From positions 1-32,460 of the IMG/VR virus record IMGVR_UViG_3300030099_001308: 32,460 nucleotides of DNA, one strand, 5' to 3'. This document shows, one piece after another, positions 1-32,460 of this stretch (positions are counted from its first letter, which is position 1; the number at the start of each line of letters is the position of its first letter). The DNA comes from a virus. The position numbers and the translations under genes were made by a program. The notes beneath the pieces are model-generated. The model was not told where the DNA came from, ran no database searches, and saw only the letters and a program-made list of their open reading frames with translations.

Positions 1-549
1 CAAGCACGTTTCCTGTCATTAGAAGCAGTAGACAGAGCAGATGAGTCTATTAGTTTGGATGCCAATGACACTACCCAATTCAACGTACAGATTTCTGGTG
101 TAGATAAAAGGATCTTTGGTGTAGCTAATCCTACAAACAGTAACGATGTTGCTACTAAGAACTATGTTGATACTGCTAGTTTAGGGACATTAACAGGACC
201 AGTTATTACATCCCCTGTTTTAAATACTGGTGTCTCTGGTAGTGCTATAGATACAGATTTAAGTTCTACATCAAACAATGATGATACTTTGGCTTCTGCT
301 AAAGCTATAAAAACTTATGTAGATTCATCAACAGGAACAGTAAATCAATTAGATAAATTACAAGATGTAAATATTACGTCTATAGCTGATAACGAAATTA
401 TAGCTTACGATAGTAGTAGTTCTAAATATATAAACCAAACCCCTACTGAAGCAGGGTTAGCCTCTATAACTTATGCAGATACACAAGATGCAACAACAGA
501 AGCAAATGCTTTATCTAACTCAATTGTGTTCAGTATTGCCCTCGGATGA
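1..549 (+). CDS. Tail fibre protein, C-terminal part (5' truncated by window)
   Basis: The reading frame is open from base 1, so the gene starts outside the window; 182 residues are visible, and the first in-frame start-like codon (TTG at 55) is probably internal. The text is Ser/Thr/Asn/Asp-rich with short repeating segments (VATKNYVDTASLGTL, AKAIKTYVDSS), typical of trimeric phage fibre or fibre-associated proteins. The 'ATKNYVD' phrase is common in marine phage fibres. It is followed 3 bases later by another virion gene and lies upstream of collar, lysis and terminase genes, the place of gene 17 and its accessories in T7. The fibre call is inference from composition and position; no receptor-binding domain can be named. 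Confidence 0.6.
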   Translation, partial: QARFLSLEAVDRADESISLDANDTTQFNVQISGVDKRIFGVANPTNSNDVATKNYVDTASLGTLTGPVITSPVLNTGVSGSAIDTDLSSTSNNDDTLASAKAIKTYVDSSTGTVNQLDKLQDVNITSIADNEIIAYDSSSSKYINQTPTEAGLASITYADTQDATTEANALSNSIVFSIALG

Positions 550-552
550 CCT

Positions 553-912
553 ATGGCTAAATTTGTAAATAAAACTAGAAATGTCAAAGATACTGCATTT
601 AGCACCTTTGATTTAGCAAATACTTTAGTTGGTTCTTTGTCTTCATTAACATCTAACAAAGGCCATGTTCTTATTGGATGCAACGTAGCAAATATACATA
701 CTGCTACAATAACTGTAGATGTAGCTTTAATTACTGATGGAAGTCCTGACACTATTGCCTACATAGCTAAAGATGTTGCAATTCCATCTGGTGGAAATGT
801 TGAATTAGTTGATGGAAAAATTGTTATAGATTCTGATAGCACAAAAATACATGCACGATGCAGTATTGATACTAAAGCGGATATTATTGTTTCTGTATTG
901 GAGAACGCATAA
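553..912 (+). CDS. Small virion/fibre-associated structural protein
   Basis: 119 residues, ATG three bases after the preceding stop; its last base overlaps the next ATG. The sequence alternates hydrophobic and polar residues in a beta-rich pattern (VLIGCNVANIHTATITVDVAL, then VAIPSGGNVELVDGKIVI, ending IIVSVLEN). This resembles small beta-sandwich virion proteins that recur in marine tailed phages, where a 'vanities of T-V-D-V ... P-G-G ... G-K-I-V' pattern is seen, but the family name is not known to me. Tight packing between fibre-like genes suggests a tail or fibre accessory role. No signal peptide or membrane segment. Confidence 0.5.
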   Translation: MAKFVNKTRNVKDTAFSTFDLANTLVGSLSSLTSNKGHVLIGCNVANIHTATITVDVALITDGSPDTIAYIAKDVAIPSGGNVELVDGKIVIDSDSTKIHARCSIDTKADIIVSVLENA

Positions 913-1544
913 TGAAGAAACAAGGTGCAGTAGACACAGGCATACAACAAACTACTAAAGATATACTAGAAGTACGTGCTGGGTCTAATACAATATCTAA
1001 AATTGATTCTAGTGGGATAAGTAATCAGCAAGGCATTGTTAGAACAAAAAGTTCTTTGTTTGCTAATGTAACAGTAGGAAAAAACGAGAATACTGTTATT
1101 GCAGGACCATATTCAATAGGAATAGAAAGTGTTGAGTATGATGTTACTGTTATTTCTGATAATGGTAATTTTTTTGCTATAGAAGGTGATAGAACCCCAG
1201 TATTACAATTATACAAAGGAAGTACCTATACATTTGATCAAACTAATAGTAATAATGATGGGCATCCTTTAGCATTTAAAGATGGTAGCGGAAATAGTTA
1301 CACAACAGGAATCACCTATGAATTAAATGGAGCATCTGCTACACAAACAAATTACTACAATACTACAAATTTTAATGCTGGTAGATCCTCTGGAGACAGA
1401 AAAGTTATTTTTACTGTACCTTCTAATGCCCCTGCAAGTTTAAGATACTACTGTAGTGTACATGGAAATGGAATGGGGAACACAATAGATGTATTAGATG
1501 TTAATGCATCTTTAACTGTTTTGGGAACGTTGGTGATTGTATGA
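912..1544 (+). CDS. Virion protein with cupredoxin-like domain
   Basis: 210 residues. The N-terminal ~65 residues are fibre-like (VDTGIQQTTKDILEVRAGSN). Residues ~75-195 look like a cupredoxin fold: GHPLAF supplies a candidate copper-ligand His, and YYCSVHGNGMGN gives Cys-x2-His-x3-Met, the usual second half of a type 1 copper site. Similar YYC-x2-H-x-G-M-G segments occur in marine cyanophage structural proteins, so this is probably a virion decoration or fibre domain and not a soluble electron carrier. Whether it binds copper is unknown. The start overlaps the upstream stop by one base, and the stop overlaps the collar gene ATG, so translation is probably coupled. Confidence 0.6.
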   Translation: MKKQGAVDTGIQQTTKDILEVRAGSNTISKIDSSGISNQQGIVRTKSSLFANVTVGKNENTVIAGPYSIGIESVEYDVTVISDNGNFFAIEGDRTPVLQLYKGSTYTFDQTNSNNDGHPLAFKDGSGNSYTTGITYELNGASATQTNYYNTTNFNAGRSSGDRKVIFTVPSNAPASLRYYCSVHGNGMGNTIDVLDVNASLTVLGTLVIV

Positions 1545-2146
1545 CAGGAATTATAGTACCCGATGGTGGGAATATAGGATCAGCGAGTGATACTGATGCT
1601 ATTTCGATTAGTTCTTCTGGTGCGGTTACATTTAGCAAAGACATAAACCCTAATAATTTTGTCGGGATGATTGCCTCATTTGCTATGGCTACACCTCCAA
1701 CTGGTTGGCTTGCATGTGATGGTAGTGCAGTTTCAAAAGCAACATATTCTGCGTTATTTACAGCATTAGGTGCTAATGCTTGGGGAACTGATACAACTGA
1801 TAACTTTTATTTACCAGATTTAGATGGTGCATTTTTACGAGGGACAGGAACAGGAACAATTAATTCTAGAAATAAAGCAGGCCCAGCAGTAGGTTCATTT
1901 CAAGAAGATGAACTACAAGCACACGCTCATAGACTATGGGGATTTACTGGAACAGGCACAGGGGGTTCTGACAAACTTGTGGCAACCGCTAACACTACTC
2001 CCTATGGAGGGCAACAAATTACTTGGATGGGGGGAAACCCTTTCGGAGAGATGCGAGATGGCGGTAAAGCTGGCGCACAGCCTGTTCGCTCAAATGACGA
2101 GACATTTCCTTATAATGCTGGTGTAAAATATTGCATAAAATACTAA
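1541..2146 (+). CDS. Tail collar domain protein
   Basis: 201 residues, with ATGA-type overlap with the upstream gene. Residues ~40-90 match the phage tail collar domain (PF07484): FVGMIASFAMATPPTGWLAC, D-G-S-A-V, Y-S-A-L-F, and F-Y-L-P-D-L-D-G-A-F-L-R-G. The His-containing middle (EDELQAHAHRLWGF) and the C-terminal NAGVKYCIKY are typical of the short collar/MdpB-like fibre proteins, in which the collar domain sits in the base of a trimeric fibre. A role in the fibre or its attachment to the tail is expected. Lengths of 180-220 residues are usual for these stand-alone forms. Confidence 0.8.
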   Translation: MTGIIVPDGGNIGSASDTDAISISSSGAVTFSKDINPNNFVGMIASFAMATPPTGWLACDGSAVSKATYSALFTALGANAWGTDTTDNFYLPDLDGAFLRGTGTGTINSRNKAGPAVGSFQEDELQAHAHRLWGFTGTGTGGSDKLVATANTTPYGGQQITWMGGNPFGEMRDGGKAGAQPVRSNDETFPYNAGVKYCIKY

Positions 2147-2148
2147 AA

Positions 2149-2487
2149 ATGATTGCTTACAACAAAGACAACGCATCACCAAGACAACGACAAAAAGACC
2201 CTTTAGGTGGTGGTTATTTAATGCCTGGGAATTGTACTGATGTAGAACCTCCAGAATTTAATAAAGAAACACATACTTGTTCATTTAATGGAACAGAGTG
2301 GATAGTAACTGAAATACCACAACCTGAACCAGATCCTGAACCCGAACCTTATGTGGAAACCTATGCAGATAGGCGATTAAAAGAATATGGATCTGCACAA
2401 GAACAAATAGAATTTATTACAGAAAAAGGTCTGGATGCTTGGCAAACTAAGGTGTCTGAAATTAAGAAAAAATACCCTAAAGAATAA
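2149..2487 (+). CDS. Fibre-accessory protein with Pro/Glu linker (paralogue of 3721-4035)
   Basis: 112 residues from ATG 2149; the frame is open a few codons further upstream, but this ATG directly follows the collar gene stop. The middle holds a Pro-Glu-Asp repeat (PQPEPDPEPEP). The C-terminal ~42 residues (YADRRLKEYGSAQEQIEFI ... GLDAWQTKVSEIKKKYPKE) share the pattern Y-A-x-x-R-x-x-x-Y ... E-Q-x-[ED]-x-I ... W-x-x-x-[IV]-x-x-[IV]-K-x-K-[YF]-P-K with the protein at 3721-4035. This C-terminal module is common in marine phages next to fibre genes; a fibre assembly or chaperone role is inference from position. Confidence 0.55.
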   Translation: MIAYNKDNASPRQRQKDPLGGGYLMPGNCTDVEPPEFNKETHTCSFNGTEWIVTEIPQPEPDPEPEPYVETYADRRLKEYGSAQEQIEFITEKGLDAWQTKVSEIKKKYPKE

Positions 2488-2493
2488 GGCATC

Positions 2494-3087
2494 ATGAGTT
2501 CTGAAATAAAGAGTACGACAGTACAAACTAATTCATTAAAAGATAAAACAGGAACTAGGGTACTAGCTTCTGATTCTGGGAGTGCTTGGTCTTGGGGATC
2601 TGGAGTTCCTGCTAATACTATTATTAATATTACTCAAAACCAATTTGCTACCGAATGTGAGGCAGGAGGTCCGTCATCAACAGCTAATGTGTTTTACTCA
2701 TATTCCCCAGCAGTAACTTGCACGATTAATAACTGCCAAACAGGAAGCAAAATTTTAATTAGTTGTTTTTTACATTTATCATGTGATGAAAATAATCGTG
2801 CAGTTAAAATTCGGTTAATCGATAAAACAAACTCTGATGCAGTAATTGGTACTGAGGGTTCAGGAGGTTTGTTCGGAGCTTATCAACAAAATATTAACTA
2901 TGGTGGTGTTCCAGTTAGTTACGAAATTTTATACACGCCACCTAGTTTTAATTCAGGTTCATTTCAAGTTGAAGTGCAAGGTGCTGTAGATGATGCAGGG
3001 GAAAAGTCATTTATTAACCAATCAGATGCTGGTGGTTCATCGAGAGAATTTTCAAGTAATATAATACTAAAAGAAATAGCAGGATAA
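2494..3087 (+). CDS. Fibre-like virion protein
   Basis: 197 residues. The N-terminus (SSEIKSTTVQTNSLKDKTG) is of the type found on many short marine phage fibre proteins, where the first ~35 residues are probably a trimerisation or attachment segment. The rest is beta-rich with a predicted jelly-roll-like alternation (TCTINNCQTGSKILISCFLH ... SFQVEVQGAV) and ends in IILKEIAG. It has four Cys. Its architecture resembles the next gene (3125-3724) more than a housekeeping protein. Exact function not recognised; receptor binding is possible. Confidence 0.5.
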   Translation: MSSEIKSTTVQTNSLKDKTGTRVLASDSGSAWSWGSGVPANTIINITQNQFATECEAGGPSSTANVFYSYSPAVTCTINNCQTGSKILISCFLHLSCDENNRAVKIRLIDKTNSDAVIGTEGSGGLFGAYQQNINYGGVPVSYEILYTPPSFNSGSFQVEVQGAVDDAGEKSFINQSDAGGSSREFSSNIILKEIAG

Positions 3088-3124
3088 ATTAAACAAGCCC
3101 CATAACTAAACCAGAATAAAAATC

Positions 3125-3724
3125 ATGCCTAGTACACTTCAAGTTTCAAACATACGTGATCTTAATAATGCTAATTCAGCAATTAGTATTGCTTCAGATG
3201 GTCAGATCACGGTTAATCAAAATAATCCTACGCTGACACTAGGTAGTAATGCTTCAATGGCATCATCTGGTTTGACTGTTAGGAATATAACTCAAGTAGC
3301 ATTATCAACTGATAAATTAGAAGCAAGTAGTACTGCTCATATTACAGTTTTTTCACCAACGTATACACCGCTTTTTAGTGGTTCAAAAGTGCATGGTTTA
3401 TTACATCTTATGGCATCCTTTGAAGCAGTAACAACAAACTGTAGAAAATCTTTACAATTAGAATTTACGGGTTCAGGTATTAACGATATAACGGTGAATA
3501 GTTCTAATACTGAAAACGTAGGTAATTACGATTTTGGTACAAGTGGTGTAGTAGGGCAATCCTGTTATTTAGTTGGTGGTCCGTTACTGACAACATCAAG
3601 CACGGCAACAATTACCTGCAATGTAAAAATTGCAAATCTACAGAATGCCAGTTCGTCTTATCATTTGACGAGGGGTAATAATACTATGGAAGAAACTCAC
3701 ATGACATGGATTGAATACAAATGA
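3125..3724 (+). CDS. Fibre-like virion protein
   Basis: 199 residues. It opens with MPSTLQVSNIRDLNNANSAI and a SIASDGQITV segment, a start widespread in marine phage fibre-like proteins. The remainder is a beta-rich domain (HGLLHLMASFEAVTTNCRKS ... ATITCNVKIANLQN) ending in METHMTWIEYK-like text. The 37-base gap upstream carries no clear ribosome site, and the stop overlaps the next ATG (ATGA). Probably a second short fibre or head decoration protein; the family is not named. Confidence 0.5.
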   Translation: MPSTLQVSNIRDLNNANSAISIASDGQITVNQNNPTLTLGSNASMASSGLTVRNITQVALSTDKLEASSTAHITVFSPTYTPLFSGSKVHGLLHLMASFEAVTTNCRKSLQLEFTGSGINDITVNSSNTENVGNYDFGTSGVVGQSCYLVGGPLLTTSSTATITCNVKIANLQNASSSYHLTRGNNTMEETHMTWIEYK

Positions 3725-4035
3725 TTACATTCGTAGATGCAGTAAGAAATTTAGTAGAAACACATCATCCAAATATAGGTTTATCAATCTCTGGCAAATG
3801 TGAATCTGATTTGTCAGGTGTAAAACTTTCAGATGGGTCAACTTTGTCATTTACTTTTGATGATGTATTGGCAAAGAAAAAAGAGCTAGAAAACGAGTAC
3901 GAAAAACAGGCTTACGCTAGGTCAAGGGCCGATGCATACGACCCAATTCCTGAACAGCTTGACCAGATTTATCATGATATGGATGGGTGGAAAAAGCGGA
4001 TAAAAGCCGTGAAAGATAAATTTCCAAAGCCATGA
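3721..4035 (+). CDS. Fibre-accessory protein (paralogue of 2149-2487 C-terminus)
   Basis: 104 residues, overlapping its neighbours on both sides by ATGA. The C-terminal ~45 residues (YARSRADAYDPIPEQLDQI, DMDGWKKRIKAVKDKFPKP) match the C-terminal module of the protein at 2149-2487 and a motif I recall as very common in marine phage genomes beside tail genes. The N-terminal half is different from its paralogue. Two copies, each directly after a fibre or collar gene, suggest one accessory per fibre. Function unknown. Confidence 0.55.
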   Translation: MITFVDAVRNLVETHHPNIGLSISGKCESDLSGVKLSDGSTLSFTFDDVLAKKKELENEYEKQAYARSRADAYDPIPEQLDQIYHDMDGWKKRIKAVKDKFPKP

Positions 4036-4355
4036 GTGGACATCACCTTAACCCAGCGGATCAGCAATACTATAATTACCAACCAGTAGTAGAAGTTATG
4101 CCAGAATTAAATGCTTTAAGTAATGTAATAATGGAACTAGGTATACCAGCGTGTGTAATTATAGCTAGTTTCTGGTTTATTAAATATACAACAGATCAAG
4201 GAAGAAAAGAACGTGAACAATTTTGGGCTAAAGATGCTGAGAATGATGATAAAATAATGCAATTAGTAGAAAAGTCTTCTGATGCTATTATGTCTATGAA
4301 AATAGCACTAGAACAAAATACCCAAGCAATGCGTGAACTTACTAGAGCAAAATGA
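4032..4355 (+). CDS. Holin-like single-span membrane protein
   Basis: 107 residues. One hydrophobic segment at ~residues 33-53 (GIPACVIIASFWFI) is followed by a charged, helical, coiled-coil-prone tail (RKEREQFWAKDAENDDKIMQ ... SMKIALEQNTQAM). This one-span plus coiled-coil layout resembles BhlA/UviB-like holin-type proteins of phages; an inner-membrane spanin is an alternative. It starts inside the upstream stop (ATGA) and overlaps the next small gene, at the head of a cassette that includes a second membrane protein and a peptidase, so a lysis role is plausible but not proved. Confidence 0.5.
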   Translation: MSGHHLNPADQQYYNYQPVVEVMPELNALSNVIMELGIPACVIIASFWFIKYTTDQGRKEREQFWAKDAENDDKIMQLVEKSSDAIMSMKIALEQNTQAMRELTRAK

Positions 4356-4531
4356 CCCCAGAGGAAATAACTTCTTCTATTGAAGTTAAATTTAGTTTGT
4401 TTGAGGAAGAAATATTAAACTATAAACAAACTAGCAAAACTTCCCATTGGTTTAATGCTATCAAGATAATTAGAGATATAGCAGATCAAATAGATGATCT
4501 TGAGTTAAAAACAGAAGCAAAAGTAAATTAA
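4352..4531 (+). CDS. Small hypothetical protein in lysis cassette
   Basis: 59 residues from ATG 4352, which overlaps the previous stop (ATGA), to TAA 4531; the next ATG follows 1 base later. The product is mostly helical and charged (EEITSSIEVKFSLFEEEILN, IIRDIADQIDDLEL) with no membrane span or signal peptide. The perfect spacing between two genes supports it as real. Function not recognised. Confidence 0.55.
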   Translation: MTPEEITSSIEVKFSLFEEEILNYKQTSKTSHWFNAIKIIRDIADQIDDLELKTEAKVN

Positions 4532-4532
4532 A

Positions 4533-4865
4533 ATGGAAGAGATTCACGAAAAGAAAACTGTAAGGAATGGTGCTAAACAAAATGACCCTAATGTTTCTAT
4601 GCAGAAACTTAGGTTTTGGGCAAGGTTTCTTATAAGTCTATTAGCGTTTAGTTTGTTTGGTTGGTTAGTTATTACTATGATTAACAAACCTGATGAACTT
4701 GCACAATCTTCTAAAGATCTAATTAACCTAGCTTTTGGTGCTTTTCTACCAATTATAGGTATGTTAGGTAAGCATTGGTTTGAGACTGATCATGAACCAA
4801 TAATTAACTCTGATCCACCCCCAAAGAAAGGAAGTGATGGAAGCGATATTGTTGAACCTAGTTAA
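4533..4865 (+). CDS. Holin candidate, two transmembrane segments
   Basis: 110 residues with two hydrophobic stretches: ~29-49 (ARFLISLLAFSLFGWLVITM) and ~64-80 (LINLAFGAFLPIIGMLG), a polar N-terminus, and an acidic Pro-rich C-terminal tail (DHEPIINSDPPPKKG). Size and topology fit a class II-like holin. It lies two genes before the peptidase endolysin, which supports a role in opening the inner membrane at lysis. Of the two membrane proteins in this cassette it is the better holin candidate. Confidence 0.55.
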   Translation: MEEIHEKKTVRNGAKQNDPNVSMQKLRFWARFLISLLAFSLFGWLVITMINKPDELAQSSKDLINLAFGAFLPIIGMLGKHWFETDHEPIINSDPPPKKGSDGSDIVEPS

Positions 4866-5025
4866 AAATATGATTGCATCAAAATTTACTGAATTAACTG
4901 CTAATCAAGCAGAGAATATAGTGAATCAAACATTATCTTCTAAAGAAGTGCAAGCTATTGATAAAAAAGTAGAAGCAATGAAGGATAATGCCCACAAATC
5001 CTTAAAGGAATTGATATGGGGATGA
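4837..5025 (+). CDS. Small helical hypothetical protein
   Basis: 62 residues from ATG 4837 (a GTG one codon upstream is also possible); it overlaps the holin candidate by 29 bases in another frame and the endolysin by 10 bases. An AGAAAGG ribosome site lies just before it. The N-terminus is mildly hydrophobic (AILLNLVKNMIASKF), the rest is helical and Lys-rich. It could be an outer lysis accessory or regulator; no family recognised. Confidence 0.5.
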   Translation: MEAILLNLVKNMIASKFTELTANQAENIVNQTLSSKEVQAIDKKVEAMKDNAHKSLKELIWG

Positions 5026-5402
5026 TTACAGATCATTTCTCAGAAAATGAGATGAAATGTAAAGGTTCTGGTGATTGTAAAATGGTTCCAGAGTTTATGG
5101 ATGCACTAGAGAAGATCAGAATGGAATTAAATAAACCTATGATAGTCTCTAGTGGGTATCGTTGTCCTGAATACAATGACAAAGTATCTGGTTCTGGTTT
5201 AACTGGTCCTCATACTACTGGTAGAGCAGTAGATGTAGTATGTAGTGGTGGTGATGCTCTTAAAATTATGGAATTAGCTATTAAACACGGGATGACAGGG
5301 ATTGGTGTATCACAAAAAGGTGATCACAGTAAAAGATTCCTACATCTTGATATGTTAATTCCCAATATGAGCAAACCTCGTCCTTGGGTATGGAGTTACT
5401 AA
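5016..5402 (+). CDS. Endolysin, peptidase M15-type
   Basis: 128 residues matching the peptidase M15_3 / D,D-carboxypeptidase-like fold used by many phages to cut peptide cross-links of peptidoglycan. Visible family features are SGYRCPEYN at ~46-54, His66 and Asp73 in GPHTTGRAVDVV, and the His110-x-Asp112 pair in FLHLDM, giving the His-Asp-His zinc site. A good AAAGGA ribosome site precedes ATG 5016; ATG 5022 is a weaker alternative. It lies after two holin-like genes and before the terminase, near where T7 keeps holin and spanin genes. It probably replaces the gp3.5 amidase activity, whose active site is lost in this genome (17337-17807). Confidence 0.85.
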   Translation: MGMITDHFSENEMKCKGSGDCKMVPEFMDALEKIRMELNKPMIVSSGYRCPEYNDKVSGSGLTGPHTTGRAVDVVCSGGDALKIMELAIKHGMTGIGVSQKGDHSKRFLHLDMLIPNMSKPRPWVWSY

Positions 5403-5605
5403 TGAAAGGTGTCAAACATTACCTAAAAGATGGTACTGAGTACAATGGTCCTACTCATAAAATGCCTAATGGTCATGTACACACAGGTAAAACACATAAT
5501 GAATCTAGTCAACGTGTATTTCATCGTAATGAGCTATCTAAAATGAATTATTCTCCAAAGCGTAAAAAGAAAAAAAAGAAGAAAAACCCACTTAAAATTT
5601 ACTGA
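5402..5605 (+). CDS. Small basic protein with poly-Lys C-terminus
   Basis: 67 residues from ATG 5402, overlapping the endolysin stop. The N-terminal part (YLKDGTEYNGPTHKMPNGHV) with HTGKTHNESSQRVFH is a pattern I recognise from small uncharacterised marine phage proteins. The C-terminus is a run of Lys and Arg followed by NPLKIY. The next protein ends in the very similar KKNPLRIS. The charge suggests DNA or RNA binding or a virion interior role, but this is inference. Confidence 0.6.
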   Translation: MKGVKHYLKDGTEYNGPTHKMPNGHVHTGKTHNESSQRVFHRNELSKMNYSPKRKKKKKKKNPLKIY

Positions 5606-5793
5606 TGAAACTTACTAAACAACAGAAAATATCTAGGTTACTTAAACAGAAGCCAGGATTGTACAGAAACATACACCTTAAACGACTAAGAGGTGGTAAA
5701 CCTCGTAAAGTAGGTTCCAAAGGTAGTCCTAGTAAACAGGATTTTGTCAATAGTGCTAAGACTGCTAAAAAGAATCCTCTGCGAATTAGTTAA
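5605..5793 (+). CDS. Small basic protein
   Basis: 62 residues, very rich in Lys and Arg, with no acidic stretches (KLTKQQKISRLLKQKPGLYR, RLRGGKPRKVGSKG). It starts in the stop of the preceding gene (TGATG) and ends in KKNPLRIS, mirroring KKNPLKIY of its neighbour. No known family; a nucleic-acid-binding or packaging-related role would suit its charge and its position just before the terminase genes. Confidence 0.55.
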   Translation: MKLTKQQKISRLLKQKPGLYRNIHLKRLRGGKPRKVGSKGSPSKQDFVNSAKTAKKNPLRIS

Positions 5794-5795
5794 AT

Positions 5796-6098
5796 ATGGG
5801 ATCTCCTGCTTGGCAACGGAAGGAAGGTAAAAATCCTTCTGGAGGATTAAATAAAAAAGGTAGGGATAGCTATAAAAGAGAAACAGGGGGTACTTTAAAA
5901 GCCCCTGTTAGGAAAGGTGATAACCCTAGGAGAGCAAGTTTTCTTGCTAGGATGGGTAATATGGCTGGACCTGAATATAAAAATGGTAAACCTACTAGGT
6001 TGCTACTTTCTCTCAAAGCATGGGGTGCTAGTTCTAAAGCAGATGCTAAAAAGAAAGCAAAAGCAATAAGTAACAGAAATAAACTAGCTATAGCCTAA
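5796..6098 (+). CDS. DUF6321-like basic protein
   Basis: 100 residues. The opening (SPAWQRKEGKNPSGGLNKKG, then RDSYKRETGGTLKAPV), the segment RRASFLARMGNMAGP and the C-terminal GKPTRLLLSLKAWGAS match a small family of marine phage proteins that I recall as DUF6321. Function unknown; strongly basic. It sits 1 base before the terminase small subunit gene. Confidence 0.65.
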   Translation: MGSPAWQRKEGKNPSGGLNKKGRDSYKRETGGTLKAPVRKGDNPRRASFLARMGNMAGPEYKNGKPTRLLLSLKAWGASSKADAKKKAKAISNRNKLAIA

Positions 6099-6099
6099 T

Positions 6100-6309
6100 A
6101 TGCAGGATCAACTAGAACGCTTACATAATGTTCTTACACAAGAACTACTTAATAGAGTAGCAAGTGGTGATGCTTCTGCTGGGGATCTTAATGTTGCTAG
6201 ACAATTCCTTAGAGATAACCACATAGAAGCACTACCAGTAGCCGATAGTCCTCTCAAGAATCTACTAGATTCCCTACCCCCACCTGAGTCTATTGACGAA
6301 TGCAACTGA
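6100..6309 (+). CDS. terS: Terminase small subunit (gp18-like)
   Basis: 69 residues, shorter than T7 gp18 (about 89). The helical N-terminal part (LERLHNVLTQELLNRVASGD) followed by A-S-A-G-D-L-N-V-A-R-Q-F-L-R-D-N matches small terminase subunits of marine podoviruses, where 'LNVARQFL' is characteristic. The protein would recognise phage DNA and regulate the large subunit during packaging. Its end overlaps the large subunit gene by 17 bases, a strong context argument. Confidence 0.75.
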   Translation: MQDQLERLHNVLTQELLNRVASGDASAGDLNVARQFLRDNHIEALPVADSPLKNLLDSLPPPESIDECN

Positions 6310-7996
6310 AGCAGAGTTACTAGATAGACTTACGTTCCCGATATTCCTCTCCCATGTGTGGAACCACCTACATCTTCCACAACCAACCCCAATCCAACAA
6401 GATATAGCTACATACCTAGAAGAAGGTCCACGTAGACTAGTCATTGAGGCATTTAGGGGTATAGGTAAAAGTTATATTACTTCTGCTTATTGTTGCTTTT
6501 GTCTATTAAAAGATCCTGAGACAAAGATATTAGTTGTTAGTGCAAGTAAAATAAGATCAGATGATTTTAGTACATTTACCCAGAGATTGATCTTAGAAAT
6601 GCCTGTGCTACAACATTTACGTCCCTCCGACCACCAGAGGCAGAGTAAAATTTCTTTTGATGTTGGCCCTTCTACCCCTGCTCACGCACCTTCTGTAAAA
6701 TCTGTAGGTATTACGGGTCAAATGGCAGGGTCCAGAGCAGACCTAATTATTGCTGATGATATAGAAGTACCAAATAACTCCATGACCCAAGGGATGAGGG
6801 ATCGTATAGCGGAGTCTGTGAAGGAATTTGATGCTATTCTAAAGCCTAGTGGCAGGATTATATTTTTAGGTACACCTCAGAGTGAACAGACACTCTATGA
6901 GGTACTGCCAGAGAGAGGATATGAGTTAAAAATTTGGTGTGCCAGAGTTCCAGATCAGAAACTAAAAGAGAAATATGGGACACGATTAAGTGACTACATA
7001 CTAAACCACAAGGGAGAAGCTGGGTCACCTACAGATCCAGATAGGTTTGATAACTTTGATCTAGAAGAAAGAGAACTAAGTTATGGTAGGGCAGGGTTTA
7101 GTCTTCAGTTTATGCTGGATACTAGTCTTTCTGATGCAGATAGGTATCCATTAAAGACACAAGACCTAATTGTTATGGATATACCTAAAGATAAAGGTCC
7201 ACAAGAAGTAATAGCAGGAAGATTAAACCATACTAAACTAAGTGATCTACCTAATGTTGGTCTAGCTGGAGATGGTTGGTATGGTCCTCTAGATTTACCT
7301 AGTGGGTGGCAAGAATATACTGGGTCTGTCATGAGTATAGACCCTAGTGGCAGAGGTAAGGATGAGACTGCTTTTGCTATTGTCAAAATGCTGAATGGTA
7401 ATTTATATGTATGTAAAGCAGGAGGGTTTAGTGGGGGGTACTCTGATGAGGTAATGACAAGCCTTGTTAAACTAGCAAAGGGTTACAAGGTCAATCTGGT
7501 ACTAGTTGAGAGTAACTTTGGGGATGGCATGTTTAGTGAGTTACTAAAACCACATCTAAAAAGAATATATCCTGTTGGGATAGAAGAAGTAAGAAGTAAC
7601 ACACAAAAAGAAAGAAGAATTATTGATACCCTAGAACCAGTTATGATGCAACATAGACTTATAGTGGATACCAATGTTATTACAGAGGACTATGAGTCTA
7701 CTAAAGAGTACAATGTTGAGGATTCCTTGAGGAAACAATTGTTTTACCAGATGACTAGGATAACTAGGGAGAGGGGATCACTAAGACATGATGACAGACT
7801 AGATGCTCTTAGTATGGCAGTAGGATATTGGATAGAACAGATAAGTGTTGATCAACAAGTAGAAAGTAATAGACAAAGAGAAGAAGCACTAGATATGGAA
7901 CTAGAGAACTTTATGGAGGGTAGTAAGGCATACCTTAGTAAACCTAAGAGCCTAGGGGAACCTGTGTATACTTATTTTAGCAGTAGTAATCATTAG
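6293..7996 (+). CDS. terL: Terminase large subunit (gp19-like)
   Basis: 567 residues, close to T7 gp19 (586). ATPase domain: Walker A in AFRGIGKSYITSAY (~53-66) and Walker B in DLIIADDIEVPNN (~150-162). Nuclease domain: SIDPSGRGKDETAFAIV (~350), a LVESNFGDG segment, and DDRLDALSMAVGYW near the C-terminus with paired Asp for metal binding. The protein pumps DNA into the procapsid and cuts the concatemer. No ATG is available before the conserved N-terminal region; TTG 6293 inside the small subunit gene is the most likely start, with CTG 6284 the only other choice before an in-frame stop. It is the last gene before the non-coding genome-end region. Confidence 0.95.
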   Translation: MTNATEAELLDRLTFPIFLSHVWNHLHLPQPTPIQQDIATYLEEGPRRLVIEAFRGIGKSYITSAYCCFCLLKDPETKILVVSASKIRSDDFSTFTQRLILEMPVLQHLRPSDHQRQSKISFDVGPSTPAHAPSVKSVGITGQMAGSRADLIIADDIEVPNNSMTQGMRDRIAESVKEFDAILKPSGRIIFLGTPQSEQTLYEVLPERGYELKIWCARVPDQKLKEKYGTRLSDYILNHKGEAGSPTDPDRFDNFDLEERELSYGRAGFSLQFMLDTSLSDADRYPLKTQDLIVMDIPKDKGPQEVIAGRLNHTKLSDLPNVGLAGDGWYGPLDLPSGWQEYTGSVMSIDPSGRGKDETAFAIVKMLNGNLYVCKAGGFSGGYSDEVMTSLVKLAKGYKVNLVLVESNFGDGMFSELLKPHLKRIYPVGIEEVRSNTQKERRIIDTLEPVMMQHRLIVDTNVITEDYESTKEYNVEDSLRKQLFYQMTRITRERGSLRHDDRLDALSMAVGYWIEQISVDQQVESNRQREEALDMELENFMEGSKAYLSKPKSLGEPVYTYFSSSNH

Positions 7997-8030
7997 TAGA
8001 AGTAGTAGAAAGTAGTATCTTGAACTATAC

Positions 8031-8076
8031 CCAAGGTATACCCTAGGTATACTTTAGGTATACTTTAGTATTGTAC
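8031..8076 (+). repeat. Tandem 11-bp iterons (TAGGTATAC type)
   Basis: Three adjacent 11-base units, CCAAGGTATAC (8031-8041), CCTAGGTATAC (8042-8052) and TTTAGGTATAC (8053-8063), followed by a degenerate fourth TTTAGTATTGTAC (8064-8076). They lie just after the terminase gene. T7 has short repeat clusters beside its terminal repeats, so a role in end processing, replication or protein binding is plausible. Confidence 0.7.
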
Positions 8077-8289
8077 TTTAGTTTTGTTACTTCTGCTTTT
8101 AATCTATGTCTTATGATTCCCATATCCATGGGTCTACTAGAGTATACTTAAATATAGGGTACTATAGACTGTATCCTATGGGGTTCGGTATTCTGTATGA
8201 CTGTAAACAATTTGGTGCAAAAATTTGAATACCTTACTACGTATGTGTACCCGAAATCCCCCCCTTGGCCCCCCTCAAAGATCCTTAGT

Positions 8290-8312
8290 TTCCGGTTTTA
8301 TCCAAAACGGAA
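8290..8312 (+). other. Hairpin TTCCGGTTTT / AAAACGGAA
   Basis: A near-perfect inverted repeat with a 4-base loop (ATCC) and one bulged base. It follows a C-rich tract (C7 TTGG C6 at 8258-8274). There is no T tail on either strand, so it is not a typical terminator; it may be a structural element of the genome end. Confidence 0.4.
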
Positions 8313-8680
8313 GTTCAAAGACTAATGATTTCAATGACTTAACAACCTGCCAAAACTACCACAATCCAAGTTAATTGTTTTTGTAGAGAATTAAATTAGA
8401 TTTTCATTCATTTTTATATACTATCGTTTTTTCATTTCATTAATCTTATTTACAAAAGATAAACCAGATTACAAATGTAATACCTAGGTTCCCAAAGACA
8501 ACCAAAGATAATTGACATTCCACAAGATAACATTTAGATTCCTATACAAGATACAAGACATCCACAAAACTTTCATCATATACATGATAGGTGAATATCG
8601 GGGTTTTCAGGGATAAATAAAATTTCTTCAATGATTTCAACTGTTTTGTTAATTAATTCACTTTTTTGCGTTTTCTGCTA

Positions 8681-8711
8681 TTGACAAACCATGTTCACAT
8701 AGTAACATGGT
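8681..8711 (+). promoter_or_regulatory. Host-type early promoter overlapping a palindromic operator
   Basis: A perfect -35 box TTGACA (8681-8686) and a weaker -10 TAACAT (8703-8708) 16 bases later form a sigma70-type promoter candidate. The same bases hold an inverted repeat, ACCATGTT (8688-8695) and AACATGGT (8704-8711) with an 8-base centre, so a dimeric repressor bound there would cover the -10 and the spacer. It lies upstream of the first early gene. This is the natural place for a lysis-lysogeny switch; the binding protein is not identified. Confidence 0.5.
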
Positions 8712-8714
8712 CCT

Positions 8715-8737
8715 ACGTTAGTCATTTAGATTAACGT
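8715..8737 (+). promoter_or_regulatory. Second palindrome ACGTTA-N11-TAACGT
   Basis: Perfect 6-base inverted repeat (8715-8720 and 8732-8737) just downstream of the palindromic promoter and 4 bases before the leader motif of the first early gene. It could be an operator or an RNA hairpin at the transcript start. Confidence 0.35.
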
Positions 8738-8741
8738 GTTT

Positions 8742-8766
8742 CTCTAATTCTCAATATAAAGAAAGG
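8742..8766 (+). promoter_or_regulatory. Leader motif copy 1 (CTCTAATTCTCA ... AAAGG)
   Basis: First of seven copies of a conserved element that precedes successive genes here. Core CTCTAATTCTCAATATAAAG is followed by the ribosome site AAAGG and, 6 bases later, the ATG of 8772. See the findings for its possible meaning as a phage promoter or leader. Confidence 0.6.
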
Positions 8767-8771
8767 TCAAT

Positions 8772-9695
8772 ATGTCTTACATTAAACTTGGTTTGGATAT
8801 GTCGCAGAGTGAACTAGCTTCCTTGCCTACTCCAGCATCTACTGAAACTTGCATAAGGGTTCCGCATAATAGTGTGATTGAACTTCTACAAAAAGAAGCT
8901 GAATCATGTTCCTTTAATCTAGAAAACTTCCGTTTCGGTGTTTCACATAAAGAAACAATAGGAAAAACTGATTTTTGGCAAAGAATGTTCGGTGTTGCAG
9001 AAATGCAATGTGATATAATTAATCCTGAAGCAACCACAATCATAGCTTTTAGAAATAGCCATGATAAAAAGTTTCCTTTGGGTTTCGCATTAGGTCAATC
9101 AATCTCAGTATGTGATAATTTAATGTTTGGCGGGGAAGTAGTAATTAAAACCCGACATACTAAAAATGTATGGCAAAGAATCCCTAGGCTAATGACAAGG
9201 GCCGTCGGTCAACTCCAAAATATCAAAGTAGTGAATGAAAAGCGTACTGAAGCATACAAGAAAACAGAAGTTCCCTCAGATGCTTGGGTCCATGACTTTT
9301 TAATTCACTCTGTAGATAATGGGGTTTTGTCTGCTTCTAATATTCCAAAGGTTTTAAGGGAGTGGAGGCAAGAGGAAGGAAGTCAATCTGCATCCCATGA
9401 TCAATTCAATGATCGGACCTTGTGGAGTTTAAATAACGCTTTCACCGAATCATTTAAGATTTATTCAAATCTTGATCAGATCACCAGCAGAAACATTAAG
9501 TTATCTGGAATGATGGATAACTATTGTAATTTAGATTTTAGTACGGAAATAGAATTAAATGATGATGAATTCGAAACCATAAGGTTTGATGAAGGTATAA
9601 CTTTGCCAGCATCAGAATTAACAAGTGATTTATCAGATCAAGAACGTGCTAATTTAGAAATGCAAGAAAGGTTAGAAGAAATGGAAACAGCTTAA
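8772..9695 (+). CDS. DUF932-like early protein
   Basis: 307 residues. The central part fits the DUF932 family of phage and plasmid proteins (which includes E. coli YafZ/YfjQ): FGVSH at ~55-59, an invariant-looking NSHD in IIAFRNSHDKKFPLGFALG (~92-110), then SVCDNLMFGGEV and TRHTKNVWQRIP. A C-terminal RTLWSLNNAFTES segment is also usual in this group. The last ~30 residues are acidic. The biochemical function of the family is unknown to me. It is the first gene after the genome-end region, behind the strongest host-type promoter, so it is probably the earliest gene expressed and may act on host takeover or defence (inference). Confidence 0.65.
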   Translation: MSYIKLGLDMSQSELASLPTPASTETCIRVPHNSVIELLQKEAESCSFNLENFRFGVSHKETIGKTDFWQRMFGVAEMQCDIINPEATTIIAFRNSHDKKFPLGFALGQSISVCDNLMFGGEVVIKTRHTKNVWQRIPRLMTRAVGQLQNIKVVNEKRTEAYKKTEVPSDAWVHDFLIHSVDNGVLSASNIPKVLREWRQEEGSQSASHDQFNDRTLWSLNNAFTESFKIYSNLDQITSRNIKLSGMMDNYCNLDFSTEIELNDDEFETIRFDEGITLPASELTSDLSDQERANLEMQERLEEMETA

Positions 9696-9703
9696 TTTTA
9701 ATT

Positions 9704-9766
9704 CCCTAGGGTTCAAATTAGATCCCTAGGGTATCCGAAGAACACAATTAATTTTAGTTGTGTTCT
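9704..9766 (+). terminator. Paired hairpins after the DUF932 gene
   Basis: Two CCCTAGGG palindromes (9704-9711 and 9724-9731) can pair with each other across a 12-base loop. They are followed by a 9-bp hairpin AGAACACAA / TTGTGTTCT (9739-9747 and 9758-9766). No clean T run follows, so termination strength is uncertain; an RNA processing or operator role is possible. Confidence 0.45.
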
Positions 9767-9793
9767 CAGGGTAAAAATTAATTTATTCTGATT

Positions 9794-9817
9794 CTCTCTA
9801 ATTCTCATTAATAAAGG
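9794..9817 (+). promoter_or_regulatory. Leader motif copy 2
   Basis: CTCTCTAATTCTCATTAATA followed by AAAGG, ending 5 bases before the ATG at 9823. Same element as at 8742. Confidence 0.6.
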
Positions 9818-9822
9818 ATATT

Positions 9823-10080
9823 ATGGGAAATGATAAAAAAGCAGAAAAAGCAGAAGCACTTGAAACAGTAGCTTCAGGTTTAAAAAAATTCTTAGTTGAA
9901 TTTGAGTGCAAGCAAATAGTCCGTTCAACTGTAGAAGTTGAAGCTAGTACAAGAACTGATGCTGAAAAGCGTTTTAAAGCTAATGCTGACAATCTTGATA
10001 TTGATACAGTTATAGCTGGAGCAGATAAAAAGTTTGCTCCTCAACTAGTGGGAAAATCTGTAAGGGCTTTTCCTGCTTAA
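9823..10080 (+). CDS. Small early hypothetical protein
   Basis: 85 residues, with its own leader motif and AAAGG ribosome site and a following hairpin. The N-terminal third is helical and charged (KKAEKAEALETVASGLKKFL). The rest (FECKQIVRSTVEVEASTRTD) looks like a small alpha-beta domain and ends VGKSVRAFPA. No family recognised. It may be a host-interaction protein, as usual for early T7-like genes, but nothing in the sequence proves it. Confidence 0.7.
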   Translation: MGNDKKAEKAEALETVASGLKKFLVEFECKQIVRSTVEVEASTRTDAEKRFKANADNLDIDTVIAGADKKFAPQLVGKSVRAFPA

Positions 10081-10094
10081 TTTTATTTTATTTC

Positions 10095-10120
10095 CTAGGG
10101 AAGTAATTAAGCTTCCCTAG
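10095..10120 (+). terminator. Hairpin CTAGGGAAG / CTTCCCTAG
   Basis: Perfect 9-bp inverted repeat with an 8-base loop, directly between the stop of the 85-residue gene and the next leader motif. It contains the TCCTAGGG core that recurs in this region. A weak TTCTCTCT tail follows. Probably a transcript end or processing site. Confidence 0.5.
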
Positions 10121-10122
10121 TT

Positions 10123-10148
10123 CTCTCTAATTCTCATTATATGAAAGG
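10123..10148 (+). promoter_or_regulatory. Leader motif copy 3
   Basis: CTCTCTAATTCTCATTATAT followed by GAAAGG, 5 bases before ATG 10154. The TTCTCATTATA core resembles the CTCACTATA block of the T7 promoter. Confidence 0.6.
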
Positions 10149-10153
10149 TATTT

Positions 10154-10321
10154 ATGACAACAGAAATGCGTGCCATTACACAAAACAAACTTCTGATCAA
10201 TAATGTAATTGCCAACATGGAAAGAATTACTAGATTAGAAAGAGAAAACCATTCCCTCAAAGTCAAGAATGGTAAACTTAAAATGGAACTGTTATACGGT
10301 AAATGCACTAAGTATAACTAG
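10154..10321 (+). CDS. Small coiled-coil early protein
   Basis: 55 residues from ATG 10154 to TAG 10321. It is helical with heptad-like spacing (LLINNVIANMERITRLEREN, HSLKVKNGKLKMELLYG), probably a short coiled coil. A leader motif and a GAAAGG ribosome site precede it and a hairpin follows, which supports it as a gene despite its length. Function unknown; it could be a small regulator that binds a host protein. Confidence 0.6.
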   Translation: MTTEMRAITQNKLLINNVIANMERITRLERENHSLKVKNGKLKMELLYGKCTKYN

Positions 10322-10332
10322 TTTAATTTAAT

Positions 10333-10360
10333 CCCTAGGGTTTGCATTTAAATCCTAGGG
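10333..10360 (+). terminator. Hairpin CCCTAGG / CCTAGGG
   Basis: CCCTAGGG (10333-10340) and TCCTAGGG (10353-10360) pair over a ~13-base loop, between the coiled-coil gene and the next leader motif. Same plan as at 9704 and 10095. Confidence 0.45.
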
Positions 10361-10364
10361 TCTT

Positions 10365-10385
10365 CTCTCTAATTCTCTCAATAAG
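10365..10385 (+). promoter_or_regulatory. Leader motif copy 4 (diverged)
   Basis: CTCTCTAATTCTCTCAATAA; the pyrimidine block and AATTCTC are kept, but no AAAGG ribosome site follows before ATG 10392. This is the only copy lacking it. Confidence 0.5.
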
Positions 10386-10391
10386 TACATC

Positions 10392-10526
10392 ATGCAAAGG
10401 AAACTCGAAATCATAATTTTAATCTCTACGATTATTTTAGGTTTGGGAATCATTGGGGAAATGATCCGCATTGAAAGGGATCTATACCAGAAATACTCGA
10501 AACCTTTTATTGAGCAAGAAAAATGA
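10392..10526 (+). CDS. Small single-span membrane protein
   Basis: 44 residues from ATG 10392 to TGA 10526, overlapping the next ATG by ATGA. A hydrophobic stretch (LEIIIILISTIILGLGIIG-like, residues ~5-22) is followed by a charged tail (EMIRIERDLYQKYSKPFIEQ). It probably sits in the inner membrane with the tail on one side. The leader motif and the coupled overlap with the following gene support it. A role in membrane modification or superinfection exclusion is speculation. Confidence 0.55.
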   Translation: MQRKLEIIILISTIILGLGIIGEMIRIERDLYQKYSKPFIEQEK

Positions 10527-10762
10527 AAAAGCATAGATATATTTTACATTTAACTATTGAATCAGATATTGATCAGGAAGAATGGATCAGGGAAAACGTA
10601 GAGGATTTAATTGCAAACCCTGAAGATGATTTTTTATCTGTAACTAAATACTCTTTGACTTGTAGGGATCTAGTAAAAAAAGATGGAAAGATAAAATCAT
10701 TTCCAAAGGGATCAATTAATTTTACAGAATCTCAGATTCAATCTATTTTATTTCGTCCTTAA
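10523..10762 (+). CDS. Small early hypothetical protein
   Basis: 79 residues, translationally coupled to the membrane protein upstream. It has an acidic helical part (SDIDQEEWIRENVEDLIANP) after a beta-strand-like start (HRYILHLTIE), then a basic segment (LVKKDGKIKSFPKGS). No family recognised. It is followed by a good rho-independent terminator. Confidence 0.65.
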   Translation: MKKHRYILHLTIESDIDQEEWIRENVEDLIANPEDDFLSVTKYSLTCRDLVKKDGKIKSFPKGSINFTESQIQSILFRP

Positions 10763-10774
10763 TCAATCTAATTC

Positions 10775-10813
10775 AAACCCTAGGGAATGTAACTGCATTC
10801 TCTGGGGTTTTTT
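10775..10813 (+). terminator. Rho-independent terminator
   Basis: AAACCCTAGGGAATG and CATTCTCTGGGGTTT form a long stem around a 6-base loop (TAACTG), followed by a run of six T (10808-10813). It closes the transcript of the gene pair 10392-10762. Confidence 0.8.
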
Positions 10814-10820
10814 GTTTCTA

Positions 10821-10878
10821 CTGAGAATTTCATTTTGTGTTCTATCATGGGTGATAGGTCACAAGGGGCCATTCTCAG
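10821..10878 (+). other. Compound hairpin, candidate structured RNA
   Basis: Three nested helices: CTGAGAAT / ATTCTCAG (10821-10828 with 10871-10878), TTGTG / CACAA (10835-10839 with 10860-10864) and CTATCA / TGATAG (10842-10847 with 10852-10857) closed by a TGGG tetraloop. It starts 8 bases after a terminator and lies ahead of leader motif copy 5. It is too short for a known riboswitch class. It may be a leader RNA element, small RNA, or a DNA cruciform site. Confidence 0.5.
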
Positions 10879-10891
10879 GTCCGTTTAAAAA

Positions 10892-10914
10892 CTCTCTAAT
10901 TCTCAATTAAAAGG
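10892..10914 (+). promoter_or_regulatory. Leader motif copy 5
   Basis: CTCTCTAATTCTCAATTAAA followed by AGG, 6 bases before ATG 10920. Its AATT..CTCA..TAAA..GG order is similar to the T3 promoter, though gaps differ. Confidence 0.6.
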
Positions 10915-10919
10915 ATGAT

Positions 10920-11216
10920 ATGGCAAATTCTTATCCAATCTGGTGCAAGATAGATTCTTGTGCCTATGCTAATCATGGTAATGGTACAGGAAACAAAAGT
11001 TTTGGAATTAAAAAACATTCTGATACAGAAATAAGAGTAGGATCTAGTTCAAAAAACTCTCATCATTTTCTGTCTCATCGTACAACGTGCAGGGATCTTC
11101 CTAATGGTGATCGAAGTTTTCATTTTTATGTTGATAATCAACTTTTTAAATCTGCTTTACTTAAATCAGGAGAACAGGAATTAAGTGAAGTAAAAGTTTA
11201 TTTTGATCTTGCATAA
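10920..11216 (+). CDS. Small early hypothetical protein
   Basis: 98 residues with its own leader motif. It starts ANSYPIWCKIDSCAYANHGN and has a beta-rich look (KSFGIKKHSDTEIRVGSSSK, SFHFYVDNQLFKSALL), with three Cys and several His but no clear zinc motif. A long hairpin follows. No family recognised. Confidence 0.7.
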   Translation: MANSYPIWCKIDSCAYANHGNGTGNKSFGIKKHSDTEIRVGSSSKNSHHFLSHRTTCRDLPNGDRSFHFYVDNQLFKSALLKSGEQELSEVKVYFDLA

Positions 11217-11240
11217 TTCATTTCTCTTTTCCTTCCTTTC

Positions 11241-11292
11241 AACCCTTGGAACATGGTATAATATTCGTATGTTTCAAGGGTTTCTTTAATTT
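11241..11292 (+). terminator. Terminator with long stem
   Basis: AACCCTTGGAACAT (11241-11254) and ATGTTTCAAGGGTT (11269-11282) pair over 14 bp with one mismatch; the loop contains TATAAT. A T-rich tail (TCTTTAATTTTT) follows. It ends the 10920 gene. The AACATGGT in the 5' arm repeats the right half of the operator at 8704-8711. Confidence 0.75.
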
Positions 11293-11333
11293 TTATTCTC
11301 AGTATTTATTTTATTTTATTTTATACAGCAGAT

Positions 11334-11375
11334 CCATTCTTTAATTTTATTCTCAGGGATGTAATTAAAGGATGG
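11334..11375 (+). repeat. 13-bp inverted repeat before the integrase
   Basis: CCATTCTTTAATT (11334-11346) and AATTAAAGGATGG (11363-11375) are complementary except for one position. It sits directly before the first CCCGAAAACT repeat. Upstream is a short TTTTA pentamer run (11304-11324). It may be an integrase or repressor site or an RNA hairpin. Confidence 0.45.
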
Positions 11376-11376
11376 A

Positions 11377-11447
11377 CCCGAAAACTTGGCAGGATGCCCG
11401 AAAACTTTCTTGCACAAAGAGAGTTTGTAGCGTACCTCCCGAAAACT
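11377..11447 (+). repeat. Three direct repeats CCCGAAAACT upstream of integrase
   Basis: Copies at 11377-11387 (with an extra T), 11397-11407 (extra T) and 11438-11447. Start-to-start distances are 20 and 41 bases, close to two and four helical turns, so all three face the same side of the DNA. Two more copies lie inside the integrase gene (11746-11755) and the small RHH-like gene (12202-12212). They look like protein-binding sites. Confidence 0.65.
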
Positions 11448-11454
11448 ATTTACT

Positions 11455-11478
11455 CTCTCTAATTTCTCAATTGAAAGG
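11455..11478 (+). promoter_or_regulatory. Leader motif copy 6
   Basis: CTCTCTAATTTCTCAATTG then AAAGG, with one extra T in the middle, 5 bases before the integrase ATG at 11484. It follows the last CCCGAAAACT repeat by 7 bases. Confidence 0.6.
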
Positions 11479-11483
11479 ACATT

Positions 11484-12059
11484 ATGCCACAAAAACTCCC
11501 TTTTACACAGGACCAGATCCTTGCTATCCGATCTAACCTACATGGTAGAAACCAACTTTTATTTTGTGTTCATGTAGACACTTGTCTCAGGTGTGTTGAT
11601 TTAATAAATCTTAGGGTAAAAGATTTAATTGATTCTCATGGTAGAGTTCGCAAGAACTTAGAAGTCAAGCAGAAGAAAACAAGTAGACGAGTTTCATGTA
11701 GACTATCAGATTTCACTATGGAACTGGTAGATCGATGGGTGAGAACCCGAAAACTAGAAAGCAATGATCCCTTGTTCCCCAGTAGAGCAACGGACAAGCT
11801 GGGTAATCTGAAACCTCTTAGTGATAAAATGTATCGGAATATAGTAAAAGAAATAGCCTACAAAGCAGGATTAGATTGGGAACTATATTCTAGTCATAGC
11901 TTACGTAGGACAAAACCTAGTATTGTATATAGTAAAACTAGGGATATAGAAACGTGTAGACAACTATTAGGTCATTCTAATGTTGCATCTACTTCTCTTT
12001 ATTTAAATATTAGTGCAGAGGATGCTTTGAACAAAGCGGAAGCACTTAACATAATGTAG
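11484..12059 (+). CDS. int: Minimal tyrosine integrase
   Basis: 191 residues, only the catalytic domain of a tyrosine recombinase. The active-site set is complete: Arg36 (DTCLRCVDLINL), Lys in VKQKKTSRR (~62-66), His138 and Arg141 in HSLRRTKPS, His164 in LLGHSN, and nucleophile Tyr173 in STSLYLN. The arm-binding and core-binding N-terminal domains of lambda-type integrases are absent; the size is like FimB/FimE. Short integrases in T7-like marine phages mediate insertion into host tRNA genes. It is flanked by CCCGAAAACT repeats and followed by a terminator and a small regulator-like gene, so the phage is probably temperate. Confidence 0.9.
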   Translation: MPQKLPFTQDQILAIRSNLHGRNQLLFCVHVDTCLRCVDLINLRVKDLIDSHGRVRKNLEVKQKKTSRRVSCRLSDFTMELVDRWVRTRKLESNDPLFPSRATDKLGNLKPLSDKMYRNIVKEIAYKAGLDWELYSSHSLRRTKPSIVYSKTRDIETCRQLLGHSNVASTSLYLNISAEDALNKAEALNIM

Positions 12060-12065
12060 GAAGTT

Positions 12066-12090
12066 GAGGGGTGTTTCTCACGCACCCCTC
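12066..12090 (+). terminator. Terminator after integrase
   Basis: GAGGGGTG (12066-12073) and CACCCCTC (12083-12090), a perfect 8-bp GC-rich stem with a 9-base loop, followed by a pyrimidine tail TCTCTCT that also forms the start of leader motif copy 7. Confidence 0.75.
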
Positions 12091-12091
12091 T

Positions 12092-12117
12092 CTCTCTAAT
12101 TCCCAACTATAGAAAGG
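12092..12117 (+). promoter_or_regulatory. Leader motif copy 7
   Basis: CTCTCTAATTCCCAACTATA then GAAAGG. This copy is the most T7-promoter-like (TAAT ... ACTATAG). Unlike the others it is 41 bases away from the next start codon (12159), so the GAAAGG here cannot be that gene's ribosome site. This argues for a transcriptional role. Confidence 0.6.
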
Positions 12118-12144
12118 ATCTATAGGTAGGATCTAAACCATAGG

Positions 12145-12160
12145 CATATAGGAAAATAAT
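12145..12160 (+). promoter_or_regulatory. CATATAGGAAAATAAT element, copy 1
   Basis: This 16-base string occurs identically before the capsid gene (26253-26268). Here it ends within the start codon of the RHH-like gene. It may be a second class of phage promoter (TATAGGA initiation block) or a strong ribosome site (AGGAAAA). Confidence 0.45.
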
Positions 12161-12332
12161 GCAAGATGAATATAGAAATAGCGTAATAAACGTAGTGCTG
12201 TCCCGAAAACTTGTAAGAGAAACTAAAATGTTTATCCTGCAAAATCAGTTAGATATACCATTAAAAACATTTGTAGAGCAAGCGATTACAGAAAAAATAA
12301 AAAAGATGGATAGAGGGGTTGACAAGGAATAA
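12159..12332 (+). CDS. Small ribbon-helix-helix-like protein, possible repressor
   Basis: 57 residues from ATG 12159 to TAA 12332. The pattern fits a ribbon-helix-helix DNA-binding fold: a strand (SVINVVLSRKLV, residues ~8-19), helix A (RETKMFILQNQL), a turn (DIP) and helix B (LKTFVEQAITEKIKKMD). Such proteins (Arc, MetJ types) are dimers that insert the strand into DNA and bind short repeats. It stands beside the integrase, has its own upstream motif, contains a CCCGAAAACT repeat in its own coding sequence (12202-12212), and ends in a perfect hairpin. A repressor or directionality role is inferred. Confidence 0.6.
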   Translation: MQDEYRNSVINVVLSRKLVRETKMFILQNQLDIPLKTFVEQAITEKIKKMDRGVDKE

Positions 12333-12339
12333 TCCTTGT
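12322..12339 (+). terminator. Hairpin spanning the RHH gene stop
   Basis: ACAAGGA / TCCTTGT (12322-12328 and 12333-12339), perfect 7-bp stem whose ATAA loop contains the end of the stop codon. There is no T run, so it is either a weak terminator, an mRNA-stabilising hairpin or an operator. Confidence 0.4.
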
Positions 12340-12441
12340 GCCAAGGTGTCTTTTCATATCTACGAACTTCCAGTTTACATCTCAAGCGACAACTAAGTTT
12401 CCGCTTTTGCCATTACTGCTAGTTCGACATTACTTCACATA

Positions 12442-12457
12442 CTTGCACTTCTGCAAG
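12442..12457 (+). other. Hairpin CTTGCA / TGCAAG before the 12475 gene
   Basis: Perfect 6-bp stem with CTTC tetraloop, followed by ATTATATAAAGAGGG and the ATG at 12475. It is the only structure seen in the 142-base gap 12333-12474 apart from the hairpin at its left edge. It could be part of the leader or of a promoter. Confidence 0.35.
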
Positions 12458-12474
12458 ATTATATAAAGAGGGTT

Positions 12475-12744
12475 ATGGGGCAAAATACTTATGCTAGTAG
12501 AGCATTAGCACATAAGAGGGTACGCAAGAATAAATTAATCTCTAGAGAACAAGTTAACAGAGCAGTAGAAGAATACAAAAGTAAAGGTGGAACCATTACT
12601 AAACTTCCTACTTTATCTGATGATTTCAGTCAAAAGTTAGTTTCTGGATCTGAGTATTACAAAGTATATAGCTGGACCTTTGATAGTGTTAGAAAACATG
12701 GGGTAGTTAAGCAAGACCATTTAAACAATGAGGATATAAAGTGA
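12475..12744 (+). CDS. Small hypothetical protein
   Basis: 89 residues with an AAAGAGGG ribosome site. The start is basic (ASRALAHKRVRKNKLISREQ), and the middle EYKSKGGTITKLP resembles a short segment I recall from small regulatory-looking proteins in marine phages ahead of the RNA polymerase gene. No named family. The stop overlaps the next ATG. Probably the first gene of the operon that runs into RNA polymerase. Confidence 0.65.
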   Translation: MGQNTYASRALAHKRVRKNKLISREQVNRAVEEYKSKGGTITKLPTLSDDFSQKLVSGSEYYKVYSWTFDSVRKHGVVKQDHLNNEDIK

Positions 12745-12989
12745 AGTGGATTAGAGATCCTACTCACCATGTTACTTGTGTATGTAGAGCAGACGATCCT
12801 ATAACTGATTTCACTCATTGTAAGTTGTGTAAAAAGGAATTATGTAACTTAGATAAAGGATGGGATAGATGTTTTGATTGCTACAAAATTCCACTAGAGA
12901 AAGAGTTTATAAATTCCTATGAACAAGCAGGGTATGTAGTTACAAAACATGGTATTTTTTCTAAGAAAATGGAGATAGATGCATCCTAA
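12741..12989 (+). CDS. Cys-rich zinc-ribbon-like protein
   Basis: 82 residues. The N-terminal half holds Cys in C-V-C, H-C-K-L-C-K-K-E-L-C and R-C-F-D-C spacing, enough for one or two zinc sites. The C-terminal half is ordinary (INSYEQAGYVVTKHGIFSKK). It overlaps genes at both ends. A nucleic-acid- or protein-binding adaptor is likely in general terms; no specific function. Confidence 0.6.
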   Translation: MKWIRDPTHHVTCVCRADDPITDFTHCKLCKKELCNLDKGWDRCFDCYKIPLEKEFINSYEQAGYVVTKHGIFSKKMEIDAS

Positions 12990-13398
12990 AGATAGTGGTC
13001 AACTAACTGGTCGTGTAGCTGGTAGTAGACTTACTTGTGTAAGGTTCTCTCATAGAGACAAGAATGGAAGCAGAATAAACTTATATAAGTGTAGTTGTGG
13101 TAATTATAAAAAGTTGTATCAGCAAGCAGTTAATTCTTTAAATACAAAATCATGTGGGTGTCTTAAAAAAGAGCAAGACCCCCTTGTATACAAAAGGATG
13201 AGAAAGTTTGAAAAAAAGAGAAGAGAGAACCACCTCAAAGCTTGTACAGGTAGACCACCAAAGAACAAAGGTCAAAAGAGAGTAGATATATTAGTAGATG
13301 GTGAAATTAAACATAAGTTTGTACCAGCTAATGAAGTTGCTAAACATGACAAACAATTTATGAAGGATTTAACTGCTTTGTACTACACAGCAGTATGA
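12979..13398 (+). CDS. Phage zinc-finger protein of the SCGC type
   Basis: 139 residues. YKCSCGNYKKL and TKSCGCLKKEQ form the C-x-C-G ... S-C-G-C-[LK]-K-[KE]-E pair seen in many phage proteins, often N-terminal to HNH or AP2 homing endonuclease domains. No HNH or AP2 domain follows here; instead there is a basic tail with GRPPKNKG, an AT-hook-like core. Likely a stand-alone DNA-binding protein, possibly a remnant of a homing endonuclease. Confidence 0.6.
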   Translation: MHPKDSGQLTGRVAGSRLTCVRFSHRDKNGSRINLYKCSCGNYKKLYQQAVNSLNTKSCGCLKKEQDPLVYKRMRKFEKKRRENHLKACTGRPPKNKGQKRVDILVDGEIKHKFVPANEVAKHDKQFMKDLTALYYTAV

Positions 13399-13433
13399 TA
13401 TGGGCAACGTGTATTAATTAAAGAATTATCAAA

Positions 13434-13781
13434 ATGAAAGAAAGTGTAAATAAGCAAGCAGAAAGACTAGTTAATGGTGATAGACAATGGGCTTATGATC
13501 ACCCATTGGAAAACTGTGAAAGAATAGGAATTATTTGGGGTGTAATACTAGATACAGATGCAGTAGCACCTGAGAAGGTAGCACTTATGTTAGCTGGTAT
13601 GAAAATAGCCAGAGAAATATATAGACATAAAGAAGATAACTTGGTTGATCTTGCTGGTTATTCTGCTTGTGTGCAGATGATACATGATAAGAAAAAGGAG
13701 TTGTTTATTAAGAAAGAAGAACAGGATGACTATGACCGAAACTTTAAACCAGCAGTTTATGAGGAAACAAATATTGGGTAA
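13434..13781 (+). CDS. DUF6378-like protein
   Basis: 115 residues. AYDHPLENCERIGIIWGVIL, then VAPEKVALMLAGMKIAREIY and RHKEDNLVDLAGYSACVQM match a family common in phages that I recall as DUF6378, all-helical and of unknown function, related in look to MazG-type nucleotide-associated helical proteins, though that link is not established. ATG 13434 follows a 35-base gap with no clear ribosome site. Next gene starts 2 bases after its stop. Confidence 0.7.
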   Translation: MKESVNKQAERLVNGDRQWAYDHPLENCERIGIIWGVILDTDAVAPEKVALMLAGMKIAREIYRHKEDNLVDLAGYSACVQMIHDKKKELFIKKEEQDDYDRNFKPAVYEETNIG

Positions 13782-13783
13782 TT

Positions 13784-13999
13784 ATGAGAGTTGAATCTAA
13801 ATGCCCACATTGTGGTAAGAGACATCTAGAAAACAGGGAACATTCTGGTACTAGTATTATTGAATGTTCTTGTAGTAATAAGTTTATTGCTATTGCAAGA
13901 ATAAATTTAGAAGTAGAAGCACTTAAAATTGTAGATGAACTAATTCTTGACAGGAAGTCTGGGAATTATGTATCAAAACGTACTGGAGAAACAGCTTAA
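13784..13999 (+). CDS. Small zinc-ribbon protein
   Basis: 71 residues with C-P-H-C-G-K-R-H and E-C-S-C-S-N-K-F, a typical four-Cys zinc ribbon, then a helical part (INLEVEALKIVDELILD). It overlaps the start of the RNA polymerase gene by 32 bases in a different frame. Function unknown; possibly a transcription accessory because of its position. Confidence 0.6.
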   Translation: MRVESKCPHCGKRHLENREHSGTSIIECSCSNKFIAIARINLEVEALKIVDELILDRKSGNYVSKRTGETA

Positions 14000-16439
14000 C
14001 CTTGAACTAGAAGGTAAAAGGTTAGGTCAAAAAAGATACCAGAGGGTTAGCAAGGAAGCTAAAGACCAAGAGTCATGGACTAGACTCCCCTCTGTACGTT
14101 ACATTATGTCAGAAGCAGTACAACCTATTTCTACTGCTTTTAGAAAATGGATAGATAAACGTAAAACTGGTAAACCAGCTTACGCTACTCACCTAATAGA
14201 AGTTGTTGAGTCTCTTGAATTAGAAGATGAAACAATAGCCTATCTAGCACTTATCTGTACGCTAGATGGTTTATCTCAATCCCATCCAGAATATCGTGTA
14301 GCAAGGACCATAGGTAATGCTATACAAGATGAACATAGGTTACGAACCTTTCGTACAGAGAATCCCAATTATTTTAAGAGGGTTTTAGAATCAGAACATC
14401 AGAAACGTAATCCAAGGTATAGACAAAAAAACGCTATGACTTGGTTGCTTTCTAGAAAGACCCAATTAAACCTACATGATCTTACATTAGAAGATGCTGA
14501 TAAGATTATGTTGGGTAAAATTCTAATTCATCTTATACACAGAGAAACTGGGTTAGTTAATGTAGTACCTAACTATGTCAATAAAAGAAAAACCATCAAT
14601 ATGTTGGTCCCTAATCCTTCTGCTCTTGAATGGATAGAGAAGCTGGAAAGACATAGGGAAAACATAGCTACTCAGTATATGCCATGTGTGGTAACACCTA
14701 GAGATTGGCAAGAGAAAACATTAGGTGGTGGTTATTACACTAGTCAACTAAAAGGACTACGTGCAATTAAGTTACATAAAAAAACAGGGTATCAAGATTT
14801 AGATAACGTAAGTATGCCCCTTGTGTATGATGCTTTAAATCAAATGCAGAGGACAGAATTTGCTATCAATATACCAATGTATGAGTTGATGCAAAAGGCA
14901 TACGATAGTGGTGCAGAGTGGGAAGGAATACCACCTAACAAACCTTATGATTTACCACAATGTCCTTACCCAGGTACACAAAAGAAAACTTTAACAGAAG
15001 AACAAAAAGAAGTATGGGAAAAGTGGGCTAAACCTTATGCCATGCTGATGAGAAAAAACAATCAGATGTATAGCAGAAGGTTGCAGTTTGTTAGAGGGTT
15101 GCAAATGGCTAAAGACTTAATGCAACACAAACAGTTTAATTATGTAGCCCAATGTGATTATAGAGGTAGATATTACCTCATGCACAACTTCTTACATCCC
15201 CAAGGTCCAGATTGGTCTAAATCCCTTCTACAAAGTGCAGTAGGTATGCCAGTAACAGAGGAAGAACAAGTAAATGCTTTGGCTATAGCAGGAGCAAACT
15301 TGTATGGGTTTGATAAAACCAATATGGAGAACAGAGTTAAATGGATTAACCACCATACTGATCAGATCATAGAGAGTGCTAAAGCACCTTTTGATTTTAA
15401 ATGGTGGACCGATGCAGATGAACCTTGGCAGTTTCTAGCATTCTGTAAGGAGTGGAGAAAGTACAAAACTAATGGACTAGGGTACAAGAGTTTTTATTGG
15501 GTACATACCGATGGTAGTCAAAATGGTATCCAGCATTACTCCGCTATGTTAGGTGATGAAGAAACTGCTCACTATTGCAACCTTACCTATACCAATAATC
15601 CACAAGACTTATATCAAGAAGTAGCAGATGAAGTTAAAACCATACTGAAAGAATCTAATGAACCTTTAGCAAGGGATTGGTTGAAGAGTGATCTTATAAA
15701 TAGATCCATGCTGAAGAAAATAGTTATGACCTTTCCGTATGGGGGTACACCTCACATGTTTACCGAATACATAAATGGTTATGTAATAGAATATGCAGGG
15801 GAAGTAGAGTGGCCTTTTAACAATGGTGTAAGAGTAACAGATGCATTCAAAGAATCACGTTGGTTAGTAAGTAAAATACAAGATGCACTTAAAGTAAAAG
15901 TAAAAGCAGCCACTAATGGAATGCAATGGATTAAATCAGTAGCAAAACAAATTATAAAACAGAAAGTACCAGTACAATGGAGAACCCCAAGTGGTTTTGT
16001 AGTAGTACAAAATTATCCAGAGGTTCGATCAAGAAAAATAAGGACTGTACTGGATGGTAAATTAATCATGGCTAATGTTCAGGGCAACCCAATAGGTAGT
16101 AAGCAGGATAGTTGGAAAACTGGTAACGCTACACCACCTAATTTTATTCATAGTATGGATGCTAGTCATCTTACTCTTACTTTACAGAAATGTAGAGAAC
16201 ATGATTTAAATCAAGTGACTATGATACACGATAGTTACGGAAGTTTAGTGGCACAAATGCCATTAATGCAGAAACTCTTACGTGAATCCTTTGTTGAAAT
16301 GTATGAACAATGGGATGTATGTGAAGAGTTTCTAAAGGATGCCTCAATGGTAGTACCAGAGAGTGCATTACCAAGTCCACCAGAGAGGGGGAACTTGGAT
16401 ATTAATCTGGTGAGGGAATCACCTTTCTTTTTCGCATAG
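13968..16439 (+). CDS. rpo: T7-like single-subunit RNA polymerase (gp1)
   Basis: 823 residues from ATG 13968 (T7: 883). Motif A: Asp515 in DGSQNGIQHYSAML. Motif B: NRSMLKKIVMTFPYGG with Arg579 and catalytic Lys583. TPPNFIHSMDASHL precedes motif C, Asp755 in MIHDSYGS. The C-terminus ends FFFA, like the FAFA 'foot' of T7. The specificity-loop region (after VPVQWRTPSGF) differs from T7, so promoters must differ too. It transcribes the middle and late genes. The gene overlaps the zinc-ribbon gene upstream and is followed by replication genes in T7 order. Confidence 0.97.
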   Translation: MYQNVLEKQLNLELEGKRLGQKRYQRVSKEAKDQESWTRLPSVRYIMSEAVQPISTAFRKWIDKRKTGKPAYATHLIEVVESLELEDETIAYLALICTLDGLSQSHPEYRVARTIGNAIQDEHRLRTFRTENPNYFKRVLESEHQKRNPRYRQKNAMTWLLSRKTQLNLHDLTLEDADKIMLGKILIHLIHRETGLVNVVPNYVNKRKTINMLVPNPSALEWIEKLERHRENIATQYMPCVVTPRDWQEKTLGGGYYTSQLKGLRAIKLHKKTGYQDLDNVSMPLVYDALNQMQRTEFAINIPMYELMQKAYDSGAEWEGIPPNKPYDLPQCPYPGTQKKTLTEEQKEVWEKWAKPYAMLMRKNNQMYSRRLQFVRGLQMAKDLMQHKQFNYVAQCDYRGRYYLMHNFLHPQGPDWSKSLLQSAVGMPVTEEEQVNALAIAGANLYGFDKTNMENRVKWINHHTDQIIESAKAPFDFKWWTDADEPWQFLAFCKEWRKYKTNGLGYKSFYWVHTDGSQNGIQHYSAMLGDEETAHYCNLTYTNNPQDLYQEVADEVKTILKESNEPLARDWLKSDLINRSMLKKIVMTFPYGGTPHMFTEYINGYVIEYAGEVEWPFNNGVRVTDAFKESRWLVSKIQDALKVKVKAATNGMQWIKSVAKQIIKQKVPVQWRTPSGFVVVQNYPEVRSRKIRTVLDGKLIMANVQGNPIGSKQDSWKTGNATPPNFIHSMDASHLTLTLQKCREHDLNQVTMIHDSYGSLVAQMPLMQKLLRESFVEMYEQWDVCEEFLKDASMVVPESALPSPPERGNLDINLVRESPFFFA

Positions 16440-16446
16440 GAAGTGT

Positions 16447-17034
16447 ATGAAACAATTAGAGAAAACACCAAAAGGTGAAGCACTTTGGTTAAAAATGATA
16501 AGACCAGAGACTAATTATAATCCGCAAGGAGTGTATGAAGGGAACCTTGTTTTAAAAGGTAAAGAAGCAGAAGAGTTTAAATCTATTGTTGATCAGTATA
16601 TTACTGATGCTGTTGTAGAACATACAGTAGATGGTAAGAAGCCAAAAAAAGCAAATCCACCTTACAAAGTAAATAAAGTAGATGGTCAGGAAGATGGTAT
16701 TGCTTTCAAGTTTAAGATGAAGGCTAAGTACGAAACCAGGAAAGGTGATGTCATTACTCAGAAACCTACAGTAGTAGATGCTAAAGGTGGTGTTATTACT
16801 GATCCTGAATTTAGTATTGGCAATGGTTCTATTGTCAAAATTGCATATAAAACTAGAACTTGGAGTGTTGCTGGAACTGGTTGTGGTGTATCCCTAATTC
16901 CAATGGCAGTACAAGTTATCAACCATGTACCTTACTCAGCTAATTCAGATGGATTTGGATTTGAAGAGGAAGAAGGGTTTGAATACAAGGAAGAGGGGAA
17001 AGAAACGATCTTTGAAGAGGAAGACGATTTTTAG
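16447..17034 (+). CDS. ssb: Single-stranded DNA-binding protein (gp2.5-like)
   Basis: 195 residues. The body is beta-rich (an OB-fold is expected) with WLKMIRPETNYNPQGVYEGN near the start, shared with gp2.5-like proteins of marine podoviruses, and a long acidic tail ending in EEEDDF. In T7 the acidic tail with terminal Phe contacts the polymerase and helicase, and here the helicase tail also ends in DTDF. It coats ssDNA and coordinates the replisome. The coding region of its tail overlaps the start of the endonuclease gene in another frame. Confidence 0.8.
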   Translation: MKQLEKTPKGEALWLKMIRPETNYNPQGVYEGNLVLKGKEAEEFKSIVDQYITDAVVEHTVDGKKPKKANPPYKVNKVDGQEDGIAFKFKMKAKYETRKGDVITQKPTVVDAKGGVITDPEFSIGNGSIVKIAYKTRTWSVAGTGCGVSLIPMAVQVINHVPYSANSDGFGFEEEEGFEYKEEGKETIFEEEDDF

Positions 17035-17410
17035 ATCAAAGTTTGAAAAAGAAGTGTTTGAGGCACTTCCACAAAAGGGATGTATATATCAGCCTAAAAG
17101 GTTTTATGTAGACATCCCTACTTCTTACGTTCCAGACATTCTTTTACCTAATGGTATTTATGTAGAAGTAAAAGGTTTTCTGAGATTAAAAGACAGAATC
17201 AAATACGTTAAATTCAAAGAACAGTTTCCAGAGATAGATTTAAGGTTTGTATTCTATAATTGTGAAAGTTCTTACCAAGGTGCAGTAAAAAGAAAAGATG
17301 ATACTAAACCTTCATTAGCAGAATGGGCTGAAAGATATGGATTTATCTATGCAGATCAAAGAGTACCTACCTCATGGTTTGGTGAATATAAAGAAAAGGA
17401 ATCAGACTGA
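16979..17410 (+). CDS. Endonuclease I, Holliday junction resolvase (gp3-like)
   Basis: About 143 residues from TTG 16979 (T7 gp3: 149). Catalytic set of the T7 family: Glu in FRSKFEKEVFEAL, Asp in VPDILLPNG, and the Glu-x-Lys in IYVEVKGFLR; EQFPEIDLRFVF is also conserved. It resolves branched DNA and helps degrade host DNA. The start is uncertain: ATG 16949 and 16925 are in frame but lack ribosome sites and would add a long extension, whereas TTG 16979 follows AAGAGGAAGAAGG and gives a T7-like length. The first ~18 codons lie inside the acidic tail of the ssDNA-binding protein. Confidence 0.88.
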   Translation: MNTRKRGKKRSLKRKTIFRSKFEKEVFEALPQKGCIYQPKRFYVDIPTSYVPDILLPNGIYVEVKGFLRLKDRIKYVKFKEQFPEIDLRFVFYNCESSYQGAVKRKDDTKPSLAEWAERYGFIYADQRVPTSWFGEYKEKESD

Positions 17411-17807
17411 TTATATTATAGTTACTTGTACTGATACTAAACCTGACAAACTACTAGACATTGTACAATTAGATAGACTGCATAGAGCATTAGGTTGGGT
17501 TTGTGTAGGTTGTCATTTTCTTATAGATAAATTTGGGGAAATGCAAAAGGGTAGGGAACTAGATGAACATGGTAGTCACACTTGGGGTTACGATGATACT
17601 TCTATATGTATAACTTTGGTAGGTGGTAGAAACTTAGAAGGTTTACCTACAGATCAAAGTTATTTCGAGGAACAACTAGAATCATTACTACTTCTTACTT
17701 CTTATCTTAAAAAAATATATCCAGATGCAAGGGTCATAGGTCAGGATCAATTACTTAAAGATGAGGAAAAACCATACTTTGATGTAGAGGATTATGTTAA
17801 TGGGTAG
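17337..17807 (+). CDS. gp3.5-like amidase fold without catalytic residues
   Basis: 156 residues from ATG 17337; similarity to T7 lysozyme begins at ~residue 18, so GTG 17382 is an alternative start. Conserved with T7: NQTDYIIV/STDAIFV, LGWVCVGCHFLI/QGWLDVGYHFII, HGSHTWGYDDTSI, LVGG. Lost: the zinc ligand His of VHC is Thr (VTC), the second His (RAHHEV) is Gln/Asp (IGQDQL), the zinc Cys and catalytic Lys (KACP) become EEKP, and catalytic Tyr (GYHF) is Cys (GCHF). It therefore cannot be a standard zinc amidase. T7 lysozyme also binds and inhibits T7 RNA polymerase, and that role may be what is retained. Genes overlap at both ends. Confidence 0.85.
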   Translation: MDLSMQIKEYLPHGLVNIKKRNQTDYIIVTCTDTKPDKLLDIVQLDRLHRALGWVCVGCHFLIDKFGEMQKGRELDEHGSHTWGYDDTSICITLVGGRNLEGLPTDQSYFEEQLESLLLLTSYLKKIYPDARVIGQDQLLKDEEKPYFDVEDYVNG

Positions 17808-19443
17808 ACATCCTTACAATAAAGCTAATTGGGTTAAGAATATAGGTTGTGATTCTTGTGGTAGTAAAGATAACAAATCAGTTTATGATGATGGTAGTAC
17901 GTGGTGTTGGACTTGTGAAAAAAGGGGAACAATGGATGGAGATACAGTAGAAGCAGTAGAACAGAAACCTAAGAAGAAACTAAATTTAATTCCTAGGGAT
18001 CAGTTATTCTATGAAGATTTACCTAAACGAAAAATAACAGAGGAAACATGCCGATTCTACGATTATCAAAAAACATTATTAGACGGGGTAAAAACAGCAG
18101 TAATAACCTTTACAGAGAACGGAGTAGACATAGCCCAGAAGACGAGGGGTCTGAACAGGGATTTCAAGTGGAGGGGGAAAACATCTCTTCTATTTGGTCA
18201 GAACAAGTTTCAACCACAAAAGAACCTGAACTACCCTCAACCTCTGATAATAACAGAGGGAGAGATTGATTGTTTAACTGTAGCACAAGTATTTAACTTA
18301 AAAAGACCAGTAGTATCCATAACTAAAGGTGCTGGTCATGCAGTAAACCAAATAAAAGAAAACTTAGAATGGGTTGAATCCTTTCCTGAAGTAATACTTT
18401 GTTTTGATGCTGATGAAGCTGGTGATAAAGCAACAAAAAAAGTAGCACAACTACTATCCTATGGTAAATGTAAGATAGTCCAGTTACCTGAGAAAGATCC
18501 TAATGAGTTATTAATGCAAAACAGGCAACAGGATCTCATGCAAGCAATCTACAATGCTAAACCTCATAAACCAGAGGGTATAGTAACAGGGGATGAAATA
18601 TGGGAAGAAATAATAAAAGTACATGATGAAGTAAGTATTCCTTACCCATTCCCTAAGTTAGATGAGATGACTAGGGGAATACGTTGTGGTGAAATAGTTT
18701 GTATTACTGCTGGAACAGGGGTAGGTAAGTCACAGTTTTGTAGAGAAGTAGCATACAACACTATCTTACAAGGACATAAAGTTGCCTACTATGCACTAGA
18801 GGAAAACACTAAGCGTTCTGCTATTGGTTTACTTGCTCTTCATGCTAATGAACCACTACATCTACATTCACAGGAAGAACGAGATTTAGATAAATGGGAA
18901 AACTGGTACAAGGATCTGGATCTGGGAAACAAAGTAGTATTTGATAAACATTGGGGTAGTTCCTCAGAGGACAGTATTAAGGATAAATTACGTCATTTTG
19001 TAAAAGGCTATGACTGTAAGTTAATTATCCTTGACCACATTTCTATTATTGTCTCAGGAGATGGGGAAGGTGACGAGAGAAGGAAAATAGATAACCTTAT
19101 GACCAACCTACGGGATTTCGTTGAGGATACCCAATGTGCGTTATTGCTGGTATCGCATTTAAAAAGAACTAATGGGGGTAAGGGGCATGAAGAAGGTGAG
19201 AGAGTAGGATTAAATCATCTTAGGGGATCTCAGGCTATAGCTCAGTTATCAGATATGTGTATTGCTTTAGAAAGAGATAAACAAGGTAAAGATAAACATC
19301 TTACTACAGTACGTGTATTAAAAAATAGATATTCAGGGGAAGAGGGTGCTTGTTCTGTACTGAGATATACGCCTGAGACAGGAAGATTATTTGAGACACT
19401 AGAGGAAATAAATTTTGATGAAGAAGAGGATACTGATTTTTGA
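17794..19443 (+). CDS. Primase-helicase (gp4-like)
   Basis: 549 residues (T7: 566). Zinc-binding domain with Cys19, Cys22, Cys38 and Cys41 (CDSCGS ... CWTCEK). TOPRIM primase core: LIITEGEIDCLTVA and VILCFDADEAGDKA. RecA-like helicase: Walker A GTGVGKSQF at ~307-315, Walker B KLIILDHISIIVSG, and motif LLLVSHLKR; conserved NHLRGSQAIAQLSD. The acidic C-terminus ends EEEDTDF, as needed in T7 to contact DNA polymerase. It unwinds DNA and makes primers. It overlaps the amidase-like gene and the DNA polymerase gene. Confidence 0.96.
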   Translation: MLMGRHPYNKANWVKNIGCDSCGSKDNKSVYDDGSTWCWTCEKRGTMDGDTVEAVEQKPKKKLNLIPRDQLFYEDLPKRKITEETCRFYDYQKTLLDGVKTAVITFTENGVDIAQKTRGLNRDFKWRGKTSLLFGQNKFQPQKNLNYPQPLIITEGEIDCLTVAQVFNLKRPVVSITKGAGHAVNQIKENLEWVESFPEVILCFDADEAGDKATKKVAQLLSYGKCKIVQLPEKDPNELLMQNRQQDLMQAIYNAKPHKPEGIVTGDEIWEEIIKVHDEVSIPYPFPKLDEMTRGIRCGEIVCITAGTGVGKSQFCREVAYNTILQGHKVAYYALEENTKRSAIGLLALHANEPLHLHSQEERDLDKWENWYKDLDLGNKVVFDKHWGSSSEDSIKDKLRHFVKGYDCKLIILDHISIIVSGDGEGDERRKIDNLMTNLRDFVEDTQCALLLVSHLKRTNGGKGHEEGERVGLNHLRGSQAIAQLSDMCIALERDKQGKDKHLTTVRVLKNRYSGEEGACSVLRYTPETGRLFETLEEINFDEEEDTDF

Positions 19444-21124
19444 TATTGAGACAGATAACTTTTATGAGCAGGGAAAAGTTATACATTGCATCGTTACTAT
19501 GGATGCTGAGACATGGGAGATAAAATCTTTTGGTCCAGATGAAATAGAATCAGGAATAGAATACCTAGACTCTGCTAAAATAGTCGTTGGTCACAACATT
19601 ATCGACTTTGACATTCCTTTTATAAACAAAATCTACAATTGGGTTCCTAAAGCATTACCTAGGGATACTCTTACTATTTCTAGACTGCTTTTTCCTACTA
19701 GAGAGTTTCACAGTCTTGATAGTTGGGGGAAAGAGTTAAACTTCCCCAAGATGGAGTGTAGCAACTTTGGGATATACTCTGAGGATATGCTCAATTACTG
19801 CATCAATGATGTAAAACTAAACTTTAAGTTGTATGAGAAGTTAAAGAAGAAGATGAAAGACTCTGGTGTACAAGATGCTGTACGACTAGAGCATTCTATG
19901 CAACTTATATGTTCTGATATGAGATTTACTGGTGTTAGATTTAATAAGAAGGATGCAAAAGCACTAGAAGAAAAACTATCACTAAAACGAGTAGGATTTG
20001 AGGATAAACTAAAGGATGAATTTGGATCTTGGATTGTAAATAATGGAGAAGGTAGGACAAGAAAGAAAAAAGATTATACCAAGATCAAGAATGTAAATTT
20101 TAATCCTAGATCAAGACAGCATATAGCCAAAGTTTTAATAGAAAGAGGATGGAAACCTACTAAGAAAACACCTCTGGGTCATCCTATAGTAGATGAAGTT
20201 GTACTAAGGGAACTAGGTACACCAGAAGCATTAATGATAGCAGATTACTTACTGCTACAAAAAAGAATAGCTCAGATTAGTGAAGGTAAACAAGCATGGT
20301 TGAAACTAGCTAATAAAGAGAATGGTAATTACATCATACACAACCGAACTAATCCTCTTGGTACATATACATCTAGGGCAACCCATACTCATCCTAATCT
20401 AGGACAAGTTCCTGCCACTCGCTCACCTTTTGGTAAAGAATGCAGATCCTTGTTTTTACCAGATAAAGGACACAAGTTTATTGGTATAGATATGTCCTCA
20501 TTGGAACTAAGAGTATTGTCTCATTATTTAGCAAAGTATGACAATGGTTCCTATGGTAAGAAAGTAGTAGAAAGTGACATACATACTGAAAACCAGAAGT
20601 CTGCTGGACTAGAAACTAGGGACCAAGCAAAAACATTTATCTATGCCCTACTTTATGGTGCTGGATCACAGAAAATAGGGTCTATCATAGGTGGTGGTAA
20701 AGAGGAAGGTAGGAAACTTAAAGAAAAGTTCATGCACAATATTGTAGGGTTCTCTAGTTTAAATAGTATGATAGAGAAATCATTAGAAAAGAAGAAGTGG
20801 CTGAAAGGGTTAGATGGTAGACCAATACCAGTTCGTTCTACTCATTCTGCACTAAACTTTTTAATACAATCTGCTGGGGCAATATTATGTAAGAGATGGA
20901 TCAGTTTGGTTAATGATGAGATTTTAAGATCATACAATGGACTAGCACGGATAGTTCTTTGGGTACACGATGAGATTCAAGTATCAGTAAGTGAAACTTT
21001 GGATCTAGATGAAATTGGAAAAGTTTTTGTAGAAAAAATTTTTGAGACAGAAAAATATTACGATTTTAAATGTTCTCTTGATGGAGAATATAAAATTGGA
21101 AACTCATGGATGGAGACACACTAA
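19418..21124 (+). CDS. Family A DNA polymerase with 3'-5' exonuclease (gp5-like)
   Basis: 568 residues from ATG 19418, clearly shorter than T7 gp5 (704). Exonuclease: Asp9 and Glu11 in FDIETD, GHNIIDFDIPFI, and YCINDVKLN. Polymerase: motif A Asp358 in GIDMSSLELRVLSHYLA, motif B RDQAKTFIYALLYGAG with Tyr409 at the position equal to T7 Tyr526 (E. coli Pol I 762), motif C Asp518 in WVHDEIQV. The thioredoxin-binding insertion of T7 is essentially missing: FGSW is joined to NFNPRSRQHI by only ~22 residues. It replicates the genome with the helicase; its start overlaps the helicase end. Confidence 0.96.
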   Translation: MKKRILIFDIETDNFYEQGKVIHCIVTMDAETWEIKSFGPDEIESGIEYLDSAKIVVGHNIIDFDIPFINKIYNWVPKALPRDTLTISRLLFPTREFHSLDSWGKELNFPKMECSNFGIYSEDMLNYCINDVKLNFKLYEKLKKKMKDSGVQDAVRLEHSMQLICSDMRFTGVRFNKKDAKALEEKLSLKRVGFEDKLKDEFGSWIVNNGEGRTRKKKDYTKIKNVNFNPRSRQHIAKVLIERGWKPTKKTPLGHPIVDEVVLRELGTPEALMIADYLLLQKRIAQISEGKQAWLKLANKENGNYIIHNRTNPLGTYTSRATHTHPNLGQVPATRSPFGKECRSLFLPDKGHKFIGIDMSSLELRVLSHYLAKYDNGSYGKKVVESDIHTENQKSAGLETRDQAKTFIYALLYGAGSQKIGSIIGGGKEEGRKLKEKFMHNIVGFSSLNSMIEKSLEKKKWLKGLDGRPIPVRSTHSALNFLIQSAGAILCKRWISLVNDEILRSYNGLARIVLWVHDEIQVSVSETLDLDEIGKVFVEKIFETEKYYDFKCSLDGEYKIGNSWMETH

Positions 21125-21975
21125 TGACAATATTAGCAATTGATGCAGACATTGTAGCGTACAGATCAGCTTTCAATGCAGAGAAAGCAGTAAAATGGGA
21201 TGAGGATCTTTGGACTTTGTGGAGTTCAGAAGAAGAAGCAACACATTTCGCCATAGCAACTATTACTAATATATGGGAATCATTTAAGGAACTTACCCAT
21301 GATCCTATAGTTACCCCCGTATTATGTTGGTCGCACAAAAATAACTTTAGAAAAAAAATTTGGCCTGAATATAAGATGAACAGAAAGGACCAGAGGAAAC
21401 CGCTATGTCTCAGAAGAATTAGAGACAGACTAGGTTACGTGTACCAATACAATATAGAACAGGATGGTTATGAAGCAGATGATATTATAGGTGAGTTTAT
21501 TACTTGTAAAGACCCTTATGCAAAACTTTGGGATGTAGATGAACCAGTAAATACACAAAACAATAGAGCAGTATGTGTAACTATTGACAAAGATTTAAGA
21601 ACAGTACCAGGGTTGCACTACATAGATAATAAATTAGTAGAGATAACAGAGAATGAAGCTAATTTATCTTGGATGTGCCAAACCATAGCAGGAGACTCCG
21701 TAGATAATATAATAGGTGTTAAAGGTTTAGGAATGAAGAGAGCAGAAAAACTTTTGTTAAATAGAATAGGTGATAAAGAACAATGGGATGTACCACCATT
21801 TGATGTTAAACATATGTGGGATGATGTTGTGTTACCTACCTATGAAAAACATGGTTACACAAATCAACAAGCATTGTTAAATGCAAGATTGACAAGAATA
21901 CAAAGAGAAGGGGATACAACAGATTTAAATGGTTATAAGGATCTTTTATTAGGGGTAAATTACCCAACCCCATAG
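21124..21975 (+). CDS. 5'-3' exonuclease (gp6-like)
   Basis: 283 residues from ATG 21124, coupled to the polymerase stop (TAATG). FEN-type nuclease motifs: ILAIDADIVAYRSA at the N-terminus, WPEYKMNRKDQRKP (arch region), YEADDIIGEF, VTIDKDLRTVPG, and GDSVDNIIGVKGLGMKRAEK, the helix-3-turn-helix. In T7 this enzyme removes RNA primers and host DNA. T7 gp6 is about 300 residues, so the length fits. It ends the replication block. Confidence 0.93.
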   Translation: MTILAIDADIVAYRSAFNAEKAVKWDEDLWTLWSSEEEATHFAIATITNIWESFKELTHDPIVTPVLCWSHKNNFRKKIWPEYKMNRKDQRKPLCLRRIRDRLGYVYQYNIEQDGYEADDIIGEFITCKDPYAKLWDVDEPVNTQNNRAVCVTIDKDLRTVPGLHYIDNKLVEITENEANLSWMCQTIAGDSVDNIIGVKGLGMKRAEKLLLNRIGDKEQWDVPPFDVKHMWDDVVLPTYEKHGYTNQQALLNARLTRIQREGDTTDLNGYKDLLLGVNYPTP

Positions 21976-22011
21976 GAAATATTTTTTAACTACGTTGGAA
22001 AACCGATTTTT

Positions 22012-22203
22012 ATGGATCTTGAGGGTAAAAAAGAACTTTATCTGGATATACCAGAACAGTTAGTAAAGGATCTGGATCAACTATTTCCATCTGCTTGTCC
22101 TAATATTGATATGACAGAAAGAGAAATATTTATGTATGCAGGAAAACGAGCAATGGTGGATTGGTTAATAGAACGTAGAGATATGCAGGAGTTTGAAGGC
22201 TGA
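22012..22203 (+). CDS. Small hypothetical protein
   Basis: 63 residues, 36 bases after the exonuclease and coupled to the next gene (TGATG). The segment CPNIDMTEREIFMYAGKRAM followed by VDWL is a pattern I recall from small proteins that precede the structural genes in marine podoviruses. All-helical, acidic; function unknown. Confidence 0.6.
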   Translation: MDLEGKKELYLDIPEQLVKDLDQLFPSACPNIDMTEREIFMYAGKRAMVDWLIERRDMQEFEG

Positions 22204-22574
22204 TGTGCCAGTATGATGTAGAAGCATCTAACAAAAGAAAAGGTAAAGACAACTCTTTGTTAAGTTCTACTACTTCTGCTTTTGATGATCTTATCAATCC
22301 TTTTCAACAAGACACAGGTTTAGGTAAATTAGCATCTAATTTAAATATGCAAAATTACCTTAATAATGATAGTGGTTCTTCTGCTCCAGAAATGGATACT
22401 ACTATTACACCTACAAAAGTAACCAACCTAGATGCTAGGCAAGGTGAAATAGATCCTAGATTAAAAAAGAAAAGAAGAAACATGAACAATCTTAGAATAA
22501 GAGAAGACTTGCCTACTACTCTTACTAGTCCTGCTCAATCTCAGTCTTCAGGGACAACAAATATAATTTATTAA
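22203..22574 (+). CDS. Hypothetical virion-associated protein
   Basis: 123 residues, starting MCQYD. Low-complexity, polar and apparently disordered, with a basic C-terminal segment (RLKKKRRNMNNLRIREDL). The Met-Cys start and the RR...LRI segment are shared in outline with the next protein, which starts MCGTG and ends GRRRG...ALKIP. Two related-looking disordered proteins directly before the portal suggest structural or assembly roles; no known family. Confidence 0.5.
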   Translation: MCQYDVEASNKRKGKDNSLLSSTTSAFDDLINPFQQDTGLGKLASNLNMQNYLNNDSGSSAPEMDTTITPTKVTNLDARQGEIDPRLKKKRRNMNNLRIREDLPTTLTSPAQSQSSGTTNIIY

Positions 22575-22582
22575 AGGAAACT

Positions 22583-23029
22583 ATGTGTGGAACTGGTGGT
22601 ATAACAGGAGGTGCAGAAAGTAATGTAGGCGGTGCAGATAGTAACCCTACCTCAAGTATTAATACAGAAGAAGTAAAAGAAGAAGTAGCCGAACAAATAG
22701 AAGATGTAAAAGAAGAAGTAACAGATGTTGCTGAAGTATACACAGACATTCCAAAAGATATGGAATCTACATTAGATACTCTTGGAGGTGAAGCTACTGG
22801 AGCATTAGATAATGCGGTTGCTATTGGTACTTCTATCAGCAAACAAATTAATACTGCTCTCAAGAGACAAGGAATGATGGGTGGTATGAGTGGTTATGAT
22901 GAAACCCTAGAAGATCCTACTCTTGCTGGCAGACGAAGAAGAGGACGAAGAAGGGGAAATGAAAAAGATGTACGTTCAGGTGCATTAAAGATTCCTAGTT
23001 CCTCAGTTGGTGTACAAATTCCTGCGTGA
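22583..23029 (+). CDS. Hypothetical protein before portal
   Basis: 148 residues. Gly-rich start, then a strongly acidic coiled-coil-like stretch (NTEEVKEEVAEQIEDVKEEV), then an amphipathic part with ALDNAVAIGTSISKQI, and an Arg-rich segment (AGRRRRGRRRGNEKDV) before SGALKIPSSS. An AAAGGAAAC ribosome site precedes it. Its stop overlaps the portal GTG start. Probably virion or assembly related. Confidence 0.55.
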   Translation: MCGTGGITGGAESNVGGADSNPTSSINTEEVKEEVAEQIEDVKEEVTDVAEVYTDIPKDMESTLDTLGGEATGALDNAVAIGTSISKQINTALKRQGMMGGMSGYDETLEDPTLAGRRRRGRRRGNEKDVRSGALKIPSSSVGVQIPA

Positions 23030-24603
23030 TAAATAACCAATCTTGTGCTTCAAGGTATTCCCAATTAGAGTCCCAGAGACACATATTCCTTACAAGAAGC
23101 AGGGACTGTTCCGAACTAACTTTACCTTACCTCATACCTCCAGAAGGACATTCAGCTAGTACCATATTTCCTACACCATATCAAAGTGTAGGTGCTAGAG
23201 CAGTTAATGTTCTTGCTTCTAAGTTACTTCTCGCCTTACTGCCCCCATCTGGTCCCTTCTTCAGACTAATGGTGGATGATCTTGAAATCCCACAACTTAA
23301 ACAAGAAGGTCGAGGGGCAGTTGAGGAAGCATTAGGTGCTATAGAACGTGCTGTAATGTCTGAAATAGAAGTAACAAGAGTACGTGTACCTACATTTGAG
23401 ATGTTAAAACATCTTATTGTTTCTGGTAATGCTCTTGTTTTCTTTCCTGAAGAAGGTGGTATGCGAGTATTTCCTTTGGAAAGGTATGTATGCCAAAGGG
23501 ATGCAATGGGGAATGTCCTAGAGATTATTGTTAAGGAATCTGTAAGTCCTCTTATGTTACCAGAGGAAATAAGAAACAAAGTACAACAAGATGATACTAA
23601 TGATGACTCAGATAAGAGTATTGATCTCTATACAAAAATAATTAGAGAAGCAGACCAATGGGTTGTTAGACAAGAAGTAAAAGAAATAGAAGTACCTAAT
23701 AGTTCAGGAACATATAAGTTAGATAACTTCCCTTGGATGGTACTTAGGTTTGACAGGATCGATGGTGAATCCTATGGAAGAGGATTGGTAGAACAATACT
23801 TAGGTGACTTACGTTCATTAGAAGGTTTATCACAAGCATTAGTAGAAGGTACTGCATCTTCTGCAAAGGTACTATTTTTAGTACGTCCCAATGGTACAAC
23901 TAAAGCTAGATCATTAGCTAATTCACCTAACGGAGCAATAATCCAAGGGGATGCTAATGATGTGAGTGTATTGCAAGTCAACAAAGCAGTAGATTTTAGG
24001 ATTGCTGAGAGCATGATTAAAACTATTAGTGACCGACTTGCTGGTGCATTCCTTATGTCTGGTTCTGTACAAAGGGATGCTGAGAGAGTTACTGCTACTG
24101 AAGTTCGTCTACTCGCTAATGAAATAGAATCTGGTTTAGGTGGGATATTTAGTTTGTTATCTCAAGAGTTTCAATTACCTCTGGTTAGATTGATGCTCAA
24201 GAAACTCAATGATGAAGACAAAGTACCACCTCTGCCAGAAGGTGTAGTAAGACCTCAAATTATTACTGGTCTGGAAGCAATGAGTAGATCAGAAGACTTA
24301 AAGAAACTAATGCAGATGTTACAGATGTTCCAACCTCTTGGAGCAGAAGGTTTCTTACAACAAATCAACATCGATGACTTTATAGATCGTGTAGGGGTAT
24401 CACTAGGGATAGATCCTCAAGGGTTGTTGAAGTCTAAGGAAGAGCAAGCACAACTACAACAGCAAGCTCAACAACAAAGACAACAACAAATGGTTATGGA
24501 AATAGCTAAAACTATGGGTCCAGAGATAGGTAAACAACTACTACCTCAGATCATGCAAATGGCTGGACTACAACCACAACAACAACCTCAACAACAAGGA
24601 TAG
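23026..24603 (+). CDS. Portal protein / head-tail connector (gp8-like)
   Basis: 525 residues (T7 gp8: 536), GTG start overlapping the previous stop (GTGA). Characteristic T7-type connector stretches: FPTPYQSVGARAVNVLASKL, LLALLPPSGPFFRL, FDRIDGESYGRGLVEQYLGD, RSLEGLSQALVEG, and RVTATEVRLLANEIESGLGG. The C-terminal ~70 residues are Gln-rich (QQQAQQQRQQQMVM ... QPQQQPQQQG). Twelve copies form the ring at the packaging vertex. Confidence 0.95.
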   Translation: MINNQSCASRYSQLESQRHIFLTRSRDCSELTLPYLIPPEGHSASTIFPTPYQSVGARAVNVLASKLLLALLPPSGPFFRLMVDDLEIPQLKQEGRGAVEEALGAIERAVMSEIEVTRVRVPTFEMLKHLIVSGNALVFFPEEGGMRVFPLERYVCQRDAMGNVLEIIVKESVSPLMLPEEIRNKVQQDDTNDDSDKSIDLYTKIIREADQWVVRQEVKEIEVPNSSGTYKLDNFPWMVLRFDRIDGESYGRGLVEQYLGDLRSLEGLSQALVEGTASSAKVLFLVRPNGTTKARSLANSPNGAIIQGDANDVSVLQVNKAVDFRIAESMIKTISDRLAGAFLMSGSVQRDAERVTATEVRLLANEIESGLGGIFSLLSQEFQLPLVRLMLKKLNDEDKVPPLPEGVVRPQIITGLEAMSRSEDLKKLMQMLQMFQPLGAEGFLQQINIDDFIDRVGVSLGIDPQGLLKSKEEQAQLQQQAQQQRQQQMVMEIAKTMGPEIGKQLLPQIMQMAGLQPQQQPQQQG

Positions 24604-24604
24604 T

Positions 24605-25399
24605 ATGCCAGAAGGTGAAGGCACTTATGGGAACCAAGTAGGTAGACCAAAAAAAGACCCTAGAAAAGAATTTATACCTACTAAAGATTTGGATACAGAA
24701 TTAAAGAAAAGAAATAAAGCACCTGAATACATGGGTAATAAACGTACCTTTGTAATTAAAAGGTATGTAAGGGGTGGTAAAAAAGGTGGTTACTATAAAC
24801 AGTTTGAGAATGGTGTAGTTGACAGTATTAAAAAGCCAGTAGCAGAAAGGTTAATTGCAGATAAAAGAGCAGGGAAAGCTAATACAAGTCATTACACAGT
24901 AGAGTTTGTACCCATGAAAGGGGTCAAAGATCCTGAAAAAGTACCTAAAGGTGGGGATAGAGAAAAAATAGTTGCTGAAAATAAAAAGAAAACTACTAGG
25001 ACAACAGATGCTAATACACCAAAAGCACCTACTAGAGTAAAATTTAAAGGTAAAGGTAAAGCTGGAGCATTGTTAGGAGTATTAAGTCTTTTAGGTATTG
25101 GTGGTTCTACTTCTAAGAAGTCAGAAAACAAGAAAGCACCTACAAAGAAACGTACCTCAGTACCACCCTCTAAGTCAGAGGGTAGCAGGAATGTAAAAGC
25201 TCAGTTTGATAGTAAAGAAGAAATTAAAAAAAGAATGCAGAAAGATAAAGATAGTCAACCAATAGCTTTTAGAGGTAACTACCCTATCTTTCGCAAAGGT
25301 TCTGAAATGGCTAAATCATTTAGAGAAACTTATAACAGGGAGAAAAAAGCAGGAAAGAAAACATTTACATGGCAAGGCAGAAAATACACAACTAAATAA
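24605..25399 (+). CDS. Basic hypothetical protein between portal and scaffold
   Basis: 264 residues, starting MPEGEGTYGNQVGRPKKDP, an opening I recall from many small marine phage proteins. The middle is Lys-rich and low complexity with a short hydrophobic stretch (GALLGVLSLLGIGG). The C-terminal ~45 residues (FRGNYPIFRKGSEMAKSFRE ... FTWQGRKYTTK) form a second recurring marine phage motif. It starts one base after the portal stop. Possibly a head protein bound to DNA; function unknown. Confidence 0.6.
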   Translation: MPEGEGTYGNQVGRPKKDPRKEFIPTKDLDTELKKRNKAPEYMGNKRTFVIKRYVRGGKKGGYYKQFENGVVDSIKKPVAERLIADKRAGKANTSHYTVEFVPMKGVKDPEKVPKGGDREKIVAENKKKTTRTTDANTPKAPTRVKFKGKGKAGALLGVLSLLGIGGSTSKKSENKKAPTKKRTSVPPSKSEGSRNVKAQFDSKEEIKKRMQKDKDSQPIAFRGNYPIFRKGSEMAKSFRETYNREKKAGKKTFTWQGRKYTTK

Positions 25400-25408
25400 A
25401 AGGGATAT

Positions 25409-26173
25409 ATGGTAGATCAAGTATCAGTACCACCAGAAGAAAACGAACAACCACCTGAAGGTCATGATGAAGCTATGGCTTCTCTTGCTGATGGAGAAGT
25501 AGTAGAAGAACAATTTGATAGACCAGAGTGGTTACCAGACAAATTTAATTCACCAGAGGACTTAGCCAATGCTTACCAAAATTTGGAACAAAAGTTATCT
25601 CAAGGATCTCAAGAAACTGATGATGTTTCCTCTGATGAAAATGAAGAATTTTTGGAGGAAGCTGAAAGATACGTGGAGGCTAAAGGACTGGATTTTGGAA
25701 CTCTTTCTGCTGAATATGCGAGAGAGGGGGAACTTTCTAATGAATCGTATCAAGCGTTGGAAGAGGCAGGTATTCCAAAAAGTTTTGTAGATGATTTTAT
25801 AGATGGACAAGAAGCAAGATCAGAACTAATACAACAGTCTGTTTATAACTTAGTTGGTGGTCAGGATACTTATAATAAAATGACTGCTTGGGCAAAAGAT
25901 AATCTATCTCAAGATGAGATAAATGTATTCAATGCTAATGTTGACCTAAATAATATAGAGACTGCTAAGTTTGCAGTTAATTCTCTTCATGCACGATACC
26001 AGATGGGTACTGGATCGGCCCCAAATTTAATCCAAGGTCAAAGAGCAAATTCATCGAGTGCCTATACGTCTATGGCACAAGTAACACAGGACATGAAAGA
26101 TCCACGTTACCAAGATGATCCTAGTTTTAGAAAGCAAGTTCACGACAAACTTGCGAACTCCAATGTCATGTAA
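25409..26173 (+). CDS. Scaffolding protein (gp9-like)
   Basis: 254 residues (T7 gp9: 307). Strongly acidic, with RPEWLPDKFNSPEDLANAYQ near residue 40, a hallmark of podovirus scaffold proteins, then helical Glu-rich segments and ARYQMGTGSAPNLIQGQRA with SSAYTSMAQVTQDMKDPRYQ close to the C-terminus, the part that contacts the capsid protein. It directs procapsid assembly and leaves before packaging. It lies immediately before the capsid gene, as expected. Confidence 0.88.
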   Translation: MVDQVSVPPEENEQPPEGHDEAMASLADGEVVEEQFDRPEWLPDKFNSPEDLANAYQNLEQKLSQGSQETDDVSSDENEEFLEEAERYVEAKGLDFGTLSAEYAREGELSNESYQALEEAGIPKSFVDDFIDGQEARSELIQQSVYNLVGGQDTYNKMTAWAKDNLSQDEINVFNANVDLNNIETAKFAVNSLHARYQMGTGSAPNLIQGQRANSSSAYTSMAQVTQDMKDPRYQDDPSFRKQVHDKLANSNVM

Positions 26174-26176
26174 TTA

Positions 26177-26252
26177 ACAAGCCTTTCTGAGGAAAGACAA
26201 CTTGTTGTGATTAGTGACTAAGGTGTAATTAATGTCGTACCTTAACATTAAT
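26177..26252 (+). other. Scaffold-capsid intergenic structures
   Basis: First hairpin: CTTTC / GAAAG with TGAG loop inside ACAAG / CTTGT (26177-26205). Then two helices that cross each other: TAAGGT / ACCTTA (26219-26224 with 26239-26244) and ATTAATGT / ACATTAAT (26228-26235 with 26245-26252). They cannot both form as simple hairpins and would be alternatives or a pseudoknot. T7 has an RNase III site and a strong promoter in this position. Confidence 0.5.
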
Positions 26253-26268
26253 CATATAGGAAAATAAT
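26253..26268 (+). promoter_or_regulatory. CATATAGGAAAATAAT element, copy 2, before capsid gene
   Basis: Identical to 12145-12160. It ends just before ATG 26270. It may be the strong late promoter (a phi10 counterpart) or a strong translation start signal (AGGAAAA). A perfect palindrome lies directly upstream. Confidence 0.45.
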
Positions 26269-26269
26269 T

Positions 26270-27259
26270 ATGGCTGATAACAGTCCCGCAACACCTAATA
26301 GAATAGGACAAATAAACGCTGCTAATGCAGATGATGCTCTATTTTTAAAGGTATTTAGTGGTGAAACTATTACTGCTTTTGAAGAAGCAAATGTAATGCT
26401 TTCACGTACTATGAAACGATCAATTAGTTCAGGTAAGTCTGCACAATTTCCTGTGTTTGGTAAGACAACTGCATCATACCATACACCTGGAAATGAATTA
26501 CTTGGTGCTACTCTTCCTCAACAAGCAGAAAAGGTTATTACTATTGATGACCTTTTGGTTTCCCATGTGTTCATTGATAAGTTAGATGAAGCACGATCCC
26601 ACTATGATGTACGAAGTGTTTATAGTACAGAAATGGGACGAGCATTGTCTAAGCGAATGGACGAAAATCTTCTTAAATTAGTACACATTGGTGCTAATAC
26701 TACTACTACTATTACTAATAGTGGATCTGGTGGTGGAAGTTCTATTGCAGTTAATGATGCTGACTACAATACTAGTGATAAAAAAGTAGCTCGCATTTTT
26801 GATTCTGCTCAGAAGTTTGATGAATTGGACATCCCTAAAGATGACAGGTATATCGTATTAGATCCTGAAGACTTTTATGATGTTCTTGATTCAACTAAAG
26901 CAGTAAATCGTGATTATGGTGGGCAAGGTGATATAGCTAATGCTAACATGCCTAGGCTTGCTGGATTTACTATTTTAGTATCAAATCATTTACCATCCGC
27001 AAATACCAGTAGTGCTGTAAGTGGTGAAAATAACACTTACTTTGGTAATGGTACTGCTAACAATGCGGCCGCACTTGGTAATACTCGTTTTCTTGCTTTT
27101 CATAAAAGTGCTGTAGGTACAGTACAACTTATGAATTTGCAAACAGAGAGCGAGTATGACATTCGTAGACAAGGTACATTATTAGTAGCAAAGATGGCAG
27201 TAGGCCATGGTGTACTACGTCCTGAATGTTGCTACCTTGCAAGAGCAACTGGTAGTTGA
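26270..27259 (+). CDS. Major capsid protein (gp10-like)
   Basis: 329 residues (T7 gp10A: 345). Alignable to T7: DALFLKVFSGETITAFEEAN with LFLKVFGGEVLTAF; RSISSGKSAQFPVFGKTTAS; EKVITIDDLLVSHVFIDKLD; EARSHYDVRSVYSTEMGRAL. HK97-type fold. It forms the icosahedral shell. No second frame continues past its stop, so there is no sign of a T7-like gp10B frameshift product. It is followed by a double-hairpin terminator and preceded by a dedicated leader, consistent with high expression. Confidence 0.96.
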   Translation: MADNSPATPNRIGQINAANADDALFLKVFSGETITAFEEANVMLSRTMKRSISSGKSAQFPVFGKTTASYHTPGNELLGATLPQQAEKVITIDDLLVSHVFIDKLDEARSHYDVRSVYSTEMGRALSKRMDENLLKLVHIGANTTTTITNSGSGGGSSIAVNDADYNTSDKKVARIFDSAQKFDELDIPKDDRYIVLDPEDFYDVLDSTKAVNRDYGGQGDIANANMPRLAGFTILVSNHLPSANTSSAVSGENNTYFGNGTANNAAALGNTRFLAFHKSAVGTVQLMNLQTESEYDIRRQGTLLVAKMAVGHGVLRPECCYLARATGS

Positions 27260-27266
27260 TGTTCCC

Positions 27267-27338
27267 TTAGAGTAGCTATAACTCCCTCTGGCTACTCTAC
27301 CTCTCAGGGGGGTTTGCCCTTGCCCCCCTGTCTTCTTT
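27267..27338 (+). terminator. Double-hairpin terminator after capsid (T-phi counterpart)
   Basis: Hairpin 1: TAGAGTAGC / GCTACTCTA (27267-27275 and 27290-27298), 9 bp. Hairpin 2: CAGGGGGG / CCCCCCTG (27304-27311 and 27323-27330), 8 bp of mostly G-C, followed by TCTTCTTTT. It sits exactly where T7 has its terminator for the phage polymerase, lowering expression of tail genes relative to capsid. Confidence 0.85.
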
Positions 27339-27353
27339 TAAATAAAAATAATT

Positions 27354-27512
27354 ATGTCTAATTTAGATAAAACTATACGTGAGCAACAACATAGACCATG
27401 CCCTGCTGGTGAATCAAAATCAGTATGGAGGGAAATGGAAGAACTAAGACTACAGAAAGAGTCACAAGAGCAACCCCAAGTTAAGAAAAAAGGAAGACCA
27501 AAGGCTAACTAA
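27354..27512 (+). CDS. Small protein with AT-hook-like end
   Basis: 52 residues from ATG 27354 to TAA 27512, coupled to the tail tubular A gene (TAATG). Charged and helical (RPCPAGESKSVWREMEELRL) with a basic tail KKKGRPKAN; the GRP core is AT-hook-like. Similar small proteins with 'RPCPAGES..VWREM' are familiar to me from marine podoviruses at this place. Function unknown. Confidence 0.65.
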   Translation: MSNLDKTIREQQHRPCPAGESKSVWREMEELRLQKESQEQPQVKKKGRPKAN

Positions 27513-28147
27513 TGTCCTATAACGCAACAACCAAACTAGACTTAGTTAATCTTATGCTGGCAAGCATAGGTGAGTCACCAGTAAGTGCTTTATCTTCTGG
27601 TCTTACTGATGCTGAATTAGCAGAAACAATTATTGGTAGGATAGATAGAGAAACACAATCTGAAGGTTGGTGGTTTAATACGGACTATAATAAGAAATTT
27701 GTTCCAGATGGGGAAAGCAAGCAAGTAGTGCTACCCCTAAATACGCTTAAAATTGATTGTGTAGGAACCAGTAGTCACCTAAGAATGATCCAGAGGAAAG
27801 TGGGTACAGTTAATAAACTCTACGATCCCTATAATCACACCTATGATGTGGGTGATAATCACACAAGTATCCATATAGATATTGTAACTCAGGAAGAATT
27901 TGAAAATTTACCTGAGATTGCCAAGAGGTATATAGGAATTAAATCTAGTAGACGCTTTTCTCAACAAGTAATAGGTAACGCACAATTGTACGGATATGAA
28001 AAAGAAGATGAAGCTAGATCACTTGCAGAATTAAAAGAAGCAGAAAGTCAAATAGCAGGACACAATGTTTTCGATGAATACTCTGTGTATAGGGTAGTGA
28101 ATCGGGATCATTTTGGTGCACAAAGGTTAAGACTTGGGTTCTTATGA
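27512..28147 (+). CDS. Tail tubular protein A (gp11-like)
   Basis: 211 residues (T7 gp11: 196). TKLDLVNLMLASIGESPVSA at the N-terminus, then RIDRETQSEGWWFNTDYNKK, KVGTVNKLYDPYNHTYDVG and AKRYIGIKSSRRFSQQVIGN are typical of the T7 tail adaptor. It forms a dodecameric ring below the portal. Its stop overlaps the next ATG. Confidence 0.93.
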   Translation: MSYNATTKLDLVNLMLASIGESPVSALSSGLTDAELAETIIGRIDRETQSEGWWFNTDYNKKFVPDGESKQVVLPLNTLKIDCVGTSSHLRMIQRKVGTVNKLYDPYNHTYDVGDNHTSIHIDIVTQEEFENLPEIAKRYIGIKSSRRFSQQVIGNAQLYGYEKEDEARSLAELKEAESQIAGHNVFDEYSVYRVVNRDHFGAQRLRLGFL

Positions 28148-28470
28148 AAAAGCAAATACTAGCAATAGTTTTATTTTTTACTTTAGTACCTAATTTACTG
28201 TCTCAAGATAAACTAGATTTTTCTACTTCTTTTGTCAGAGAAATCTGGTATGCCTGTTTTAAAATTTCACAAGTAAAATCACCATATCAACCAGCTACTT
28301 TACACGTTTTATTTTGTGACTGCTTAATTGATAAAGGTAGAAATTACTTTGGTTCAGAAACAGGGATACATGAGTATACTGATAATACTACTAGAGTATG
28401 GACAGGTTTTGCTAATGATTGTGGGTATGAAATAAACCTTACACTAAATCCTAATGGCTTTAATCTCTGA
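28144..28470 (+). CDS. Small secreted Cys-containing protein inserted between tail genes
   Basis: 108 residues. A classic signal peptide: KKQ, then hydrophobic ILAIVLFFTLVPNLLS, with likely cleavage before QDKLDF. The mature part has four Cys (YACFK, FCDCLID, NDCGYE), which may form disulfides in the periplasm. It overlaps the tail tubular A stop (ATGA) and the tail tubular B start by 17 bases. In T7 genes 11 and 12 are adjacent, so this is an insertion. No family recognised. It is a candidate envelope-acting protein (superinfection exclusion or lysis accessory). Confidence 0.65.
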   Translation: MKKQILAIVLFFTLVPNLLSQDKLDFSTSFVREIWYACFKISQVKSPYQPATLHVLFCDCLIDKGRNYFGSETGIHEYTDNTTRVWTGFANDCGYEINLTLNPNGFNL

Positions 28471-30967
28471 TCTAATTCCTTCTCTACTGAATGGAGTTAG
28501 TCAACAAGCACCTACAGTTAAAGATAAATCGCAGGGGGATCTTCAAGAGAATGGATATAGTGACCCTGTTAGAGGATTAAAGAAAAGGCCAGGAACTCAA
28601 CACGTAGCAAAGCTATCAGATAGTTCTTATTCTTCTACTTTTATTCATCCTATTAGAAGGTCTGGTACAGAAACATTTATAGCAGTATTTACTGGAACAG
28701 GGTCTACTGCTAGTGACCTTGTTAAGATATTTGATGCTAGTGATGGGACTGCTAAAACTGTAAATATTAGAAATTCTGATGATGCTGTTATTAGTAGTTC
28801 ATCTAATGGTGCTGATTTAGCTACCTTCAACGAAATTAAAACCTATCTTACCGATGGTAATCCCAATACTGCTTTTACTGCTACAACTGTAGCGGATTTC
28901 ACCTATCTGGTTAATAAGAATAAAGTAGTAGCAAAAAGTTCAACTGTTACTTCTGCTAGAAACCCTGAAGCAATCGTTTATGTAAGGGGTGGGGATTATG
29001 CTAATGCCTACACAATAGAAATAAAACCAGCAGGGCAATCTGGATTTACTGAAGTAGCAAAAGTAACTACTGCAAAATCTGGAGAAGATAAAGGTGAAGC
29101 TAATATTGCTACAGATAAAATAGCAAAAGCATTAAAAGATGGGTCTGCATTTGGAAATGCTGTAGATGATGGTTCAGATGGTGTAGGTAAAATAAAAGAA
29201 GATTTAGACAATATATTAGGGTCTGGGATATTTAGTAATTTATCTGCAACTGTTACTGGTTCTGTAATACATATAAAATCTTCACAACCAAAAACAGATA
29301 ATCCTTCTACTTCTGGTGACTTTGAAATAAGAGTAACAGACTCAAGGTCCAACGGATTTATACAAGCATTTAAAGATAGCACACTAAGGTTTGCAGAACT
29401 TCCTGGTGCTGGTCCTACGGATGCTAAAGATATGATCATAAAGATCACAGGGGATAATAGTAAATTTGCTGATGATTTTTATGTAAAACTTACAGATGAA
29501 ACTAAAGGGATCTATGAAGAAACAGTAGCTACTGGTCTTCAGAATAGTCTAGATCCTAGTACAATGCCCCTACAGATTATAAAGGAGACAAATGGGACAT
29601 TTAGTATTAAACAAGCTGGATGGTCTAGTCGTGTTGCTGGTGATGACGATTCTAACCCCTTTCCTTCTTTTGTCGGGTCTACTCTTAGTGATATATTTTT
29701 CCATCAGAATAGGTTGGGTGTCCTTTCTGAGGAAAGTGTCATATTTACTGAAGCAGGAAAATTCCTTAACTGGTTCAGACCTACAGTATTAAACCTACTT
29801 GATACTGATCCTATTGATGTAACAGTTTCCACTAATCGTGTTTCTCTCTTAAAACACGCACTTCCTTTCTCAGAATCCCTCCTTATATTCTCTGATCAAA
29901 CTCAGTTTATTCTTAGTTCAGCAGAATTTCTTAGTCCCCTTGATATTAGCCTTAATGTAACAACAGAGTTTGAAGCAGATTTAGATACTACACCAGTAGG
30001 TGCAGGAAGATATGTGTTCTTTGCAAGTCCAGGGGGTGCATTTAGTACCATAAGAGAGTTTTATTTACAAACAGACACAGAAGTAAAAGATGCAACTGAT
30101 GTAACTGGTCATGTACCTAGATACATTGCTGGTGGTGTTAAACAAATGATAGCCAGCAGTAACTACAATATGTTGTGTCTTATTACAGACGATAGTGCTT
30201 CTAGTAAAACCATGTGGGTTTATAGCTACTATTGGAACGGACAAAATAAGGTTCAATCCTCATGGTCCCAATGGAAATTTGATGCTGACATCCTTGCTAT
30301 TACTTTTGTACAAGACGATATATTTATGGTTGTACAAAGGAGTAATAAAGTTTACTTGGAGAAAGTGCAATTATCACAGGATGAAGCAGTCGGAGCAACA
30401 ACAAGTGAACATGAAATTTTACTGGATAGAAGAGTAAAAGTAACAAGCAACAGTAATTTAACTAATTTTGATACTGTTTATTATGGTGATGGTTCTAGTC
30501 TTAAATATATAGACAAAGCTGGAAACACTTTATCATTAGCACAAGCACAAGATCTTATTCTATCTACCAGTAATCCAATCTATGTAGGTCAGTCTTTTAC
30601 GTTTAAGTTTCAGTTTAGTGAGATCATTGTAGGGCAAGGTCAGAAACCTCAAACTATATCAAGACTACAACTTAGGAACATGACCTTAAACTTTGCTAAT
30701 ACTGGAAACTTTACTGCAAGAGTGACTCATACTAACAGAATAACAGAAGATACAGATGACAAACTCTTTACTGGAAGAAAAGTCTCCCAAGCAAGTAATA
30801 AAACCAACCAAACCTCAATTATCGGCTCAGGATCATTTAAAGTACCTTTGCTTGGAAACTCCAAAAACATCAAACTTGAACTATTATCAGAATCTCACCT
30901 CCCATGCGAATTTCAATCTGCTGAATGGGAAGGGTTCTACCACATCAGATCAAGAAGGGAAAACTAG
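28454..30967 (+). CDS. Tail tubular protein B (gp12-like)
   Basis: 837 residues (T7 gp12: 794). Start ISDLIPSLLNGVSQQAPTVK and GYSDPVRGLKKRPGTQH are diagnostic. Later LSDIFFHQNRLGVLSEESVI and SWSQWKFDADILAITFVQDD are also typical, and the end PCEFQSAEWEGFYHIRSRRE is the standard C-terminus. It forms the nozzle of the short tail. An extra Ser/Asp/Lys-rich block around residues 95-330 makes it slightly longer than in T7. Confidence 0.95.
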   Translation: MALISDLIPSLLNGVSQQAPTVKDKSQGDLQENGYSDPVRGLKKRPGTQHVAKLSDSSYSSTFIHPIRRSGTETFIAVFTGTGSTASDLVKIFDASDGTAKTVNIRNSDDAVISSSSNGADLATFNEIKTYLTDGNPNTAFTATTVADFTYLVNKNKVVAKSSTVTSARNPEAIVYVRGGDYANAYTIEIKPAGQSGFTEVAKVTTAKSGEDKGEANIATDKIAKALKDGSAFGNAVDDGSDGVGKIKEDLDNILGSGIFSNLSATVTGSVIHIKSSQPKTDNPSTSGDFEIRVTDSRSNGFIQAFKDSTLRFAELPGAGPTDAKDMIIKITGDNSKFADDFYVKLTDETKGIYEETVATGLQNSLDPSTMPLQIIKETNGTFSIKQAGWSSRVAGDDDSNPFPSFVGSTLSDIFFHQNRLGVLSEESVIFTEAGKFLNWFRPTVLNLLDTDPIDVTVSTNRVSLLKHALPFSESLLIFSDQTQFILSSAEFLSPLDISLNVTTEFEADLDTTPVGAGRYVFFASPGGAFSTIREFYLQTDTEVKDATDVTGHVPRYIAGGVKQMIASSNYNMLCLITDDSASSKTMWVYSYYWNGQNKVQSSWSQWKFDADILAITFVQDDIFMVVQRSNKVYLEKVQLSQDEAVGATTSEHEILLDRRVKVTSNSNLTNFDTVYYGDGSSLKYIDKAGNTLSLAQAQDLILSTSNPIYVGQSFTFKFQFSEIIVGQGQKPQTISRLQLRNMTLNFANTGNFTARVTHTNRITEDTDDKLFTGRKVSQASNKTNQTSIIGSGSFKVPLLGNSKNIKLELLSESHLPCEFQSAEWEGFYHIRSRREN

Positions 30968-31430
30968 TTATTTCCGTAAATCAGTTATTGAAGATGTATT
31001 TGATTTAGCAACAAGAGTATGTCCTCAAGATAAAGAAGAAATATGGAGAGCAAGTGGATCTAAACCTGTCGATTCGTTATGTGCTGGTTTTTATGCTTCT
31101 GATGAAGTGTATACAATTGTTAATAATGGAGTAATTAAAAGTATGTTTGGTGTAAACAAAAGCATAATAAATGACCGCATAGGAATCCCTTGGTTATTAA
31201 GTGATGGTCAATTTGAAGGAATAGAAATTAAATTTTTAAGAACAGGAAAGAAGTGGGTAGATGGTCTTTTATCTACTAATTGGGATCTTTTATATAATTA
31301 CGTTGATGTGGATAATCATAACGCAATCAAATGGTTAAAGTTTTTAGGTTTTTCATTTATCAGAGTCATACCTAATTTTGGGTATGCTGGAACTCCCTTT
31401 GTAGAATTTATGAGGATAAAGAATGTGTGA
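30756..31430 (+). CDS. Internal virion protein gp13-like, start unresolved
   Basis: The gp13-like part begins only around residue 72 (YFRKSVIEDVFDLATRVCPQ), after the tail tubular B stop: EIWRASGSKPVDSLCAGFYA, then LSTNWDLLYNYVDVDNHNAI and KWLKFLGFSFIRVIPNFG match the GNAT-like C-terminal part of gp13-type proteins. No ATG, GTG or TTG lies between the end of tail tubular B and the conserved region. ATG 30756 is the only canonical start and gives a 71-residue extension read within the tail tubular B gene. A good AAGAAGGG ribosome site at 30953-30960 suggests the true start is near 30966-30990, perhaps a rare codon (ATT 30987) or a base error. Confidence 0.7.
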   Translation: MTNSLLEEKSPKQVIKPTKPQLSAQDHLKYLCLETPKTSNLNYYQNLTSHANFNLLNGKGSTTSDQEGKTSYFRKSVIEDVFDLATRVCPQDKEEIWRASGSKPVDSLCAGFYASDEVYTIVNNGVIKSMFGVNKSIINDRIGIPWLLSDGQFEGIEIKFLRTGKKWVDGLLSTNWDLLYNYVDVDNHNAIKWLKFLGFSFIRVIPNFGYAGTPFVEFMRIKNV

Positions 31431-32079
31431 TCCTGCAAGTGCTTACGCTACTTTAATGGTTACTCAAGGTATAGCTAGTTATGTAGCACAAGAACAAGCG
31501 TATCAAGAAGGTCAGGAATTAAAAAGAGAAAATAAAAAATTAGCAGAACAGGCATACAATTTAGACTTAGCACAAATAGATAAAAGGCAAGACCAAGAAG
31601 AAGAAGCATTTGAGTTAAGCCAAAGACAATTAGAAAAGAAGAATATACAAGAAGGTGTAGATGCTATTGTTGCTAAACGAAGAGTAGAAAAAGAAGGGGA
31701 AAAAGCTAAAGGAAAAGCAGTAGGTAAATTAACTGCTAATATGCTCTCTGGTAATACTGTAAATGCTATTATTGCTGATTATGACCAACAAATGTTGGAA
31801 CGAACTGGTGACATAGATTTGAATAGAGATCGTTCTAAACAAATGATTGCAGAGCAACGAGGTATTAATACCAGAAACTTAGCAATGATGAGTGACCAGC
31901 TAAAGATAAGTAAGAAGCAAGCAGAAGCAAAAATGCAAGATAGGATCTTTAGTTTTAGAGGACCAAGTAAACCAGATCCTATTAATGCTTTACTTGGGTT
32001 TGCTGGTGCAGGATTTAAAGGTTATGAATATGCTAAGAACACAGGTCAGACTGAATATTTCAAAAGAGATATAACCTAA
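31423..32079 (+). CDS. Internal virion protein B (gp14-like)
   Basis: 218 residues (T7 gp14: 196), starting MCDPASAYATLMVTQGIASY, with the MC start and short hydrophobic N-terminus usual for this protein. The rest is long helices with coiled-coil potential (QAYNLDLAQIDKRQDQEEEA) and a small hydrophobic region near the end (ALLGFAGAGFKGYEYA). In T7, gp14 is ejected into the outer membrane at infection to start the DNA channel. It overlaps the gp13-like stop and is coupled to the next gene (TAATG). Confidence 0.85.
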   Translation: MCDPASAYATLMVTQGIASYVAQEQAYQEGQELKRENKKLAEQAYNLDLAQIDKRQDQEEEAFELSQRQLEKKNIQEGVDAIVAKRRVEKEGEKAKGKAVGKLTANMLSGNTVNAIIADYDQQMLERTGDIDLNRDRSKQMIAEQRGINTRNLAMMSDQLKISKKQAEAKMQDRIFSFRGPSKPDPINALLGFAGAGFKGYEYAKNTGQTEYFKRDIT

Positions 32080-32460
32080 TGGTAGAACGAGTAACCCAAC
32101 GAGCAAACTTTGGTAACTTACGTCCTCAAGCAAGACCAGTAGATACTTTTAGAAGACAAGATACCAGAGACTTAGATAACTTTATCGAGTTTGCTAATCA
32201 AAGGTTAAAGGCAACTCAAGGTATTATAGATGCTGGTTTTGGTGCATACCAGACTTTTAGAGAAAGTAAACAAGAAGAAATAGCATTTAAAGCACAAGCA
32301 GATGCAGTTAAAGGTACTGTAGATCCTAAATTACAAGGTAGTTGGGCTATATATGGTAAGCAACAAAAACGAACTAAGAGTTTACTCAAAGCAAGAGAAG
32401 AAGGTAACAAGATAATTAATGATACTGATTTTCTTGCTGGGGTCTTTAATGAGACAGAAC
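32079..32460 (+). CDS. Internal virion protein (gp15-like), 3' truncated by window
   Basis: 127 residues are visible from ATG 32079 and the frame runs off the right edge. The start VERVTQRANFGNLRPQARPV is followed by helical text (DNFIEFANQRLKATQGIIDA, FRESKQEEIAFKAQADAVKG) as in the large core proteins gp15/gp16 that form the ejectosome. Position directly after gp14 favours gp15. Sequence similarity alone would not decide between the two. Confidence 0.75.
   Translation, partial: MVERVTQRANFGNLRPQARPVDTFRRQDTRDLDNFIEFANQRLKATQGIIDAGFGAYQTFRESKQEEIAFKAQADAVKGTVDPKLQGSWAIYGKQQKRTKSLLKAREEGNKIINDTDFLAGVFNETE

Follow-up and report, generated by a model that had tools for sequence, protein, structure and literature searches.

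Integrases are common in marine T7-like phages, and how their use is decided is an open question. The gene of one such enzyme, int, lies in the 32,460-base IMG/VR record analyzed here (the window, numbered from its first base), where the initial annotation had noticed five exact, same-strand copies of a 10-mer, CCCGAAAACT, around int. Is this cluster a genuine family of sites, and, if so, what would recognize it? All five copies were located, on the + strand and within positions 11377 to 12211. Three of them lie in the int leader (11281 to 11483, + strand) at 11377 to 11386 (S1), 11397 to 11406 (S2), and 11438 to 11447 (S3), corresponding to −107, −87, and −46 from the int ATG; the leader steps of 20 and 41 bases had been reported correctly for the window. 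The fourth copy (S4; 11746 to 11755) is at +262 inside int (11484 to 12059, + strand), where it reads through the codons xCC CGA AAA CTx, and the fifth (S5; 12202 to 12211) is in an ORF for a 57-amino-acid protein (ORF57; 12159 to 12332, + strand), in the codons TCC CGA AAA CTT, both in the genes to which they had been assigned. The annotation had seen no other copy in the window, and indeed neither strand of the whole record contains a further one, whether exact or with 1 mismatch; the reversed string, used as a control, had 0 occurrences genome-wide. The absence of CCCGAAAACT from the rest of the genome is uninformative by itself, since the expected count is ~0.01 (0.011 copies per record on the + strand and 0.009 on the − strand in a first-order Markov model). 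The informative features are clustering and conservation. Across 60 order-1 simulations, a stretch of 846 bases never contained any 10-mer more than 3 times, against 5 in the real record.

Conservation was assessed in seven relatives, all of them IMG/VR contigs. The same seven were retrieved by scans with the integrase, an integrase alignment, the RNA polymerase, and an RNA polymerase alignment, the last of which returned nothing beyond them when more distant relatives were sought in IMG/VR; a scan with ORF57 retrieved six of the seven. Integrase identity to the window is 93 to 99% in six relatives and 78% in L012, and the 8 genomes represent about three independent lineages, six of the seven relatives being close. 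Each of the 8 genomes contains 5 to 8 exact copies of CCCGAAAACT, all near int; none was found away from the int locus in the 8 records (up to 41 kb), and the reversed string had 0 occurrences in the relatives' records. Counting the 10-mer in the genome and its relatives thus upheld the idea of a real site family at int, present in every relative that keeps int and confined to that locus. Every one of the 46 copies points in the direction of int. They fall at ~11 different positions, with no antisense case (sign p ~0.001, a statistic that counts positions, which need not be independent origins). Near-copies are few (four with one mismatch, in L011 and L012, all sense), and degenerate or reversed copies are nearly absent.

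The sequence of the sites is kept in the relatives, whereas their spacing changes. S3 is the sole leader copy with a fixed position, at −46 from the int start in seven genomes and at −44 in L012, and S1 and S2 are kept together, as GATGGACCCGAAAACTTGGCAGGATGCCCGAAAACT, in L006, L008, L009, and L010. New exact positions occur at +308 in L012, at −72 in L011, and at −402 and −506 in L006, the surrounding leader being hypervariable. The annotation had proposed phased spacing on one DNA face. The spacings found in the relatives (11, 14, 15, 20, 26, 41, 42, 107, 110, and 136 bases) lack a 10.5-base periodicity (Rayleigh p ~0.65), indicating that the window's spacing by two and four turns does not hold in general, and helical phasing was rejected. 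An IMG/VR scan for other virus groups with a clustered pair of CCCGAAAACT returned just these phages and unrelated tandem repeats, and a literature search on the 10-mer returned unrelated work only.

The gene-internal copies S4 and S5 are identical in all eight genomes, including L012. Between the window and L012, the int genes are 71% identical at the DNA level and share 34 of 561 10-nt windows (6%), S4 among them. In L012, S4 is located at +259, and the neighboring residues differ on both sides (RT-RKL-ESN versus HA-RKL-QHD). ORF57, present in 8/8 genomes, is a conserved coding gene: its product is 62% identical to its L012 counterpart, with 31 identical residues and just 15 identical codons as a result of silent changes. 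CCCGAAAACT uses codons that this phage seldom employs: CGA makes up 7.6% of its Arg codons, GCC 6% of its Ala codons, and CCG 1.6% of its Pro codons. The extra copy at +308 in the L012 int gene is in a different reading frame and arose without a 10-base insertion, and two copies in the upstream GP88 gene of L006 are in two frames. Because coding copies are kept despite drift, with rare codons, and in more than one frame, the selected object is the nucleotide word. A peptide-level motif (RKL in three genes) was rejected in view of the two reading frames and the non-coding copies. From these comparisons of sequence, CCCGAAAACT is a real, selected nucleotide-level site family, of which the sites, their conservation, their orientation, their restriction to the int locus, and their frame independence are observed. 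In this small group of marine T7-like phages, it is probably the landing site of a regulator of integration.

The int leader of the relatives has a common order: a hairpin comes first, then a TTGACA box and the sites, and between these and the int start stand TCTCTCTAATT and a Shine-Dalgarno-like sequence. The hairpin (CCCTTGGAACAT..ATGTTTCAAGGG, followed by a T-rich tract; 11243 to 11280, + strand), read from the sequence, marks the upstream edge of the leader and is kept in L006, L008, L010, L011, and L012. The leader of the relatives begins with TTGACA, possibly part of an int promoter (P_int); this box is present in L006, L008, L010, and L011 and shifted in L012, with a fitting −10 sequence in some only. 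The window's own leader contains no TTGACA and no clear int promoter. S3 is followed by the CTCTCTAATT leader element. DNA between the leader sites is hypervariable, including the sequence 3' of S2: the window and L009 have 31 to 32 unrelated bases, and L012 has one base. In L006, L008, and L010, different small-ORF cassettes are found between two CCCGAAAACT pairs and, in a frame other than that of int, read into its start. Exchange also affects the gene slot upstream of int (10920 to 11216 in the window versus 3111 to 3770 in L012), which is occupied by a gene for 98 amino acids in the window and L010 and by the GP88 gene in L006, L011, and L012.

Our analysis tentatively favors, at somewhat less than an even chance, a reading in which one trans-acting regulator strictly recognizes CCCGAAAACT, the copies forming a small, stoperator-like oriented array in the int-ORF57 transcription unit. 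The regulator is probably phage encoded, and we infer that it would be a protein that binds CCCGAAAACT as DNA. The bound factor would stand in the path of the host RNA polymerase, and this roadblock would keep int transcription low, possibly along with that of early genes farther on. ORF57, which belongs to the int-ORF57 unit and itself has a site, would be a candidate autoregulatory binder. Its sequence (INVVLSRKLV..DIPLKTFVEQAI) resembles ribbon-helix-helix (RHH) proteins by eye, as the annotation had suggested. ORF57 had no family match in Pfam, NCBIfam, PHROGs, or PDB profiles, hhalign matched it to neither CopG nor NikR, and its AF2 monomer is a helical hairpin of two helices with no strand, although a monomer model says little about a fold formed by a dimer. 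The RHH assignment found no support in these searches; ORF57, which may still have a dimeric fold, is retained as a candidate binder of CCCGAAAACT. Profile searches of the early-region proteins returned no repressor family match. Small RHH proteins (pSM19035 omega, ParR/parC) have short asymmetric direct-repeat operator or centromere arrays near the gene of the small protein. The CCCGAAAACT array has the same general form and a similar location, but the RHH fold of ORF57 is without support, the spacing is irregular, and copies lie within genes.

Stoperators, at which a bound factor blocks polymerase, provide a precedent for a DNA roadblock, and strict, sense-only sites in a leader and within genes are to be expected of them. 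They are reported to have mostly the same direction with respect to transcription, some of them lying within genes that follow the repressor (PMC6550527). Stoperators of cluster A mycobacteriophages (L5 and Bxb1, with the repressor Rep) are short, asymmetric, multicopy, and orientation biased, some being in transcribed genes (PMC6550527, PMC9283540), and the CCCGAAAACT copies share these traits. The CCCGAAAACT copies differ from stoperators in sequence and phage family, and the profile searches of the early-region proteins identified no Rep homologue. Several points count against the roadblock, among them the small number of independent lineages, the equal fit of sense-only placement to a site in RNA, and the lack of a clear int promoter in the window. 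The candidate ORF57 has no detectable DNA-binding fold; repressor operators usually vary more than the near-invariant CCCGAAAACT sites, which are also more invariant than stoperators; and stoperators are spread along the genome, whereas the 5 to 8 CCCGAAAACT sites are at the int locus only. The sites form a fixed set that can be counted and whose sequence is known, and this gives direct access to the binder and to what it does to int and to the phage RNA polymerase.

A wider version of the roadblock, which we consider rather unlikely, is that the array serves in lysis-lysogeny control, the bound factor blocking the host RNA polymerase on its way from the early promoter (8.7 kb) to the gene of the phage RNA polymerase (13.9 kb). 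The likely early promoter, TTGACA-16-TAACAT (8681 to 8708, + strand), is upstream of the whole early region and is conserved in L010 and diverged in L012. The T7-like RNA polymerase gene (13947 to 16439, + strand; PF00940, E=7e-94) is downstream of the site array; its product is ≤33% identical to those of named phages, and the record is that of a T7-like phage. If this version were true, one site cluster would both limit the integrase and prevent the lytic switch, and stoperator-type immunity would occur in a marine T7-like phage, a group in which no lysogeny switch is established. The T7-like cyanophages P-SSP7 and S-TIP37, marine like this phage, also have a tyrosine integrase, and their integration was shown without stable lysogeny, according to the sections of PMC8776855 on these phages, which mention no such repeat array.

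The sense-only placement of CCCGAAAACT fits a site in RNA equally well. A protein or host small RNA might recognize CCCGAAAACU in the int-ORF57 mRNA and thereby control translation, decay, or termination, a reading that we regard as possible but clearly less probable than a DNA roadblock with int-ORF57 autoregulation, because the latter has a precedent and the phage encodes no complement. All copies are sense and apparently within transcripts. The copy fixed at −46/−44 lies shortly before the CTCTCTAATT element and the ribosome-binding region of int, and near-copies are found at the int start codon. Predicted accessibility of the leader copies exceeds that of 10-mers with matched GC content (ranks mostly ≥0.9, some lower), but this comparison is confounded by their AT-rich setting, and the gene-internal copies are not predicted to be accessible in most genomes; accessibility favors an RNA site in the leader alone. 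The + strand of the phage contains 0 8-mers of AGTTTTCGGG, so that a small RNA would need to be of host origin; a phage-encoded antisense small RNA was rejected on this ground. No match to a known RNA family was found in Rfam.

The annotation had also offered arm-type sites for recombination, favoring a separate DNA-binding partner; arm-type or accessory sites would assemble an intasome with such a partner of the domain-poor integrase. Tyrosine integrases such as those of lambda and L5 usually have arm-type sites made of direct repeats of ~10 bp adjoining the integrase gene, and the CCCGAAAACT copies cluster around int. Int is a 191-amino-acid tyrosine recombinase with XerA/XerC/XerD profile matches and the pattern R..H-x-x-R..H..Y, its catalytic residues R36, H138, R141, H164, and Y173 being invariant in the integrase alignment. 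As the annotation had stated, it has no obvious arm-binding domain: the catalytic domain (PF00589, E=5.2e-23) covers residues 8 to 177 of 191, and neither an N-terminal arm-binding nor a core-binding domain was found. A pattern scan of GTDB genomes detected no relatives of int, and a whole-genome search detected short recombinases 32 to 45% identical to it in Alphaproteobacteria. None of the latter has CCCGAAAACT-type repeats, indicating that the repeats are not part of this recombinase type as such, and no repeat array was found in other short-recombinase phage records (Ssp-JY41 and two gut clones). The sites span 836 bases, lie partly inside int and ORF57, vary in number and spacing, and are all in one orientation. 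No attP core was found in the window, and two small orders of Alphaproteobacteria, when searched for attB with DNA of the locus, yielded AT-rich matches only; both tests are weak, and the two orders do not establish that attB is absent. For P-SSP7 and S-TIP37, the corresponding section of PMC8776855 places attP downstream of int as a match to host tRNA-Leu; no such match was found here, and the window contains no tRNA. Since the alphaproteobacterial relatives lack the repeats, the sites extend into genes over 836 bases, and no core was found, arm-type sites are unlikely.

Iterons, i.e., plasmid-style replication or partition sites for an initiator or centromere protein, are very unlikely. They were suggested by CCCGAAAACT in direct repeats of 21 to 22 bp beside Rep_3 initiator genes in two plasmid-like loci of Rhodobacteraceae, L134 of Sulfitobacter (1949 to 2001) and L105 of Paracoccus (2385 to 2416). 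Such a pair occurs, however, in 1 of 395 Rhodobacteraceae genomes, and the query selects tandem repeats, so that coincidence is likely; no Rep gene was recognized among the window proteins scanned, and the phage copies are inside genes and irregularly spaced. The CCCGAAAACT pairs in genomes have no clear recurrent neighbor gene. Least likely of all is a fast-spreading neutral micro-repeat or a recombination linker left by small-cassette exchange in the int leader, as the cassettes of L006, L008, and L010 might suggest, given that synonymous drift has not erased the coding copies, that the new coding copy of L012 came without an insertion, and that the orientation is strictly one-way, with degenerate or reversed copies nearly absent.

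Several further observations concern the early region. An inverted repeat, CCATGTT-N8-AACATGG, is located at the early promoter (8681 to 8710), in and just after its spacer, and is found in L010 as CCATGTGCATATAATAACATGG; it is a candidate for a classic operator. A hairpin between int and ORF57 (GAGGGGTG..CACCCCTC, 12066 to 12090) has two-sided changes in L012 that keep the pairing (GGGGCAAG..CTTGCCCC). The stem of an inverted repeat 3' of ORF57 (TTGACAAGG..CCTTGTGCCAA, 12319 to 12344) varies among the relatives, with pairing largely kept. An early protein of 89 amino acids (12475 to 12744) weakly matches the RNA-polymerase-binding domain of SutA (E=0.001, which does not reach the curated cutoff), and another of 139 amino acids (12979 to 13398) has a partial match to HNH-endonuclease proteins, covering a portion of them (phrog_374, E=8e-13), and is a further candidate DNA binder. 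Terminator-like hairpins number 10, compared with 2.3 expected. The leader element TCTCTCTAATTCTC, the commonest 10- to 13-mer of the genome, occurs at 8741, 9795, 10124, 10366, 10893, 11457, and 12093, mostly 27 to 31 bases before early-gene start codons and usually right after a hairpin (8714, 10095, 10333, and 10775), and it may be an RNA processing mark or a boxA-like signal.
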